DNA from: Haloglomus litoreum | Lineage (GTDB): Archaea; Halobacteriota; Halobacteria; Halobacteriales; Haloarculaceae | DNA: 64,000 nt | NCBI RefSeq assembly: GCF_029338515.1 | Contig: NZ_CP119988.1 | Coordinates: 4,526,001-4,590,000 of the forward strand | Direction: 5' to 3' | Shown here: piece by piece, positions 1 through 64,000 of the stretch | Position numbering within the stretch: the first letter of the stretch is position 1 | How the letters are laid out: every line of letters begins with the position of its first letter | The notes under the pieces: model-generated | What the model was told of the DNA's origin: nothing | Database searches by the model: none | The model's input: the letters and a program-made list of their open reading frames with translations, nothing else | Program-made: the position numbers and the translations under genes

Positions 1-502
1 GGTCACCGGTGGCGTACTGGAGCGCGTAGTTGGTCGCCTTGGCCTTGCCGCCGCCGGGCTCGTCCCGCTCGACGGCCTTGACGGCGTCGTACTCGGCGCC
101 GTAGCGCTCGGCGATGGCGCCCGTGCGGTCGGTGGAGTCGGCCTCGTAGCAGACGACGATCTCCAGGCGCTCCCGCGGGTACTCCAGCGCGAGCGCGGCC
201 TCGATGGTGTCCGCGAGGACGGGCTCCTCGTTGTACGCCGGGATGACGACGCTCACCAGCGGCAGGTCGTCGGGGAGGTCACCCGGGGGCTCGGTCCGCG
301 CGAACGCGAGCAGCGAGCTGAGGTACGTCCGACCGACGAGTCCCAGCAGCAGCACCAGCAGGACCGTCCGGAGGGTCCGCTCGTAGGCGACGGAGACCAG
401 CGCGGGGAGGGTGAGGGCACCGACCAGCGCGGCTGCCGTCAGGCCGTAGACCAGGGCCTTGCGGAGGGAGACGCCGGCCGCATCCGCCGTCTTGACTTTC
501 AT
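1..502 (-). CDS. Glycosyltransferase family 2, 3' part cut off by the window edge
   Basis: The gene starts with ATG at 502-500 and runs off the left edge, so only about 167 N-terminal residues are visible. Two hydrophobic segments near residues 12-32 and 42-60 suggest a membrane-anchored enzyme. A GT-A type nucleotide-sugar domain follows: PLVSVVIPAYNEE, then IVVCYEADSTDRTG and GGGKAKATNYAL, the usual GT2 order. The family transfers a sugar from an activated donor, typically at the inner face of the membrane. The acceptor cannot be read from the sequence. The gene diverges from a GT39-like transferase, which suggests surface-glycan synthesis. A TATA-like ACTATGGG (minus strand) lies about 27 nt before the ATG. 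Confidence 0.85.
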   Translation of the reverse strand, partial: MKVKTADAAGVSLRKALVYGLTAAALVGALTLPALVSVAYERTLRTVLLVLLLGLVGRTYLSSLLAFARTEPPGDLPDDLPLVSVVIPAYNEEPVLADTIEAALALEYPRERLEIVVCYEADSTDRTGAIAERYGAEYDAVKAVERDEPGGGKAKATNYALQYATGD

Positions 503-712
503 TGCCGTTGATATTTCCGTCGCGGCCCATAGTGGTTTTCATACGACCCCGAGAGTACGCTCTCCGCGTCGGTTTCCCCGGGATGCGCCGCCACGACGCC
601 GACCGGCTCTGGCACCCACCGGAGGCATCGTCCCGTGATATCGGCCGGCACACCGGGGATGGCAGCCCCGTTCCGCGTCGTTCATGGGTGTGCCGGCCTC
701 GGGTCCACCCGG

Positions 713-2410
713 ATGGGTCGCTTCACACGCCGCCGTGCGCGCCGGTGGCTCGCCCGTTGCTGGGGGCGGGCCGCCGCAGCGGCGCGCGCACAGCCCGCCC
801 ACGCGCTCGCGCTCGCGCTCGTCACGGCCGCCGGCGTCGCGCTGCGGCTGTACGGGCTCGGCGCCGAGAGCTTCTGGATCGACGAGGCCATCACCGCCAC
901 CCTGATCGAGCGGTCCGGCCCGCTGGAGCTGGTCACGGTGGTCCCTCGCGAGCAGCCGCACCTCCCACCGTACTACGTCCTCCTCGACCTCTGGGCCGGC
1001 GTCGTCGGGCGGGGTGACGCCGCGCTCCGTGCGCTCTCGGCACTGTTCGGCGTCGCCACGCTCCCCTTCGTCTACGGCGTCGGGCGGCGGCTGTTCGACC
1101 GCCGCGTCGGCCTGCTCGCGCTCGCGCTGACCGCGGGCTCGCGGATACAGCTCTACTACGCCCAGGAGGCCCGGATGTACGCGATGCTGACCGCCCTGAC
1201 CGTGGCCTCGTACTACTGCCTGCTGCGGCGCGACGAGCCGCGCTGGGCGGCCGGCTACGTCGTCACCGCGGCCGGCGCGGCCTACGTCCACCCGTTCGGT
1301 GGCCTCGGCGTGCTGGGGGGACTCGCCTACCTCGCGCTCGCCGCCCGGCTCGACGCTCGCGGCCGCCGTTCGAGCGAGTGGCCGGGCATCGCCGGCGACC
1401 GGCGTGCGCCCGCCCTCGTCGGGCTGGCGCTCGTCCCGCTGGTCGTCGCGGCGGCCCGCGAGTTCGCCGTCGGCTTCGAGCTGACCTACCTCTCGCGCCC
1501 GGGGGTCGACGAGGTCGCCCGCTCCCTGCTCGCCTTCTTCGGGTCGTGGCCCACGCCGGGCGTCGGTGTCGCCGTCGGCGCCCTGCTCGCGCTCCTCGCC
1601 GTCGCCGCGTTCACCCGGCTCGCCGTGGCCGCGATGGGCCGCCGCCCCCCCACGCGTGGGGTCGGCGCGACGCTCCTCCTCGCGTGCTGGGCGGCCGTCC
1701 CCGTCGCCGTCCTCGTGGCCGCCTCGCACCTCCTGACGCCGGTGTTCTGGTACCGGTACGCGCTGCCGGCGGCGCCGGCCTGCTACCTGCTGGTCGCCCA
1801 CGGTGGCGTGTGGCTGACCGACCGTGCGGCGGCGTGGCTCGCCGCCCGACGGTCGACCGACACCGGGACGGTGACGGCCACGGACGGCGGGCGCCGCCGC
1901 CTCGCACTCGTGCTCCGGGCGGCGCTCGCGCTCGTGCTCGTCTGCTCGCTGGTCCCCTCGGTCGCGGCCTACCACACGACCGACGGGAAGGACCAGTGGG
2001 AGGAGGCCGTCGGCGCCGTCGAGTCACGCGCCGACCCGGGGGACCTCGTCCTGGTGGATGGCTGTCTCATGCGGCTCGGCTACGACCGCTATCGGGAACG
2101 TGAGGACCTCGCGGTCAGGGGCGTCATCGACGTGGAGTCGGCGATGGGGGTGAGCGAGACCCCACCCGCGGTCGTCGCACGGGCGGTCCGCAACCGCTCG
2201 ACCGTCTGGACGGTCCTGGCGCACGTCTCCGACCGCGAGGAGCACCGCCTCCGTGACATCGTCCGGGAGACCCATCGCCCGGCGTGGAACGGGTCGTACG
2301 TCTCCATCGAGGTGACCCGCTACGAGCGCCGCACCACGGCCGAGCGCGGGGTCGCGAACGGCTCGCTCCCCTCGCGGTCGGCGTTCGACTGCCGGAACCA
2401 CCTGCTCTGA
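713..2410 (+). CDS. GT39/PMT-like membrane glycosyltransferase (GT-C fold)
   Basis: A polytopic protein of about 565 residues. A basic N-terminus is followed by roughly ten hydrophobic segments and a soluble C-terminal tail of about 130 residues. The first extracytoplasmic loop carries the acidic pair of GT-C enzymes (SFWIDEAITATL, Asp57-Glu58). The second conserved loop has YYAQEARMYAM near residues 149-159. This family moves sugars from lipid-linked donors on the outer face of the membrane. The start is uncertain: GTG at 635 and ATG at 659 are in frame upstream. I chose ATG at 713 because the charged MGRFTRRRARRW stretch directly precedes the first membrane helix. A sulfatase-like gene starts 51 nt downstream on the same strand. 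Confidence 0.8.
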   Translation: MGRFTRRRARRWLARCWGRAAAAARAQPAHALALALVTAAGVALRLYGLGAESFWIDEAITATLIERSGPLELVTVVPREQPHLPPYYVLLDLWAGVVGRGDAALRALSALFGVATLPFVYGVGRRLFDRRVGLLALALTAGSRIQLYYAQEARMYAMLTALTVASYYCLLRRDEPRWAAGYVVTAAGAAYVHPFGGLGVLGGLAYLALAARLDARGRRSSEWPGIAGDRRAPALVGLALVPLVVAAAREFAVGFELTYLSRPGVDEVARSLLAFFGSWPTPGVGVAVGALLALLAVAAFTRLAVAAMGRRPPTRGVGATLLLACWAAVPVAVLVAASHLLTPVFWYRYALPAAPACYLLVAHGGVWLTDRAAAWLAARRSTDTGTVTATDGGRRRLALVLRAALALVLVCSLVPSVAAYHTTDGKDQWEEAVGAVESRADPGDLVLVDGCLMRLGYDRYREREDLAVRGVIDVESAMGVSETPPAVVARAVRNRSTVWTVLAHVSDREEHRLRDIVRETHRPAWNGSYVSIEVTRYERRTTAERGVANGSLPSRSAFDCRNHLL

Positions 2411-2461
2411 GGCCGGGGCGCTTCGCCGGGACTATCCGCTCGCCACGCCTCCGTCCGGCCG

Positions 2462-3889
2462 ATGCGCGACGTGGTGCTCGTGACCGTCGACTCGCTGCGG
2501 GCGGACACGGTCGGGTTCATGGCCGACCGGGCGCCCGACACGCCGGCCCTCGATTCGCTCGCGGCCCACCCGGCGACGACGGTCGCGACGCGGGCGTTCT
2601 CCGTCGGGAGCTACACGAAGATGGCGTTCCCCGGCATCCTGACCGGGACCAGCCCCCGTGCGTACGGCGGCGAGGAGTCGCTGGCCGGGCGGCCCCACGT
2701 CGCCGAAGCCTTCGCCGACGCCGACTACCGGACGGGCGCCTTCCACTCGGTCGGCTACCTCTCGCTGGGCACCGGCTACGAGCGCGGCTTCGACCACTTC
2801 GACGACGGCATCCACGACCCGGCGGCCGTCGCCGGCCGCCACGACGCGGACGACGGTGATGGCGAGGAGGCGACCGACGCGGCCGGGGCGGCCGCCGGCC
2901 CCGTCGCCCGGCTCAAGCGGCTCGCCCGCCGACTCCCGGACGATTCCCTGCCGGCCCGCGCGCTCCGCCGGGGATACGGCGAGGCCCGCTGGCTCTCGAT
3001 GTGGGCCGGCAGCGAGCCGTACACCGCCGCGGCCGAGTTGACCGACCGCGCCCTCGACTGGCTCGGCCGCGCCGACGGGCCGCACTTCTGCTGGCTGCAC
3101 TACATGGACCCGCACGTCCCCTACCTCCCGCGCGAGGGGACCGTCTCCGAGGGCGTCTCCCGGCGGCGCGCGGTCCAGTTGATGCGCCGCTCGGAGGGCA
3201 ACGACCCGGACGCCATGAGCGACACCGACATGCGTGACTTCCGGCGGCTGTACCACGGCGAGACGGCGTACCTCGACCGCCACCTCGGGCGCCTGTTCGA
3301 GGGGCTGGAGGCGCTGGACGACCCGCTGGTCGTCCTGTGCTCGGACCACGGCGATGCCTTCGGCGAGCACGGGCTGCTCCGGCACGGCGGCCCGCCGCTG
3401 GGGTCGCTCGTCCACGTCCCCTGTCTCGTCCACGACCGCGGCGGCGGGGAGCGTCCCGACGAGGTCCGGACGCCGGTCTCGGCAGTCGACCTCGTGCCGA
3501 CGCTGCTGGACGGGGCCGGCCTCCCGGGCGACGACCGGCTCGTCGGGCGCTCCGTGTTCGCCCTGCCGGCCGACGGCGACCGGACGGTGTTCGCCTATCG
3601 GGGCAACCCGGAGGCGACGCCGTACCACGTCACCGCCATCGACGGCGACCGGCAGGTCGTCCGGCGGCTGTTCGCCCCCGACGGCACCCGAGACGGGACG
3701 GAGACGGGCTACCGGCTCGGGACCAGCACCGCCGAGCGGGTCGACGAGCCGGCGCCCGACCTCTCGGCCGCCATCGACGACCACCTGGCCGACCTCGACA
3801 CGACGGCGGGCGACGACGACCGCCACGAGCCCTCGACGGCCGTCGAGGAGCGGCTGGCGCGGCTGGGGTACCGGGACCGCGACCTCTGA
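2462..3889 (+). CDS. Sulfatase-like hydrolase/transferase (alkaline phosphatase superfamily)
   Basis: A 475-residue soluble protein. The N-terminus DVVLVTVDSLRAD gives the first metal-binding Asp (Asp10). HYMDPHVPY lies near 213-221, and SDHGDAFGEHG at 294-304 supplies the C-terminal metal ligands. The nucleophile region reads GSYTKMAFPGILTG (residues 49-62). It lacks the C/S-x-P-S-R signature needed for formylglycine, so Thr52 or a nearby Ser may be the nucleophile, as in phosphoglycerol-transferase relatives. Head-group transfer or phosphodiester cleavage is therefore as likely as sulfate ester hydrolysis. No signal peptide is visible. Its place after a GT39-like gene points to modification of a surface glycan or lipid. 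Confidence 0.8.
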   Translation: MRDVVLVTVDSLRADTVGFMADRAPDTPALDSLAAHPATTVATRAFSVGSYTKMAFPGILTGTSPRAYGGEESLAGRPHVAEAFADADYRTGAFHSVGYLSLGTGYERGFDHFDDGIHDPAAVAGRHDADDGDGEEATDAAGAAAGPVARLKRLARRLPDDSLPARALRRGYGEARWLSMWAGSEPYTAAAELTDRALDWLGRADGPHFCWLHYMDPHVPYLPREGTVSEGVSRRRAVQLMRRSEGNDPDAMSDTDMRDFRRLYHGETAYLDRHLGRLFEGLEALDDPLVVLCSDHGDAFGEHGLLRHGGPPLGSLVHVPCLVHDRGGGERPDEVRTPVSAVDLVPTLLDGAGLPGDDRLVGRSVFALPADGDRTVFAYRGNPEATPYHVTAIDGDRQVVRRLFAPDGTRDGTETGYRLGTSTAERVDEPAPDLSAAIDDHLADLDTTAGDDDRHEPSTAVEERLARLGYRDRDL

Positions 3890-3914
3890 GCGCGGGGCGT
3901 CCCGGCAGCGCGCG

Positions 3915-5915
3915 TCACTCCCCGTCCCCGGCCTCGAACTTCGCGAGCAGGTCGTCGTAGAACGCTCCGTCGCCGTTCGCGCCGTCCCGGGCCAGCTTCT
4001 CGACGATGAGTTCGGGCGTCGAGCGCGCGAGGTGGTTCTTCCTCGGCGACCGGTTCACCACGAGTTCCCCGTCCTCCAGGCCGACGGCCTCGATGCCGTC
4101 GACGGTCACGTCGATGGCGCACTCGGCGCGGATCTCGGCGGCGAGGTGCGAGACGAAGACGGCCGTGGAGTCGCCCTCGGCGAGCGCCTCGAGGATGCCC
4201 GCGATGATCACGGCCGAGGCGCCGGGTTCCGTGATGGACTCCAGTTCGTCCACGAGGACGAGCCGGCGGTCCTCGCCGGCGACGAGGTCGCCGAACTCCC
4301 GCAGCGTCGCCTCGAACGCGCCCGCGTCGAGGGTACCCTGGGATTTGGCCTGGTAGTGCAGCGCCTCGAACCGCTCCAGTTCCGCACGCTCGGCCGGGAC
4401 CGGGAGGCCCATCTGCCCGAGAACGACCGTCAGCCCCACGAGGTCCAGCGTCGAGGTCTTCCCGCCGGAGTTGACCCCCGAGAGGAGCGCCACGCCCGCG
4501 ACACCGTAGTCGACGGGTTCGACCGCGTCGAACGGCACGTCCAGCAGCGGCGACCGTCCGCCCTCGATGGTGAAACCGTCGCCGTCCGCCGCGAAGGTCG
4601 GCATCGTGCAGTCGAAGTCGCGGGCGAAGCGCGCCACGGCGAGTTCGACGTCCAGTTCGAGTGCGGCGTCGACGAGTTCGTGCGCGGGGTCGCGCAGGTC
4701 CGCCAGCCGCTCGGCGAGGTCGCGCTTGCGCGCCGTGGCGCGGCGGTCGCGCGCCGCCGTGAGTTCCTCCCGGAGCCGGGAGACGGCGCGCTCGTCGTGC
4801 TCGACGGGGAAGGTCGGGTCGTCGCCGAACGCCCGCCGGGCGAGGTCGGCGTAGTCCTCCAGCCCGAGCGCGTCGACGAGGTGGTCGCGGGCGGCATCGA
4901 CGGCGGCGGCGTACTCGTCGGCGAGTTCCCGTTCGAGCAGCGAGTCGACGCCCGCGCCGCGCTCGACCAGCGAGAGCAGATCCGCGCCCTCGACCGTGAC
5001 GTCCTGGTCCTCGATGGCCTCGCGGAGGCGGTCGTTGGCCATGTTCTCGGCCATCGACACCGCGGCGTCGAGGTCGTCGACGGCGTCGACCAGCCGCCGG
5101 AGCTGCTCGTCGCCCGCGACGGTGCCGTCCTCGTTGAGTTCGGCCAGTGCCGCCTCCAGGGCGTCCGGGTCGAGCGGCACGTCGAGGTCGGCGGTCCGGG
5201 CGACGGCGGCGGCCGCCCGGAGCGGGTCGCGGTTCCGTGCGAAGAAGGCCAGTGTCCGCTCGGGGACGACGCTCGCCGGGTCCTCCAGCGCCCGCGGTTC
5301 GACGCGCACGTCGCCCTCCACCTCGACGCCGGCGAACTGCTCGTCCAGCACGACGACCGTGGAGTAGCCCCGTGCGAGTTCGGCGATGGCGCGCGCGTCG
5401 TCGACGAGTTCGACGCTCATCTCGGGGATGGCGTCCCGTGCGGCCGAGTACGTCTCGGCGTCGCTCGTCGCGAGACAGCGGTCCCGGACCCGCACGTCGC
5501 CGGGCTGTTCGAGCGGCTCGACGCCAGAGAGCGCCTCCAGCACCTCGGGGTCGGGCTCGCGGGCCATCGCGCGCTCGGCGAACTCCCGGACCTCGGCGAT
5601 GCGTGACTCGCTCGCGGAGGGGTAGAGCGTCTCCAGCCGGCGGGCGGCGTAGTCGGTGACGGCGCGGTCCTGCAGCAGGTCGAGCGCGTCGCGGTGCAGC
5701 TCCCGGGCGCGGTCGGTCGCGAGGAACTCGCCGTCGTCGCCGTGGCGATGCCGGATGGCGGCCCGAGCGATGCGGGCCGCGCGGCCGTCGCTGATACCCG
5801 GCGCGCGGGCGATGGCGGCCACGTCGCCCGCTTCGAGGGCGGCCTCGGGGTCGTCCAGTTCGGCGAGGCGGTCGGCGGTCTTCTCGCCGACGCCCGGCAC
5901 CTCGCGTACGTCCAT
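3915..5915 (-). CDS. MutS-family ATPase with N-terminal helix-hairpin-helix motifs
   Basis: About 666 residues from ATG at 5915. Two helix-hairpin-helix repeats open the protein (VREVPGVGEKTADRL and APGISDGRAARIARAAI, residues 1-55). A long helical core follows, then a MutS-type ABC ATPase domain. Its Walker A is SGVNSGGKTST (479-489), Walker B is LVLVDELES, and a late FVSHLAAEI carries a switch His. There is no MutS1 mismatch-recognition domain, so this is not canonical MutS. It fits the archaeal MutS5/MutS2-like group, thought to act on branched or recombining DNA. An in-frame ATG at 5936 is possible, but a TATA-like GTTTTGGG about 27 nt before 5915 supports the shorter form. Confidence 0.85.
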   Translation of the reverse strand: MDVREVPGVGEKTADRLAELDDPEAALEAGDVAAIARAPGISDGRAARIARAAIRHRHGDDGEFLATDRARELHRDALDLLQDRAVTDYAARRLETLYPSASESRIAEVREFAERAMAREPDPEVLEALSGVEPLEQPGDVRVRDRCLATSDAETYSAARDAIPEMSVELVDDARAIAELARGYSTVVVLDEQFAGVEVEGDVRVEPRALEDPASVVPERTLAFFARNRDPLRAAAAVARTADLDVPLDPDALEAALAELNEDGTVAGDEQLRRLVDAVDDLDAAVSMAENMANDRLREAIEDQDVTVEGADLLSLVERGAGVDSLLERELADEYAAAVDAARDHLVDALGLEDYADLARRAFGDDPTFPVEHDERAVSRLREELTAARDRRATARKRDLAERLADLRDPAHELVDAALELDVELAVARFARDFDCTMPTFAADGDGFTIEGGRSPLLDVPFDAVEPVDYGVAGVALLSGVNSGGKTSTLDLVGLTVVLGQMGLPVPAERAELERFEALHYQAKSQGTLDAGAFEATLREFGDLVAGEDRRLVLVDELESITEPGASAVIIAGILEALAEGDSTAVFVSHLAAEIRAECAIDVTVDGIEAVGLEDGELVVNRSPRKNHLARSTPELIVEKLARDGANGDGAFYDDLLAKFEAGDGE

Positions 5916-6010
5916 TGCTGGCTTGGGCGTCGGCACGGCCCAAAACGGTAGCGGGTCCCGGCGGCGCCGGGCGGCCTCGCGGGAGCGTCGTTACCTGAGG
6001 CCAGGGCGCG

Positions 6011-6020
6011 AGAGTATATC
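6011..6020 (+). promoter_or_regulatory. TATA box of the Bat-like regulator
   Basis: TATATC at 6015-6020 is the only AT-rich stretch here. It is centred about 27 nt before GTG at 6044, the usual distance for a leaderless haloarchaeal gene, so it supports that start codon. Confidence 0.6.
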
Positions 6021-6043
6021 TCTCTCGGGCGGCTACGGCCCGT

Positions 6044-6706
6044 GTGAGTGTCTTCGCCCGCTTCCATCTCCCGGTCGGCGAGTTCGCCCTGGCCGACGCC
6101 CTCGGGCACGCGGCGGGCGCCCGGGTCGAGCTCGTCCGGGTCACCATCACCCGGGAGGTGCTGACGCCGTACTTCTGGGCGACGGCCGAGGACCTGTCAG
6201 CCTTCCACGATGCGCTCCTGGCCGACGGCTCCGTCTCGGCCGTGACGCTCGTCGGCAGGTTCGCCGACGTGCGGCTCTACCGGGTGGCCTGGGCGGACGC
6301 GGTCGAGGCGCGGTACGCTGACCTGCGGGCCTCCGTCCTGGGGACCGTCGGGACCGCCGAGGGCTGGGTGTTCCGCGTCCAGTTCCCCGACCGCGACGCG
6401 CTCGCGGCGTTCCGGGACCGCTTCGCCGACGCGGGCGTCTCCTTCACCGTCCGCTCGCTGACCGACCTCGACTCGCCCCCCTCGGGGCTCCAGTACGGCC
6501 TGACGCCGAAGCAGAGCGAGGCCATCCTCGCGGCCTGGGAGCTGGGCTACTACCGGAAGCCCCGCGAGGCCACCCTCGCCGACGTGGCGGCCGACCTGGA
6601 CATCTCCCAGCAGGCACTCTCGGACCGACTCCAGCGCGGCCACGAGACGCTCGTCCGCAACACCGTCGTCGCCCCGTCACCGCTCCAGCCCGACGGGAGT
6701 AGATAA
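6044..6706 (+). CDS. Bacterio-opsin-activator-type HTH regulator
   Basis: A 220-residue protein with a GTG start. The first 150 residues match the N-terminal sensor-like part of haloarchaeal Bat-type regulators (repeated short beta segments such as WVFRVQFPDRDALAAFRDRF). The C-terminus is an HTH_10 domain: GLTPKQSEAILAAWELGYY, then TLADVAADLDISQQALSDRLQRGHE, the typical recognition helix. No PAS or GAF domain is attached, so this is the short form. The family binds DNA as a transcriptional activator; neither target nor signal can be read here. It starts 128 nt from the divergent MutS-like gene and is followed by a histidine kinase in the same direction. Confidence 0.85.
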   Translation: MSVFARFHLPVGEFALADALGHAAGARVELVRVTITREVLTPYFWATAEDLSAFHDALLADGSVSAVTLVGRFADVRLYRVAWADAVEARYADLRASVLGTVGTAEGWVFRVQFPDRDALAAFRDRFADAGVSFTVRSLTDLDSPPSGLQYGLTPKQSEAILAAWELGYYRKPREATLADVAADLDISQQALSDRLQRGHETLVRNTVVAPSPLQPDGSR

Positions 6707-6733
6707 AGGACGGTGGGTAACTGGTGCATACCT

Positions 6734-7807
6734 ATGCTGGTTGGTAGCGTTGGTACCGCCGGTGATGATCCGATGCCGATGGAAGAAGAGCGCCACGGAG
6801 ACGACCGGGTGAGGGGCGAGACACGGGCCGAACGCCTCACGGGTGGGATGGCGGGCTACGCCATCTTCATGTGCGACCCCGACGGCGAGATCGAGTCCTG
6901 GCCCGCCACGGCGACGGAACTCTACGGGTACACGTACGAGGCTCTCGTCGGCCGACCGCTCCGGACGCTCTGGGCCGACGAGCGGACGGCCCCCGACGAG
7001 GTGGCGGACCTCCTCTCGGAGGCCCGCCACGCCCCCGTCGAGGCGGAGGGGTGGCACGTCCGCGCCGACGGGGAGGTGTTCTGGGCGACCTGTGCGATCT
7101 CCCCCATCGAGAACGCCGCGTTCCACGGCTACGGCGTCGTCTGCCAGGACACGACCGATCGCAAGCAGTACGAGCGGATGCTCGAACGGCAGAACGACCG
7201 CCTCAAGGAGTTCACCGACATCCTCAGCCACGACCTCCGGAACCCGCTCAACGTCATCACCGGCCGGCTCCAGCTGTACGAGGAGACCGGCGAACCGGAG
7301 CACATCGAGGAGATCCGCCGGACGACCGACCGGATGGAGCGGCTCATCGACGACCTCCTGCGGGTCGCCCGACAGGGTGACGTGGTCGAGGACCCGGAAC
7401 CGGTCGACCTCGAACGCGTCGTGGCCGTCGCCCGCGAGGGGACGATGCACGACCGGGCGACCCTGGAGTACGTGGCGGTGCCACGGCTGATGGCCGAGGA
7501 GGACCGCCTCGTCGAACTGTTCGAGAACCTGCTTCGCAACGCTACGGAGCACGGTGGCGCGGCCGTCTCCGTCGTCGTCGGGCCGATGGAGGACGGGTTC
7601 TTCGTCGCCGACGACGGCCCCGGCATCCCCGAGACCGAGCGGGAGCGGGTGTTCGACCACGGCTACACCACGAACCCGGACGGCTCGGGGTTCGGCCTCT
7701 CGGTCGTGCGCACGGTCGTCGGCGCCCACGGCTGGGACGTGGCCGTCACCGAGGGCGAGGGCGGCGGCGCCCGCTTCGAGGTCACGGGTATCGAGTTCGT
7801 CGAGTGA
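6734..7807 (+). CDS. PAS-domain sensor histidine kinase
   Basis: About 357 residues with no membrane segment, so a soluble sensor. A PAS domain spans roughly 33-143 (AGYAIFMCDPDGEIESW to GYGVVCQDTTDRKQYE). The HisKA region follows with the phospho-acceptor in DILSHDLRNPLN (His166). The ATPase domain has the N box ENLLRNATEHGG (near 269), G1 DDGPGIPE (near 294) and G2 GSGFGLSVV (near 317), so the kinase looks complete. I chose ATG at 6734 because GATAAAGG lies about 28 nt upstream; ATG at 6773 is an alternative. No receiver-domain partner is adjacent, which is common in haloarchaea. Confidence 0.9.
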   Translation: MLVGSVGTAGDDPMPMEEERHGDDRVRGETRAERLTGGMAGYAIFMCDPDGEIESWPATATELYGYTYEALVGRPLRTLWADERTAPDEVADLLSEARHAPVEAEGWHVRADGEVFWATCAISPIENAAFHGYGVVCQDTTDRKQYERMLERQNDRLKEFTDILSHDLRNPLNVITGRLQLYEETGEPEHIEEIRRTTDRMERLIDDLLRVARQGDVVEDPEPVDLERVVAVAREGTMHDRATLEYVAVPRLMAEEDRLVELFENLLRNATEHGGAAVSVVVGPMEDGFFVADDGPGIPETERERVFDHGYTTNPDGSGFGLSVVRTVVGAHGWDVAVTEGEGGGARFEVTGIEFVE

Positions 7808-7922
7808 ACCGCGACCACTCGCTCACCGCACCGTCCCGCGGCCGGGGCCAACCGGCCGGGAGCCCACCTCGCGAAGTACCGCTCGGGACATCGGTTTTCC
7901 GTCCGCGACCCGTACTCGAACC

Positions 7923-8630
7923 ATGCCCGATTCCATCCCCGACACCGTGACCGATGCGCTCGCGGACGTGCCCGTCGAGGGAGCGACGGCCCTGGAGGCC
8001 GGTGCCGGGGTCGGCAACGGGACGGCCGGGCTGCTGGCCGCCGGCGCGGAGACCGTGTACTCCGTGACGGACGAGGCCGACCACGCCCGGACGGTCCGTG
8101 AGCGCTGCCCCGGCGCGAGCGCCCTCCAGGCCGACCTCCGAGCGGTCCCGCTCCCGGACGACACTATCGACGTGGTGCTGGCCCACGGACTGTTCAACGT
8201 CCTGCCGAACGAGACGGCCGCGGCGGTCGCCACCGAGTTGACGCGGGTCGTCGCCCCCGGCGGCTGGCTCGTGCTCGACGACTACGACCCGCACCCGCCC
8301 GACTCCCGGATCCGGCGGCTGTACGCCGTCGAGAACGCACTGGCGGAGCTCGCCCGGGCACGACCGGCCTACGTGTTCCACCCGGCGGAGGAACTCCGCG
8401 CCCTGTTCACCGGCCACGGGTGGATCCACGAGCGGACAGCGACGTTGCTCGACCCGGTGCCGTGGACCCACGAACATATGCAGGCGCACGCCGACGCGGC
8501 GCGGCGGGCCGCGACGGCCGTCCCGGACGAGCTCGCCGACCCGCTGCTCGAACGGGCCGAACGGTTGGCCGCCGAGGGGGAGGACCCGACGGGCCGGATG
8601 TACTCGCTGGCACTGCGCTACGACGAGTGA
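7923..8630 (+). CDS. SAM-dependent methyltransferase (class I fold)
   Basis: 235 residues. Motif I is ALEAGAGVGNGTAGLL (about 22-37), the acidic end of strand 2 is VYSVTDEADHARTV, motif II/III is DDTIDVVLAHGLFNVL, and VVAPGGWLVLDDYDP is the post-motif strand of SAM methyltransferases. The C-terminal 80 residues probably bind the substrate, which is not recognisable. GTTTTCC lies about 27 nt before the ATG, so the gene probably has its own promoter. The gene after it points the other way. Confidence 0.8.
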   Translation: MPDSIPDTVTDALADVPVEGATALEAGAGVGNGTAGLLAAGAETVYSVTDEADHARTVRERCPGASALQADLRAVPLPDDTIDVVLAHGLFNVLPNETAAAVATELTRVVAPGGWLVLDDYDPHPPDSRIRRLYAVENALAELARARPAYVFHPAEELRALFTGHGWIHERTATLLDPVPWTHEHMQAHADAARRAATAVPDELADPLLERAERLAAEGEDPTGRMYSLALRYDE

Positions 8631-8779
8631 CGGCACCGGTTCGGCCCCTGTCCATCGTCTCGGCCGCGGGCACCGGAACCGCCCGGGCGGGACGGTCGGG
8701 TGCCGGAGCGGTCGCGCCCGCGGGGAGGAGTAACTCGCCATCGGAGCCGGCACCGCCGGAGGGGCCGCCGACCGTCGAA

Positions 8780-8989
8780 CTACCGGCCACTCGAATCGCT
8801 TGCTGGCTCGGTTCGCTCGTTCCGCCGGAACAGCGGGCCGACCAGCCCGAGGAGGACCACGAGCAGTCCGGCCATCACGACGATCGCCCCGCCTACCGAG
8901 TACCCCTGGACGGCCTCCACGACGCTGTTGAGGCCGCCGACGAGGATGAGTGCGATGCCGAACAGCTGGAGCCTGAGGGCGGCCGTCAT
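8780..8989 (-). CDS. Small two-helix membrane protein, unknown function
   Basis: 69 residues from ATG at 8989 (a GTG lies one codon upstream). Two hydrophobic segments, about 8-24 and 33-53, are separated by a short loop (SVVEAVQGYSVGG). A polar tail RRNERTEPASDSSGR follows. The composition is typical of small haloarchaeal membrane proteins. I do not recognise a family, and it converges with the preceding methyltransferase gene. Codon use and clean hydrophobicity support a real gene. Confidence 0.55.
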   Translation of the reverse strand: MTAALRLQLFGIALILVGGLNSVVEAVQGYSVGGAIVVMAGLLVVLLGLVGPLFRRNERTEPASDSSGR

Positions 8990-9142
8990 CACCAGGGAAC
9001 CCGTCCGCCGGCACTAAACCTCCCCTGATTCGAGAACGGCGGTGCAGGCGGGGGGGGTCCCGTCCGGCCCGACAGCGAGGGACTTGAGATGCCGTCCATA
9101 GCGGGGGAAACGGGTAGGAGGAGTGGCGCCAACGGATAGCCC

Positions 9143-10327
9143 GTGCAGACGTACGACGCGTACCGGACGGCGCTGGCGGATGTCCCGCTCCCGGCGGCGT
9201 TCGTCGACCTCGATGCGCTGGCGGCGAACGTCGCGACGGTGCAGGACCGGGGCGCCGGGACCCGGGTCCGGGTCGCCTCGAAGTCCGTGCGGTGTCGCGA
9301 AATACTGGATCGCGTGACCGACGCCGCCGGCATCCGCGGCCTGATGTGCTACACCGGCCGCGAGGCCGCGTACCTCCACGAGCACGGCTTCGACGACCTG
9401 CTGGTGGCGTATCCGGTGCTCTCCCGGGACGAACTCGACCCCGCTGCCGACGCGGTGGCCGACGGTGCGGACGTGACGCTGATGGCCGACTGCGCCGAGC
9501 ACGTCGAGCGAGCCGCGGCGGCCGCACGCGACGCCGACGTGGTGTTCGACCTGTGCATCGACGTGGACATGTCGACCGAGCACCTCACCCAGTGGTTCGG
9601 CGTGAAGCGCTCGGGCGTCCGCTCGCCCGAGGCGGCGCTCGACCTCGCGGCGACCATCGACGCCGCCGAGGGCGTCGACCTGGCGGGTATCATGGGCTAC
9701 GACGCGCAGATCGCCGGGCTCCCGGATCGGGACCCGTCGAACTCGGCGGCGCTGAACGCCGTCATCCGGCGGCTGAAGGAGCGCTCGAAACCAGTCCTGC
9801 GAAAGCGCCGCCAGGACGTGGCCCGCGCGCTCGACGAGGAGTACGGCCTCCCGCTGGTCAACGGCGGCGGCACGGGGAGCGTCGAGTTCACCGTCGGCGA
9901 CCCGTGGGTGACGGAGGTGACGGTGGGGAGCGGCTTCTACGCCCCCCGCCTGTTCGACTGGTACGACCGCTTCCAGCACGAACCCGCGGCGGGCTACGCC
10001 ATCGAGGTGACGCGGATGCCCGACCCGACCATCTTCACCTGCCGGGGCGGCGGCTACGTCGCCAGCGGCCCGCCGGGCGAGGACAAGGCGCCGGCCCCCG
10101 AGTTGCCCGAGGGCGCCGCGTTGCTCGACGAGGAGGGCGCCGGTGAGGTCCAGACGCCGGTGCGCTACGACGGCCCGGTCGACCTGGACTACGGCGACCC
10201 CATCGTGATGCGCCACGCGAAGGCCGGCGAACTCTGCCGGTCGTTCCGCGAACTCCACCTCGTCCGCGGGGACGAGGTGGTCGAGACGGTTCCCACGTAC
10301 CGAGGTGACGAGACGTGTTTCCTGTGA
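9143..10327 (+). CDS. PLP-dependent alanine racemase/D-threonine aldolase-like enzyme
   Basis: 394 residues from GTG at 9143. The N-terminal TIM-barrel has FVDLDALAANVATVQ and VRVASKSVRC, where the Lys in ASKSVR (about residue 50) is the expected Schiff-base lysine. Later motifs are VFDLCIDVDMS, MGYDAQIAG and VNGGGTGS. The C-terminal beta domain ends with GDPIVMRHAKAGELCRSFRELHLVRGDEV, as in D-threonine aldolase and D-serine dehydratase relatives. The likely reaction is racemisation, aldol cleavage or deamination of a beta-hydroxy D-amino acid; the substrate is not decided. The FAD oxidase gene starts 43 nt downstream on the same strand, so the two are probably co-transcribed. Confidence 0.85.
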   Translation: MQTYDAYRTALADVPLPAAFVDLDALAANVATVQDRGAGTRVRVASKSVRCREILDRVTDAAGIRGLMCYTGREAAYLHEHGFDDLLVAYPVLSRDELDPAADAVADGADVTLMADCAEHVERAAAAARDADVVFDLCIDVDMSTEHLTQWFGVKRSGVRSPEAALDLAATIDAAEGVDLAGIMGYDAQIAGLPDRDPSNSAALNAVIRRLKERSKPVLRKRRQDVARALDEEYGLPLVNGGGTGSVEFTVGDPWVTEVTVGSGFYAPRLFDWYDRFQHEPAAGYAIEVTRMPDPTIFTCRGGGYVASGPPGEDKAPAPELPEGAALLDEEGAGEVQTPVRYDGPVDLDYGDPIVMRHAKAGELCRSFRELHLVRGDEVVETVPTYRGDETCFL

Positions 10328-10370
10328 CCCGACACGCCGGACGCCCCGGCGCACGCGAGGTGACGCACCG

Positions 10371-11696
10371 ATGATGGAGTGGTCCAACTGGTCCGGCAGC
10401 GCGACCTGCCAGCCCGCGTCGGTCCACTACCCGCGGACGCTGGCCGACATCCAGCGCGCGCTCCGGGCGGCCGGCCCCGACGACACCGTCCGGGTCGTGG
10501 GCGCGGGCCACTCGTTCCCGGCGGTCGCGACCAGCGACGACGTGCTCCTGTCGCTGGAGCGTTACACCGGCCTCGTCGACGTGGACACCGACGCAGAGAC
10601 CGTCACCGTCCGTGCCGGGACGAGCCTCCACGACCTGAACCGCGCGCTCGCCGAGCACGGCCTCGCGCTGGAGAACATGGGCGACATCGACCGGCAGTCC
10701 GTCGCGGGGGCGCTCGCGACCGGGACCCACGGCACCGGCGACGAGTTCGGCGTCATCGCGACGACGGTCGAGCGACTCCGGCTCGTCACGGCCGACGGCG
10801 GCACGCGCGAACTCACGCCCGAGGACGGGGAGGCGTTCCGTGCGGCCTGCGTCTCCCTCGGGACGCTCGGTGTCGTCACCGAAGTCACCCTCTCCGTGCG
10901 CCCGGCGTACAAACTGGAGGAGCGGACCTGGACCGCGGACATCGACGACGCGCTCGCGGACATCGACCGCCACCGCGCCGAGCACGACCACTTCGAGTTC
11001 TGGTGGTTCCCCCACACCGGGACGGCGTGGATGAAGACGCTGGACGAGGTACCCGACGACACGCCGGACGACCCCACGCCCGCGTACGAGGAGCGGTTCG
11101 AGAACCTGGCGTGGGAGGGCATCTGCCGGCTGGGGACCGCGCTCCCGCGGGCCGCCACGCCGTCTCTCAACCGCGCCACCGTGGCGACGTTCGACGAGAG
11201 CCGGGCCGTCGGGCCCTCGCACGAGGTGTACCCGACGACGCGCGACGTGCGGTTCAACGAGAGCGAGTTCGGCGTCCCGCTGGACGACGCGGTCGACGCC
11301 TTCGAGGCCCTCCGCGAGACCGTCCGGGACCACCGGGTCCAGTTCCCCGTCGAGTTCCGGACCGTCGCGGGCGACGACCTGCCCATCTCCCCGGCCTACG
11401 GTCGGGACTCGGCGTTCCTCGCCTGCCACACCTACCACCGCAAGCCGTACCGCGCGTTCCTGGAGGACTGCGCCGCGACGCTGGAACCGTACGATGCCCG
11501 GGCCCACTGGGGCAAGCACCACTGGTACGACGCCGACGACTTCGCCGACCTGTACCCGGAGTGGGAGACGTTCCAGCGCATGCGCCGGGAGTTCGACCCC
11601 GACGGCCGGTTCCTCAACGACCACCTCGCCCGGGTGTTCGGGACCGACGGCGTGGCGTCGGGGGGCGAGACGCCAGCGCCCGCGGACGACGACTGA
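10371..11696 (+). CDS. FAD-linked D-arabinono-1,4-lactone oxidase-like protein
   Basis: 441 residues from ATG at 10371. The N-terminal FAD domain (vanillyl-alcohol oxidase superfamily) has VRVVGAGHSFPAVATSDD, the GHS motif whose His can bind FAD covalently. SVAGALATGTHGTGDEFG and GTLGVVTEVTLSVRPAY follow. The C-terminal aldonolactone-oxidase domain ends with AHWGKHHWYDADDFADLYPEWETF and RREFDPDGRFLNDHL, the HWGK signature of the family. Members oxidise aldonolactones or alditols with O2 or another acceptor; the substrate here is unknown. It follows the PLP enzyme and converges with the phosphodiesterase gene, leaving only 5 nt between stops. Confidence 0.88.
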   Translation: MMEWSNWSGSATCQPASVHYPRTLADIQRALRAAGPDDTVRVVGAGHSFPAVATSDDVLLSLERYTGLVDVDTDAETVTVRAGTSLHDLNRALAEHGLALENMGDIDRQSVAGALATGTHGTGDEFGVIATTVERLRLVTADGGTRELTPEDGEAFRAACVSLGTLGVVTEVTLSVRPAYKLEERTWTADIDDALADIDRHRAEHDHFEFWWFPHTGTAWMKTLDEVPDDTPDDPTPAYEERFENLAWEGICRLGTALPRAATPSLNRATVATFDESRAVGPSHEVYPTTRDVRFNESEFGVPLDDAVDAFEALRETVRDHRVQFPVEFRTVAGDDLPISPAYGRDSAFLACHTYHRKPYRAFLEDCAATLEPYDARAHWGKHHWYDADDFADLYPEWETFQRMRREFDPDGRFLNDHLARVFGTDGVASGGETPAPADDD

Positions 11697-11701
11697 GTCG
11701 G

Positions 11702-12538
11702 TCAGTCGCCGGCGACCACCGACGGGTAGTCGGCGATGAGACCGTCGACGCCCAGTTCGGCCAGCCGCGAGGCCTCGTGCCACTCGCGGACGGTCCAGGC
11801 GTTGACGGCCCAGCCGTGGTCGGCCGCCGCCTCCAGCACGGTGTCGCGCGTGTCGGGGACGCCGCCGGCGTCTCCGGGGTCGGCCCACGGGTCCACGCGC
11901 GGGTCGTCCGCGAGGAGCACGTCGAGCGGCGGGTGGAGGGCCGCACAGTCGTGCTCGCGGGCGACGGCGACGGCGTCGTCGACGTTCGTGAGCGTGAGCG
12001 CGGCCGTCGGGTGGGCGCCGAGGTCGCCGGCGACGGCGAGTGCGGCCTCGCAGAACGAGGAGAACAGGACGTCCACGGCGGCGGCCGCGCAGTCGTCGAG
12101 TACGCGCTCGACGAAGGGCCGCCAGACCTCGCGCTGTGTGGCGAGCGCGTCGTCGTCCAGGTTCGTGCCCGGGCGGATGTTGTGCGTGCCCGGGTTCTTC
12201 AGCTCGACGTTGAGGCGCACGTCGTCGGGGCAGGCGTCGAGAACCGCCGCCAGGGTCGGCACCGTCTCGCCTGAACCCAGCACCTCGGCCGCCGTCACCT
12301 CGTCGAGCGGCGTCTCCCAGACGACACCCTCCCCGTCGGTCAGTCCAGGGCCGCCGTCGTCGGCCGTGTCGAGCCGGCTGTCGTGGATGACGACCGGCGT
12401 CCCGTCGGCGGCGGGCTGGACGTCCACCTCGACCATCCCCGTCTCCGGGTGCGCGCCGGCCCGGCGGACCGCGCGGACGGTGTTCTGCGGGTCGGTGCCG
12501 GCGAAGCCACGATGGGCGACGAGCGTCGGGCTGGCCAT
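11702..12538 (-). CDS. Glycerophosphodiester phosphodiesterase
   Basis: 278 residues from ATG at 12538. The GDPD barrel is clear: LVAHRGFAGTDPQNT holds the catalytic first His, VEVDVQPAADGTPVVIHDSRL holds the metal ligands and second His, and RLNVELKNPGT is the next active-site strand. AVNAWTVREWHEASRLAELGVDGLIADYP is the C-terminal strand with the usual Trp-Thr. The family hydrolyses glycerophosphodiesters to glycerol phosphate and an alcohol. No signal peptide is visible, so it is cytoplasmic and may recycle deacylated phospholipid head groups. Confidence 0.9.
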   Translation of the reverse strand: MASPTLVAHRGFAGTDPQNTVRAVRRAGAHPETGMVEVDVQPAADGTPVVIHDSRLDTADDGGPGLTDGEGVVWETPLDEVTAAEVLGSGETVPTLAAVLDACPDDVRLNVELKNPGTHNIRPGTNLDDDALATQREVWRPFVERVLDDCAAAAVDVLFSSFCEAALAVAGDLGAHPTAALTLTNVDDAVAVAREHDCAALHPPLDVLLADDPRVDPWADPGDAGGVPDTRDTVLEAAADHGWAVNAWTVREWHEASRLAELGVDGLIADYPSVVAGD

Positions 12539-12680
12539 CACGCGCCGGTCGGGCGGGAACGGACTTCAACGGGGCGCCCGGCGAGGGCGCAGTCTGGGAG
12601 ACGCCGCTGGCGGCGGTGTCGGGGCGCCCGGCGACGGGACTCGGGAGAGGCGGGCGACGGTGGTGTCGGCCCGGCGTCGT

Positions 12681-13226
12681 TCAGACGTGCTCGTCGAACC
12701 GGACGACGAGGGCGCCGAATACGAGCGTGAGAACGGTTGTGGCGACGATGCCCGCGGCCGCCGCCGAGGAGAGGCCGGCAGCGGCGAGTCCGAGGTAGCC
12801 ACCCGCGGCCCCCAGGGCCAGGAGCGCGCCGAGGACGACGACGGCCGTCCGGGTATCGGGGAACAGTGACGATGCGCCGACCGTCGTCGGGTCACGGCCC
12901 GGGACGGGCGAGCGGGTCCGGGGCTCCTCCTGGCCGGCGATAGCCTCGAGCACGTCCATCGGGTCGACGTCGTCGAGGTCGGGGTCGATGCTCGTCCCCG
13001 CCGTGTCGTCGCGGGCGGCCACGGCGTCGAACCCGTCGGTGTCGGCGAGCGCGGCCGCGGCGCCGGAGCCCGGGGTGTCGCCCAGGTCCGCGCCGGCGGA
13101 GTCCTCGACGGCCGCCCCGGTCGGGACCGACGACTCCTGGGTCGCCCACCCCGGGAGGTCCTCGTCCTCGAGACTGTCGAAGTCGACCGCGTCGACAGCC
13201 CCCTCCTCGCCGTCGTTGCTCGACAT
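12681..13226 (-). CDS. Haloarchaeal protein with acidic disordered N-terminus and two C-terminal membrane helices
   Basis: 181 residues from ATG at 13226. Residues 1-120 are low-complexity and Asp/Glu/Ala rich, with DPDLDDVDPMDVLEAIAGQEE the only helix-like stretch. Two hydrophobic segments at about 128-148 and 152-172 end with VVRFDEHV. No known family is recognised. The layout suggests a tail-anchored protein with a cytosolic acidic arm. It diverges from the SDR gene. Confidence 0.55.
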   Translation of the reverse strand: MSSNDGEEGAVDAVDFDSLEDEDLPGWATQESSVPTGAAVEDSAGADLGDTPGSGAAAALADTDGFDAVAARDDTAGTSIDPDLDDVDPMDVLEAIAGQEEPRTRSPVPGRDPTTVGASSLFPDTRTAVVVLGALLALGAAGGYLGLAAAGLSSAAAAGIVATTVLTLVFGALVVRFDEHV

Positions 13227-13435
13227 CACGTGGCCTCGTTGCCCGTGCTGGGCGCGCCACCCTCAATAATCCGTCGCCCGGGCGCAGCCACCGCCTGTGG
13301 CCCGTTCGGCCGCCGTCGCCGGGACGAAAGCACACAAGCGACACCCGCCCACGCCCGGGGACGACCACGGGACGGCGCGCGGATACGGCGACCGTCCGGG
13401 GACCGATTTATGGCGCCCCCGCGACAGACTGGCGT

Positions 13436-14215
13436 ATGGCATCCGCACGCCTCGCAGACAGGACCGTCCTCATCACGGGGGCGGGGTCGGGAATCGGCCG
13501 CGAGACGACCATCCGGTGCGCCGAGGAGGGCGCGAACGTGATCGCGACCGACGTGGACACGAACGGCGGCCAGGAGACCGTCGAGATGGTCAGGGAGGCC
13601 GACCCCGACGGCATCGTCGAGTTCGAGAAGCTGGACGTGACGGACAAGGAGACGTTCCGGGAGGTCGCCGACGAGACCGCCGAGCAGTACGGGCTGGACT
13701 GCGTCGTCAACAACGCCGGCACCGGCCACCCGCCCGCCAACGTCGAGGACGTCAGCGACGGCACGTTCGAGTACGTGATGGACGTGAACCTGCGGGGCGT
13801 CTGGAACGGCTGTCACGTGACGCTCCCGCACCTGAAGGAGGGCGACGGCGACGCAGCCATCGTCAACGTCTCCTCGCTGGCGGGCTTCCTGGGCTTCCCG
13901 CAGCAGTCGGTCTACTCGCTGACGAAGGGCGCCGTCCTCAACTTCTCGCGGGCGGTGGCCGCCGAGGCCGGCTACGCCGGCGTCCGCTGTAACGCGGTCT
14001 GTCCGGGCTTCACGGACACGCCGCTGGGGCGCCAGTACTTCGAGACGAAGGGCGACCCGGAGAAGGCGATGGAGAAGGCCGCGAAGCAGTACCCCCTGAA
14101 GCGCCTGGGCGAGCCCAACGAGATCGCCGAGCCCATCCTGTTCCTCCTGAGCGAGGACGCCTCCTGGATCTCCGGGCACGGCCTCGTCGTGGACGGCGGC
14201 TTCTCGATCACGTAA
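13436..14215 (+). CDS. Short-chain dehydrogenase/reductase (SDR)
   Basis: 259 residues, the classical SDR size. TGAGSGIG (14-21) binds the dinucleotide, NNAG is at 92-95, a catalytic Ser is in NVSSLAG (146-147), and YSLTK gives Tyr160 and Lys164. An Asp after strand 2 (IATDVDT) suggests preference for NAD over NADP. The C-terminal SGHGLVVDGGFSIT is the usual family ending. The substrate cannot be assigned. GATTTATGG about 27 nt before the ATG is a good TATA box, so the gene is probably transcribed alone. Confidence 0.9.
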   Translation: MASARLADRTVLITGAGSGIGRETTIRCAEEGANVIATDVDTNGGQETVEMVREADPDGIVEFEKLDVTDKETFREVADETAEQYGLDCVVNNAGTGHPPANVEDVSDGTFEYVMDVNLRGVWNGCHVTLPHLKEGDGDAAIVNVSSLAGFLGFPQQSVYSLTKGAVLNFSRAVAAEAGYAGVRCNAVCPGFTDTPLGRQYFETKGDPEKAMEKAAKQYPLKRLGEPNEIAEPILFLLSEDASWISGHGLVVDGGFSIT

Positions 14216-14375
14216 TCGCGACGGCGCGAACCCCTTCGTTTCCGGTCGAACTCCCGAGAGCGAGTGGCGACGCTCGGCGCGGCGCTGTCGTCGCCCCGGA
14301 CGCGAAGTTCAAACCGGAAGCCGCAGCAACGGGTCCCGTGCCAGCCCGCCATCCGACCCCCGCCGACGGAGACCG

Positions 14376-15005
14376 ATGAGCGACCGCGGACTCGTCGCCT
14401 ACGAGCGTCCCGACGGTCGGTACAACTGCCACTACGCCCACTGGGGCGCGGGCGACGGCCTCGCCGACCGGCTCGCGCCCGCGACCCCGTTCGGCGGCGC
14501 CGACCCGCGGGCCGAGTGGGCCGCCGGCCTCCTGCGCGACCTGCTCGTCGCCACGGGGACGGCCCCGGAGTCGGTCGCGGGGCGCGTCCCCGCGGCGGCG
14601 GCGACGGCGGTCGACCCGACCCCGCTGGCCGTCGGGGTCCCCCGCGACGACCTCGCCGCTCACGTCGCCTTCGGCATCCACGAGGCGCTGCACCTCGTCG
14701 ACCGGGCGTTCGCGGTCACGACCTTCCTCGCGGTCCCGTTCGACCTCGCGCCCGTGGCCGACACCATCGACGGGGCGAGCGTCGACCCCGCACGCGGCGG
14801 CGTGCTGGTCCCCGTCGAGGGGTCGGTCGAACTGCTCCGCGAGCGCGCCGCGGGGGCGCGCGAGGCCCTGGGCGCGGCCGTCGACGGCGGGATCGCACCC
14901 GCGGCCGCGCGGCTGGCGCTCCGCGAGACCGCCGCACGCTGGGTCGGCGCCGACCGGTTGCTCGTCGCGGACGGGGCGCCCGGTCGGAGCGACGCCGGAC
15001 CCTGA
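14376..15005 (+). CDS. Haloarchaeal DUF6735-like protein
   Basis: 209 residues. It starts with the conserved block RGLVAYERPDGRYNCHYAHWG, which I recall from the haloarchaeal DUF6735 family; the number is from memory. The middle has HVAFGIHEALHLVDRAFAVTTFLAVPFDLAP, and an Ala/Arg-rich helical end follows. No catalytic motif or signal peptide is seen. It lies between the SDR and nucS genes, all on the plus strand, but gaps of 160 and 82 nt leave co-transcription open. Function is unknown. Confidence 0.6.
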   Translation: MSDRGLVAYERPDGRYNCHYAHWGAGDGLADRLAPATPFGGADPRAEWAAGLLRDLLVATGTAPESVAGRVPAAAATAVDPTPLAVGVPRDDLAAHVAFGIHEALHLVDRAFAVTTFLAVPFDLAPVADTIDGASVDPARGGVLVPVEGSVELLRERAAGAREALGAAVDGGIAPAAARLALRETAARWVGADRLLVADGAPGRSDAGP

Positions 15006-15087
15006 TTCCACCCGGCCGTCGCCACCGACCGTTCCGGGTGGGCGGCGACCGTAACGGGGTTGACCCGGGCGGCGCTACACGGCGGCA

Positions 15088-15978
15088 GTGACCGACGAGG
15101 ATGGAGCGGCGGCGGGCGAGGCCCCCGACGAGGAGGACCTCCCGCCGGCACCCGAGAGCGCGGTGACCGGCCGCGGCGTCGAGACGGTGGTCGCGCCGAC
15201 GGCCGCGGACGCGCTGGCGGTCTGCGAGCGTGCGCTCGCCCGGGACGCCCTGCTCACGGTGTTCGGCCGCTGCAGCGTCGAGTACGACGGCCGCGCGAGT
15301 TCGTCGCTCGGCCCCGGCGACCGCCTGCTCGTCTGCAAGCCCGACGGGAGCGTCCTCGTCCACACGGACGAGGGCCAGCAACCGGTGAACTGGCAACCCC
15401 CCGGCTGTACGGTCGAGCCGTCGCTGGTGGCCTCCGGGGGCGGGGGCGGGAGCGCGAGCGCGGGTGGCGACGATGGGGACGGCAGCGGGGACGAGGACGG
15501 CGTGGCGCGCGAGCCCCGGCTGCGCGTCCGGAGCGAGCGCACGACCCCGGCCGAGGAGCTGGAGGTGACCTTCGACCGCGTCGCGCAGGCCTCGGCGTAC
15601 GACGCGGTCGACCCGGAGGAGCTGGCGCTGACGGGGACGGAGGCGGACCTCCGCGAGCGGATCCTCGCGGACCCCGAACTCGTCGAACCGGGGTTCACGC
15701 CGCTGGCGACCGAGCGCTCGACGCCCGCGGGCGCGGTCGACATCTACGGCGAGGACGCGGACGGCCGGACGGTGGTGCTGGAGCTGAAGCGCCGGCGCGT
15801 GGGGCCGGACGCGGTGGGCCAGCTCTCCCGGTACGTCGACGCGCTCCGACGCGACCTCCACGAGGACGCCGACGTCCGGGGCGTGCTGGTCGCGCCGTCG
15901 GTGACCGACCGGGCGCGCCAGCTGCTGGCGGAGGAGGGCCTGGAGTTCGTCTCGCTGGAACCGCCAGATAACTCGTGA
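15088..15978 (+). CDS. nucS: Endonuclease NucS (EndoMS-type)
   Basis: 296 residues from GTG at 15088. The N-terminal DNA-binding domain has LLTVFGRCSVEYDGRASS and GDRLLVCKPDGSVLVHT. The C-terminal restriction-like nuclease core has DIYGEDADGRTVVLELKRRR, with the D...ExK catalytic residues, followed by GPDAVGQLSRYVD. NucS is a single-strand-flap and mismatch endonuclease, thought to replace MutS/MutL repair in many archaea. A Gly/Ser/Asp-rich insertion (about residues 115-135) separates the domains and makes the protein longer than the usual 230-260 residues. The stop is followed by an AT-rich stretch and a repeat element. Confidence 0.92.
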   Translation: MTDEDGAAAGEAPDEEDLPPAPESAVTGRGVETVVAPTAADALAVCERALARDALLTVFGRCSVEYDGRASSSLGPGDRLLVCKPDGSVLVHTDEGQQPVNWQPPGCTVEPSLVASGGGGGSASAGGDDGDGSGDEDGVAREPRLRVRSERTTPAEELEVTFDRVAQASAYDAVDPEELALTGTEADLRERILADPELVEPGFTPLATERSTPAGAVDIYGEDADGRTVVLELKRRRVGPDAVGQLSRYVDALRRDLHEDADVRGVLVAPSVTDRARQLLAEEGLEFVSLEPPDNS

Positions 15979-16084
15979 ATGGCAGCACTATTTTGATAGT
16001 TTCGATATTAGACACACAATATCATATTTATTCGAGTTATTGGAGCATCTACTTCATACGCTGACGGCCACGACAGCGGGCCGC

Positions 16085-16430
16085 CTACGAAGCCCTCGCG
16101 CGCTCAGGGCCCCGCGGCTCGCTGCGCTCCTCGGTCGCTCACTTCGTTCGCTCCCTGCGGTGCTTGCGTCGTCCGGGCACCGTCGGAGCAAGCTCCGACG
16201 AGGTCTCGCTCGCTCCGCTCGCGAGACGACCGCTGAGCGCGCTCGACGAAGGCGGCCGACGCAAGCACCGCAGCGCGCCTCCGGCGCGCAAGGAGCGCAG
16301 CGAGGCCCCCGAGTCGAGAGCGCGAGGGCTTCGTAGCCGTCTCCGTCATCACACCCCTGAGAGAGCGCGAGGGCTTCGTAGCTGTCTCCACCGCCGAGAC
16401 CGCACCCGTCAGAGAGCGCGAGGGGTCCGG
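16085..16430. repeat. Palindromic intergenic repeat element A
   Basis: No gene is credible between the nucS stop (15978) and hemB (16475). After an AT-rich 70 nt comes a GC-rich palindrome. CTACGAAGCCCTCGCGC at 16085-16101 is repeated exactly in inverse at 16320-16336, and again in that inverse orientation at 16365-16381; a degenerate copy lies near 16411. Inside are further inverted pairs: TGCGGTGCTTGCGTCG with CGACGCAAGCACCGCA, GTCGGAGC-AAGCTCCGAC, and GTCTCGCTCGC-GCTCGCGAGAC. The whole could form a branched cruciform or RNA. The same 17-mer ends element C and, partly, element B. Confidence 0.75.
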
Positions 16431-16474
16431 GCCGCAGCCGACACGTCTTAGCCCCCGACAGCCAACGAACGCGT

Positions 16475-17473
16475 ATGAGCGGCCACGACGCACCCAGGAG
16501 CGGCCTCGGGCCCCGGCGCCTTCGGGCGGACGGCGTCCGGGGCCTCGTCAGCGAGACCGACGTCCAGGCGAGCGACCTCGTCGCGCCCGTCTTCGTCGAC
16601 GCCACCACGGACGACCGCCAACCCATCCCCTCGATGCCGGGTCACGAGCGCGTCCCCGTCGACGAGGCGGTCACGCGCGTACGCGAGGTGCTGGAGACGG
16701 GCGTCGAGGCGGTCATCCTGTTCGGCATCCCCGAGTCGAAGGACGCCGAGGGCTCGCGCGCCGACGCCGAGGACGGCGTCGTCCAGCGCGCCACCCGGGC
16801 GATAACGGCCGAGACGGACGCCTACGTCATCGCGGACCTCTGTCTCTGCGAGTACACCGACCACGGCCACTGTGGCCTCCTCGAAGCGGACGCCGCCGAG
16901 GACCCGCGCCTGACCGTGCGCAACGACGCGACGCTGGAACGCTACCGCTCGGTCGCCGTCTCGCAGGCCGCGGCCGGCGCGGACATGATCGCGCCGTCGG
17001 GGATGATGGACGGGCAGGTCGCCGCCATCCGCGAGGCGCTCGACGAGGCCGGCTACGGGGACCGGCCCATCATGGCCTACGCCGCGAAGTACGCCTCCGC
17101 GTTCTACGGGCCGTTCCGCGACGCCGCCGACGGCGCACCCGCGTTCGGGGACCGCCGGCACTACCAGATGGACCCCGCGAACGCGCGCGAGGCGCGCCGC
17201 GAGGTCGCCCGGGACGCCGCGGAGGGCGCGGACGTGCTGATGGTCAAGCCCGCGCTGCCGTACCTGGACGTGGTGAGCGAGGTCCGCCGGGAGTTCGACC
17301 ACCCCGTCGCGGCGTACAACGTCAGCGGGGAGTACGCGATGCTGCACGCCGCCGCCGAGAAGGGGTGGCTCGACCTCGAAGCGGCGGCGTACGAGTCGCT
17401 GCTGTCCATCAGGCGCGCCGGCGCGGACCTCGTCATCACCTACTTCGCCGAGGACATCGCGGACCGGCTCTGA
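16475..17473 (+). CDS. hemB: Delta-aminolevulinic acid dehydratase (porphobilinogen synthase)
   Basis: 332 residues. It condenses two 5-aminolevulinate molecules to porphobilinogen in heme and cobalamin synthesis. The Schiff-base lysines are visible in MAYAAKYASAFYGPFRDA (Lys205) and DVLMVKPALPYLD (Lys258). DLCLCEYTDHGHCG carries three Cys (123, 125, 133) of the zinc-type active site. The C-terminus SIRRAGADLVITYFAEDIA is typical. The TATA-like CGTCTTAG (16444-16451) is about 27 nt before ATG. In many haloarchaea hemB and hemL lie together; here they are separated by the two ammonium-transport operons. Confidence 0.96.
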   Translation: MSGHDAPRSGLGPRRLRADGVRGLVSETDVQASDLVAPVFVDATTDDRQPIPSMPGHERVPVDEAVTRVREVLETGVEAVILFGIPESKDAEGSRADAEDGVVQRATRAITAETDAYVIADLCLCEYTDHGHCGLLEADAAEDPRLTVRNDATLERYRSVAVSQAAAGADMIAPSGMMDGQVAAIREALDEAGYGDRPIMAYAAKYASAFYGPFRDAADGAPAFGDRRHYQMDPANAREARREVARDAAEGADVLMVKPALPYLDVVSEVRREFDHPVAAYNVSGEYAMLHAAAEKGWLDLEAAAYESLLSIRRAGADLVITYFAEDIADRL

Positions 17474-17615
17474 GCCGGGCGGCACCGTGTACGAACGACG
17501 TTTTCCGGCAGCATTTTTCGACCGAACGGTGCGCGCACCCGGATAAACGCGCCCGAACGACCACACCGCCGGTTGACGAACGGTCGGTATCGTGGCAACG
17601 ATTGACCGGATATCA

Positions 17616-17754
17616 CGACGAACGACCGCATTATACACCTAATATCCTGCCCAATATTCGACGTTCGTCCTCTTACTCATCGAATACGGCGGAATCATCA
17701 AGCCAAACCTTATGTAGTGGAGGACCACTGGCATCCGGTGCGCAGAGATAAACG
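17616..17754 (+). promoter_or_regulatory. amt1 control region: inverted GACGAACG sites and TATA box
   Basis: GACGAACG at 17617-17624 and its inverse CGTTCGTC at 17662-17669 form an inverted pair. The TATA-like CCTTATGTAGT (17707-17717) lies 42 nt after the second site. GAGATAAAC is just before the small ORF start at 17755. The same promoter word (TTATGTAGT), GAGATA word and a related site (GACGKTCGTC) recur before amt2 with identical 52-nt spacing between site and promoter. I infer an operator for a nitrogen-responsive regulator; no known consensus was matched. Confidence 0.55.
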
Positions 17755-17817
17755 ATGACGTGGAAATACTGCGGAAACGCGGACGAAACGGAAGCAAAGT
17801 TCGAGGTGAGTGAGTGA
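17755..17817 (+). CDS. Leader micro-ORF 1, overlapping the amt1 start
   Basis: ATG at 17755 opens a 20-codon frame encoding MTWKYCGNADETEAKFEVSE. Its TGA (17815-17817) overlaps the amt1 ATG (17817-17819). The TATA box at 17707-17717 predicts a transcript starting about 17737, so this ORF would be the first one read. The amt2 gene has a counterpart of 21 codons with Cys also at position 6, a similar acidic Thr/Glu tail and the same TGATG overlap. I infer translational coupling or a regulatory leader peptide; no function is known. Confidence 0.5.
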   Translation: MTWKYCGNADETEAKFEVSE

Positions 17818-19229
17818 TGATCGAACCGATTCTGCTCCAGGGTGACGTGACCGCCATCGCGAACAGCATCAACGCGGTGTGGGTGCTGATGGTGTGTTTC
17901 CTGATCTTCTTCATGCAGCCCGGGTTCGCGCTGCTGGAGGCCGGGCAGGTACGCGCGAAGAACGCGGGCAACGTCGTGATGAAGAACATGACCGACTGGT
18001 CGATGGGCGTACTGGTGTTCTTCCTCGCGGGAGCCGGGGTGTACGCCATGGCGGGGATGCTCGGCTCACCGAGCGTCGAGTTCTCCATCTCCGGCGCGTT
18101 CAGCCACATCAACGACCCGACGGCGTGGATCGGCTGGCTGTTCGGCGCCGTCTTCGCGATGACCGCGGCGACCATCGTCTCCGGGGCCATCGCCGAGCGG
18201 ATGAAGTTCGGCGCGTACGTGGCCTACGCGTTCGTGCTGGTCGCGATACTCTACCCCATCGTCGCCGGGTCGACCTGGGGCGGCACGGGGCTGCTCTCCT
18301 CGACCGGCTTCCTGGGTGAGGCACTCGGCGTCGGCTACAAGGACTTCGCCGGCGCGACCGTCGTCCACGCGATGGGCGGCATCGCCGGGCTGACCGCCGC
18401 TTACATGGTCGGCCCGCGCAAGGGCCGCTTCGACGAGAACGGTGACGCACAGCCCATCCCCGGGCACTCCGTCCTGTTCGCGGTCATCGGGACGCTCATC
18501 CTCGCATTCGGCTGGTACGCGTTCAACGTCGGCACCCAGGCGACCGTCCTCACGACGGACGGCTCGTTCAACGGCGCCGCGCTGGGCCGCGTCGCGCTGA
18601 ACACCACCCTCGCGATGGGCGCGGGCATGGTGTTCTCCACCCTGACCACGACGCTCTGGGAGGGCAAGCCGGACCCGCTGTTCGGCGCCAACGGCCTCCT
18701 GGCCGGCCTGGTCGCCATCACCGGCGCGTGTGCCCACGTCAGCTGGTGGGGCGCACTCGTCATCGGTATCATCGGCGGCATCCAGACCCCGTTCGTCTAC
18801 CGCTGGGTCGTGGACTCGCTGAAGATCGACGACGTCTGTGGCGTCTTCGCGGTCCACGGGTCGGCCGGCTTCATCGGGACCATCCTCATCCCGTTCTTCG
18901 ACGTGGCCGGCTTCTCGACCAACCAGCTCATCATGCAGGTCGCCGGCTCGGCGTTCATCGGGACGTTCACCGTCCTCGGTACGATGGTGACGCTCCTGGT
19001 CGTCGACGCGATCATCGGGCTGCGCGTCTCCGAGGAGGAGGAGGTCACGGGGCTGGACCCCTCCGAGCACGGCATGCACGCCTACCCCGAGTTCACGGAC
19101 GACTCCGGCCCCGAGCGCGCGGTCGCCGACGGCGGCAGCGTGCCCGGCAGCACGGAGGTCCGCACGGACGGGGGGTCGGTCGAGGATACACCCACCCCGG
19201 CCATCGTGGAGGTGACCGACGATGAGTGA
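17817..19229 (+). CDS. Ammonium transporter Amt1
   Basis: 470 residues with about eleven membrane helices. The signature [19 protein letters not shown] is in helix 1. [16 protein letters not shown] and [12 protein letters not shown] supply the two conserved pore histidines, and the Asp before the first His is present. The cytoplasmic C-tail is long, acidic and Gly-rich ([14 protein letters not shown] onward). Trimeric Amt conducts ammonium and is blocked by GlnK when nitrogen is ample. The glnK1 ATG overlaps the last codons by 8 nt. ATG at 17817 is preferred over GTG at 17814 because the equivalent GTGATG occurs at amt2. Confidence 0.95.
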
Positions 19230-19587
19230 CGCCCCGAACGACGGCGGCGTGAAGCTGGTGACGGCGTTCATCCGCCCGGATATGCTGGGTGAGGTGAAGG
19301 CCGCCCTCGTGGACGTCGGGGCCCCCTCCATCACCGTGACGAACGTCTCCGGTCGCGGGAGCCAGCCCGCGAAGAAGGGCCAGTGGCGCGGTGAGGAGTA
19401 CACCGTCGACCTGCACTCGAAGGTGAAGGTCGAGTGCTACGTGGCGGACATCCCCGCCGACGAGGTCGCCGAGGCCATCGTCGAGGCCGCCAAGACCGGC
19501 GAGCCCGGCGACGGCAAGGTGTTCGTCTCGCCCGTCGAGGAGGCCTACCAGATCCGGACCGGGGTGACCGGACAGGACGCGGTGTAG
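19222..19587 (+). CDS. glnK: PII signal protein GlnK1
   Basis: 121 residues. After a short polar lead comes the PII fold: [19 protein letters not shown], the T-loop [21 protein letters not shown] with Tyr at the usual modification position, [20 protein letters not shown], and [22 protein letters not shown] for ATP and 2-oxoglutarate binding. GlnK trimers plug Amt trimers, reporting energy and nitrogen status. The ATG lies inside the end of amt1, so translation is probably coupled. The PII domain fused to Amt2 is a close paralogue (nearly identical T-loop). Confidence 0.96.
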
Positions 19588-19589
19588 GT

Positions 19590-20075
19590 GTGGCCGACAC
19601 CGACTCCGCCGGCGGCGGGTCGGAGGAGCCGGACGACCCAGAGGACGAACCGGCCGTCGACGCGACGCGGGGCGGCCCCCACGACCGAGCCACCGTCACC
19701 GCGGCCGACGCCGCGACCGCCGACCAGCTGGCCGCGCTGGAGGGAGCGGGGGCCGTCGAGGGCTACGTTCCGCTCGTCGACTACGACGCGCTCGGGCTCC
19801 GGACGGCCCTCCTCCGGATCAACACCCACCACGGCAACGGGACCGCCGTCGCCGACGACCTCCGCGACGGGCCCGCCGTCGCGGTCTACCAGACCTGCGG
19901 GCAGTTCGACGTGCTGGCGGTCTGTCGGTTCCCCACGGCGGCCGCGCTCGAGCGGACCGCGACCCAACTCGCGAGCGACCCTCGCGTCCGGGCCCACCGG
20001 GTCGCACTCGCCCGGCACGCCGTCGTCGAGGACGGGCCACTAGAGGCCCTGGCCGGCGACCGTGACGGGGACTGA
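19590..20075 (+). CDS. Lrp/AsnC-type ligand-binding domain protein with eroded HTH
   Basis: 161 residues from GTG at 19590, two nt after the glnK1 stop, so probably the third gene of the operon. The first 30 residues are acidic and disordered. TADQLAALEGAGAVEGYVPLVDYDALG looks like the end of an Lrp winged helix, but the recognition helix upstream is missing or degenerate. Residues 70-150 form the RAM fold (LLRINTHHGNGTAVADDL, VYQTCGQFDVLAVCRF). It may sense an amino acid such as glutamine and act through a DNA-binding partner. The gene could also be a decaying regulator. Confidence 0.7.
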   Translation: MADTDSAGGGSEEPDDPEDEPAVDATRGGPHDRATVTAADAATADQLAALEGAGAVEGYVPLVDYDALGLRTALLRINTHHGNGTAVADDLRDGPAVAVYQTCGQFDVLAVCRFPTAAALERTATQLASDPRVRAHRVALARHAVVEDGPLEALAGDRDGD

Positions 20076-20288
20076 CCGGGGCCCGATCCCCGCCGGTGCG
20101 CCACACCGGCGCACCGCCCGACCCCGACCCGAAACCGGCACGACGCCTCGAACAGTACCGATTCACGGACGAGACGGCTTCTCGGACAGCGCCGCTTCCC
20201 GAACAGCACCAGCCACGGGCGGACTGCCAGCGCGAGGGGCCTGCCAGCGTGGGGGAGCGCCTGTCGACGACGCCACGGCGCGCTGGAG

Positions 20289-20520
20289 TGGACGAACGTA
20301 GCGCGCGAGGGGCGAAACCCGGCCGAACGGAGTATTCTCCACCGTACGTTCGTCCAGCGAACCGGCGATGGACGCCCGATAGCTGGACGAATTACAGCCT
20401 TATATCGATATTATTCTACCCCAAATCGGACGGTCGTCTGAATATACGCGAAAAAGTTGACACTGTGAACTCGAACGTTTATGTAGTAGTATCTGCTGAC
20501 GGCTTGACGTGAGATACACC
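20289..20520 (+). promoter_or_regulatory. amt2 control region: inverted GGACGAACGT sites and TATA box
   Basis: TGGACGAACGTA at 20289-20300 and its exact inverse TACGTTCGTCCA at 20345-20356 form a clear inverted pair with a 44-nt spacer. GACGGTCGTC (20429-20438) is a third related site. The TATA-like GTTTATGTAGT (20477-20487) follows. The distance from third site to promoter matches that of amt1 exactly. GAGATACAC precedes the small ORF at 20521. The 508 nt between 20076 and 20583 hold no other gene. Operator function is inferred from repetition and spacing. Confidence 0.6.
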
Positions 20521-20586
20521 ATGAACGTTGCAGAATGCGAGCTCGATATGGACGGTCGTACGGAATCTGAGGTGACCCGTTCGTGA
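20521..20586 (+). CDS. Leader micro-ORF 2, overlapping the amt2 start
   Basis: ATG at 20521 opens a 21-codon frame starting [18 protein letters not shown] and ending TGA at 20584-20586, which overlaps the transporter ATG at 20586. Cys6 and the acidic/Thr-Glu tail parallel leader 1, and the promoter-to-ORF distance is nearly the same (about 41 against 44 nt). The predicted transcript begins about 14 nt upstream, so this is the first frame read. It is probably a regulatory or coupling peptide; this is inference from the paired occurrence. Confidence 0.5.
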
Positions 20587-22367
20587 TGGGTGTCCTGCAG
20601 TCCGGGGCCGACATCGCGACGCTGGTCGAGGGGGTCAACCTGCTGTGGGTGCTGACGGTGACCTTCCTCATCTTCTTCATGCACGCCGGCTTCGCGATGC
20701 TGGAGGCCGGGCAGGTCCGCTCGAAGAACGTCGCCAACCAGCTGACGAAGAACATGCTCACCTGGTCCATCGGCGTCGTCGCCTTCTTCCTCGTCGGCGC
20801 GGGGGTCGCGAGCGTGACCGGGCAGCTGACCGGGCCGAACGCGCTCGTCCCGGGCGACCTGATCGCGACGTGGAGTTCGGACTCGGCCGGCTGGGTCAGC
20901 TGGCTGTTCGGCGCCGTCTTCGCGATGACCGCGGCGACCATCGTCAGCGGGGCGGTGGCCGGTCGCGCGAAGCTCCGCGCGTACGTCACGTACACCGTCC
21001 TGCTCGCGGCGGTCATCTACCCCGTCGTCGTCGGGTTCACCTGGGCCGGCCAGGGGCTGCTCACCAGCGACGGACTCATCGGGACCGGCTTCCAGGACTT
21101 CGCGGGCGGGGTCATCGTCCACGGCATGGGCGGCGTCGCCGGCCTCACCGCGGCCTGGATCATCGGGCCACGCATCGACCGCTACAACAGTGACGGCTCC
21201 GTCAACGTCATCCCCGGCCACTCGCTGACGTTCGCGGTGCTGGGCACCCTCATCCTCGCATTCGGCTGGTACGGCTTCAACGTCGGGACCGCCGCGTCGG
21301 TGTTCAACGCCGCGGATGCCAGCGAGGGCATCCTCTCGCTGGGCGCGTTCGACTACGTCGGCCGCGTGGCGCTGACGACCACGCTGGGCATGGCCGCGGG
21401 CGCCATCGGCGCCGGCGGCATGGCGCTGTACAAGACCGGCAAGGTCGACACGCTGTACGTCGCCAACGGGATGCTCGCGGGCCTCGTGGGCATCACCTCC
21501 ATCACCGACAACATCCTCTGGGTGGGTGCGCTCGCGGTCGGCCTCATCGCCGGCGCGCAGCTCCCCATCGTCTTCGGCTTCGTCGAGAAGCGGCTCAAGA
21601 TCGACGACGTCTGTGCGGTCTTCCCGGTCCACGGCAGCGCCGGCCTGCTCGGCGCCCTGCTGTTCCCGTTCGTCGCCACCCAGACCTGGGCGTCCGGCTT
21701 CGACGCCGCGTTCTTCGTCGACGCGCTGATCGGCCAGATCGCCCTCGTGGTGGTCATCACGGCGTGGACGGTCGCGGCCACCGCGGCGGTCTTCGGCGCG
21801 CTGAAGGCCGCCGGCGAGGCCCGCGTCTCCCGCGAGCACGAACTCGAGGGCCTGGACGTCTCCGAACACGGCGTCGACACCTACCCCGAGTTCGGCGCGC
21901 CCGAGACCGCCACGGACGGCGGTATCGTCGGAGGCGATACCTCGTCGGAGCTCCGCTCCGACGGCGGCTACGTCGAGAACGAGAAGGGCATCGTCCGCCC
22001 GGACGGCGGCGTCGCCAACGACGGCGGCATCAAGATGGTCACTGCCTACATCCGCCCGGACGCACTCTCGAACGTGAAGAAGGCACTCGTCGAGGTCGGC
22101 GCGCCCTCCATCACGGTGACGAACGTCTCCGGTCGGGGCTCCCAGCCCGCGAAGAAGGGCCAGTGGCGCGGCGAGGAGTACACCGTCGACCTCCACCAGA
22201 AGGTGAAGGTCGAGTGCGTCGTCGCGGACGTGCCCGCCGACGACGTGGCCGAGGCCATCGCGGACGCCGCCAAGACCGGCGAACCCGGCGACGGCAAGGT
22301 GTTCGTACTGCCCGTCGAGTCCGCCCACCAGATCCGCACGGGCAAGACCGGCCGCGAGGCCGTGTAG
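20586..22367 (+). CDS. Ammonium transporter fused to a PII (GlnK) domain
   Basis: 593 residues in one unbroken frame. Residues 1-408 are an Amt channel: [19 protein letters not shown], pore histidines in [13 protein letters not shown] (179) and VFPVHGSAG (349). Residues 409-480 are an acidic Gly-rich linker resembling the Amt1 tail ([14 protein letters not shown]). Residues 481-593 are a complete PII protein: [17 protein letters not shown]-loop [19 protein letters not shown] with Tyr532, and [22 protein letters not shown]. Fusion of two trimeric partners would fix their ratio at 3:3 and tether the plug to its channel. It differs from operon 1 by loss of the stop/start between the genes. Confidence 0.95.
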
Positions 22368-22458
22368 CGTCGCTACACTGACTCGAACGTCCCTCGGTGC
22401 TCGTTTTCCACGCCTTCGTGCTCTCCCACGGTAACGCCGACTCCGACAACCAGAATAC

Positions 22459-22999
22459 CTACGAAGCCCTCGCCCTTCGAGTCCGCCAGGATTCAGCTGT
22501 GTCACGGGCGCTGTGACCCTGCCCTTCCCCAGGTCGCGCGGGCCTCGCGTTCGCTCGGCCACGCGGCTCACGGCTTCGCCGTTCGCTCGGGGCGCGTGGC
22601 GCCCCGCGCTCCCGGCCTGAGAGCGGTTGGTCGGCCGGCCGGTTCCGAGCAAAGGAAGCGCGCGAGCGCCACCCTGGCGAACCCGCGACCGAAGGGAGCG
22701 TGGGGAGCCGCCCCGGCGCTCGCGCGGGGAGGTGTGGGGACACTAGCACTCCGCTGGAACCACCAGCCCGAACGCTCCGTGCGACAGGCAACAGGGCGGG
22801 ACTGAAAGGGGCCGTCCGACTCGACCGTTCCCGGGCGACGGTGAGGCCGGAGGCCGAACGACGGAAGTCGCAGCCCGCGCAGGGAGCGAAGCGACCGAGC
22901 AGGAACGTCTTCCGGAACAAGCACCACAGGCCGAACGAAGTGAGGCCGAGGAGCGCAGCGAGCCCCGGAACGTCGAGCGGGCGGGGGCTTTCTATCCGG
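22459..22999. repeat. Intergenic repeat element B (inverted copy of element C)
   Basis: The gap 22368-23645 has no convincing gene. Element B starts with CTACGAAGCCCTCGC (22459-22473) and ends with GCGGGCGGGGGCTTTCTAT (to 22996). Internal blocks match element C in reverse complement: a 40-nt block around GGTTGGTCGGCCGGCCGGTT (22626 onward), CACTAGCACTCCGCTGGAACC (22741 onward), and GGCGGGACTGAAAGGGGCCG (22795-22814). Homology continues past the end into CCGGTTCTGTTG and GTCGGACATATCACAG. The unit is about 540 bp and GC-rich. Its ORFs are unrelated to known proteins. Confidence 0.75.
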
Positions 23000-23039
23000 T
23001 TCTGTTGCCGCTGTCATCGTCGGACATATCACAGCGAGA

Positions 23040-23620
23040 GCGGACGGAGGCCTTCGGCGACGACAGTTTCCAAGACTGCTATCGAAACCCAGTCATTCAT
23101 ATAGAATTCGAAATATTACCAGATAAATAACCCCACAACCTCTTAATCGCCATTTCTACTCAATAATACGGTAAGGGCCCGTAGCCCAGGGAGGCTGCGA
23201 GCCGGCGCATGGTAGGCGGGCGGGGCCCGCCAGCTGCAGGAACGGGACCGACCGCGGTGGGAGCGGTCGGCCGGGCCGGGGTCGCGAACGAAGGAACAGC
23301 CACACGACGCACGACGCGTGGCACCAGCCGTGGTTCGCCCGGCATCGAACCGATTGCCGATACGACACCGCTTTGGAGGTTGTTGCCGGTCTTGCTTACC
23401 TTGGGTTTCTCTCTCGTGCTTCGCATCCACCCCTATACGTTGATTGGTTATAATACCCCACAACGCCGGCAAGTCATACACTTCTCCAAGACACATCTGG
23501 ACATTCCCTAACCAAATATCTGGATTCGAGCTAGATTGTCATCCCACGCATCGACAGCCGCCGTCGCCGAACGACCACACCCGGAACGCGGCGGCGCCCG
23601 GCCGGGTGAGCAAGCTACTT
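23040..23620. other. Gene-free stretch before hemL with AT-rich patches and hairpins
   Basis: No protein gene or recognisable tRNA is seen. AT-rich patches at about 23085-23165 and 23440-23540 flank a GC-rich core (23170-23400). The core has an 8-bp hairpin CCGACCGC/GCGGTCGG (23248-23255 and 23263-23270) and GGTTCG/CGAACC (23330-23352). A 10-bp direct repeat ACCCCACAAC occurs at 23130-23139 and 23455-23464. SRP and RNase P RNA signatures were not found. Confidence 0.4.
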
Positions 23621-23645
23621 TCGCCCCCCGGCGCTAGGTCGGGAT

Positions 23646-24986
23646 ATGAATCGCGAACGCTCGCGGGACCTCTACGACCGTGCGCTGTCCGTGCTGCCGG
23701 GCGGCGTCAACAGCGCGGTGCGGGCCGCGCCCCTTCCCTACCCCACGTTCGTCGAGCATGGCGACGGCGGCCACGTCGTCGACGCCGACGGCAACCGGCT
23801 GGTCGACTGGGTGATGGGACTGGGCCCGATGCTGCTGGGCCACGATATGCCCGAGCCCGTGCAGGCTGCGGTCCAGCAGCGGGCCAGCGAGGGCCCGATG
23901 TACGGGATGCCCACCGAGGTCGAGGTCGAGCACGCGGAGTTCGTCTGCCGGCACGTCCCGAGCGTGGAGATGCTCCGCTTCGTCAACAGCGGCACGGAGG
24001 CCACGGTGTCGGCGGTGCGCCTCGCGCGCGGCATCACGGGCCGCAACAAGATCGTCGTGATGCAGGGCGGCTACCACGGCGCCCAGGAGTCCACGCTCGT
24101 CGAGGGCGACGCCGAGCATCCCCGGCCCTCCACGTCGGGCATCCCGCAGTCGTTCTCGAAGCACACGCTCCCGGTGCCGTTCAACGACGAGACGGCGATG
24201 GCCGAGGTGTTCGAGGAACACGGCGACGACATCGCGGGCGTGCTCATCGAGCCGGTGCAGGCGAACATGGGCATCGTCACGCCCGAGGAGGGCTACCACG
24301 AGGCCGTCGCGGACCTCTGTGAGGACCACGGTGCGCTGCTGGTCTGGGACGAGGTCATCACGGGCTTCCGGGTCGGCGGGCTCCAGTGCGCACAGGGGAA
24401 GTACGGCATCGACCCGGACCTCACGACGTTCGGGAAGATCATCGGCGGCGGCTACCCGGTCGGGGCCATCGGCGGCAAGACCGAGTACATCGAGCAGTTC
24501 ACCCCCTCCGGCGACGTGTTCCAGGCCGGCACCTTCTCCGGCCACCCGGTCACGATGGCGGCCGGGCTGGAGACGCTGCGCTACTGTGCCGAGAACGACG
24601 TGTACGAGCACGTGAACGACCTCGGCCGGCAGCTCCGGGAAGGGCTCACCGAAGTCGTCGCGGACCAGGCGCCCGCCTACACGGTGACGGGGCTGGACTC
24701 GATGTTCAAGGTCATCTTCACGCGCGCGGACGGCCCCCCACAGAGCGAGTGCTGCGCGAACGGCTGCCGGCAGGACCCCACGTGTGACCGCTACGACGCC
24801 TGCCCGAAGCGCGGCACGGACACCGACGACGCCGCGACGGACCGCTACGCCCGGGTGTTCCGCCCGAAGATGCTCGACGAGGGCGTCCTCGTCTCGCAGA
24901 ACCAGTACGAGACCAACTTCGTCTCCGACGGCCACACCGAGGCCGACGTCGAGCGCACGCTGGACGCGTACCGGGAGTGCCTGTAG
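23646..24986 (+). CDS. hemL: Glutamate-1-semialdehyde 2,1-aminomutase
   Basis: 446 residues. The enzyme moves the amino group of glutamate-1-semialdehyde to give 5-aminolevulinate, the substrate of HemB. Class III aminotransferase motifs are present: [39 protein letters not shown] and [17 protein letters not shown], with PLP lysine Lys264. Near the C-terminus is a Cys-rich insertion around residues 369-386 (Cys 369, 370, 374, 380, 386) that bacterial HemL lacks and that could bind metal. A small membrane-protein gene begins 4 nt after the stop, so the two are probably co-transcribed. Confidence 0.96.
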
Positions 24987-24990
24987 GGCG

Positions 24991-25272
24991 ATGGCACCCC
25001 CGGACGACGAGCGCGAGTGGGACGACCCACCAGGCGTGTTCGAGGAGGACCCCGGGGAGCGCGACGGCGAGGTCGTGTGGCCGACCCACGGGGTCGCGAC
25101 CGCGGCGTGGGCCGGGTGGCTGGCGCTGGGCTACGCGCTGGCCGAGGCCGCAGGTGCGCTCCTGGGCCTGGGCGGGAGCGTCTCGCGAGCTGCCCCGATC
25201 GCCGTCATCGGCATCGGGCTGCTCCTCGGTGTCCGGCTCGGCGGAGGGACCCTCCGTCCGTGGCGACGGTAG
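24991..25272 (+). CDS. Small membrane protein downstream of hemL
   Basis: 93 residues from ATG at 24991. An acidic N-terminus (MAPPDDEREWDDPPGVFEED) is followed by two hydrophobic segments, about 38-58 (AAWAGWLALGYALAEAAGALL) and 65-82 (PIAVIGIGLLLGVRLGG), and a basic end TLRPWRR. I do not recognise a family. The 4-nt gap after hemL suggests they share a transcript, but no functional link to heme synthesis can be seen. Confidence 0.65.
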   Translation: MAPPDDEREWDDPPGVFEEDPGERDGEVVWPTHGVATAAWAGWLALGYALAEAAGALLGLGGSVSRAAPIAVIGIGLLLGVRLGGGTLRPWRR

Positions 25273-25322
25273 GCGCCGCTCGCGGACGGCGCCAGGGAAG
25301 TAGCGGGAGGAAGGGACCGGTC

Positions 25323-25580
25323 TCAGGCCGCGCCGCTGCCGTACGTCTCCTCGAGGTACTCGACGATGTCGTCGGACTCGGGCATCCCCTCGACGCCGTG
25401 GTCGGGGTCGACCAGCACGGGGACGCCGGTCTGCCCGGAGACCTCCTTCACCTCGGTCCGCTCGTCGTGCGAGCGCGGGACCATGTGGGACTCGTACTCC
25501 AGCCCGAGCTCGTCGAGCTTGTCGATGACCTTCGCACAGTAGGGACAGCCCTCCAGTTCGTACAGTTCGAGGTTCGGCAT
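25323..25580 (-). CDS. Glutaredoxin/GST N-terminal domain-like protein
   Basis: 85 residues with a thioredoxin-like fold: LELYELEGCPYCAKVIDKLDELG holds the CPYC redox pair (residues 12-15), GVPVLVDPDHG holds the cis-Pro, and SDDIVEYLEETYG ends the domain. It probably reduces disulfides or mixed thiol adducts in the cytoplasm; haloarchaea use gamma-glutamylcysteine rather than glutathione, so its partner may be that thiol. CATTTATCC about 27 nt before ATG gives its own promoter. It lies 78 nt downstream of nirK. Confidence 0.88.
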   Translation of the reverse strand: MPNLELYELEGCPYCAKVIDKLDELGLEYESHMVPRSHDERTEVKEVSGQTGVPVLVDPDHGVEGMPESDDIVEYLEETYGSGAA

Positions 25581-25657
25581 CACGCCTCCGTAGGGCGGAC
25601 GTGGATAAATGCGCGGCGGTGGTGTGCGTGGGGGACGCGGGGACCCGGCGCCGGAAC

Positions 25658-26746
25658 CTACTCGGCGGGGTCGAAGACCTCGGGGTTCTCCGGGCCCTCG
25701 ACGTTCACGACCGCGAGCGCGCCCTTGCGGGCGACCCGCGAGAGGGCGTGGTCGACCAGTTTGTAGCCGCCCGGCACCGGCGAGTGCATCGTCACGATGG
25801 CCGTGCTCCCCGGGAGAACGGGCGTCGTCTGGACGTAGCGCTGTGGCTCGGAGGCGATGGCCCCCTGGCTCCAGACCTCGTCCCACACCGAGCCGATGGC
25901 GTGGAAGGAGCTGAACTGGTTGGGGCCGCCGACCCCGTAGAAGATGCGGACGGTCTCGTCCGTCTTCACGTTCATCTCGGCGTACTTGCCGGGCGTGATG
26001 GCGTACTTCTCGCCGTTGATGAGCGAGTAGGTGGGGTTCTCCGCCGCCATGCTCGCGAAGTCGAACTGGTGGTGGCCCTTCTGGCCCGTCTCGCCGTTCG
26101 TGTACACCTCGTGCTGGCCGAGGTAGAACTCGTGGTCGACCTCGGGCAGCCCCTCCTCGGGCTCGACGAGGATGATGCCGAACATCCCGCTGGAGATGTG
26201 GTAGTCGACGTTCGCGACCGCGCAGTGGTAGATGAACGCGCCCGGGTAGGTGACCTTGAACCGCAGGCTCGTCTCCTCACCCGGCGCGACCGTGGTCGCC
26301 TCGGCGCCGCCACCGGGACCACGGCACGCGTGGAAGTCCACGTTGTGCGCCATCGTGCTCGACGTCTTGTTCCGGAAGGTCAGGTCGACGGTGTCGCCGA
26401 CACGGGTCCGGATAAACGGACCCGGAATCTGTCCGTTGAACGTCATGTACGTGAACGTGACGCCGGGTTCGATCTCGGCGACCAGTTCCTCGGTCTCCAG
26501 CGTCACCGGCACGGTCGCGGGTTCGTCGCGCGTGATGGGCGGTGGAAGGTCGCGCGGGTCGGCCGCAATGCGGTCGACATCGACCGGCTTCGCCGGCTCC
26601 AGCTCGGCCGGCTCGTCGGGGGCAACGTCGGGTGTCGGTTCGACGGCGCGGAGGTCGGGGCGCCCGGAGCAGCCGGCGAGCATGGCGGCACCGCCGACCC
26701 CCATCCCCTGCAGCATCCGTCGTCGTGTGGTGTTCGGTTGCCTCAT
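25658..26746 (-). CDS. nirK: Copper-containing nitrite reductase
   Basis: 362 residues. It reduces nitrite to nitric oxide in denitrification on the outer face of the membrane. The N-terminus has a twin-Arg signal and lipobox (TTRRRMLQG, then LAGCSG with Cys26). Type 1 copper ligands are His134, Cys175, His183 and Met188. Type 2 ligands are His139, His174 and His333. The catalytic Asp137 (NVDFHA) and His282 (SSFHAIG) are also present, so the enzyme looks intact. It diverges from a two-domain halocyanin, a likely electron donor. No nor or nos gene is in the window. Confidence 0.96.
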   Translation of the reverse strand: MRQPNTTRRRMLQGMGVGGAAMLAGCSGRPDLRAVEPTPDVAPDEPAELEPAKPVDVDRIAADPRDLPPPITRDEPATVPVTLETEELVAEIEPGVTFTYMTFNGQIPGPFIRTRVGDTVDLTFRNKTSSTMAHNVDFHACRGPGGGAEATTVAPGEETSLRFKVTYPGAFIYHCAVANVDYHISSGMFGIILVEPEEGLPEVDHEFYLGQHEVYTNGETGQKGHHQFDFASMAAENPTYSLINGEKYAITPGKYAEMNVKTDETVRIFYGVGGPNQFSSFHAIGSVWDEVWSQGAIASEPQRYVQTTPVLPGSTAIVTMHSPVPGGYKLVDHALSRVARKGALAVVNVEGPENPEVFDPAE

Positions 26747-26770
26747 GATTACGACCTCAGATAGCGACCA

Positions 26771-26830
26771 GATCAGAATATATACACATACTGATTCCTA
26801 TAGGTCGAGAATCGTAGGTGCCCGTTTACC
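26771..26830. promoter_or_regulatory. Divergent promoters of nirK and the halocyanin gene
   Basis: An AT-rich core AATATATACACATA (26777-26790) lies 30-40 nt before the nirK ATG (minus strand), leaving a short leader. CGTTTACC (26823-26830) is about 27 nt before the halocyanin ATG at 26854, fixing that start. The short shared region would allow co-regulation by oxygen or nitrite; no operator was identified. Confidence 0.5.
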
Positions 26831-26853
26831 GCCGGGAGCGCCGAAGTGAGAGT

Positions 26854-27846
26854 ATGATCGACAGTACACCCACCGCGATGCCGCGGCGGCACTTCCTCCG
26901 GACGGCGGCGATGGCGGGGACCGTCGCTGCGACCGGAATCGGCGCGGGCGCTGGCAGCGCCGCGGCGGCAGCAGACGAGGGGTTCGAGGCCTGGTTCTCG
27001 AACGTGGACAACTACGACGGCGTCGCTGACTACCGCGGGCAGGCGGAGGTCCGCGTGAGCGTGGGGGCTCCCGCGAACGGTGGCGCGTTCGGCTTCGGCC
27101 CGGCCGCCGTCCAGGTCGACCCCGGGGCGACGGTCGTCTGGGAGTGGACCGGCGAGGGCGGCCTCCACAACGTCGCCGAGACGGAGGGCGCCTTCGAGAG
27201 CGACCTGACCGACGAGGGCGGCCACACCTTCGAGCAGGCCGTCGAGACCGAGGGCGTCCACTACTACGTCTGTGCACCCCACGAGCAGATGGGCATGAAG
27301 GGTGCCGTCGTCGTCGGCGACCTCGCCGTCGGCTCGGCACAACTGGTCGCCGAGGAACCCATCTACGGCCACTGGCTCGACGACGTGAGCAACTACGAGG
27401 GGACGGTCGACATGACGGGACGCGAGGAGGTCCGCATCGCCGTCGGCGCCGAGGGCAACGGCGGGATGAACGCCTTCGACCCGCCGGCCCTGAAGATCGA
27501 CTCCGGGACGACCGTCGTCTGGGAGTGGACCGGCGAGGGCGACCACGACGTGGTGGACGAGAAGTTGGGCTACGCGAGTCCCCGCTACGGTGCGGCCGGC
27601 GAGACGTTCAGCCGGCGGTTCGAGGGCGAGGGCATCAGCCGATACGCCTGCTCCGCGCTCGGGGAGGCCGGGATGCGGGGGGCCATCGTGGTCGGCGACC
27701 CGCCGGCCCCGAACGAGTTGCCGCCGATGGTCGAACGCGGGGTCTGGGGCCTGCTCGCGCTCGCGGTCCTCTCGCCGCTCGCCGCCGGCGAGTACCTCCG
27801 ACGACAGCGGCGGAGGGAGCCGGACGTTCCGGTGACCCCCCGGTAG
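26854..27846 (+). CDS. Membrane-anchored protein with two halocyanin (blue copper) domains
   Basis: 330 residues from ATG at 26854. A twin-Arg signal (MPRRHFLRTAAMAGT) leads to two plastocyanin-like domains and a C-terminal helix (ERGVWGLLALAVLSPLAAGEYL) with a basic end, so the protein faces outside and is membrane-bound. Domain 1 has the full copper set His105, Cys140, His143, Met148 (LHN, VCAPHEQMGM). Domain 2 has His231, Cys266 and Met274, but Leu269 replaces the second His (ACSALGEAGM), so its type 1 site is probably lost or altered. It likely carries electrons to the divergently encoded NirK. Confidence 0.9.
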   Translation: MIDSTPTAMPRRHFLRTAAMAGTVAATGIGAGAGSAAAAADEGFEAWFSNVDNYDGVADYRGQAEVRVSVGAPANGGAFGFGPAAVQVDPGATVVWEWTGEGGLHNVAETEGAFESDLTDEGGHTFEQAVETEGVHYYVCAPHEQMGMKGAVVVGDLAVGSAQLVAEEPIYGHWLDDVSNYEGTVDMTGREEVRIAVGAEGNGGMNAFDPPALKIDSGTTVVWEWTGEGDHDVVDEKLGYASPRYGAAGETFSRRFEGEGISRYACSALGEAGMRGAIVVGDPPAPNELPPMVERGVWGLLALAVLSPLAAGEYLRRQRRREPDVPVTPR

Positions 27847-27942
27847 CGAGCGGACGGTTTCCGACCGTTCGTCCACGGAACTGAGTGACGTGGATGGAAC
27901 CCGACCCGAACCGCTAAACGGGATGGGTGTGTCGGACCGGGT

Positions 27943-28020
27943 ATGAACGGGCGTTCGCGGAGCCACCGCCACGGCACGCACAGGGGCCACCAGCGTCGGA
28001 ATCGGAGGTGGTCCCGGTGA
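27943..28020 (+). CDS. Leader micro-ORF 3, overlapping the usp start
   Basis: ATG at 27943 opens a 25-codon frame rich in Arg and His (begins MNGRSRSHRHGTHRG). The TATA-like GCTAAACG (27913-27920) is about 27 nt upstream, the leaderless distance, so this should be the first frame read. Its TGA (28018-28020) overlaps the GTG start of usp (28017). The predicted transcript start and the GTGA overlap are the support; the basic peptide may be only a coupling device. Confidence 0.4.
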   Translation: MNGRSRSHRHGTHRGHQRRNRRWSR

Positions 28021-28505
28021 GCGACCTGCTCACCCGGCCGGTCGTGCCGGTCGCGGACGACGAGGACGCACGTGTGACGGCACAGGCACTCGCGCCGCAC
28101 CTCGACGGGACGGCGACGGTGTTCCTCGTCTACGTGGTCGAGAAGGCCGGCGGGGCGATGGACAAGGCCGGCGTCGAACAGCGCGAACTGGCCGCCGAGG
28201 AGGCCTTCGAGGCCTTCGAGGCGGAGCTCGACACCGCCGCGATTCCGGCGGACGTGGAGACCGACATCCACTACGACACGGACGTCGTCGACGGCGTCTT
28301 CGACGCCGCGACCGAGATCGATGCGACGACCGTCGCGTTCGTCCCGCGAGGGGGCGGGACCCTGCTGGGGCTGCTGACGGGGAACCGGACGGAGCGCCTC
28401 GTCACGGAGAACCCCCTGCCGGTCGTCTCGCTGCCGGCACCGGACGGTGACGAAGGCGGCGGGACCGGGGATGGCGAGGCCGGCGCCGACACGGAGGAGA
28501 CATGA
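28017..28505 (+). CDS. Universal stress protein-like protein
   Basis: 162 residues from GTG at 28017. It has the UspA outline: TRPVVPVADDEDARVTAQAL, then VFLVYVVEKAGGAMDKAGVEQRE, VETDIHYDTDVVDGVFDAATEID, and VAFVPRGGGTLLGLLTGNRTERLVTENPLPVVSL in place of the usual nucleotide loop. An acidic tail follows. It overlaps the permease gene by 4 nt (ATGA), so they form an operon, and the permease itself ends with two Usp domains. It probably tunes the transporter in response to nucleotide or stress. Confidence 0.82.
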   Translation: MSDLLTRPVVPVADDEDARVTAQALAPHLDGTATVFLVYVVEKAGGAMDKAGVEQRELAAEEAFEAFEAELDTAAIPADVETDIHYDTDVVDGVFDAATEIDATTVAFVPRGGGTLLGLLTGNRTERLVTENPLPVVSLPAPDGDEGGGTGDGEAGADTEET

Positions 28506-30736
28506 GCGGCGACGAGGAGCTCGCGAAGGACCTCGGCCCGCTCGCGGCGCTCACCATCGGCGTCGGGACGATGATCGGCGCCGGCATCTTCGTCCTGCCC
28601 GGCGACGCCATCAGCGACGCCGGCTCGTTCGCCGTCCTCTCGTTCGTGCTGGGGGGTGGTATCGCACTGCTGACGGCCTTCTCCGCCTCCGAACTGGGGA
28701 CGGCGATGCCGAAATCCGGCGGCGCGTACTACTACGTCAACCAGGCGCTCGGACCGCTGTTCGGCTCCATCGCGGGCTGGGCGAACTGGATGGGGCTCGC
28801 GTTCGCGTCGGCGTTCTACATGGTCGGCTTCGGCCGCTACGTCGCCAACATCGCCGGCTTCTCCGGCGGCATCGACCTCGTCGTCGTCACCTTCCCGTAC
28901 GTGAAGGTCGTCGGGCTCGCGGCGGCCGCGCTGTTCGTCATGGTCAACTACGTCGGCGCGAAGGAGACCGGCCGCCTCCAGAACGTCATCGTCGTCCTCC
29001 TCGTCGCCATCCTCGCGGTGTTCACCGTGTTCGGGTCGCTCCAGTCCGACGTGTCGAACCTGCCCGCCGCGAAGGGCGTCAGCCAGATGATGACGACGAC
29101 GGGCCTCATCTTCGTCTCCTACCTGGGGTTCGTCCAGATCACGAGCGTCGCCGAGGAGATCAAGAAACCGGGGAAGAACCTGCCCCGCGCGGTCATCGGG
29201 AGCGTCCTGCTGGTGACGGTCATCTACGCGCTCGTGCTCGTGGTGATGAGCGCGGCCGTCCCGCAGGGGTTCATCGCGGGCCTCCCGGATGGCGAGATCG
29301 CCGTCGTCCAGGTCGGCGTGGAGATCCTGGGCCCGCTGATGGGCATCGCGCTCCTCTTCGGCGGACTGCTCGCCACCGCATCGTCGGCGAACGCCTCCAT
29401 CCTCGCGTCCTCGCGCATCAACTTCGCGATGGGCCGGGACCGCATCGTCACGCCCGACCTGAACGAGATCCACCCGCGCTTCGGCACGCCGTACCGGGCC
29501 ATCGGCATCACCGGCCTCTGTATCCTCGCGTTCATCGTGCTGGCGGACGTGAACACGCTGGCGACGCTGGGCAGCGTCCTGCACCTCGTCATCTACGCGC
29601 TGTTGAACGTCGCGCTCATCGTGATGCGCGAGGCCGACGTGCCGGACTACGAGCCCTCCTACCGGGTGCCGCTCTACCCGATCACGCCCATCGTGGGCGC
29701 GCTGACGTCGCTGGCGCTCATCGTCTTCATCGAGCCGTTCGTCGTCCTCATCGGCGGCGGCTTCGTCGCCTTCGCTGCCGCGTGGTACCTGTTCTACGCG
29801 CGCTCGCGGACCACCCAGCAGGGCGCGCTGACGGACTTCATCCTGAACCGGGCCGACGAGATGCCCGACGAGGTCGTCGACGCCGCGGTGTCGGTCCAGC
29901 CCGACGGCGGCGACTACCGGGTGATGGTAGCCCTGGCCAATCCCGAGAGCGAGCACGACCTCATCTCGCTGGGCGCGGCCATCGCGAAACAGCGCGACGG
30001 CACGCTCGTCGCGGTCCACAACGTCTACGTCCCCGACCAGACCTCGCTGGAGGAGGGCGCAGAGCGCATCGACCAGATCGACCCCGGCGCGAAGGACCTC
30101 ATCGACAGCGCCCGCGAGGACGCCGAGACGTTCGGCGTCGACGTCGAGACCCACACCGTCGTCTCGCACAAGGGGTTCGAGGAGGTGTTCGACGCCGCGG
30201 GGACCTACGACATCGACCTGTCCATCATCGGCTGGGGTGAGACGGAGCGCTCGCGCATCGAGATGGGGCTCGACGAGGTCACCGACTCCATCCCGTGTGA
30301 CTTCCTCGTCCTCAAGGACCGCGGGTTCGACCCCGAGCGCATCCTCGTCCCGACGGCGGGCGGCCCGGACTCGGAGCTGAGTGCGATGGTCGCCCGGCAC
30401 CTCGCCGACGAGTACGGCTCGACCGTGACGCTCCTGCACGTCGACGACGACCGGGCGGCCGGCGAGGAGTTCCTCGAGGAGTGGGCCAGCGCCAACGGCC
30501 TGATGGACGCCGAGTTGCGCGTCGAGAGCGGCGACGTGGAGGCCGCCATCGAACGGGCCGCGCAGGACGCCTCGATGGTCGTCATCGGGGCGACCGAGGA
30601 GGGGCTGCTCTCCCGGCTCATCGGCGGCTCGCTCATCATGGATGTCGTCGAGGACGTCGACTGCTCGGTGCTGCTCGCCGAGAAGGCCCGCAAGCGCTCG
30701 CTCCGCGAGCGCCTCTTCGGCATCGACCAGGAGTAG
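28502..30736 (+). CDS. APC-family amino acid permease with two C-terminal Usp domains
   Basis: 744 residues. Residues 1-440 are an APC permease of about twelve helices, opening with [21 protein letters not shown], the substrate and cation site of the family. Helix 3 has [17 protein letters not shown], and helix 8 [20 protein letters not shown]. Residues about 470-605 and 615-725 are two UspA domains; the second has [33 protein letters not shown], a G-x2-G-x9-G-type ATP loop. It imports amino acids or amines, with nucleotide-binding regulation in the cytoplasm. The substrate is not evident. Confidence 0.93.
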
Positions 30737-30738
30737 GC

Positions 30739-31467
30739 TCAGCGCGGCCGCCGGGCCAGCGCCCACACCCACCGTTCGTCCGGGTCCACCTCGATGACCG
30801 AGAGGCCGGCGTCGTCGACCCGGGCACGGAGCGCGTCCGGCCCGTGGGTGACGAAGTAGCGGCCCTCGCGGCCGTACGCCTCGGTCGGCGGCGCATCGCT
30901 CCCCTCGCTTCCGTCGCCGAGCCGTCGCTGGACGGAGACGCAGAGGACACCGCCCGGCCGGAGGACCCGGCGGAGCCCGTCGAGCGCGTCCGGGAGGTCC
31001 TCGCGGGGGAGGTGCAGCAGCGACGCCATCGCGAGGGCGCCGTCGAACGTCCCGGGGGCGAGCGGGAGCCGGCGGAGGTCACCCCGGACGAGCGCGGCGG
31101 CCGGGGCGACCTCCCGGGCGTGCCCGAGCTGCGCGGCGGCGAAGTCCAGCCCGACAACACGACAGCCCCGGGCAGCGAGCCACGCGGCGTCCCGCCCGTG
31201 GCCACAGCCCGCGTCGAGCACGCGAGGGCCCTCGGCCGTGCCGCCCGGGTCGCCGGGCGCGCCGTCGGTCGGAAGCACGTCGCGGAACCGCTCCAGCAGG
31301 GGCTCGACCGGGTCGACGGCGGCGTTGCGCTCGCGGTAGTCGTCGGCGATGCGCTCGTAGGTCTCGCGGGTGCGGGCGACGGCCTCGTCCAGGGTCGAGC
31401 CGGCCGCAGTCCCCCGGTTCCGGTCGTCGTCCCTGTCGGACTCGCGGTCAGCAGGTGGCGGGCTCAC
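30739..31467 (-). CDS. SAM-dependent methyltransferase
   Basis: 242 residues from GTG at 31467. [18 protein letters not shown] is the lead-in helix of many small-molecule methyltransferases. Motif I is [16 protein letters not shown] (about 83-98), the acidic end of strand 2 is [11 protein letters not shown], motif II is [15 protein letters not shown] and motif [14 protein letters not shown]. The substrate is unknown. It converges with the APC permease (2 nt apart) and diverges from adenylate kinase, with which it seems to share a single TATA element. Confidence 0.85.
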
Positions 31468-31490
31468 GGGTCACGGCTCCGTTTCTGCAA

Positions 31491-31500
31491 GGTTTTAACC
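31491..31500. promoter_or_regulatory. Shared, nearly palindromic TATA element between a methyltransferase and adk
   Basis: GGTTTTAACC is the only AT-rich stretch between the divergent starts. Its centre is about 28 nt from GTG at 31467 (minus) and 27 nt from ATG at 31522 (plus), fitting leaderless initiation both ways. One box may therefore serve both genes. Confidence 0.55.
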
Positions 31501-31521
31501 CGGTGGTCCGAACGCGCGGTC

Positions 31522-32169
31522 ATGAGCCAGCCGAACATCCTGCTGCTCGGGCCGCCGGGCGCGGGCAAGGGGACGCAGTCGAGCAACATCGTCGAGGCGT
31601 ACGGCGTCGAGCACGTCACCACCGGGGACGCGCTCCGCGCGAACAAGGGGATGGACATCTCGGACCTGGACGTGGCGTACGACACGCCGGGCGGCTTCAT
31701 GGACGCCGGCGAACTCGTCCCGGACGAGGTCGTCAACGAGATTGTCAAGACCGCGCTCCAGGACGCCGACGGCTACGTGCTGGACGGCTACCCGCGCAAC
31801 CTCGACCAGGCGAAGTACCTCGACGAGATCACCGACCTGGACGTGGTGGCGCTGCTGGAGGTGCCCCGCGAGGAACTCGTCGAGCGCCTGACCGGCCGCC
31901 GGGTCTGTGACGAGTGTGGCACCAACTACCACGTCGACTTCAACCCGCCGGAGACCGAGGGCGTCTGCGACGAGTGCGGCGGTGACCTGGTCCAGCGCGA
32001 CGACGACACCGAGGAGACGGTGCGCGAGCGCCTCGGCGTCTTCGACGAGAACACCCAGCCCGTCATCGACCACTACGACATCCGCGATGACCTCGTCCGC
32101 GTCGACGGCGAGGGCACGCCCGACGAGGTCTGGGAGGCGCTCCACGCCGCCATCGAGGCCGAGACGTAG
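31522..32169 (+). CDS. adk: Adenylate kinase
   Basis: 215 residues, the usual long form. The P-loop is [13 protein letters not shown] (8-20), the AMP site is GDALR, and [12 protein letters not shown] precedes the lid. The lid holds four Cys at 129, 132, 149 and 152 (CDECG...CDECGG), the zinc-binding type. The enzyme balances ATP, ADP and AMP in the cytoplasm. The start is fixed by the TATA element 27 nt upstream. Confidence 0.96.
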
Positions 32170-32386
32170 GCGCCCCCGGCGCCCGGAGCCGCCGCTGAGC
32201 GGGCCCATCCGAACGGAGTAGGCGGTACCGTTATGTGCGGTAGCCCGCAACACCCGCCGGCCGGCGGTGGGACACGCTCGACTTTGCCCGGGTCGCAGCC
32301 GTGGGGCCACCGCCGGGTCGTCCGATACCCATTCTTTCGCCGCCGCCCCGACGAGGCTTTACCTGCCCGGGAGCCGTAGGCCCGGT

Positions 32387-32785
32387 ATGGATATCGACGA
32401 GGTCGAGTTGACGATCCCGGAGACCGTCGTGGACCTGCTGCCGGCCGACGGCGAGAACGCCGCACGCGACATGGAGCGCGCGGTGGCGGGCTTCGAGCGC
32501 CACGTCAACGCGACCATCGAGACCGCCGACGACGAGGCCGAGGTCGCCGCCGAGGTGATGGACGTGGTCGAACACCTCCAGGCGCGCATCGAGACCTACG
32601 ACGAGTTCGTCCCCGAACTCCGGGCCTGGGGCCAGTCGCCCGCCTACGCCATCGCGTGGCGGGACCTGTACGCCGACCTCGTCCGACAGCTGACCAGCCA
32701 CGAGGGGCTGGCCGACCGCCTCGAACAGGAGGGCAACCGACGGCTCGTGGACGACGGGATCCGGCTGAAGGACCTGAAGGACTGA
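32387..32785 (+). CDS. Conserved-looking haloarchaeal helical protein, unknown
   Basis: 132 residues from ATG at 32387. It is almost wholly helical and acidic (MDIDEVELTIPETVVDLLPA, ERAVAGFERHVNATIETADDEAEV, ARIETYDEFVPEL, ITARDLYADL-like end). No membrane segment, Cys cluster or catalytic motif is visible. GGCTTTACC about 27 nt before ATG supports this start over an upstream in-frame start at 32267. Function unknown. Confidence 0.7.
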   Translation: MDIDEVELTIPETVVDLLPADGENAARDMERAVAGFERHVNATIETADDEAEVAAEVMDVVEHLQARIETYDEFVPELRAWGQSPAYAIAWRDLYADLVRQLTSHEGLADRLEQEGNRRLVDDGIRLKDLKD

Positions 32786-32933
32786 GATAAGTACATTACC
32801 TGTTATTTCCACAGTTTATTTCCAGAATTTTCTATTAATGCCACTATTTCAGTGTGAAGGGCGGCCAAATTGGGGCCACGACGAAAGCCCCCGCTCACTC
32901 TCTCTGTGATATGTCCGACGACGACAGAACCGG

Positions 32934-33524
32934 GTAGAAAGCCCCCGCCCGCTCGACCGTCCGCGACTCGCTGCGGTCCTCGGGCGGCGGAGCCGCCCTG
33001 CGGTCCTTCCTTCGTCGGGGCCGGGTCGAGCGGGCGGCCCCTTTCAGTCCCGCCCTGTTGCTTGTTCCGCCGAGCGTTCGGGGGGGGGTGGTTCCAGCGG
33101 AGTGCTAGTGGCCCCACACCTCCCCGCGCTCGCGCCGGGCGTGTTCCGGCACGCTCGCTCCGCTCGCGGCCTCCACAGGGATGGCGCGAGCGCGCTTCCT
33201 GGTCCCGGAACCGGCCGGCCGACCAACCGCTCTCCGGCCGGGAGCGCGTGGCCGAGCGAATGCGAGGCCCGCGCGACCTGGGGAAAGGCAGGGCCACCGC
33301 GCCCGTGGAACTGCCGAACCCTGGCGGACTCGAAGCTGAGCCGGACGAAGTGAGGCGAAGGTCGTCAGAGCTTGCTCTGACGGAAGGCGAGCGCTCTCGA
33401 CGAAGGCGGACGACGCAAGCACCGCAGCACACGCCCGGAACGGCGCGAGCGAAGCGAGCGCCGCACGCCCGGAATGCGAGGCGCGCAGCGAGGCCCCCGA
33501 GTCGAGAGCGCGAGGGCTTCGTAG
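32934..33524. repeat. Intergenic repeat element C
   Basis: The gap 32786-33644 starts with about 90 AT-rich nt and then holds element C. It opens with GTAGAAAGCCCCCGCCCGCT (32934 on), preceded by GTCCGACGACGACAGAACCG; a shorter copy GAAAGCCCCCGCTC lies at 32883. GCGGCCCCTTTCAGTCCCGCC (33034-33054) closes the first module. Then come CAGCGGAGTGCTAGTG (33099 on), the block GGAACCGGCCGGCCGACCAA (33206 on), and the end GCGCGAGGGCTTCGTAG (33508-33524), identical to the 17-mer of element A. It is the reverse complement in layout of element B. No gene is credible inside. Confidence 0.75.
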
Positions 33525-33644
33525 GCGTCTCCCTCGTCGTCAGCAGAACCGTGAGAAAGCGCGGGGACTCCGTGACGGAGTCTGCCGTCCCGATAGGTCT
33601 AGTGCGAGGAAAGACCGATACGTGCCGCCCGCCAACGGGGGCGC

Positions 33645-34181
33645 ATGAGCCGGTCCGGCGAGACGGAGTACGACTCGGAGGTGGACATCGAGGGGCTGCT
33701 GGCCGACGAGCCGGCCGCCGACCGGCAGGACTCGGACGACGGACGGGCCGCAGAACCGGACGAGGAGCGGGCCACGGAACGGGGCGGTGGGCTCCGGTCG
33801 CGGCTTCCCTCGCCCTCGCTTCCATCCCTGCCGCTGCCGCGGTTCACGCTGCGCGGGCTGGGACTGTCGCTGGTCGTCTGCGTGGCGGCCTTCCTCGGGG
33901 CGGGCTTCGTCATCCCGCTGGGCGGGTTAGCGGGACTCGTCGGGGTGTTCGTCGCCGCGTTCGCGCTGGGCCTCGTCGGGCGCGGGCACTACCTCGAACT
34001 CGCGGTGGCGGGCGCAGGGACGGCGGCCGTGGGGGCGCTGCTGGACCAGCTACTGCTCGCGGCGGTCGCCGACATCGCCGTGCCGCTGACGGTCGTCGGC
34101 GGAACGGCCGGCCTGTTCGCGGCGGTCGTCGGGTGCTACTTCGGCCGCGACCTGCGGGACGGGCTGACGCGGGGCGTGTGA
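33645..34181 (+). CDS. Haloarchaeal membrane protein with acidic N-terminal arm
   Basis: 178 residues. Residues 1-65 are acidic and disordered (EVDIEGLLADEPAADRQDSDD). Then come four hydrophobic segments, about 71-92, 93-112, 117-138 and 143-165, with short loops (RGHYLEL), ending in GRDLRDGLTRGV. No family is recognised. It lies between repeat C and the convergent ArsR-like gene. Confidence 0.65.
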   Translation: MSRSGETEYDSEVDIEGLLADEPAADRQDSDDGRAAEPDEERATERGGGLRSRLPSPSLPSLPLPRFTLRGLGLSLVVCVAAFLGAGFVIPLGGLAGLVGVFVAAFALGLVGRGHYLELAVAGAGTAAVGALLDQLLLAAVADIAVPLTVVGGTAGLFAAVVGCYFGRDLRDGLTRGV

Positions 34182-34257
34182 GGCGCTCGGCGGAGCTGGG
34201 CGGATGAGACGACCGGTCCGAAGCGCCGCCAGAACGGTCCGACGGGGGGGTCCGGGG

Positions 34258-34959
34258 TCACTCCCCAGCGATCAGCCAGCCGTCGTCGCCGCGCTCGAGG
34301 ACGCCGTGTTCGGCGAGCAGCCGGAGGGCATCGTCGACGGCCTCGGGCGAGGCGTCCACCTGCCGGGCGATGCGCTCGGGGACGGACGCCCCGTCGGCGA
34401 CCGCGGCGGCCACCTCGGCGTAGAACCGTCCGTCCATCCCGCCGAGGTCGTCGAACCGCTCGCTGAGGCCGTCCATCACGTCGGTCAGGCGGCCCTGGAC
34501 CCAGCGCTGGGCCATCGAGAGCTCGTTCTCGAGGGCCTCCAGCCGGCCCAGTTCGCCAGCGAGCGACGCGACGTCGCCGTCGGAGGCCCCGCTCGCGTCC
34601 GTGCTATCCGGGTCGGCGTCCGGGCTCGTGCCGACGTCGAGCGAGAGGTAGCGACACCGCGACATGTCGAAGCCACGGCTCGCGGGGTAGGCCGACTTCG
34701 TCCCGAAACCGTACGGCGACACCGATACCTCCAGCCGGAGGTTCCTGGCGATGGAGAAGTACTTGCGCCGCTGGCTGTCGACCCGTGACTCGACGAGGCC
34801 CGCCTCCTCCAGCTTCCGGAGGTGGTCGATGACGGCCTTCGGACTCACCCCGAGGTACTCGGAGATCTCCGTGACGTAGCAGGGCTTGCGCGCCAGTAGT
34901 CGGAGGATGCGCCGCCGGTTCTCGTTCCCGAGCAGATCGAGCAGCGCCGCCGAGTCCAT
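34258..34959 (-). CDS. ArsR-type winged-helix regulator
   Basis: 233 residues. The N-terminus is an ArsR wHTH: LLDLLGNENRRRILRLLARKPCYVTEISEYLGVSPKAVIDHLRKLEEAGLVES, with a wing RVDSQRRKYFSIARN. Then ISPYGF-like and Tyr-rich strands, an acidic linker, and a second helical domain (LGRLEALENELSMAQRWVQGRLTD). The last 60 residues, VPERIARQVDASPEAVDDALRLLAEHGVLERGDDGWLIAG, look like a second winged helix. It likely represses or activates genes in response to an unknown signal. CTTTTT about 27 nt before ATG is a TATA box. Confidence 0.85.
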   Translation of the reverse strand: MDSAALLDLLGNENRRRILRLLARKPCYVTEISEYLGVSPKAVIDHLRKLEEAGLVESRVDSQRRKYFSIARNLRLEVSVSPYGFGTKSAYPASRGFDMSRCRYLSLDVGTSPDADPDSTDASGASDGDVASLAGELGRLEALENELSMAQRWVQGRLTDVMDGLSERFDDLGGMDGRFYAEVAAAVADGASVPERIARQVDASPEAVDDALRLLAEHGVLERGDDGWLIAGE

Positions 34960-34995
34960 TACCCGGAAGGATGGCGCCGAGACGAAAAAGCGTGT

Positions 34996-36003
34996 CTACC
35001 GTTCCCCGTCGTCGGGAGCTCCGGAACCGTCATCGTCACTCGAGTCGTCGTCGGCCGGGTCCTCATCGTCGGCGGCGGAGGCATCCGCCGAGCCGCCCGG
35101 CTCGCTGGAATCGCCCGTCGGGTCATCGTTCGCGCCACCACGGGCGTCGTCGCCACCGCCGCCCCGCTCGCCGGGGGGACCGCGCTCGCCGGCGGTCACG
35201 TTCCCGCGCTCGCCCGGCGGGCCGCGCTCGCCGGCCTCATCGTTCCTGTTTCCCCGCTCGCCGGCCCCATCGTTTTCGTTCCCGCGCTCACCGGCCCCAT
35301 CGTTCCCGTTCCCGCGCTCGCCCGGCGGGCCGCGCTCGCCGGTACCCTCAGCGCGGCCGGGCACTCCGTCGGGCATCCCGGCCAGGCCGCGGGCGACCTC
35401 GGCGACCTCGGGTCCCGAGAGCTCGGCCGCCTCGGACCGGAGGCGGTCGAGGCGGGTCGAGTTGACGCCGACGCGCTCGGCGACCGCGCCGGTCCGGTTG
35501 GCGTTCCGTGCGAGCTGGTCGGCCCGGGTCGCGAGCCGGGCGGCCCGGGCGCGCTCGGCGAACGTCAGGTTGGACTCGTTGAGCAGTCGAGCGCGCTCCG
35601 CGCGGAGCTCGGCCACCCGGTCGCTCAGCTGGGTCGTCCGCTGCTGGACCACGGCAGCCCGGGCCTGCCCGTCCGTCCGGTTGACGGCGGCGGTGAACAT
35701 CCCGTGCTGGACCTCACCCTCGGCCTCGGCAACGCTGGCCTGGGCGAAGGAGGCCACCGTCAGGCCGAATGAGGCGTTCTCGCTCCGGTTCTCGTCCGTC
35801 GTGGTGTTCGCCCCGTCGGCACTGGAGGTGTTGCCGTCGGCGGTCGGCGTGGGTGACGCCGTCGGCGTGGGCGTCGGAGTGGCCGTCGCACTGCCGTCCT
35901 GTGTGGCGACGGCGGCGACCCCCCCGGTGGCGCCGGCGACCGCGCCGGTACCCACGGCGGCGAGGACCACGGCGACCGCGACCAGTATCGACGCTCGTCT
36001 CAT
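34996..36003 (-). CDS. Secreted protein with coiled coil and collagen-like Gly-Glu-Arg repeats
   Basis: 335 residues from ATG at 36003 (GTG at 36009 also possible). A signal peptide (MRRASILVAVAVVLAAVGTG) leads to a Thr/Pro-rich stalk (ATPTPTPTASPTPT) and a helical region, about 60-205, with many N-x-S/T sites. Residues 221-285 repeat GERGPPGERG and GERGNxNDxA units, like short collagen-type stretches. The last 50 residues are Asp/Ser-rich. It is probably exported and glycosylated; no enzyme motif is seen. TTTTAGCC about 27 nt upstream supports the start. Confidence 0.75.
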   Translation of the reverse strand: MRRASILVAVAVVLAAVGTGAVAGATGGVAAVATQDGSATATPTPTPTASPTPTADGNTSSADGANTTTDENRSENASFGLTVASFAQASVAEAEGEVQHGMFTAAVNRTDGQARAAVVQQRTTQLSDRVAELRAERARLLNESNLTFAERARAARLATRADQLARNANRTGAVAERVGVNSTRLDRLRSEAAELSGPEVAEVARGLAGMPDGVPGRAEGTGERGPPGERGNGNDGAGERGNENDGAGERGNRNDEAGERGPPGERGNVTAGERGPPGERGGGGDDARGGANDDPTGDSSEPGGSADASAADDEDPADDDSSDDDGSGAPDDGER

Positions 36004-36151
36004 CACCACCCTCTACCGGCTACACCGGCTAAAACCCGACCAGTCGTTCGAACGGTTCACGGGCGGGTGGGCGCGTGAACGGTATGAACACGGGCGGAAA
36101 CGAGTCGTTTAACGCCCCCGAGACCGTTTATCGCGCCTGTTCAGCGCCCGC

Positions 36152-36787
36152 TCACGCGTCACCCGCCATCCGCGCGAACGCGAGCGCGGCGAGGCCGACC
36201 GCCGCGAACGACGTGCAGACCGACGCGACCGCCAGGCCCACCCCAGGGTCGTACCGCAGCGGCGGATGCAGCCCGAACCCGTAGTCCACGAGGTCGTTCA
36301 CGAGCGCACAGCCGAGCGCGAACGCGAGCGCGCCGCGGGTCGTGCGCGCCGCGTGCGGGAGCAGGTAGGCCGCGGCGACGAACGCCAGATGGCTCCCGAT
36401 GACGCCGAAGTAGGCGAACGGGTCCGGGAAGTAGGCCCCGAAGCCGAGGTTGAGCGCGAGGAGCGTCCAGAGGCCCGTCTCGACGAGCCAGACGAACGCC
36501 AGCGTGTGCAGGTACGCGAGCGGACGATTGCCCGGGAACTCCTCCAGCGGCCGCCCCAGCGCCGGCAGGAGCGTGGCGAAGGCCAGCGACCCGAGGAACG
36601 TGGCCGCGGGCGAGTCCGCGAACAGCGGCCAGAGGAACGTCGACACCCCCGCCAGCCCACGGTCGACGTACCAGCGCAGGCCGATGACGCCGATGGCGAG
36701 CGTCCCGAAGACGAGCCAGACCAGCGTCGGCGCCGCCTCCAGGTACTCGCGGGCGTACCGACGCGGGATGGGGTTGAACCGGCGCAC
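36152..36787 (-). CDS. DUF1405-like polytopic membrane protein
   Basis: About 211 residues from GTG at 36787 (RRFNPIPRRYAREYLEAAP before the first helix). Six to seven hydrophobic segments follow, with PLFADSPAATFLGSLAFATLLPALGR and FAYLHTLAFVWLVETGLW as recognisable blocks and FAYFGVIGSHLAFVAAAYLLP near the end. It resembles the DUF1405 family of Bacillus and haloarchaea (from memory). An open frame continues upstream into the arcS gene, but a TATA-like CCTTTGCC about 27 nt before 36787 favours this start. Function unknown. Confidence 0.7.
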   Translation of the reverse strand: MRRFNPIPRRYAREYLEAAPTLVWLVFGTLAIGVIGLRWYVDRGLAGVSTFLWPLFADSPAATFLGSLAFATLLPALGRPLEEFPGNRPLAYLHTLAFVWLVETGLWTLLALNLGFGAYFPDPFAYFGVIGSHLAFVAAAYLLPHAARTTRGALAFALGCALVNDLVDYGFGLHPPLRYDPGVGLAVASVCTSFAAVGLAALAFARMAGDA

Positions 36788-36901
36788 GACTCCCGCGACG
36801 AGGCCGGCGGGCAAAGGCGTGCCGGGGACGGACACACCGGGGTCCCCGGCAGTCCACCCACGGAACGCAAGAGGGTTGACGCACGGCCCGCGAGCAGTGA
36901 T

Positions 36902-38767
36902 ATGACCGACCACTTCGAGGTCCACGCGCGGGACGGGCCGGCCCGCATCGGCGAGGTCCGCCTCCCGAACCCGCTCCGGACGCCGGGGCTGGTGGGAGAC
37001 CGGCTCCGGGACGCCGGGAGCGAGTGGGCCGCCGCCCGCGAGACGCCCGAGGGGAGCCCGGACGCGCTGACGGTGCTCCCACACCGCGCGCTACCGCCGG
37101 GGACGCCCGACAACGTCCGGGAGACGTTCGGTGGGGCCGGGAACGCCGCCACCGGCGACTCGCCGACGCCCGAGGACGGCGTGGCCGCAGGCACCGACGC
37201 CCCGAACGCCGCCGACCTCGAATTCCCGACCGCCGTGGTCGTGGGGCCCGACACGGCCGCCGACCACGGCGCCGACGCGTACGTGCTCTCGGGCGGGCCC
37301 TCGCTCGTCGGCCACGCGGCGGCGTTCGTCGAGGCCGTCACGGGCGTCCGCCGCGCGATTCCGGACGACAGCGCCCTGTATCTCGCGGGGGGCGCCACCC
37401 CGGCGAACGTCGCGGCGCTCGTCTACGCCGGTGTCGACCTCGTGGACGCCGACCGCGCGTACGTCCGCGGGACGGAGGGGTTCTACCTGACGACCGACGG
37501 GGAGTACTTCCTCGAGGACCTGGAGGAACTGCCCTGCGCGTGTCCGGCCTGCCGGGCCGGGCGCGGGGACTTCGACCGCCAGGACTGCGCCGAACACAAC
37601 GTCCACGCGCTGGAGACGGCGCTGGCGACCGTCCGCACGCGGGTCCGTGACGGCCGCCTGCGCGACTACCTGGAGGGCCAGGGCCGCCACGAGTCGTTCC
37701 CGACCTCGGTGCTGCGCCGCCTCGATCAGGAGTACGCGTACGTCGAGGAGCGCGCACCCCTCTTCCGCCGGGAGTCGATGCTCTCGGCGACCGAGGACAC
37801 GCTCCGGCGACCGGAGATCCAGCGCTTCGCCGACCGCGTGACGAGCCGCTACGTCCCGCGGTTCGACGACCTGCCGCTGCTGCTGGTGCCCTGCTCCGCG
37901 ACGAAACCGTACAGCGAGTCCCAGAGCCACGCGCAGTTCCACCGCGCCATCGACTACCGGGCGCACACGGTGTCGATGACCTCGCCCATCGGGGTCGTCC
38001 CGCAGGAGTTAGAGACCACCTACCCAGCCCAGCACTACGACTCCGTCGTCACGGGCCGGTGGTCGGAGACGGAGTACGAGTTCGTCGCGGCGGTCCTCCG
38101 GCGCTATCTCGACCGCGCGGACTACCCCCGCGTCGTGGCCCACCTGCCCGACGATTATCGGCCCATCGTCGAGCGCGCGCTCGACCGGGTCGAGGACGCG
38201 CCGCCGGTGGAGTTCACGGTCGACGACCACCCGACGACGGACGACTCGCTGGCGGCCCTCGCGGGCGCGCTGGAGGGGGAGGACCGCTTCAGCAAGCGCG
38301 AGCGCGAGCACCACACCGTCCGCGCGCTCGCGGACTACGTCTTCGGCGAGGGCGCCGGCGAGGCGTTCTTCGAGGACCTCCGGACGGGGAGCCGCTACCC
38401 CAAACTGCGGGCGATGGACGCGGGCATCGAGGCCCGGCCGGGCGACGACACCGACGACGACGGCGCGGTCCACGTCGCCACGATGGTCCCCAACTACGGT
38501 ACGCTCTCGCTCACGCTCGCGGGCGCACGGCGCTGGGCCGCCAGCGACGTGCCGACGAAGCGCGTGGCGATCGACGCGTTCGTGCCCCAGGGCAGTGTGC
38601 TCGCGCCGGGCGTCGTCGACGCCGACGAGGACATCCGCGTCGGCGACGAGGTCGTCGTGGAGGGGCCGAAGGCGTTCGCCGTCGGGCGCGCACAGGCCCA
38701 CGGCCGCGCGATGGTCGACTCGACACGGGGCGTCGTCGTGCAGGTCCGGCACTCGAAGGAGAAGTAG
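36902..38767 (+). CDS. arcS: Archaeosine synthase subunit ArcS (TgtA2-like)
   Basis: 621 residues. ArcS adds nitrogen to the preQ0 base at tRNA position 15 to make archaeosine, after TgtA has inserted preQ0. The N-terminal half is a Tgt-like domain without the catalytic Asp, ending in a zinc-type cluster (LPCACPACRAGRGDFDRQDC, Cys212/214/217). The ArcS core has VPCSATKPYSESQSH at 329-343, the signature motif. The last 75 residues are a PUA RNA-binding domain (RVAIDAFVPQGSVLAPGVVD to GRAMVDSTRGVVVQVRH). The partner tgtA is at 61939. Confidence 0.92.
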   Translation: MTDHFEVHARDGPARIGEVRLPNPLRTPGLVGDRLRDAGSEWAAARETPEGSPDALTVLPHRALPPGTPDNVRETFGGAGNAATGDSPTPEDGVAAGTDAPNAADLEFPTAVVVGPDTAADHGADAYVLSGGPSLVGHAAAFVEAVTGVRRAIPDDSALYLAGGATPANVAALVYAGVDLVDADRAYVRGTEGFYLTTDGEYFLEDLEELPCACPACRAGRGDFDRQDCAEHNVHALETALATVRTRVRDGRLRDYLEGQGRHESFPTSVLRRLDQEYAYVEERAPLFRRESMLSATEDTLRRPEIQRFADRVTSRYVPRFDDLPLLLVPCSATKPYSESQSHAQFHRAIDYRAHTVSMTSPIGVVPQELETTYPAQHYDSVVTGRWSETEYEFVAAVLRRYLDRADYPRVVAHLPDDYRPIVERALDRVEDAPPVEFTVDDHPTTDDSLAALAGALEGEDRFSKREREHHTVRALADYVFGEGAGEAFFEDLRTGSRYPKLRAMDAGIEARPGDDTDDDGAVHVATMVPNYGTLSLTLAGARRWAASDVPTKRVAIDAFVPQGSVLAPGVVDADEDIRVGDEVVVEGPKAFAVGRAQAHGRAMVDSTRGVVVQVRHSKEK

Positions 38768-38823
38768 GGCACCAGCCGCCGGCACCCGACCGCTAATCAC
38801 CTCGCCGCTCGTGAGCCGACGAC

Positions 38824-39225
38824 ATGACCGACCTCACGCCCGACGACCTCTCCGAGGGAACGACCGTCGTCCACGAGCGGACGTTCACCCCCGAGGACGT
38901 CCGCACGTTCACGACCGTCTCCGGCGACGAGGGCGACCACCACGTCGAGACCGACGACGAGGGCCGCCTCCTCGTCCAGGGACTCCTGACGGCGACGCTT
39001 CCGACGAAGGTCGGCGGCGACCTGAACGTCCTGGCCTCGCGGATGGAGTACGAGTTCCGGCGGCCCGTCTACACCGGCCAGCACGTCTCGTGCGAGGTGA
39101 CGTTCACGGAGGTCGAGCACGGCGACGAGCGGGTCTCGGTCCTGGCCGACTTCGAGGCGACCCGCACCGACGACGGGACGGTCGTCATGGCCGGGCTGTT
39201 CGAGGGCATCATCCGGCACGAATAA
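38824..39225 (+). CDS. MaoC-like hot-dog fold protein
   Basis: 133 residues. A short lead (GTTVVHERTFTPEDVRTFTTVSGD) is followed by GLLTATLPTKVGGDLNVLASRMEYEFRRPVYTGQHVSCEVTFTEVE, the hot-dog core of MaoC-type hydratases and thioesterase-like proteins. The Asp-His pair normally found in SGDxNPxH is here SGDEGDHH. It may hydrate or bind an acyl-CoA; the substrate is unknown. CTAATC (38793-38798) is about 27 nt before ATG, so it has its own promoter. Confidence 0.8.
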   Translation: MTDLTPDDLSEGTTVVHERTFTPEDVRTFTTVSGDEGDHHVETDDEGRLLVQGLLTATLPTKVGGDLNVLASRMEYEFRRPVYTGQHVSCEVTFTEVEHGDERVSVLADFEATRTDDGTVVMAGLFEGIIRHE

Positions 39226-39471
39226 TCAAGATATGATCGCTACAGACTAGATAATACGGACATATTCATCAGACATCGGCATCTCGATCGAGCAGCTGGT
39301 TCCTGTCGAAGAACCCGCCTCCCCGCCGGCCCCACCGACCAGTCCGGCGGCGAGACTGGCGAGGTGGGCAGGACGAGAACGCGGGTGGCAGCTGCGGGCC
39401 CGCCGGCTGGTCGTGCGACCTCGACACGCGGAGTAAAAGGTTGATTAGCGGTCGCTTGCTATGAGCGGCCA

Positions 39472-40413
39472 ATGGCACGGACCGCACAGCGAGTTGAGGA
39501 CCTCATCGACGAGGACCCGGATATGCGCGACGCGCTCCGGACGGTCCTCGACCGGGCCGAGGACGGCCGGGTGGCGTGGGGCGACGTGAGCGACGACCTC
39601 ACGAGCGGGCAGTGGGGCCGGCTCATCGAGCGGGGCGTCCTCGAGAAGACCGACGGTGAGGGTTGTGAGATCAACGATCCGGGCGACGTGGCCGCCGTGG
39701 TCGGCGGCGCAAGCGCCGCCAGCGTCGCGGACGGCGGCACGACCACCGCGAGCGCGACGGACACGTCCACCTCCTCCGACGTCGACATCGACGACGAGGA
39801 CTCCTCGTGGTCGGTGTACGACAAGATGGCCGCGGTCGGCGCGCTGGGCCTGTTCGCGGGCTACTCGCTCCCGAACATCCGCAACGCCATCGCGAGCGCC
39901 CTCGACATCGGGCTGGGCCCGCTGGAGCAGGCGCTCCCGTTCTACGCGGTCATCCTCGTGCTCGCGCTGTTCACGGGCCTGTACTCAACCATCCTGCAGG
40001 ACAACCTGATGGACACCTCGAAGATGGCGAAGTACCAGGAGCGGCTGCAGGAGATCCAGGAGCGCGAGAAGGAGGCAAAGGAGCGCGACGACGAGGAGGC
40101 GCTCGACCGCATCCAGGAGGAGAAGATGGAGGCCATGGGCGACAACCTCGGTATGTTCAAGGAGCAGTTCCGCCCGATGGTCTGGATCATGCTGCTGACC
40201 ATCCCGGTGTTCCTGTGGATGTACTGGATGATCCTCGAGCACCCCGGCGAGCTGGGGAGCATGGTCATCCCGCTGGTCGGCGAGCGCGAGTGGACCGCCG
40301 GCGTCGCCGGGCCCATCCAGGTGTGGATCGTCTGGTACTTCCTCTGCTCGATGGGGTTCACCCAGGTCATCCGGAAGACGTTCAACATCCAGACGACGCC
40401 GGACACGGGCTAG
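39472..40413 (+). CDS. DUF106 (EMC3/Oxa1-superfamily) membrane protein with N-terminal winged-helix-like domain
   Basis: 313 residues. Residues 8-80 form a winged-helix-like domain (VEDLIDEDPDMRDALRTVLDRAE, LTSGQWGRLIERGVLEKTDGE), closely related to the N-terminus of the STT3-like protein at 46374. An Asp/Ser/Thr linker leads to three membrane helices (about 120-140, 150-175, 230-255), the long cytoplasmic charged helix typical of insertases (KYQERLQEIQEREKEAKERDDEEALDRIQ) and a last helix with VIRKTFNIQTTPDTG. DUF106 proteins are thought to insert membrane proteins. GATTAG about 27 nt upstream is the TATA box. Confidence 0.88.
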   Translation: MARTAQRVEDLIDEDPDMRDALRTVLDRAEDGRVAWGDVSDDLTSGQWGRLIERGVLEKTDGEGCEINDPGDVAAVVGGASAASVADGGTTTASATDTSTSSDVDIDDEDSSWSVYDKMAAVGALGLFAGYSLPNIRNAIASALDIGLGPLEQALPFYAVILVLALFTGLYSTILQDNLMDTSKMAKYQERLQEIQEREKEAKERDDEEALDRIQEEKMEAMGDNLGMFKEQFRPMVWIMLLTIPVFLWMYWMILEHPGELGSMVIPLVGEREWTAGVAGPIQVWIVWYFLCSMGFTQVIRKTFNIQTTPDTG

Positions 40414-40458
40414 CCGGGGCCCCACGGCTCTCACGGCTCCGCCTTCCTCCCGACTGCT

Positions 40459-41196
40459 TCAGAACCAGCCGCCGCCACCCTTCCGCCGCCTGCGGCGCCG
40501 CCGCCGGGCGCGCTCCCGTCGCTCGTCCACCAGGGCGAAGTAGGCGCCGACCACGAGCATCGTGACCGCGACCGCCAGCCCCGTGAGCGCCTCGCCGGCG
40601 ACGAGGGCGAAGTAGCCCATCGCGACTGCGGCACCCGCGAGCGTCAGGAGGACCGCGGCCTGCTCCGCGCGGCGGGGGATACGGCCGGCCGCGCGCCGGG
40701 TGTGGTACTCGGCAGCCCCGAGGACGAGCAGTCCGGCGGCGAACGCGGCGGTGCTGACGGTTCCGGCGAGGTCGCCCGTGACGCGGCCGAAGCCGACACC
40801 CGCGAGCAACACGAGGACGCCGGCCGCGGCCGCCAGCGCCAGCGTCGCATCGGGGGACAGCGGGTTGACCGACTCGGCGTGGGTCGCGTGGAACAGCGCC
40901 GCCGGCACCACCAGCACGAGCGCGACCAGCAGGCCGAGGAAGGGTCGGAGCGTCGCCAGCCCGTACGCGAGGACGAGCGAGCCCGCCACGGCGGCGACCG
41001 CCAGCGTCGGGTCCGGCAGCAGGGTCGCCGCGGGGTCGTCGTCGACCCCGACGGCGTAGCCGACGAAGGCGTAGAGGACGAGGACGCTCACCAGCGCCGT
41101 CGAGAGGAGCTCACCGAACAGGACGACGTACAGCGCGAACGAGACCGACAGCACCACCCCCACGAGGACGGCGGCCTCCGGCACGCGACGGCTCAT
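40459..41196 (-). CDS. Polytopic membrane protein, unknown
   Basis: 245 residues from ATG at 41196. Eight hydrophobic segments in four pairs carry short polar loops (SRRVPEAAVLVGVVLSVSFALYVV, GVDDDPAATLLPDPTLAVAAVAGSLVL, RTRRAAGRIPRRAEQAAVLLTLAG-like). The C-terminus is a strongly basic tail ([20 protein letters not shown]). No family recognised. CCTTTGG about 27 nt before ATG is a weak TATA box. Confidence 0.7.
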   Translation of the reverse strand: MSRRVPEAAVLVGVVLSVSFALYVVLFGELLSTALVSVLVLYAFVGYAVGVDDDPAATLLPDPTLAVAAVAGSLVLAYGLATLRPFLGLLVALVLVVPAALFHATHAESVNPLSPDATLALAAAAGVLVLLAGVGFGRVTGDLAGTVSTAAFAAGLLVLGAAEYHTRRAAGRIPRRAEQAAVLLTLAGAAVAMGYFALVAGEALTGLAVAVTMLVVGAYFALVDERRERARRRRRRRRKGGGGWF

Positions 41197-41304
41197 ACCC
41201 CGACTGCGAGGGCCAGCCGCCAAAGGGCGTCGGTCGCGGCAGGGGCGGGCCGGCGCGCCGCCGGTCGCCCGGAGAGTTATGTCCGGATACCGCCCCGTGA
41301 CGGT

Positions 41305-41568
41305 ATGGCGGAACTCCACATCTACGAGGAGGGTGAGCGGGTCGGGACCATCGACCTGGAGACGAGCGACGCGTCCTACGACGGCGACGACGGCGCCATC
41401 GCGATGCTCGTCGAGGAGGTCGACGACGGCATGGGCGAGGTCGTCCCCGTCGAGACCGAGGCGGGACTGGACGCGTCCGGGTGGAGGGAGTACCGCGGCG
41501 AGGACCTCCGGGACCAGGTCCAGGGCGTCATCGAGAACCTCGGCGCCGAGGTCGAGTACGTGAAGTAG
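41305..41568 (+). CDS. Small acidic protein, unknown
   Basis: 87 residues from ATG at 41305. The sequence alternates beta-type stretches (MAELHIYEEGERVGTIDLETSD, AIAMLVEEVDDGMGEVVPVETEAG) with a C-terminal helix (WREYRGEDLRDQVQGVIENLGAEVEYVK). It is very acidic and has no Cys or membrane segment. GAGTTATG about 27 nt upstream fits a leaderless start. Function unknown. Confidence 0.65.
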   Translation: MAELHIYEEGERVGTIDLETSDASYDGDDGAIAMLVEEVDDGMGEVVPVETEAGLDASGWREYRGEDLRDQVQGVIENLGAEVEYVK

Positions 41569-41598
41569 GAAGCCGCCGCCGCACGCATCGGAGCTGAC

Positions 41599-42225
41599 CT
41601 AGTCGGTCCGCAGCGCGTACTGCAGGACGCCGAGCGCCGAGCGGCCGTCGCGCATCCCGCCGCCGAGTGCGGCGTCGCGCAACTCGTCGAAACTCGCCGT
41701 CGTGACGCGGATGGACTCGTTGTCGTCCAGGTTCTGCTCGCCCGTCGGCTCGCAGCCGTGCGCGACGAAGTAGTGGAAGGTCGCGTCCAGCAGCCCGTTC
41801 GAGGGCTCGTGCGCGACGAGGAACTCGACGGCGGCGGCCTCGTAGCCGGTCTCCTCGGTCAGCTCCCGTCGCGCCGCGTCGGCGAGCGCCTCGTCGCCCT
41901 CGACGTTGCCCGCGGGGAGGCCGCGGTTGACACGACCGACCGCCTGGCGCCACTCCTCGACCAGCACCACGTCGCCCCCCTCGGTGAACGGGAGGACGAT
42001 GACGGAGGCACCGTTCTCGACGCTGTGGAAGTCGGTCTCGGTCCCGTCCGGGAGGCGGACCGCGTCACGTCGCACGGTGAAGCCCGGACAGTCGTAGTCG
42101 GTGGTCGAATCGAGCGTCTCCCACGCCAGCGGATCGGTGGCACCCGGCGTCGCCTCGGTCGCCACCTCGCCGGCATCCGTGTCGGCGTCGGCATCACGGT
42201 CGCCACCGTCGGCATCGTCGGTCAT
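41599..42225 (-). CDS. NUDIX hydrolase
   Basis: 208 residues from ATG at 42225. A NUDIX box is clear: GNVEGDEALADAARRELTEETGYEA, with the GX5EX7REUXEEXGU pattern at about residues 104-126. Before it come VIVLPFTEGGDVVLVEEWRQAVGRVNRGLPAG, typical of ADP-ribose pyrophosphatase-type NUDIX enzymes. It probably hydrolyses a nucleoside diphosphate linked to another group, such as ADP-ribose. The N-terminal 35 residues are acidic and disordered. CCTTTTCC about 27 nt before ATG supports the start. Confidence 0.88.
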   Translation of the reverse strand: MTDDADGGDRDADADTDAGEVATEATPGATDPLAWETLDSTTDYDCPGFTVRRDAVRLPDGTETDFHSVENGASVIVLPFTEGGDVVLVEEWRQAVGRVNRGLPAGNVEGDEALADAARRELTEETGYEAAAVEFLVAHEPSNGLLDATFHYFVAHGCEPTGEQNLDDNESIRVTTASFDELRDAALGGGMRDGRSALGVLQYALRTD

Positions 42226-42308
42226 ACCCGGTCCCGGGACGGGCACGCGGAAAAGGGCGACGCAGCGTGGGCCGTGCGTGGTGCAGCGCGCGGCACGCAG
42301 TCGCCCAG

Positions 42309-42974
42309 TCAGTCGGCGATCGAGGGGTGTTCACCCTCCAGGTCCTCCCGCATCTCCTCGAACTCCTCCTCGCTCTCGGCGACGCCGGTCGTGACGAGCA
42401 GGCGGACGGCCTGCGAGACCGACAGGTCCGTCTCGTGGAGCCGGTCGTCGGGCACGAAGATGAGGTGGCCGGCGGTCGGGTTCGGACTGTGCGGGACGAT
42501 GACCGTCGACGTCTCCTCGCCGGCGGCCGCGTCGGCCGCCGCCGGCGCGTCGGCGGTGACGAACCCCATCGAGTAGACATCCAGCCGGGGGTACTCGACG
42601 ACGACGACACGCCGGAAGCGGGTGTCGCCCTCCGAGAGCGCGTTGCTCACCTGCCGGACCCCGGTGTAGACGACGCTCACCAGCGGGACCAGGCTCACTG
42701 CGCGGTCGATGCCGTTGACCAGCCGGCGCCCGGTCCCGTAGCTGGCGAGCAGGCCGAGCAGGGTGACCCCCACGACGAGGACGACCAGCGCGAGGCCCCG
42801 CGCCGCGATGGCGTCGTTCACCACCCGCCCGAGCCGGAGCGCCGCCACGACCGGGTCCAGCACGCCCGACAGCCGCCGGACGACGAACTGCACGACGAAG
42901 ACGGTGACCGCGAGCGGTGCGACGATCAGGATGCCCGTGACGAACCCGTCCCGAAGCTCCGACCCCAGACTCAT
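42309..42974 (-). CDS. DUF502-like membrane protein
   Basis: 221 residues. Two membrane helices near residues 11-34 (FVTGILIVAPLAVTVFVVQFV) and 58-80 (LALVVLVVGVTLLGLLASYGTGRRL), then SLVPLVSVVYTGVRQVSNALSE and a soluble domain with PRLDVYSMGFVTAD and TVIVPHSPNPTAGHLIFVPDDRLHETDLSVSQAVRLLVTTGV. This matches the DUF502 layout (conserved P-T-A-G). The C-terminal helix is acidic (EEEFEEMREDLEGEHPS). Function unknown. Confidence 0.82.
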   Translation of the reverse strand: MSLGSELRDGFVTGILIVAPLAVTVFVVQFVVRRLSGVLDPVVAALRLGRVVNDAIAARGLALVVLVVGVTLLGLLASYGTGRRLVNGIDRAVSLVPLVSVVYTGVRQVSNALSEGDTRFRRVVVVEYPRLDVYSMGFVTADAPAAADAAAGEETSTVIVPHSPNPTAGHLIFVPDDRLHETDLSVSQAVRLLVTTGVAESEEEFEEMREDLEGEHPSIAD

Positions 42975-43065
42975 ACCGGGAGCGCGAGCGCGCGGGGCTT
43001 AACTCCGCTGGCGACACGGGACAGGGGTAACAAGAACGAAGTGACCGGAGCGCATCGCGCCGGCC

Positions 43066-43932
43066 ATGTCCGTCCAGCAGTACCTCGAACGCCTGTTCAC
43101 CTGGGAGAGCCTCGAGAACACGGACCGCGGGGTGGAGTTCGAGCTGAAGAACCGCCTCGTCGAGGGGGAACTCCACGACATCGGGGGCGCAACGCTGGAC
43201 GGCGAGGAGATCCCCCCGACGGATATCAGGCTGGAGCTGTCGGACGGCACGCTGCTCGACGCCGCGGCGGTCTCGGCCGACGACCCCGTCCCGTTCGACC
43301 TCGCCGAGACCGTCCAGGTCGTCATCGACGCCCCGCGGCTCCGCCTGGGCACCCACACCCTCGGCATCGAGATGGACATCGAGGGTTTCGGGATGGTCAG
43401 CTTCGAGACGGACGACGACGCCACCGAGGCGGACCTCCTCGACGTCGACCCGGCCGAGTTCACGGTCGCCGAGCTGGAGGCCCTGGTCGCAGACCTCCGC
43501 GAGCCGGTCGAACTCGAACGGCTGCTGGAGCGCGAGCGCGAGGGCAAGGCCCGCAAGACCGCCGTCGCCGCCATCGAGGAGCGTCTGGAGGCGGCCCGCG
43601 AGGCCGCCCCCGAGGACCGCGACATCGAGTACACCGCCGAGAACGCCGAGCCCGGCGGCAGCCTCGTCGAGGAACTCCTGGTCGACATCCTCGAGTCACC
43701 GCAGCGCGTGACCGTCTACCTCACGGCGTTCCGCCAGCAGCCGACCACGCCCGCAGCGGTCGCGAGCCAGACGCTGTTCACCGAGGAGACCGTCGAGGAG
43801 ACGCTCGGCGACTTCGAGATGGAGGGCCTCGCCGAGCGCGACGACGAGGGCCGGTACGAGGTGGCGTCGCCGGTGACGGTCATCCGGAAGCGGCAGAACA
43901 GGTTGTGGAATATTCTGAGTCGGGGGTTGTGA
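43066..43932 (+). CDS. Unrecognised soluble protein with C-terminal winged-helix-like end
   Basis: 288 residues. The N-terminal 120 residues are beta-rich (LFTWESLENTDRGVEFELKNRLVEGELHDI, LGTHTLGIEMDIEGFGMVSFE). A helical middle follows (AELEALVADLREPVELERLLEREREGKARKTAVAAIEERL). The end LTAFRQQPTTPAAVASQTLFTEETVEETLGDFEMEGLAERDDEGRYEVASPVTVIRKR looks like a winged helix. It may be a regulator or scaffold; I do not recognise the family. Confidence 0.7.
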   Translation: MSVQQYLERLFTWESLENTDRGVEFELKNRLVEGELHDIGGATLDGEEIPPTDIRLELSDGTLLDAAAVSADDPVPFDLAETVQVVIDAPRLRLGTHTLGIEMDIEGFGMVSFETDDDATEADLLDVDPAEFTVAELEALVADLREPVELERLLEREREGKARKTAVAAIEERLEAAREAAPEDRDIEYTAENAEPGGSLVEELLVDILESPQRVTVYLTAFRQQPTTPAAVASQTLFTEETVEETLGDFEMEGLAERDDEGRYEVASPVTVIRKRQNRLWNILSRGL

Positions 43933-44073
43933 GGGGAGCCATGGGAGACCTTTCAGTCGAAAATCGGGAGTTGTTCGGGCCTTCTGAATAAAGACAAGGG
44001 TGGCTACGATGTCGCATTGGTTGCCTCTGCGAAGCTCGCATCTCTCGGAGAGGCATGGAGTCTATCAAAAACT

Positions 44074-45420
44074 TCAGCAGGGATTACTGGCGGGAGTGTT
44101 ATTACCCGGAGGATTGATGAAGTAATTATTTGTCTCCCCATTATCGAATTTTAGACTCATCACAAAGTAGTCCCCCTGTCCGACAGGGAAAGTATCATCC
44201 GTATCATCACTGCAAAAGAACGTGACTGTGAGATCCTTTTCATCGTCGCCGTCACTGTCACCTTCCGGTGCTAATGTAACGTCCGGCCGTTCCTCATACG
44301 GACCACCAACGCGTTCCAAGGGTGTGGACTCGTCCTGCTTGATGTCCACCCACTGGCCGGCGCTACCGCCCGTCCCCCCCTGTCCGTCGGCAGAGTAGAA
44401 CGGGACCCTAGCCTCCTTGATCGTCCGTTCTTCATCATCTAAATTCTCAAACGTGATTGTGACTTCGTTCATATTGCTCCCAGTCATCGTGGCAGATTTG
44501 TATGCCACAGTACCGGGACCACTCGGGTTGATAGAACCGGGGCTAGCAGTAGAAGAGCTACCCGGGGTCAGCGACGGAGTGGTTCCCGGTGCCTTTCCCT
44601 CTCCGATAGCCGTGCAACGGACCGAGTAGGTGCCGCTCTGGAGTTCGATTCGCACGGTGTCACTGGTCGGTTTCGTGATACTGTCCACATTCTCCGCGTC
44701 CGCCAGGACGGTCTCCCACTGGTCTTCGCTCAGTTTTGTGGGCAGCGTCAGTATCAGGTTGGAACTCGCCGAAGACCCCCCCGTCTGTCCACCGACGAAT
44801 TCGAGCGTCTCCGCGTCGATGCCAGTCGTCGATACCGAACCCGCAGTCAGTGGCAGGAGCCGGATCGTGTTCCCCTGGATGAGTACCTGTGTGCTGTCTA
44901 TGATTTTCCCGTTCGCTTTCTGATAGGTGACGCTCGTCTCGTAACCAAAGTCGCCAGCATCTGTTAAGCGATTGTAATCTGCTTTGTACGTCAAAGACTT
45001 CGAATTACCCATTGTTCCACATATATCAGTTGCTGTGAACCCAGCATTCGATATGCTTATTGCAGAGCTGAAGTCTTCGGTCGCAACCCGACCGCTGGCT
45101 GGGGCTGGATTGAGCGTCAGCGCCCGGGGTGGATACCGGGTGCCCAGTTTGATACTGGCCGACCGCAGGTCGTTCGTTCCACCGGCGTTGGTAATCGCGG
45201 TATGTATCTCCGCGAAATCCTCTTTCACCTGTGTCGAGTGGTCGAGCTCGACCTCGCTGGTCTGCTGCGGAACGACCGTCACCTGATACAGTCCCAGTCC
45301 AGCGATGACGAACCCGAATATCAGTATCGCGCCGATCACCTGTGACTGGCCCCTGTCTGCCGTGAGCTCTCGCGACCGGCAGACCAGCCACCCGATTGTT
45401 ACCTCGTACCAACCCCCCAT
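44074..45420 (-). CDS. Type IV pilin-like secreted protein
   Basis: 448 residues from ATG at 45420. After a short leader ending SRELTADRG comes QSQVIGAILIFGFVIAGLGLY, the hydrophobic motif of haloarchaeal pilins and related surface proteins. The rest is a Ser/Thr/Gly-rich beta domain (TVRIELQSGTYSVRCTAIGEG, DLTVTFFCSDDTDDTFPVG) with no enzyme motif. It probably sits on the cell surface or in a pilus. Base composition is clearly lower in GC than in neighbouring genes, and it lies 116 nt from tRNA-Pro, so acquisition is possible. Confidence 0.75.
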   Translation of the reverse strand: MGGWYEVTIGWLVCRSRELTADRGQSQVIGAILIFGFVIAGLGLYQVTVVPQQTSEVELDHSTQVKEDFAEIHTAITNAGGTNDLRSASIKLGTRYPPRALTLNPAPASGRVATEDFSSAISISNAGFTATDICGTMGNSKSLTYKADYNRLTDAGDFGYETSVTYQKANGKIIDSTQVLIQGNTIRLLPLTAGSVSTTGIDAETLEFVGGQTGGSSASSNLILTLPTKLSEDQWETVLADAENVDSITKPTSDTVRIELQSGTYSVRCTAIGEGKAPGTTPSLTPGSSSTASPGSINPSGPGTVAYKSATMTGSNMNEVTITFENLDDEERTIKEARVPFYSADGQGGTGGSAGQWVDIKQDESTPLERVGGPYEERPDVTLAPEGDSDGDDEKDLTVTFFCSDDTDDTFPVGQGDYFVMSLKFDNGETNNYFINPPGNNTPASNPC

Positions 45421-45535
45421 ACCATACTGTCGCGGGGTAAGGAAAGGTAAATGTTCGGTCAGGGATTCCCCACCCACCGACCCCACCCAGTGAAGTGGAC
45501 CAGCAGGTCCCAGAGCGGCAGAACGTGCGTAGAAG

Positions 45536-45608
45536 TGGGCCGGCCCGGATTTGAACCGAGGTACCGAGGACCCGATCCTCGAAGGATACCAAGCTACCCC
45601 ACCGGCCC
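45536..45608 (-). tRNA. tRNA-Pro (anticodon CGG)
   Basis: Read on the minus strand, the 73-nt sequence folds fully. The acceptor is GGGCCGG with CCGGCCC and discriminator A. The D arm is GGGTAGCTTGGTATCC. The anticodon stem CGAGG/CCTCG encloses loop ATCGGGT, giving anticodon CGG (Pro). A 4-nt variable loop follows, and the T arm is CTCGG-TTCAAAT-CCGGG. No intron and no encoded CCA are seen. Confidence 0.92.
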
Positions 45609-45664
45609 GCAGTCGAGTCAAGACACCTGCCGGGTAAAACCGTTGCGGACCCCGTCGGCCCCGC

Positions 45665-46252
45665 TCAGTACGACCGGTAGCCGTCGGTGTCGAGCCAGTT
45701 GTGCGCGACGGTCACGGTCTGGTCGGCGTGGAGGCGCTCGGGGCTCACGCTGACGCGGGCGTCGGCGCGCTCGGCCAGCAGGTCGGCCTCGGCGTCGGTG
45801 AAGTCGCGGTGGTCCGACAGCACGAACGTCGGGTCCTCGGGGACCGGCTGGTCGGGCAGCGGCGTGCCGTCCTCGTGCAGGTGGACGAGCGGGCCGTCGA
45901 GGCGGTCGAGCGTGGCGGCGAGGTCGAACCGGCCGACGTGGACGCCCGGAGAGGGCTCGGCCTCCTGGTGGCCGATGGCCGCGTCGGTCGCGGCGAGCGC
46001 ATCCCGGAGGCGGGCCGCGGTCGAGCGCTCGTCCGGGCGGAGGTTCCGGACCGTGGCGCCGTCGACCCGGACCGTGAACGCGTCGTCGACGACGAGGTGG
46101 GCGGCCGCGTCCTCGCGGACGCCGTGGGAGGTGAGCAGGGCGCTCGTGACGAAGCGGCAGAGGAGGTCGAGTCGCCCGGCGCCGGGCAGGTCGTCCAGCG
46201 AGACGGGCCCGTCGACGGGCACCTCGTGGGCGAGGCAGACGAAGTCGCGCAT
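45665..46252 (-). CDS. trmY: tRNA (pseudouridine(54)-N(1))-methyltransferase TrmY
   Basis: 195 residues from ATG at 46252. It is a SPOUT-type enzyme: RDFVCLAHEVPVDGPVSLDDLPGAGRLDLLCRFVTSALLTSHGVRED at the N-terminus, and PTFVLSDHRDFTDAEADLLAERADARVSVSPERLHADQTVTVAHNWLDT at the C-terminus, where the knot and SAM-binding loops lie. TrmY methylates pseudouridine 54 in the T-arm of archaeal tRNAs. CTTTGTGG about 27 nt before ATG is a TATA box. Confidence 0.92.
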   Translation of the reverse strand: MRDFVCLAHEVPVDGPVSLDDLPGAGRLDLLCRFVTSALLTSHGVREDAAAHLVVDDAFTVRVDGATVRNLRPDERSTAARLRDALAATDAAIGHQEAEPSPGVHVGRFDLAATLDRLDGPLVHLHEDGTPLPDQPVPEDPTFVLSDHRDFTDAEADLLAERADARVSVSPERLHADQTVTVAHNWLDTDGYRSY

Positions 46253-46340
46253 ACCGGTCGGACGCGGGGAGGCCACAAAGCCGGTTCGCACCGGGAGGCG
46301 ACCGGTCTCCGGCGTTCGGGCCCCATCCCACGGTAGCGGT

Positions 46341-46350
46341 GGGTTTATTC
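46341..46350 (+). promoter_or_regulatory. TATA box of the STT3-like gene
   Basis: GGGTTTATTC holds TTTATT (46344-46349), centred about 27 nt before ATG at 46374. It fixes the start of the large STT3-like gene. Confidence 0.6.
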
Positions 46351-46373
46351 GCGCCGACGGCCGAACGCCGTCC

Positions 46374-48839
46374 ATGACTGACGCGCGCGAGGTCCGGGCG
46401 CTGCTCGACGATCGCCCGAACCTCGAACCCGCGCTCGAGTCCCTCCTGGAGACCGACGAGGCCCACGAGACCTGGACGTTCGACGACACCGGGCTCGATT
46501 CGGGCACGTTCGGCGAACTCGTCTCCGAGGGCGTCGTGGAGAAGGTCGACGGCGAGTACCGGCTGGCCGACCCCGACGCGGTCGAGCGGGCGCTCGCGGG
46601 CGAGGTCGGGACGGAAGCGGGCGGCGCAGGCGTATCGCTCTCGCTGCCGTCGGTGGAGATCGACCGGCGGGTCGCCGGCGCCCTCGCCGGCGCGCTGGTG
46701 CTGGTGTTCGCCTTCCGCGTCCTCGCGTTCGACGCCATCTTCCGTGGTGGTCGGGTCGTCCTGTCGGGGAACGATCCGTACTACTACCTCTACTGGACGG
46801 AGGAGTTGAGCCGGCAGTCGAACGGCATCCTCGACCTCAGTGCCCTGACCGCGGGCTCGTTCGGATTGCTGAAGGGCGAGCCGCTGCTCGTGGCCGTCCT
46901 GTGGGTGGTCACGGAACTCGCCGGCGGCATCGAGCAGGCGCCGCTCGTCCTCGCGTGGTACCCCGTGGTCGCGGGGGTCCTGTCCGGCGTGTTCGTCTAC
47001 CTGTTCGCGACGGGCCTGACCGACGACCGGCGGGTCGGTATCGCGTCGGTGGTCATGCTCGCGGTGATGCCGGTTCTGGCGTACCGCTCCGCGCTCGGCT
47101 ATCCCGACCACCACGCGTTCGACTACGTCTGGCTGGCGATGACCGCCGCCGCGGCGGTCCGGCTGGTCCGGACGCCCGCGACGCGGGCGGCGGTGACGCG
47201 CGGCCGGACCGCGGCCTGGGCGGCCGTGATGGGCGTCGCCATCGCCGGGCAGCTGCTGGCGTGGGATGCCGGCCCGCTCCTCCTGTTCCCGTTCGTCCTG
47301 TACGTTCCGCTGGCGGGACTGGTGGCGGTGGACCGCGGCGACTCCCCGACCCTGACGCTCGCCCCGCTGGGGGCGGGGTTCGCCGTCGCGGGACTCCTGA
47401 TCGGGGGCGTCCACCTGGCCCTCGACTGGCAGACCACCGTGGTCGCGTCCGCACCGTTGTTCCTGCTGGCGGGGACTGCCGGCGTGGCGGCCGTCGGCGA
47501 GGCGATCCGTCGAGTGGACGAGCTGCCCGTCTCGCGGGCACGGGCGCTGGCTGCGGTCGAAGCGGTCGGCGTCCTCGTCGTATTCGGGCTGCTCTCGACG
47601 GTCCTCTCGACGTACGGTGACCGCCTGTTCGGGGAGCTCGGCCGCATCGGAACCCGCCAGGGCATCGTGGAGGGGAACTCGCTGTTCGCCGCGGACACGT
47701 TCGGCTGGCTGTTCCTGTTCGGCCTGTTGCTGTTCCTCGGCATCCCGTACATGGGGTGGGCGCTCGTCCGGGCGACCAGGGGCGAGGAGCGCCACGGCTG
47801 GCTGCTCGCCGGCGTGTACGCCTGGTTCTTCCTCGTCCTCGCGACGTTCCAGATGCGGTTCGCCGGTGAGCTGTCGCACTTCCTCGCGGTCTTCGCGGGA
47901 CTCGGGTTCGTCCACGTCGCCGAACGGGTCGACCTGGCGCGCGCGCCGATGCCGTTCCGGGAGGCCCAGCCCGTCCGCGGGGACGGCGGCGACCGGGAGC
48001 CGGCGTTCGAACTCCCCGCGCCCCGGGACGCGGTCGCACTGCTGTTCCTCTTCCTCCTGGTGAGCGGGCTGAGTATCGCCCAGGCGCCGGTGAAGGCGAA
48101 CCAGATCACGACCGACGACCGGTCGTACCAGACCGCGGTCTGGATCGACGGCTACGCCGAACAGGAGGGGCTCACGTATCCGGAGAACTACGTCTTCACC
48201 CCCTGGGGGGAGAACCGGATGTACAACTACTTCGTGAGCGGGGAGTCCGAATCGTACGGCTACGCGTTCGAGAACTACCAGGCGTTCGCTGCCTCCGCAC
48301 GCCCGGACGTCTGGTACGAGCGCCTCCGCGACAGGGTCGGGTTCGTCGTGTTCGTCCGGTCGGGTGGCGACGAGGCGACCATCTACAACCGCCTCACCGG
48401 GGCGTTCGGGAGCCGCTACAAGGAGTACAACGGCAGCGGCCACTACCGGGCCGTCCACATCACCGAGAGCCACCAGGTCCACCAGCTCGTTCCAGGGGCG
48501 AACGTGACCGGGCGGCTCACGGACGCGAGCGACCCCAGTGCGAACGCGACGGTGTACCTGCAGACACAGAACGACATCAGCGGCTACACCAACCCGTACG
48601 TCCGGCGCGCGTTCACCGATGACGACGGGCGCTATCACGTCCGCGTGGCCTACCCCGGCGAGTACGAGGTCATCCTCCCGGACAGCAACGCCACGACGAC
48701 CGTCACCGTCCCCGAGTCGTCCGTGGAGAACGGCGAGCGCGTCGACGCCGGCACCCTCGACACCACCGACGCGTCGGGCACGACGAGCGGGAACCAGTCA
48801 CGCCTCGGCCGCCCGACCTACCAGGTCAACCCCTCGTAG
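46374..48839 (+). CDS. STT3/AglB-like oligosaccharyltransferase with altered catalytic motif and N-terminal winged-helix-like domain
   Basis: 821 residues. Residues 1-75 form a winged-helix-like domain ([42 protein letters not shown]) homologous to that of the DUF106 protein at 39472. Then come about twelve membrane helices with STT3 features: [11 protein letters not shown] (acidic loop, 131-141), [12 protein letters not shown] (240-251) and [18 protein letters not shown]. The WWDYG position reads [15 protein letters not shown] (607-620), so the usual motif is missing. The C-terminal 150 residues resemble a carboxypeptidase-regulatory-like beta fold ([35 protein letters not shown]). It is probably a lipid-linked-glycan transferase acting outside. 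Its 3' end overlaps the UDP-sugar dehydrogenase gene by 22 nt. Confidence 0.85.
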
Positions 48840-50137
48840 GTCAGCCCCTCGCGCCGCGAGACGACGCGCCGGCCGTCGACGACCACGCGCTCGGCCATCG
48901 CGTCGAACTCGTCGTCCAGCGCCGCGAACTCGTCCCAGTCGGTCACGACGAGCGCGCCGTGGGCCCCCTCCAGCGCGGCGGCCGCGCTCTCGACGTACTC
49001 CACGTCGGGGTACTCGGCGGCCATCGCATCGTTCGCGAGCGGGTCGTACGCCACCACGTCAGCGCCGCGCTCGGCCAGCTCCTCGATGATCGGTTTCGCC
49101 CGCGAGCCGCGGATGTCGTCGGTGCCGGGCTTGAACGCCAGCCCCAGCACCGCGACCTGTTTCCCGGCGACGTCGACGTGCTCGTCGAGCAGGCCGAGCA
49201 TCCGCCGGGGCTGCTTCTCGTTCACGCCGACGACCGACTCCAGCAGGTCGGGGTCGTAGTCGGCCTGCCGGGCGGCGGCCATGATGGCGGCGGTATCTTT
49301 GGGGAAGCAGCTTCCGCCCCACCCGACGCCGCTCCGGAGGAACTTCGCGCCGATGCGCTCGTCCATGCCGATGGCGTCGGCCACGTCGTAGGAGTCGACG
49401 CCGTACTCCTTGCAGATGTTCCCGAGTTCGTTGATGAGCGAGATCTTCGCCGCGAGGAAGACGTTGTTGGCGTACTTGACCATCGCGGCCTCGCGCCGGC
49501 CCGTCTCGACGACCGGCGCCTCCCACTGCGCGACGAGCGGCTCGTACAGCTCGGCGAACAGGTCCAGCACCCGCTCGTCGCCGTCGGTTCCGAGGACGAT
49601 CTTGTCGGGGCTCATGAAGTCGTCCACGGCCGAGCCCTGCGACTGGAACTCCGGGTTCACGGCGACGCCGAAGTCCTCGCCCTCGGTCTTCCCGGAGGCG
49701 TCCTCCAGCACCGGAATCAGCTCCTCCTCGGTCATCCCGGGGATGACGGTCGATTTCACGACGACGAGCGTGTACCCGTCTGCATCCCCGTCGCCGGGCC
49801 CGTCCGCGAGCGCCTCGCCCACGTCCTCGGCGGCCGCCCGCAGCGGCCCGATATCGATGCTCCCGTCCTCGCGGGCGGGCGTCTGGATGGTCAGGAAGAC
49901 CACGTCCGAGTCGGGCACGCTGTCGTGCGTGGTGCTCGCGCGAAGCGAGTTCCCCGCGTACGCCGTCAGCAGCGGGTCCAGCCCCGGCTCGTGGATGGGC
50001 GACTCCCCGGCGTTCAACTGCTCGACGATGGCCTCGTCGATGTCGATGGCGGTCACGTCGTGACCCAGGTCCGCGAGACAGGCCGCGAGCGTGGTTCCCA
50101 CGTAGCCACTCCCGACGACCGAGACGTCCAGACTCAT
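48818..50137 (-). CDS. aglM: UDP-glucose/UDP-sugar 6-dehydrogenase
   Basis: 439 residues from ATG at 50137. The N-terminal NAD domain has [22 protein letters not shown]. The catalytic Cys is in [15 protein letters not shown], and the conserved Lys/Asn pair is in [22 protein letters not shown]. The C-terminal UDP-binding domain has [17 protein letters not shown]. It oxidises UDP-glucose to UDP-glucuronate. Beside the STT3-like gene it fits N-glycan synthesis, where AglM plays this role in Haloferax; that assignment is by analogy. CCTAAAC about 27 nt before ATG is the TATA box. Confidence 0.93.
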
Positions 50138-50258
50138 TGCCCGTGGGTGGGTCACGCCCGGGTTTAGGGGTTCGGGTAGCTAGACGGGACCGGTTTCCGG
50201 ACCGACAAGCGCGGTTCGTACCGTCGTCGTTCCGGATTCGGCCCGCCCGCCGGCTCGT

Positions 50259-50656
50259 GAACTCGGGTGGGAATGAAAGGGGCCGCTCGCTCGACCCGTC
50301 CCGGACGACGCAAGGACCGCAGGGAGCGAGCAGCGCGAGCGACCGAGGACCGTGGTTCGAGAGAGCTTCGCTCTCTCGTCATCACGAAAGGCGGCTCCGC
50401 CGCCTTTCGAACGACAGCGAGGCCCGGACGGTCGAGCGAGCGGGGGCTTTCTACAACTGATTGTGTCTCGCAGCAGCAGACGACCGGAACCAGTAGAAAG
50501 CCCCCGCCGGCTGCGGTCGCGCGAGTCGCTGCGCGCTTCCTGTTCCGGGCATGCGGTGTCCTCCCTCCGGTCGGACACCGTTCCGGGCATGCAGTCCAGT
50601 GCTTACTTCCCCGTGCTTCCCGCAGCCGGCGGCCCCTTTCATTCCCACCCGAATTC
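50259..50656. repeat. Intergenic repeat element D: two inverted modules
   Basis: The gap 50138-50804 holds two head-to-head modules. Outer ends are an inverted repeat: GAACTCGGGTGGGAATGAAA running into GGGGCCGC (50259-50286), and its complement (50629-50656), differing at one base. Inner ends are GGGGGCTTTCTAC (50442-50454) and GTAGAAAGCCCCC (50493-50505), exact inverse. Between them GACGACCGGAACCAG matches the sequence before element C's first module. Module cores are GC-rich with repeated CGCTCGCTGCG-like words. No protein gene fits. Confidence 0.78.
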
Positions 50657-50804
50657 ATCTTCCGGGCGAGCCGGTTCGACACGAAACGATGGTGTGTGCG
50701 AATACACCCATGGCGAGTGAGCTGGCTCCACCCGAAACAAGGCCGTCATCAACTCCGTTCCCCGAGAGCCAAACCCCTAAACGCGCCGCCGACCCACGCC
50801 CGGT

Positions 50805-51083
50805 ATGGAGTGGAGACTGTTCGCCAACCTCGCCGAGACCGCGGGCACGAAACGCGTCGCGGTCGAGGCGGAGCCGGGCGACACCTTCCGGGACGCGTTC
50901 GAGCAGTTGCTGGACGCCCACCCCGAACTCGAGGACGAGATCCTCGACGAGGACGGCGACATCCGGGACCACATCCGGGTGCTCCGCAACGACAGCAACC
51001 CGTTCGTCGTCGACGACGGCTACGACACGGTGCTGGAGGAGGGCGACGACCTGGCGCTGTTCCCGCCGGTGAGCGGCGGATAG
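50805..51083 (+). CDS. samp1: SAMP1-type ubiquitin-like small archaeal modifier protein
   Basis: 92 residues with the beta-grasp fold of MoaD: MEWRLFANLAETAG, FRDAFEQLLDAHPELEDEILDEDGDI, HIRVLRNDSNPF, and the end DDLALFPPVSGG. The C-terminal di-Gly is required for adenylation by the E1-like UbaA and isopeptide attachment to proteins or sulfur transfer. The sequence closely matches Haloferax SAMP1 (from memory). CCTAAAC (50776-50782) is about 27 nt before ATG. Confidence 0.92.
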   Translation: MEWRLFANLAETAGTKRVAVEAEPGDTFRDAFEQLLDAHPELEDEILDEDGDIRDHIRVLRNDSNPFVVDDGYDTVLEEGDDLALFPPVSGG

Positions 51084-51123
51084 GAGCAGAAAACACTTGC
51101 CGGGCATCGTTCGAGGCGAAGCC

Positions 51124-51543
51124 ATGGCCGGGATCGACAGACGACACCTCCTCCGGGCCGGTGCCGCCGGGCTGGCGGCCGGGCTGGCCGGCTGCTCCGA
51201 GACACAGCGCGATGGCCTGTTCGCCGTCGACCCGCCGGCCGAGGCGCCCCGTGGCACCCCGACGCCGGCGGACGGGAACGACGGACCGGTCACCGTCGTC
51301 GTGGCTGCCGACCTCCCCGACCCACAGTACCGCATCGCCCAGACGGCAGTGTCGGAGGGTGCGTACCACACCTGCGATGTCGGAGAACCGCTCCGGAGCC
51401 TCGCGACCCGGTTCAGCGGGAGCCTGGAGTCGGGCTACCTCCGCTTCGAGGACGAGTACTACCCGACCTACGCCCGGGTCACCGACCAGGTGTTCGTCTA
51501 CACCGCGGACCCACCGGACGGCTACGATTGTGGCGTACTATGA
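51124..51543 (+). CDS. Small Tat-secreted lipoprotein, unknown
   Basis: 139 residues from ATG at 51124. A twin-Arg signal (GIDRRHLLRAGAAGL) and lipobox (LAGCSE, Cys21-type) predict export and lipid anchoring. The mature domain (VTVVVAADLPDPQYRIAQTAVSEGAYHTC, GYLRFEDEYYPTYARVTDQVFVYTADPPDGYDCGVL) has two to three Cys. Family not recognised. It follows SAMP1 by 40 nt but has an AT-rich AAAACACTT upstream that may be its own promoter. Confidence 0.7.
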   Translation: MAGIDRRHLLRAGAAGLAAGLAGCSETQRDGLFAVDPPAEAPRGTPTPADGNDGPVTVVVAADLPDPQYRIAQTAVSEGAYHTCDVGEPLRSLATRFSGSLESGYLRFEDEYYPTYARVTDQVFVYTADPPDGYDCGVL

Positions 51544-51649
51544 TCGACAATGCCGATAGGATTCAGAAAACCACGTTGTTCGACAGATAAGCGCAGAATA
51601 ACAGAGATTACGCGATTGCAGGCCCGTTCCGCATCTCGTTCGTCACCCG

Positions 51650-52567
51650 CTACTCGCCGCTCAGGTCGGCCTCCAGCACGAAGTCCGGTTCGTCGCTGAA
51701 CCCGACCCGCGCCGCCGCCACGTCCGAGACGTGCCGGACCGTCTCCGGAATCAGCACCCGCGTCCGGTCGACGCCGAGTTCCGCCGCGTCCCGCGAGACC
51801 GCCGCGAACAGCGCCCGCGCCGCCGCGGCATCGTCCCAGACGCCGACGCCGTACTCGGCGAAACGCTCGGGCCCCTCCTCGGTCTCGTGTTCGCCCGTGC
51901 GCACCCGGAACGTCATCCCGCGGACGCCGTCGCCATCGACGATCGCCAGCGCTCGCTCGTCCGCGGCCGCCTCGTGGAGGCGCTCGAGCGTCAACTCCGA
52001 GAGCGCCCACGACTCGCCGCTGGCGAGCGCCAGCCCCACGAGGTGGTCCCGGCCCGTCGAGCGGTGCCACGCGGTCCACGCCGTGTCTGGATCTGCGACG
52101 ACGCGCAACCCGTCCGGTCCCGCGGCGTCGGCGTCCGGGTCCGGCGTCGCCCACCGGAACTCCGTCCGGGGGTCGAAGCCGACCGACCGCGACTGGCCGA
52201 GGCCCGCGGCGTTCCACGAGAAGACCATGTTCCGGCAGACCGTCGCCCCCTGCTCGCGGGCCCAGTCGAAGACGGCGCTGGTGAGCCGGGGACTCGCCCT
52301 CCGGCCGCGGTATGAGGGGTTGACGCGCATCCCCTGGGCCCAGGCCTCGTGGTCGGAGAGCAGGACGCCCTGGCAGATACCCGCGATGTCGTCGCCGGCG
52401 TCGAGGACGAACGTCCGCTGGGTCGGGCCGTCGGTCGCGACCCACTCCTCGAAGACGCGAGGGATGTAGTCGTCGCCGCGCTCGGGCCACGTCGACTCGG
52501 TGAACGCGACGACGGCCTCGCGGTCGGCGGCCCGGGCCTGGCGGACGGTCAGCTCCTGGTCCGACAT
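51650..52567 (-). CDS. GNAT-family acetyltransferase with two domains
   Basis: 305 residues. The first domain is a GNAT fold: LTVRQARAADREAVVAFTESTW, DIAGICQGVLLSDHEAWAQGMRVNPSYRGRRASPRLTSAVFDWAREQGATVC, with R-x-x-G-R for acetyl-CoA, and GLGQSRSVGF. The second half repeats a weaker version (GVRGMTFRVRTGEHE, VSRDAAELGVDRTRVLIPE). The substrate is unknown. It starts 4 nt after the gatD stop on the same strand, so probably one transcript. Confidence 0.85.
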   Translation of the reverse strand: MSDQELTVRQARAADREAVVAFTESTWPERGDDYIPRVFEEWVATDGPTQRTFVLDAGDDIAGICQGVLLSDHEAWAQGMRVNPSYRGRRASPRLTSAVFDWAREQGATVCRNMVFSWNAAGLGQSRSVGFDPRTEFRWATPDPDADAAGPDGLRVVADPDTAWTAWHRSTGRDHLVGLALASGESWALSELTLERLHEAAADERALAIVDGDGVRGMTFRVRTGEHETEEGPERFAEYGVGVWDDAAAARALFAAVSRDAAELGVDRTRVLIPETVRHVSDVAAARVGFSDEPDFVLEADLSGE

Positions 52568-52571
52568 CGGG

Positions 52572-53825
52572 CTACTGCCACGGCGTCGAGCGGTCCTGGA
52601 TCTCGCCCGCGACGGACCGACGCATCGTCGCCGCCACCGACTCGTCGTCCACGTTCGCCAGCGCCCACATCAGCTTCACCTTCGCCGTCCCGGGGAGGGT
52701 GTCCTCGGCCTCGACGACCCCGGCGTCGAGCAGGTCCCGGCCCGTGTCGTAGACGCGGTCGCAGACCCGGCCCTCGATGCACTGGCTGGTCATCACGACC
52801 GGCGTCCCGGAGTCGACCATCGACTCGAACGTCGGGATGAGGTCCGTGTGAACGTGCCCGAGGCCGGTCCCCTCGACGACGAGGCCCGCCGCATCGGAGA
52901 GCCGCTCGATGCGCGAGGGGTCCATCCCGGGCGTGAACTTCACGAGTTCGACGTCCGTCTCCAGGTCCGGGCGGATGTCGAGGTCGACGCCGTCGCGCTC
53001 GGCGTACTCTCGGCGGAAGGTCACGTCCTCCGTGTCGTAGTCGACGGAGCCGAGCGGCTGGGCGCCGACCGTCTCGAAGGCGTCCCGGCGGGAGGTGTGG
53101 TTCTTCCGGACGCGGGTGCCCCGATGGAGCGCACAGCGGTCGTCGGACTCGGTGGCGTGCATACACACGAGCACCTCCGCGCAGTCGGCTTTGGCGGCCT
53201 CGACGGCGCAGACCGCGTTCATCACGTTGTCCGAGGAGGGGCGGTCGGCCGAGCGCTGGCTCCCCGTGAACACGATGGGAACGGGGGTGTCGAGCATGAA
53301 CGCGAGCGCCGATGCGGTGAACTGCATCGTGTCGGTGCCGTGCATCACGACCACGCCGTCGGCGCCTGCCTCGACCTCCTCGTGGACCGCGTGGGCGAGG
53401 TCCTGCCAGATGTCGGCCGTCATGTTCTCCGAGAGGATGTTGGCGACGACGCGCCCGCGGTAGTTCGCCCGCCCCGCGAGGTCCGGCACGGCGCGGAGCA
53501 CGTCCTCGGCGTCGAACTGGGCGGTGACGGCGCCGGTCCGGTAGTCGACGGTGGAGGCGATGGTCCCCCCCGTAGAGATGAGCGAGATGGTGGGCAGGTC
53601 CTCGTCGAACTGGATCTCCGAGGCGCCCTCGTCGGTGTCCTGTGCGCTCTCGACGTCGTAGACGTCCGATTCGAGCAGTTCGGTCTCGGCGTCCGCGCGG
53701 TCGATGCCGACGTTGTAGCCGCCGTCGAGTTTGACGACGAGTCGGTCGGCCGTGGTCGACGGCATGAGGACGCCCTGGTAGGTCGTCCCGCCGCGGTCGA
53801 CGCGGACGCGGTCCCCTGGGTTCAT
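52572..53825 (-). CDS. gatD: Glutamyl-tRNA(Gln) amidotransferase subunit D
   Basis: 417 residues. GatD is the asparaginase-like half of archaeal GatDE, releasing ammonia to convert Glu-tRNA(Gln) to Gln-tRNA(Gln). An N-terminal beta domain (GDRVRVDRGGTTYQGVLMPS) precedes the type I asparaginase core: SLISTGGTIAS (Thr85), VVMHGTDTMQFTASALAFML, and PVPIVFTGSQRSADRPSSDNVMNA. The C-terminal half has VRKNHTSRRDAFET. GTTTCAAG about 27 nt before ATG is the promoter. GNAT gene follows closely; gatE is not in the window. Confidence 0.94.
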   Translation of the reverse strand: MNPGDRVRVDRGGTTYQGVLMPSTTADRLVVKLDGGYNVGIDRADAETELLESDVYDVESAQDTDEGASEIQFDEDLPTISLISTGGTIASTVDYRTGAVTAQFDAEDVLRAVPDLAGRANYRGRVVANILSENMTADIWQDLAHAVHEEVEAGADGVVVMHGTDTMQFTASALAFMLDTPVPIVFTGSQRSADRPSSDNVMNAVCAVEAAKADCAEVLVCMHATESDDRCALHRGTRVRKNHTSRRDAFETVGAQPLGSVDYDTEDVTFRREYAERDGVDLDIRPDLETDVELVKFTPGMDPSRIERLSDAAGLVVEGTGLGHVHTDLIPTFESMVDSGTPVVMTSQCIEGRVCDRVYDTGRDLLDAGVVEAEDTLPGTAKVKLMWALANVDDESVAATMRRSVAGEIQDRSTPWQ

Positions 53826-53972
53826 GCCCGGTGGTCGGCGCGCGCCGGACTTGAAACCCGTCGATGGGCGCCGGTGGAGTGGCCAGCACGGGCGCACGTG
53901 GAACGGCGCCGGCGGCGTCCGCCCCGAAGCCGCCGGGAAACGCTCTTTGCACCGCCGTCCCTCGGGTGGGCC

Positions 53973-54515
53973 ATGCAGGTGGCGGACACCCGCCGAGCGG
54001 ATGGCTCCGGGGCGCTCGACAGCGTCGCGTTCGTCCGGTTCCGGCTGGGCGGCTTCCCGCTCGCGCTGGAGGCCGGCCACGTCGCCCGGGTGGCGCCGGC
54101 CCCCGAGCAGACGCGGCTCCCGGGCGCGCCCGCGACCGTGACGGGCCTGGGCTACGTCGGCGGGCGCCCGACGGTGCTCGTCTCGCTGGCCGGGCGACTC
54201 GACGTCGAACCGGAGGGCGAGGACCGCCGGGTCGTGGTGGTCGCCGGGGAGCGGACCCCGGCAGTGGGCCTTCTGACCGACGGCGGGAGCGAACTCGTGA
54301 CGGCGCCGGTCGAGGCGGTCACGCCGGCGGACGCGGCCGAGGACTTCTTCCTCGGGGACGCCGCGACGGACCCGCTGTTCCGGGCGGTCGTGGCCGCGGA
54401 CGCGGGGCAAGCGTACGTCCTCGCACCGGCGGGTGTGACCGCGCTCGCGAGGGGCACGGGCGCCGGTGTGAACGCGAGCACGGACGGCGGGCGGCGCGGA
54501 GGTGGCCGGGAGTGA
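53973..54515 (+). CDS. CheW-domain protein
   Basis: 180 residues from ATG at 53973. A CheW-like SH3-pair fold is seen: VAFVRFRLGGFPLALEAGHVARVAPAPEQTRLPGAPATVTGLGYVGGRPTVLVSLAGRL, with the G-x-x-x-x-R-G-x-P type turn, and VVVVAGERTPAVGLLTDGGSELV. The last 60 residues are Ala/Gly-rich. CheW couples receptors to CheA. Its stop overlaps the CheA start (GTGA), so they are co-translated. Confidence 0.82.
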   Translation: MQVADTRRADGSGALDSVAFVRFRLGGFPLALEAGHVARVAPAPEQTRLPGAPATVTGLGYVGGRPTVLVSLAGRLDVEPEGEDRRVVVVAGERTPAVGLLTDGGSELVTAPVEAVTPADAAEDFFLGDAATDPLFRAVVAADAGQAYVLAPAGVTALARGTGAGVNASTDGGRRGGGRE

Positions 54516-56731
54516 GCGAGACCGAACAGCCCACCGACGACGTCCCCGACGGGTTCGTCCGCGAGAACCGCCAGCACATCCGGGCGCTGGGCGAGTCGCT
54601 CCTCTCGCTGGAGGCAGGGACCGACTCGGGTCGCGAGCCGGTCGACGCGGCGTTCCGCGCGGCCCACTCGCTGAAGGCCAACTGCGAGATGGAGGGGCTG
54701 GAGGACGCCGCCACGGTCGCACACGCCGTCGAGGACGTCCTCGCGGCGGTACGGGCCGGGGATGTGACGCTCGACGCGGCGGCGGCCGACGAGGCGATGG
54801 CCGCCGTCGAAGCCATCGAGCGCGTCCTCGACGGAATCGGAGGGGACGATGTCCCCGACATCGACGCCGAGGCGTGGACCGACCGCCTCCGGGACCAGCT
54901 GGAGGACACGGACGCGGATGCGAACGGGGACACGGACAGCACGGACGCGGACGACACGGACGAGCCCGCCCCCGGCCTCGACGACCTGGACCCGGAGGCC
55001 CGCGCGGCGTTCGAGGCGGCCGGGGAGTACGACGACCTCGACGCGCTGGTCGAGGCGATGGACGACGACGCCGCGGCGTACGCCGACCTCGAGGGGGGCG
55101 GCTCGTTCGACGAGGTCGAGCGGGCCGAGGCGGCGGAGGGGGCAGACCCGCCGGATGCGGACGACGACGAGACCGCCGACACGGGCGACGCCGGGGCGGA
55201 AGCACCGACGGGCGCCGAGACCGAGGCTACGGAGGCGGTCGACACCGCCGCACCGGCGACGACGGAGACGGCGAGCGGCGCCGAGGAGCCGGCACCGGCG
55301 CCGGACGTGGCCCCCCGGACGGACCCGGAGACCGACGCGGCGGCGGCCGGCAACATCACGATCCCGGGCGTGGGGCGGGTCACGGACGCAGCGGCGACCA
55401 TCGCGGCGAGTTCGCTCGACGCCGCGGCGTTCGACGTGACGGAGCCGGAGGACACCGCCACGGCGGCTGCGGCAGGCGGGGCGGTGGCGCTGGACGCGGT
55501 CCGGAGCCTCGCGGTCGAGGAGCGACGGCTCGCGGCGGCGCTCGACGAACCGGAGGCGAACGACCTCGGCGGCGAGCGCAATCCGGGCGGCCCGGCGGCG
55601 GACGCGCTGGCGTCGGTGCGGGCGGCCACCGAGCGCCTGGAGGCCGCGGCGGCCGCGGACCTGCGCCGGGTCGACGCGCTCGTCCCCCGACTGGAGCGAG
55701 CGGTCGAGCGGGCCGCCGAGAGCGTCGAGACGCCGGTGGCGTTCGAGGCGGCCGTCGCGCCGGTCGCCGTCGAGCGGGCGGTCGTCGACCGGCTGGCGGA
55801 GCCGCTGGTCCACTGCGTGCGGAACGCCGTCGACCACGGCATCGAGTCGCCGCGCGAGCGCGGCGCCGCCGGCAAGGAGGAGACCGGGACCGTCGCGGTC
55901 CGGGGCCGCCGCGAGGGCGACCGGCTGGTGGTCACCGTCGCGGACGACGGGCGCGGCATCGACCCGGACGCCGTCCGCGAGGCGGCCGTCGCCGCCGGCA
56001 TCGAGGGGGCGACCGAGGCCGACGACGGCGCGGTGCTGGACCTGCTGTTCGAGGCCGGCGTCTCGACGGCCGACCCGGACAGCGACCTCTCCGGGCGGGG
56101 CGTCGGGATGGACGTCGTCGGGCGGGCGATGGACGCCCTCGACGGCGACGTGACCGTCGACTCGACGCCCGGCACCGGGACGACCGTCCGGCTGTCGGTT
56201 CCCGTCGATGGCGCCGTCGAGGGCGTCCACCTGCTCGCGGCGGGCCCGGAGACGTACGCCGTTCCCGGGGGCGCCGTCGCGGAGGTGGTCGAGGGGGACG
56301 ACGCGACAGAGCGGGACGGGACCCTCCGGGTGCCCGGCGACGAGCTCGAGCGGGACGCGATGGGGGCCACGACCGCCTTCGGCGAGACGCTGGAGTACCC
56401 CGTCGTCGACCTCGCGACGGCGCTCTCCGTGCCGGAAGCGAGGGGCGAGACGGAGACGGGGCTGGGGACCACCAGCGCGGCAGGCGGCGCGGCGGGCAGC
56501 AACGGCCGGGCGTACCTGCTGGTCGGGAGCGACGCAGCGGTCGGTGGCGACCGGGCGAGCGACGACCGGGACCTCGTCGCGCTCCGGTGTGGGGCTCTGC
56601 GCGGCGAGCACGAGACGCTGGTGACGCCGCTCGCGGATATCACGGCGCCGACCGTCGACGGCGCCGTCGTCTGCGACGCCGGGCGGGTGGTCCCGGTGCT
56701 GGACCCGACAGCGTTCGTGGGGCAGCGATAA
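54512..56731 (+). CDS. CheA-type histidine kinase
   Basis: 739 residues from GTG at 54512. Domain order: Hpt P1 with phospho-His52 in [14 protein letters not shown], then a very long acidic Asp/Ala/Thr linker (about 100-300), a short P3-like helix region, the HATPase core with [18 protein letters not shown] (N box), [13 protein letters not shown] (G1) and [20 protein letters not shown] (G2), and a C-terminal CheW-like P5 domain. A typical P2 CheY-binding domain is not obvious. No CheY, CheB, CheR or receptor gene is near, so it could serve chemotaxis or another sensing complex. Confidence 0.86.
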
Positions 56732-56816
56732 CGGGGAGAGCACCGGCCGTGTGGCCGGTCCACAGGCACGAACTCATCCCAATACCCTTTTGCCGGTTCC
56801 ACGACTCGCTGGGGGT

Positions 56817-57215
56817 ATGGCAGACTTCCAGGTCGTCGTCGCGGACCCCGAGGACGGGGCGACCTACCAGTTCGAGATCGACGGACAGGACGCGAACCGG
56901 TTCCAGGGCCGAGAGATCGGCGAGGCCGTCGACGCCGGCGCCGTCGGCCTCGACGGCTACGAGGTGGAGATCACCGGTGGCTCCGACACCGCCGGCCGCC
57001 CGATGCGCGGCGACGTGCCCGGGACAGAGCTGAAGCAGCTCCTCCTGACGGGTGGCGTCGGCTACGAGCCGCAGGTCGACGGCGAGCGCCGTCGCGTGAC
57101 GGTTCGGGGCCGCGAGATCAGCGACGAGACCCGACAGATCAACGCCAAGATCGTCTCCCGCGGCGACAGCTCCATCGATGAGCTGCTCGGCGAGGGCGAC
57201 GAGGACGACGAGTAA
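56817..57215 (+). CDS. rps6e: Ribosomal protein S6e
   Basis: 132 residues, a standard archaeal length. [60 protein letters not shown], and [33 protein letters not shown] are diagnostic of S6e, a small-subunit ribosomal protein. CCCTTTTGCC (56785-56794) is about 28 nt before ATG. The next two genes follow closely and probably share the transcript. Confidence 0.96.
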
Positions 57216-57226
57216 CGCTCGTCCGG

Positions 57227-57664
57227 ATGGAGCGTATCGCCCACGACAACGACGCCGTCCGGACCGTCCGGGCCAACCTCGAACGGGTCGGTCGCACGGA
57301 CCGGCCCCGCATCGCCCTGCCCGATACCGAACGGGACGCCTTCCCCGTCGGCGAGGTCGTCCGCGTGTCGCTCAACGGGAAGACCCGCCACGCCCGGGTC
57401 CACCGCGGGCTGGACGACGGGCTCGAGATACGGGCCTGCTACGACAACGCGCGGCAGGCGCGCACGGGCGACGGCGAGGACCGCCTCCCGGCGTGGGTCG
57501 CCGAACACGACCTCGAGTTCGGCCGCTCGGTGCTCGTGGACGTGGTCGAGGAGGGGTTCTTCTACGGCGTCCGCGCGCCCAGCGACGAGACCGTCTACGA
57601 GGTGCCCGACCGGCCGGACGATGGGCTCGCGGCCATCGCCCGCGACCTGGAGGACGGACAGTGA
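57227..57664 (+). CDS. Haloarchaeal DUF7112-like protein
   Basis: 145 residues. Its sequence, with VRANLERVGRTDRPRIALPDTERDAFPVGEVVRVSLNGKTRHARVHRGLDDGLEIRACYDNARQAR and SVLVDVVEEGFFYGVRAPSDETVYEVPD, matches a beta-rich haloarchaeal family I recall as DUF7112, usually next to S6e (number from memory). Eleven nt separate it from the S6e stop. Unknown function; perhaps ribosome-related by context only. Confidence 0.7.
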   Translation: MERIAHDNDAVRTVRANLERVGRTDRPRIALPDTERDAFPVGEVVRVSLNGKTRHARVHRGLDDGLEIRACYDNARQARTGDGEDRLPAWVAEHDLEFGRSVLVDVVEEGFFYGVRAPSDETVYEVPDRPDDGLAAIARDLEDGQ

Positions 57665-58140
57665 GCGACGCACCCGACGGCCCGGACGGCGACGCCGACA
57701 CCCCGATGGGCGACGCCCGGCGGGCCTTCCTCGCCGGCGAGCGCCCGGACGACATCTGCATCTACCTCCGCGAGGACGGCATCGCTGACCCCGAGGAGCT
57801 GGCCGACCTCGGCGAGCGGACCGCCGACGGTGTGGTCCTCGTGCTCCCGGGCGCGGAGGGCCGGCAGGCCTTCGAGTCCGCCACGGGGCTGGACCCGATG
57901 TCGTTCGCCGGGAGCGCGATGGACACCGAGGGGACCGTCCACCGCGACCTGACCGGCGGCGACTGCCCGGAGGGCGACGGCGACGACCACGGCGCCCGCT
58001 TCATCTTCGCCTTCGCCGAGGAACAGAACCCGGAGGTCGGCGGCCAGTACGCCGAGGGCGACGTCGTCCACGCCTACGCCGCCTGTGACTGCGGCACGAC
58101 CTACTCCGAGAAGTGGGTCGCCGAGGCCGACGCGTCGTAG
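57661..58140 (+). CDS. Haloarchaeal DUF5807-like protein
   Basis: 159 residues from GTG at 57661, overlapping the previous stop by 4 nt (GTGA). It has ARRAFLAGERPDDICIYLREDGIADPEELADLGERT and YAEGDVVHAYAACDCGTTYSEKWVAEADAS, with a CDCG pair near the end. I recall this family as DUF5807, following DUF7112 in haloarchaea (from memory). Function unknown. It ends the S6e operon. Confidence 0.7.
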   Translation: MSDAPDGPDGDADTPMGDARRAFLAGERPDDICIYLREDGIADPEELADLGERTADGVVLVLPGAEGRQAFESATGLDPMSFAGSAMDTEGTVHRDLTGGDCPEGDGDDHGARFIFAFAEEQNPEVGGQYAEGDVVHAYAACDCGTTYSEKWVAEADAS

Positions 58141-58247
58141 TCGAAATTTCTCCCGGACGTGACCACCTTCTCGATATACAGCTACCCTGTCGAATAAATA
58201 AGTTCTTTCAGAGATTATCCCAGTAATTATCTGATAACCACCCACAG

Positions 58248-59195
58248 TCACTCGACAGGGGTCGGGCTGGCGGTCGCGGTCCCGGGACGGGCGCCGCCGG
58301 TGCGCTCGCGTAGCGCCCGTCCGAGCCAGTCCGGTACCTCGACCAGCGTCTCGTCGACGGCCGACCAGCGCGCCGTCTCGGTGACGCCGACCCGGGCGCC
58401 GGCGACGGTCGCGCCGTACTGCAGCCGGTAGCGCTCGACCCGCCCGTCCGGACCCACGAGCATCCGCACCTCCGGGTCCCGGGGAGAGTCCAGCCCCGCC
58501 ACGTCCGACAGCGCGCCCCGGTCGAGGAGGCCGTCCGACGCGAGCTGGTAGTGTGGCTCGCCGCCGATCTCGACGCGGGTCACCTCCCACTCGAAGGCGG
58601 TGAGCAGCCGACCGACCACCCGGCGGCCGGTCCGGTCGGGCTCGACGGCCGCCGGCGGGACGTTGTCCTCGATGCGGTAGCCGACGCTGCCGTTCTCGAC
58701 GACCCGCGAGGCCGCCCGGAGGCCGTCGTGGTAGATCGTCACGTCGGTCGGCGGCCGCGAGCCGTCGTACCGGGACGCCGCCACCGCGCTCCGGGACACC
58801 AGGAACGGTGTCCCGCCCGGGCGCACCTCGAGCTCGGTCCGGGTGGCCAGCAGCGTCCCGTTCCGGTCGACGACGGTCCGGCTGTCGGTCCGCGTGAACG
58901 AGCGGTTGGCCAGCCGGTCGTGGTGGGTCGCCGCGAGCGCGGGGGGGTCGCGGACCCCACCGGTGCGGAGCCCGGGCGCCAGCCGGCGGCCGCCGACGGC
59001 CCGCACCTCGCCCCCGGCGGACGCGGCGCCTCCCTCAGCCGGGACATCGACCGGCGTCAGGGTCGAGGTCCCGGTGGCACCGCCACCGCCGAAAGCGCCA
59101 CCGGCGCCGGGAACGCCGCTGCAGCCAGCCAGGGTCAGCAGGACGGCCATCGCGACGCTGACGGGAGCGGCCGACGGGAGAGGGCTGCCGGTCAC
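58248..59195 (-). CDS. Secreted lipoprotein of the same family as the upstream gene
   Basis: 315 residues from GTG at 59195. A signal and lipobox (LLTLAGCSGVPGAGG) precede a Gly/Thr-rich spacer with LTPVDVPAEGG, then a beta-rich domain (NRSFTRTDSRTVVDRNGTLLATRTELEVRPGGTPFLVSRSAV). It parallels the upstream paralogue, with which it shares LTPVDVP, YRLQYGATVAGARVGV and the C-terminal PDWLG pattern. Probably lipid-anchored outside. Overlaps that gene by 4 nt. Function unknown. Confidence 0.75.
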   Translation of the reverse strand: MTGSPLPSAAPVSVAMAVLLTLAGCSGVPGAGGAFGGGGATGTSTLTPVDVPAEGGAASAGGEVRAVGGRRLAPGLRTGGVRDPPALAATHHDRLANRSFTRTDSRTVVDRNGTLLATRTELEVRPGGTPFLVSRSAVAASRYDGSRPPTDVTIYHDGLRAASRVVENGSVGYRIEDNVPPAAVEPDRTGRRVVGRLLTAFEWEVTRVEIGGEPHYQLASDGLLDRGALSDVAGLDSPRDPEVRMLVGPDGRVERYRLQYGATVAGARVGVTETARWSAVDETLVEVPDWLGRALRERTGGARPGTATASPTPVE

Positions 59196-60286
59196 CCCGC
59201 GGCCCTCCCGACCGCGTCGAACCGGTCCGCGACGCTGTCGTTGGCGGCGGGGAGCCACGCCGGGTCTGGCACCCGGGTCGCGCCGACGTCGACGAGTGCG
59301 TGGGTCTTGACGACCGTCACCGGGCGCCCCTCGAACGTCGCGTCGTAGGAGAGCCGGTAGCCCCGGACCAGTCCCCGGCTGGTGACGACGGCCTCGATGC
59401 GCCCGTCGTGCGGGTCGGAGACGAGCGTCGGCGTGTCGATGCGGTCCGGGCGGAGCGTACCGGTGAGCAGGTAGCGGTTCATCCCGTCGACGACCCGCTC
59501 GTCGACGACCCGGAGGTCGAACGCCGCGAGGTCACCGACCACGAACTCCGCGCGGGTCGGGTCGGAGATCGGCCCGCCAGGCTGCACCTCGTTGCGGCCC
59601 CAGTAGCGGACCACGCCGCCGGTGTCGATGAGCCGGTTCCGGACGACCGGCTGGCTGTACCAGACGTCGATGCGCGCGAACGGCGAGGAGGTGCGGTAGG
59701 CGGGCGCGGAGGTCTCGATGCGGCTGAAGCTGTAGTGCCCCTCCAGGTCCTCGACCACCGACCGGACGACGATGCGATTGTACGAGTCGTTCCGGTCGAG
59801 GGCGGGCGCCTCGCGTGTCGGGGTCCCGACGACAGCATCGGTCGCGCTCCCGACGACGGTGGTGGCCACGGGCCCCGAGGGAGTCGGTGTCGCGCCCGGC
59901 GACCGCGACGCGGGGGCCACCGTCGACGGCGGCGAGCGGCCCGCTGTGGCGTTGCCCGGTGCGACCCGGGCCGGGACGGCCCCGCGGGGGTAGACGGTCG
60001 CCGACCGATAGAGGCGGAAGCCCCGGTCGGCGAGCGCGTTCCGGTAGCGCCGCTCCAGCGCGCGCGGCGCGTAGACGCCCTCCTCGCTCAGCCCGGGGGC
60101 GATGACCGGCGCACGCGCCTCGCGGTCCCCGGGAACGTCGACGGGTGTGAGCGACTCCGTCGGCGGCGGCCCGTCCCCGTCGAGTCCGGCACTGCAGCCG
60201 GCCAGCACCACCAGCACCGCCACCGCGACGGCGGCGAACATCGACCGCGACCCGGCCGACGTATCGCCGCCCGGGTCGGCGGTCAC
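59192..60286 (-). CDS. Secreted lipoprotein, first of a tandem pair
   Basis: 364 residues from GTG at 60286. Lipobox VLVVLAGCSAGLDGDG, then LTPVDVPGDREARAPVIAPGLSEEGVYAPRALERRYRNAL and a Pro/Thr-rich stretch. The C-terminal domain (YWGRNEVQPGGPISDPTRAEFVVGDLAAFDLRVVDERVVDGMNRYLLTGTL, VTSRGLVRGYRLSYDATFEGRPVTVVKTHALVDVG) resembles its neighbour. Both probably arose by duplication. The 4-nt overlaps on both sides show an operon with the cupin gene. Function unknown. Confidence 0.75.
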   Translation of the reverse strand: MTADPGGDTSAGSRSMFAAVAVAVLVVLAGCSAGLDGDGPPPTESLTPVDVPGDREARAPVIAPGLSEEGVYAPRALERRYRNALADRGFRLYRSATVYPRGAVPARVAPGNATAGRSPPSTVAPASRSPGATPTPSGPVATTVVGSATDAVVGTPTREAPALDRNDSYNRIVVRSVVEDLEGHYSFSRIETSAPAYRTSSPFARIDVWYSQPVVRNRLIDTGGVVRYWGRNEVQPGGPISDPTRAEFVVGDLAAFDLRVVDERVVDGMNRYLLTGTLRPDRIDTPTLVSDPHDGRIEAVVTSRGLVRGYRLSYDATFEGRPVTVVKTHALVDVGATRVPDPAWLPAANDSVADRFDAVGRAAG

Positions 60287-60636
60287 TCGGTGTCCGGGCC
60301 GGGTGCCCAGTCCGGGTTCGGCCGCGGTGGCGCGAACGTGTCGATGCCGACGACCGGCTCGTCGCCCCGGTTGACGGCCGCGTGGGGCTCGCCGCCCGGG
60401 ATGGTGAACGAGTCGCCCGGACCCACGTCGTACGCCTCGTCGCCGACGAGGAAGGTCAGCGTCCCCTCGACGACGTAGCCGGTCTGTTCGTGGTGGTGGT
60501 CGTGCTCCGGCACCTCGGCGCCGGGCTCGATGCGGAACCGCTGGATGCTCGCCCGGTCCCCCGCGGCGAGCTGTGTGAGATGGACCCCCTCGACGGCCTC
60601 GACGGCTTCGCGGTCTCCGGCAGCGACGTGCTCCAT
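60283..60636 (-). CDS. Cupin-domain protein
   Basis: 117 residues. The single cupin barrel has RFRIEPGAEVPEHDHHHEQTGYVVEGTLTFLVGDEAYDVGPGDSFTIPGGEPHAAVNRGDEPVVGIDTF: the first motif gives three His and Glu for metal, the second motif the last His. It may be a small-molecule-binding or dioxygenase-type protein. ATTTACG about 27 nt before ATG is the TATA box. It leads the lipoprotein operon. Confidence 0.88.
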   Translation of the reverse strand: MEHVAAGDREAVEAVEGVHLTQLAAGDRASIQRFRIEPGAEVPEHDHHHEQTGYVVEGTLTFLVGDEAYDVGPGDSFTIPGGEPHAAVNRGDEPVVGIDTFAPPRPNPDWAPGPDTE

Positions 60637-60780
60637 ACGCCCCGAACGGAGCCACGGGTCGTAAATCGTCGGGCGCGTGGGTGCCGCCAGCGGCCGGACG
60701 GCCCACCCGGACCTCGCCGTTCCCGGGACGCCACGGACCGCAACCGCCTGTTTGATACCGCTCGGGCCGCTCGAAGGGGC

Positions 60781-61875
60781 ATGGACGACTATCTCATCGA
60801 CGACGACCGGCTCTCGCTCTCGCGGAAGTCGGTCCTCCCGGGAGAGGGGTTCTTCGTGCCGGATTCGGTCGACGAGGCCCGCGAGGAGGCCGAGGCCCGC
60901 GAGGCCATCGTCGGCGCCTCGACCGTCGTGATCGCGGACCCGGACGCCGACGGCCTGGCCTGCGTCGCACTCTGCCGCGAGGCGTTCGGCGCGGCCGCGC
61001 TCGTTCCCACCGGCCCCCACGAGATCGCCGACTCGCTGGAGTACGTCGCCGAGTTCGCCGACCCCGACGCACGCGTCGTGGTCTGTGACCTCTGCCCGGA
61101 CGACGAACGCGACATCGAACCGCTCGCAGCGGTGGCCGAGGCCCACGAGGTCCGCTGGTTCGACCACCACCAGTGGCACGAGGATCTCTCCCTGCTCGTC
61201 GAGGAGGCGGGCGTCGACCTCGTGGTCGGCCCCTCGGACGAGGTGTGTACCGCGGACGTGGCGCTGGAGGCGCTCGAGTACGACTTCCCCGACCGGTTCG
61301 CCGAACTCGCCGCCGTCACTCGCGACCACGACCTCTGGCTCCGCGAGGACCCCCGCAGCGACGACCTCGCGGACTACTCGTACTGGTCCGAGCCCGAGGA
61401 GTACGTCGAGACGGTCCGCGAGCACGGCGCCGACCTCCCCGCCGAGGTCGAGGAGTACCTCGCCGAGCGCCGCGTCGAGAAGGAGGCCCTCATCGAGCAG
61501 GCCGTCGAGCGCGGGCAGATCGAGGAGGTGAACGGCTGGACCGTCGGGGTGACGTACGGCCGCTGCTCGCAGAACGAGGTCGCCGAGGCCTTCCGCGAGC
61601 AGGGCGCCGACGCCTCCGTCGTCGTCAAGCCCTCCGGGTCCGCGAGCATCCGCGGCACGGACCGGTTCGAGCGCTGTCACGAGGTCGCCGCGCAGGTCAA
61701 CGGCGGCGGCCACCCGAAGGCCGCGGGCTGCAAGCCGGACATCTACGACGACATGCTCGACTACGCCCACCACTGGACGACGCGGGGCGCAATCACGAAG
61801 CAGGTCATCCTCGACGCGTTCCGGGCGCTGGAACCGGAGGACGAGGACGACGAGGGCATCGAGACCGAGACGTAG
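60781..61875 (+). CDS. DHH-family phosphoesterase
   Basis: 364 residues. The N-terminal DHH domain has VVIADPDADGLACVALC, VVVCDLCPDD and VRWFDHHQWHED (the DHH motif, metal-binding). GSASIRGTDRFERCHEVAAQVNGGGHPKAAGC is the C-terminal DHHA1 domain. Such enzymes act on small nucleotides or as RecJ-like single-strand exonucleases; haloarchaea have several. GTTTGATA about 27 nt before ATG gives its own promoter. Confidence 0.9.
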   Translation: MDDYLIDDDRLSLSRKSVLPGEGFFVPDSVDEAREEAEAREAIVGASTVVIADPDADGLACVALCREAFGAAALVPTGPHEIADSLEYVAEFADPDARVVVCDLCPDDERDIEPLAAVAEAHEVRWFDHHQWHEDLSLLVEEAGVDLVVGPSDEVCTADVALEALEYDFPDRFAELAAVTRDHDLWLREDPRSDDLADYSYWSEPEEYVETVREHGADLPAEVEEYLAERRVEKEALIEQAVERGQIEEVNGWTVGVTYGRCSQNEVAEAFREQGADASVVVKPSGSASIRGTDRFERCHEVAAQVNGGGHPKAAGCKPDIYDDMLDYAHHWTTRGAITKQVILDAFRALEPEDEDDEGIETET

Positions 61876-61938
61876 CGAGGACCTCTCGACCTCTCCCGAC
61901 ACACAACCCTTACCGCCCGGCCCACCCGACGACGACCA

Positions 61939-63450
61939 ATGACCGACGTCTTCGAGGTCCGTCGCTGGGACGGCGCGGGCCGTCTCGGAAGTCTCGACGT
62001 GCCCCGCGCGGGCGTGACCGTCGAGACGCCGGCGCTGATGCCCGTCGTGAACCCCCATCTGCGGACCGTCTCGCCGGCGCGGATGGAGGAACTCGGCGCG
62101 CAGGTGCTCATCACGAACGGCTACATCCTCTACGGGAGCGACGACTACCGCGAGGACGCGCTCGAACGCGGGCTGCACGACCTGTACGACTTCTCGGGCG
62201 CCATCGTCACGGACTCGGGGTCGTTCCAGCTCTCGGTGTACGGCGACGACGAGGTCGACATCGACACCCGCGAGATCCTCGAGTTCCAGCGCGACATCGG
62301 CTCTGACATCGGGACGCCGGTGGACATCCCCACGCCGCCCGACGCCGCCCGCGAGCGCGCCGAGGACGAACTCGGGACGACCCAGGAGCGCCTCGAACTC
62401 GCCGCCGACCTCGACCTGGGCGAGATGCTGCTGAACGCGCCCGTCCAGGGGTCGACGTACGGGGACCTCCGCGAGCGGGCGGGTGCGGACGCCCGCGCGA
62501 CGGGGGCCGACGTGTTCCCGGTCGGCGCGGTCGTCCCGCTGCTCAACGACTACCGCTACGCCGAGGCCGTCGAGGTGTCGCTGGCCGCCAAACGGGGGCT
62601 CGGCCCGGCCGCGCCGGTCCACCTGTTCGGCGCGGGCCACCCGATGATGTTCGCGCTCGCGGCGGCCGCAGGCTGTGACCTGTTCGACTCGGCCGCGTAC
62701 GCGCTGTACGCCCGCGACGACCGCTACCTCACCGTCCGGAGCACGGAGCACCTCGCTGACCTCGAGTACCTCCCCTGCTCGTGTCCGGTCTGCACCGAAC
62801 ACGGCGCCGAGGGGCTGCAGGCGCTTCCCGACGCCGAGCGCGAGCGCCTGCTCGCCGAGCACAACCTGCAGGTCTCGTTCGCCGAGATGCGCCGGGTCCG
62901 CCAGGCCATCCGCGCGGGCGACCTCCTCGAGCTGGTGGAGGCCCGTGCGCGCTCGCACCCGACCGTGCTGGACGGCTATCGGGCGCTGCTCGACCACGCC
63001 GACGAACTCGAGCGGACGGACGACGCCAGCAAGGAGACCTTCTTCCATCTCTCGACCGAGAGCGCCCGCCGCCCGGAGATCCGGCGCCACCACGACCGGC
63101 TGACGGGCGTCCCCGTCGACGGTGACGAGGTGCTGCTCTCGGAGGGGGGGGCGAACGCCTCCTACGACGAGACCTGGCGCGTCGTCCCGCCGTTCGGCCC
63201 CTTCCCGCGGTCACTCTCGGAGACGTACCCGCTCACCGCGGAGGTGCCCGAGCGGACCGACCGCGCCGCCCGCGCGGCGGCCGCCCGGGGCGTGACCGCG
63301 CTCGTCGAGGCGAACCCCGAGGTCGCGTTCACGCTCGCGCACTGGGAGTGGCCCGACGAGGTGCTGGCCACGCTCCCCGAGCGCCTGACGGTGACGGCGC
63401 TGGGGCCGGACGACGTGGACGAGACGCCGGACGAGACCGCCGAGGAGTGA
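61939..63450 (+). CDS. tgtA: tRNA-guanine(15) transglycosylase
   Basis: 503 residues. TgtA swaps guanine 15 of tRNA for preQ0, the first step to archaeosine, completed by ArcS (36902). The catalytic Asp92 is in [24 protein letters not shown] lies near 168-182, and the zinc site is [12 protein letters not shown] (Cys280, 282, 285) with His308. A C-terminal extension without a PUA domain follows, as in other haloarchaeal TgtA. CCTTAC (61908-61913) is about 28 nt before ATG. Confidence 0.95.
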
Positions 63451-63459
63451 CCGCGGGCG

Positions 63460-63870
63460 TCAGTTCAATCCGAGGAGCCGCTTCAGCCACACGAGGAACC
63501 CGCCGGAATCGTCCTGCTGGCTCCGGCGGCGGCTGCGGCGGCCGCGGCTGCCGGCGCCGGTCGTGGATTCGGTCTCGTGGGGCGTTCCGGCCGCCCCCTG
63601 GCCAGCGGCGCCGTTCTCCCCGGCCCGGGCGCTCGACGCCGCGCCGGTCGTGCCGGCAGCCTCGGCATCCGCACTGGCGGTGGCGTCGGTCGAGGCGGCC
63701 GACGGCGGGCCGGAGCCGCTCCACGGCGCCTCCTCGGGCGTGGGGTCGACGTGGTCGAGATCGTCGAACCAGTCCGCACCCTCGGCGTCGAAGTCGGTGG
63801 CCGGGCGGTCGTCCGGGTCGCCGGAGCCGCTCTCGCCCGCGCCGAACCAGTCGGGGTGGTCGGTCGTCAT
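63460..63870 (-). CDS. Small acidic protein with basic amphipathic end
   Basis: 136 residues from ATG at 63870, overlapping the previous stop (TGATG). Residues 1-105 are acidic and disordered (DHPDWFGAGESGSGDPDDRPATDFDAEGADWFDDLDHVDPTPEE). The end [28 protein letters not shown] is basic, then amphipathic. No family recognised. It is co-translated with the partial gene upstream. Confidence 0.6.
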   Translation of the reverse strand: MTTDHPDWFGAGESGSGDPDDRPATDFDAEGADWFDDLDHVDPTPEEAPWSGSGPPSAASTDATASADAEAAGTTGAASSARAGENGAAGQGAAGTPHETESTTGAGSRGRRSRRRSQQDDSGGFLVWLKRLLGLN

Positions 63871-64000
63871 CGCTGGATGGAGCCGACCTCCAGCTGGCCG
63901 AGGATCTTCAGGAAGGTCCGGGTGTCCGGGAGGACGTACACGGACGCGTCGATGTCGTAGGCCGGGACGTGGAGCTGGCTGGCGATGTAGACGCCGAGGT
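63867..64000 (-). CDS. Unrecognised protein, C-terminal part only
   Basis: The last 43 residues are visible, ending LEVGSIQR, with the stop at 63867-63869 inside the next gene's start. The stretch YIASQLHVPAYDIDASVYVLPDTRTFLKILGQL is a beta-rich, non-membrane sequence. The 5' part lies beyond the right edge, so no family can be given. Confidence 0.5.
   Translation of the reverse strand, partial: LGVYIASQLHVPAYDIDASVYVLPDTRTFLKILGQLEVGSIQR

Follow-up and report, generated by a model that had tools for sequence, protein, structure and literature searches.

An ammonium transporter and a PII protein joined in one chain: a fusion common across Halobacteria and probably a self-gated transporter

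PII proteins are ordinarily free signalling hubs that visit many targets. In a 64,000-nucleotide stretch of the Haloglomus litoreum genome (contig NZ_CP119988.1, positions 4,526,001 to 4,590,000; hereafter the window), one gene reads as an ammonium transporter (Amt) continued into a PII protein. What does a PII do when it is a covalent part of one transporter? Our reading is that the product is probably a self-gating ammonium transporter in a single chain, of a type found widely in Halobacteria. Coordinates are window positions, and features lie on the forward (+) strand unless noted.

The fused gene (20586..22367; 593 aa) is a single ORF that runs from an ATG at 20586 to a TAG at 22365-22367 with no stop between its two domains, and it has open-frame orthologs across Halobacteria. 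Pfam assigns residues 20-433 to Ammonium_transp (PF00909; E 3e-91, 306.6 bits versus a cut-off of 23.2), covering the whole profile (1-399 of 399), and residues 483-587 to P-II (PF00543; E 6e-25, 88 bits versus 25), covering positions 2-102 of 102. With both pore histidines and the T-loop tyrosine in place, the initial annotation was right to describe one polypeptide holding a full Amt and a complete PII, and the fixed ratio that it proposed follows from the fusion as 1:1 per chain. A sequencing or assembly error joining two genes has nothing in its favour. No stop or frameshift separates the domains, many genomes that were sequenced independently, complete as well as draft, share the open frame, and Haloglomus halophilum, a close relative, also has the fused gene, with a linker 15 residues shorter. 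These independent genomes refute an artefact or frameshift, to which we give practically no credence.

A search with the whole protein returned matches in 374 of 391 Halobacteria-class genomes, and most of the best matches listed were one open frame spanning residues ~8-593. Genera with the fused gene include Haloglomus, Halorarius, Natrinema, Halobaculum, Halorussus, Haladaptatus and Natronomonas; many genomes have a single full-length match, so that the fused gene is apparently their only Amt of its type. For a census of PII, PF00543 was run against 82 evenly drawn Halobacteria genomes, and a hit-bearing open frame of at least 540 aa was scored as fused. PII was found in 75 genomes and in none of the other 7. 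A fused Amt-PII frame was present in 48 of the 82 genomes and only free PII in 27. The fusion is thus no oddity of its genome but common across Halobacteria, and looking for Ammonium_transp plus P-II across haloarchaea, which the initial annotation had suggested, revealed the same architecture class-wide. At one locus (L144, genome G029) the fused gene closes a 917-codon open frame with a putative 346-codon N-terminal extension.

The fused PII was the only PII found in 45 of the 48 fused genomes. Fused and free PII occur together in three genomes of the sample. The window's genome is among them, and it has one fused PII, one free PII beside an unfused amt and one lone PII. This last gene (G000:C1:2904424-2904774, - strand) had no amt gene matched nearby. 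For most fused haloarchaea, we put at about even chances that the whole PII system is tied to the membrane, in which case either soluble targets have been given up or all signalling, including the control of glutamine synthetase, passes via the transporter. A full-text literature search, with subscription journals mostly outside its reach, found no study of haloarchaeal Amt-PII fusion. Such fusion is known as a kind; within the searchable literature, neither its spread over the class nor its standing as the sole PII appears to have been described.

Is the Amt part still a transporter? The Amt domain (residues 20-433; 20643..21884), delimited by Pfam, residue conservation, an AF2 model and Foldseek matches to Amt structures, has 11 TM helices and contains the twin pore histidines H179 (21120-21122) and H349 (21630-21632). 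Both, together with the Phe gate and the periplasmic Asp/Trp sites (F112, F231, W153 and D171; the F107, F215, W148 and D160 equivalents), are invariant in 57 of 57 fused homologs. In the AF2 model (monomer, mean pLDDT 77), the Amt helices and the PII core are folded, the last membrane helix ends at ~408, residues 424-474 are disordered (pLDDT < 50) and the T-loop is flexible at 513-536. Foldseek hits were Amt structures for the Amt part, among them AmtB from its complex with GlnK (2NUU/2NS1), and GlnK2 of Haloferax mediterranei for the PII part (79% identity to 4OZN). Because the fused Amt scored slightly below the NCBIfam amt cut-off (TIGR00836, 322.1 versus 343.3 bits; the unfused paralog in the window lies above it with 350.5 bits), ammonium transport is a prediction that we make from its conserved sequence.

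By fold and sequence, the closest solved Amt structures are the sensors Ks-Amt5 (6EU6) and Sd-Amt1 (8QJ3/8QPF). Like the fused protein, Ks-Amt5 (an Amt with a histidine kinase; PMC5764959) and Sd-Amt1 (8QJ3) combine a trimeric Amt with a C-terminal cytoplasmic signalling domain; unlike it, they carry a domain other than PII, and Ks-Amt5 does not transport. Fusions of Amt with other domains had been noted earlier (PMC5764959). The fused protein might likewise be a sensor, whose Amt would report bound or passing ammonium from the outside inwards to the tethered PII, which would then act on other targets such as glutamine synthetase; the loss of transport in Ks-Amt5 (PMC5764959) and the 45 fused genomes that have no other PII for other targets are in keeping with this. 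We nevertheless think it unlikely, since the pore residues (twin His, Phe gate, D160) are invariant, loss of transport would leave many single-match genomes without any Amt of that type, and the nearness to the sensors is modest (31-32% identity). Pfam found PII as the only C-terminal domain and no signalling output domain of the Ks-Amt5/Sd-Amt1 type.

The PII part (residues 482-593; 22029..22364), placed by Pfam and with Haloferax mediterranei GlnK2 (4OZJ/4OZN) as its closest solved structure, aligns with E. coli GlnK without gaps, so that its residue numbers are the GlnK numbers plus 481. Its T-loop (residues 518-536; 22137..22193), recognized by alignment, invariance and pLDDT < 50, holds Q520, R528 and Y532 (Q39, R47 and Y51 of GlnK). 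The fused PII has the equivalents of Q39, K58, G87, K90 and R103 (ATP/2-oxoglutarate) as well as those of R47 and Y51 in the T-loop; the positions of Q39, R47, K58, E62, G87, K90 and R103 are invariant in 91 of 91 fused PIIs and in 54 free ones. The R101 position is Gln, as it is in other haloarchaeal PIIs. The design does not depend on the T-loop tyrosine, which is Phe in 2 of the 91 fused PIIs.

This conservation bears on a further idea of the initial annotation, that the fusion could make blocking of the pore permanent. Covalent attachment does raise the local PII concentration; however, the ATP/2-oxoglutarate residues and the T-loop Arg, which should have decayed had release been lost, are invariant in all 91 fused PIIs, the pore residues are invariant too, the linker is long and flexible, and a pore that is always shut would have no selected function. 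A permanently blocked transporter is accordingly very improbable. Reversible, metabolite-controlled gating in cis by a tethered plug would be the best explanation of these sequences, since transporter and regulator both keep all their working parts.

Between the two domains lies first the conserved cytoplasmic C-terminal region of the Amt (residues 410-437; 21813..21896), with G422, H428 and Y433 invariant in 57 of 57 fused homologs, which we take to be the counterpart of the part of E. coli AmtB that contacts GlnK (2NUU/2NS1). The Asp/Gly-rich linker follows (residues 438-481; 21897..22028; 22% Gly, 16% Asp), falling largely in the stretch with pLDDT < 50 and varying in length among homologs. 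A linker of about 72 residues had been proposed; this is the spacing from the last membrane helix to PII, but its first ~28 residues are the conserved Amt region and the linker proper has ~44. The resemblance of the end of the linker to a GlnK N-terminus (NDGG followed by I/V-K) was confirmed. In 101 haloarchaeal fused loci, some from organisms entered twice by two routes, the linker, measured from the Amt C-terminal region to PII, is 26-72 aa long (median 34; 49 in the window by the same measure), and the frame is always kept. Retention of the frame despite variable linker length is the strongest sequence evidence for selection on a single chain. An R-x-D-G-G motif (residues 471-475; 21996..22010) is nearly fixed in the alignment (R in 56 of 57, D and GG in 57 of 57). 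As R-x-D-G-G/S, it occurs in 99 of the 101 fused linkers and 43 of 57 unfused Amt tails, and in 5 of 407 C-terminal tails of neighbouring genes. Such a short conserved element in a disordered tail suggests a candidate binding site, and its putative partner is perhaps PII itself.

A disordered linker could also serve to release PII, either by proteolysis or through an internal start at the M484 ATG (22035), the fusion then merely ensuring equal amounts. A single PII that also serves soluble targets would gain from this, and Flag-tagged Haloferax AmtB1 was mostly seen as a cleaved C-terminal fragment (PMC3831643). That fragment, however, was judged to begin before the last TM helix and hence to be membrane-bound (PMC3831643), M484 is Leu in 19 of 57 homologs, and no Shine-Dalgarno-like stretch is evident in the sequence ahead of it. 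Release of PII is thus also improbable, a little more so than the sensor. With Met and Leu mixed among homologs, an internal start at M484 was rejected as the source of a conserved second product.

How, then, would a self-gated transporter work? The Amt part would form the usual trimeric pore, and each subunit would bear its own PII on a flexible linker of ~44 residues that follows an intact Amt C-terminal region. The three tethered PII domains would assemble into a normal PII trimer beneath the Amt trimer. Under nitrogen abundance, marked by low 2-oxoglutarate, each of the three T-loops would plug a pore mouth with R528 (R47 in E. coli), and uptake would stop; with high 2-oxoglutarate and ATP, the T-loops would refold and the PII trimer would undock, staying leashed and ready to dock again. 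The gate would apparently be kept on a leash instead of floating free. The architecture, the conserved frame, the intact residues, the class-wide occurrence and the sole-PII status in most fused genomes are seen directly; from these we infer the gating cycle, the trimer geometry and an advantage in salt.

The fusion would exchange free diffusion for a high local PII concentration, roughly millimolar if the linker is treated as a random coil. This would help where the affinity between Amt and GlnK is weak or salt-sensitive, as it might be in a multi-molar-salt cytoplasm. Precedents exist for both: Methanosarcina AmtB1 bound GlnK1 at 7.7 uM when the bridging protein sP36 was present, and in its absence no binding could be detected (PMC10714827); dissociation of E. 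coli AmtB3-GlnK3 at high salt is mentioned in PMC4009401, which cites Durand and Merrick. By analogy, tethering may offset such binding. Fusion is not obligatory at high salt, since unfused pairs work in Haloferax, itself high-salt, where GlnK binds AmtB1 in membranes following ammonium shock (PMC3831643). Repeated gain or loss of the fused state in the Amt tree also speaks against the self-gating reading.

The window itself contains an unfused pair upstream: an amt of 470 aa (17817..19229), identified by Pfam and placed by the Amt tree, and a free glnK (19222..19587; Pfam) whose first 8 nt overlap the end of amt. The gene after glnK (~19593-20076, +) has a weak likeness to an Lrp/AsnC ligand-binding domain (20.1 bits, with the cut-off at 25). 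The pair had been noted, correctly, as an unfused amt-glnK, with a distance of 1.4 kb to the fused gene; the distance is 1.36 kb from the start of glnK and 1.0 kb from its end. It had further been treated as the unfused state of the same gene. In an Amt tree of 144 rows, two haloarchaeal clades were found, with the window's unfused amt in clade 1 and the fused Amt in clade 2, and the two Amts are only ~50% identical. Since they belong to different clades, the upstream pair is a paralog, and the tree rules it out as the pre-fusion state.

In clade 2, 89 fused rows are interspersed with 21 unfused ones, and across the whole tree the well-supported branches require no fewer than 7 changes between fused and unfused states; on this phylogeny, fusion or fission among Amt-PII genes is a repeated event. 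Clade 1 contains a separate Amt-PII fusion (loci L132/L133, genomes G003 and G012). The linkers of these two are 56-63 aa of repeated RTDGG units. Loss of a stop and start had been offered as the origin of the fusion. In the clade-2 pairs of Haloferax and Halogeometricum, Amt and GlnK are in the same frame, split by a stop, one codon and an ATG, so that a one-codon change divides split from fused there. In the other unfused pairs of both clades, glnK and amt are in different frames and overlap at the amt stop by 4 or 8 nt, so either arrangement may be ancestral and the change may have gone either way.

The two PIIs of the window had been called near-identical; they are 83% identical (96/116), and at four-fold silent sites they differ nearly as much as the Amts (0.34 versus 0.38). 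By that measure the pair is old, and recent gene conversion between the window's two PII copies is not supported. The PII tree was poorly resolved (114 columns), and its use was limited to the pattern of similarity within genomes. In two-copy genomes the Amts are 52-57% identical and the PIIs 79-95%, with few exceptions at 71-74%. In Haloferax, silent sites differ by 0.10-0.15 between PII copies versus 0.29-0.34 between Amts, which points to gene conversion. L052, L057, L060, L069, L123 and other loci show PII copies within one genome that resemble each other much more closely than the Amts beside them do, a pattern that would fit gene conversion of PII. AmtB1 of Haloferax appears to bind both GlnK1 and GlnK2 (Pedro-Roig et al., PMC3831643), which makes mixed trimers or cross-talk plausible where both kinds of PII coexist.

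E. coli GlnK is uridylylated by GlnD. E. coli AmtB-GlnK (2NUU, 2NS1) shares with the fused protein the two partners, the T-loop Arg and Tyr positions and the Amt C-terminal region, but consists of two separate proteins that bind and part. The nearest unfused counterparts are haloarchaeal: in Haloferax mediterranei (AmtB1-GlnK1/AmtB2-GlnK2; PMC3831643), one in-frame stop and a separate start split genes of the amt2-glnK2 type, and the Haloferax clade-2 Amt with its PII is 72% identical to the fused protein. Fusions in Firmicutes (Ruminococcus albus WP_013483901.1, Enterococcus raffinosus WP_222227351.1 and Monoglobus WP_320691151.1) have the same domain order in one ORF, but they are 35-37% identical overall and have other linkers. 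All three fall outside both haloarchaeal clades, and by this placement they are independent of the haloarchaeal fusions. AmtB-GlnK is also listed as a "prefusion" complex, with STRING genomic evidence of fusion in some species (Marsh et al. 2013, PMC4009401); the entry belongs to a bulk data set, and the accessible part of the text gives no species, function or haloarchaeal distribution.

Where PII is built into a single transporter, as in most of the fused genomes sampled, one can test which of its functions are dispensable. Fused and split pairs occur in nature (Natrinema or Halobaculum versus Haloferax) and make it possible to measure how tethering affects gating speed, salt tolerance and nitrogen signalling, and for structural studies of Amt with PII the fused protein is a ready-made single chain.

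Both amt genes of the window are also preceded by a short ORF. One (20521..20586), seen in the sequence and in a class-wide enrichment, has a TGA stop that overlaps the ATG of the fused gene; the other, MTWKYCGNADETEAKFEVSE (17755..17817), has a stop that overlaps the ATG of the unfused amt. An ATG ORF of 10-45 codons with its end at +1, +4 or +7 relative to the start of amt was found for 110 of 146 distinct haloarchaeal amt genes, versus 14.6 expected in shuffled upstream DNA, and under one common rule for 33 of 43 amt genes versus 11 of 148 other genes. A G-rich Shine-Dalgarno-like stretch lies 8-12 nt ahead of the amt start. Substitutions in the upstream ORFs are about equal over the three codon positions (473/447/497), with no conservation of the peptide by this measure, so the peptide is seemingly of no importance. 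The arrangement suggests translational coupling of amt to the short ORF by termination and re-initiation; the literature search found no report on short ORFs overlapping haloarchaeal amt starts. Neither Rfam (no match) nor RNAalifold (0.0 on 90 leaders) gave a conserved RNA structure in the amt leader. Downstream of a TATA-like box, haloarchaeal amt leaders (e.g. 20478-20590 in the window) retain two sequence motifs ahead of amt, CGTGAT and TGGACGAnCGT.
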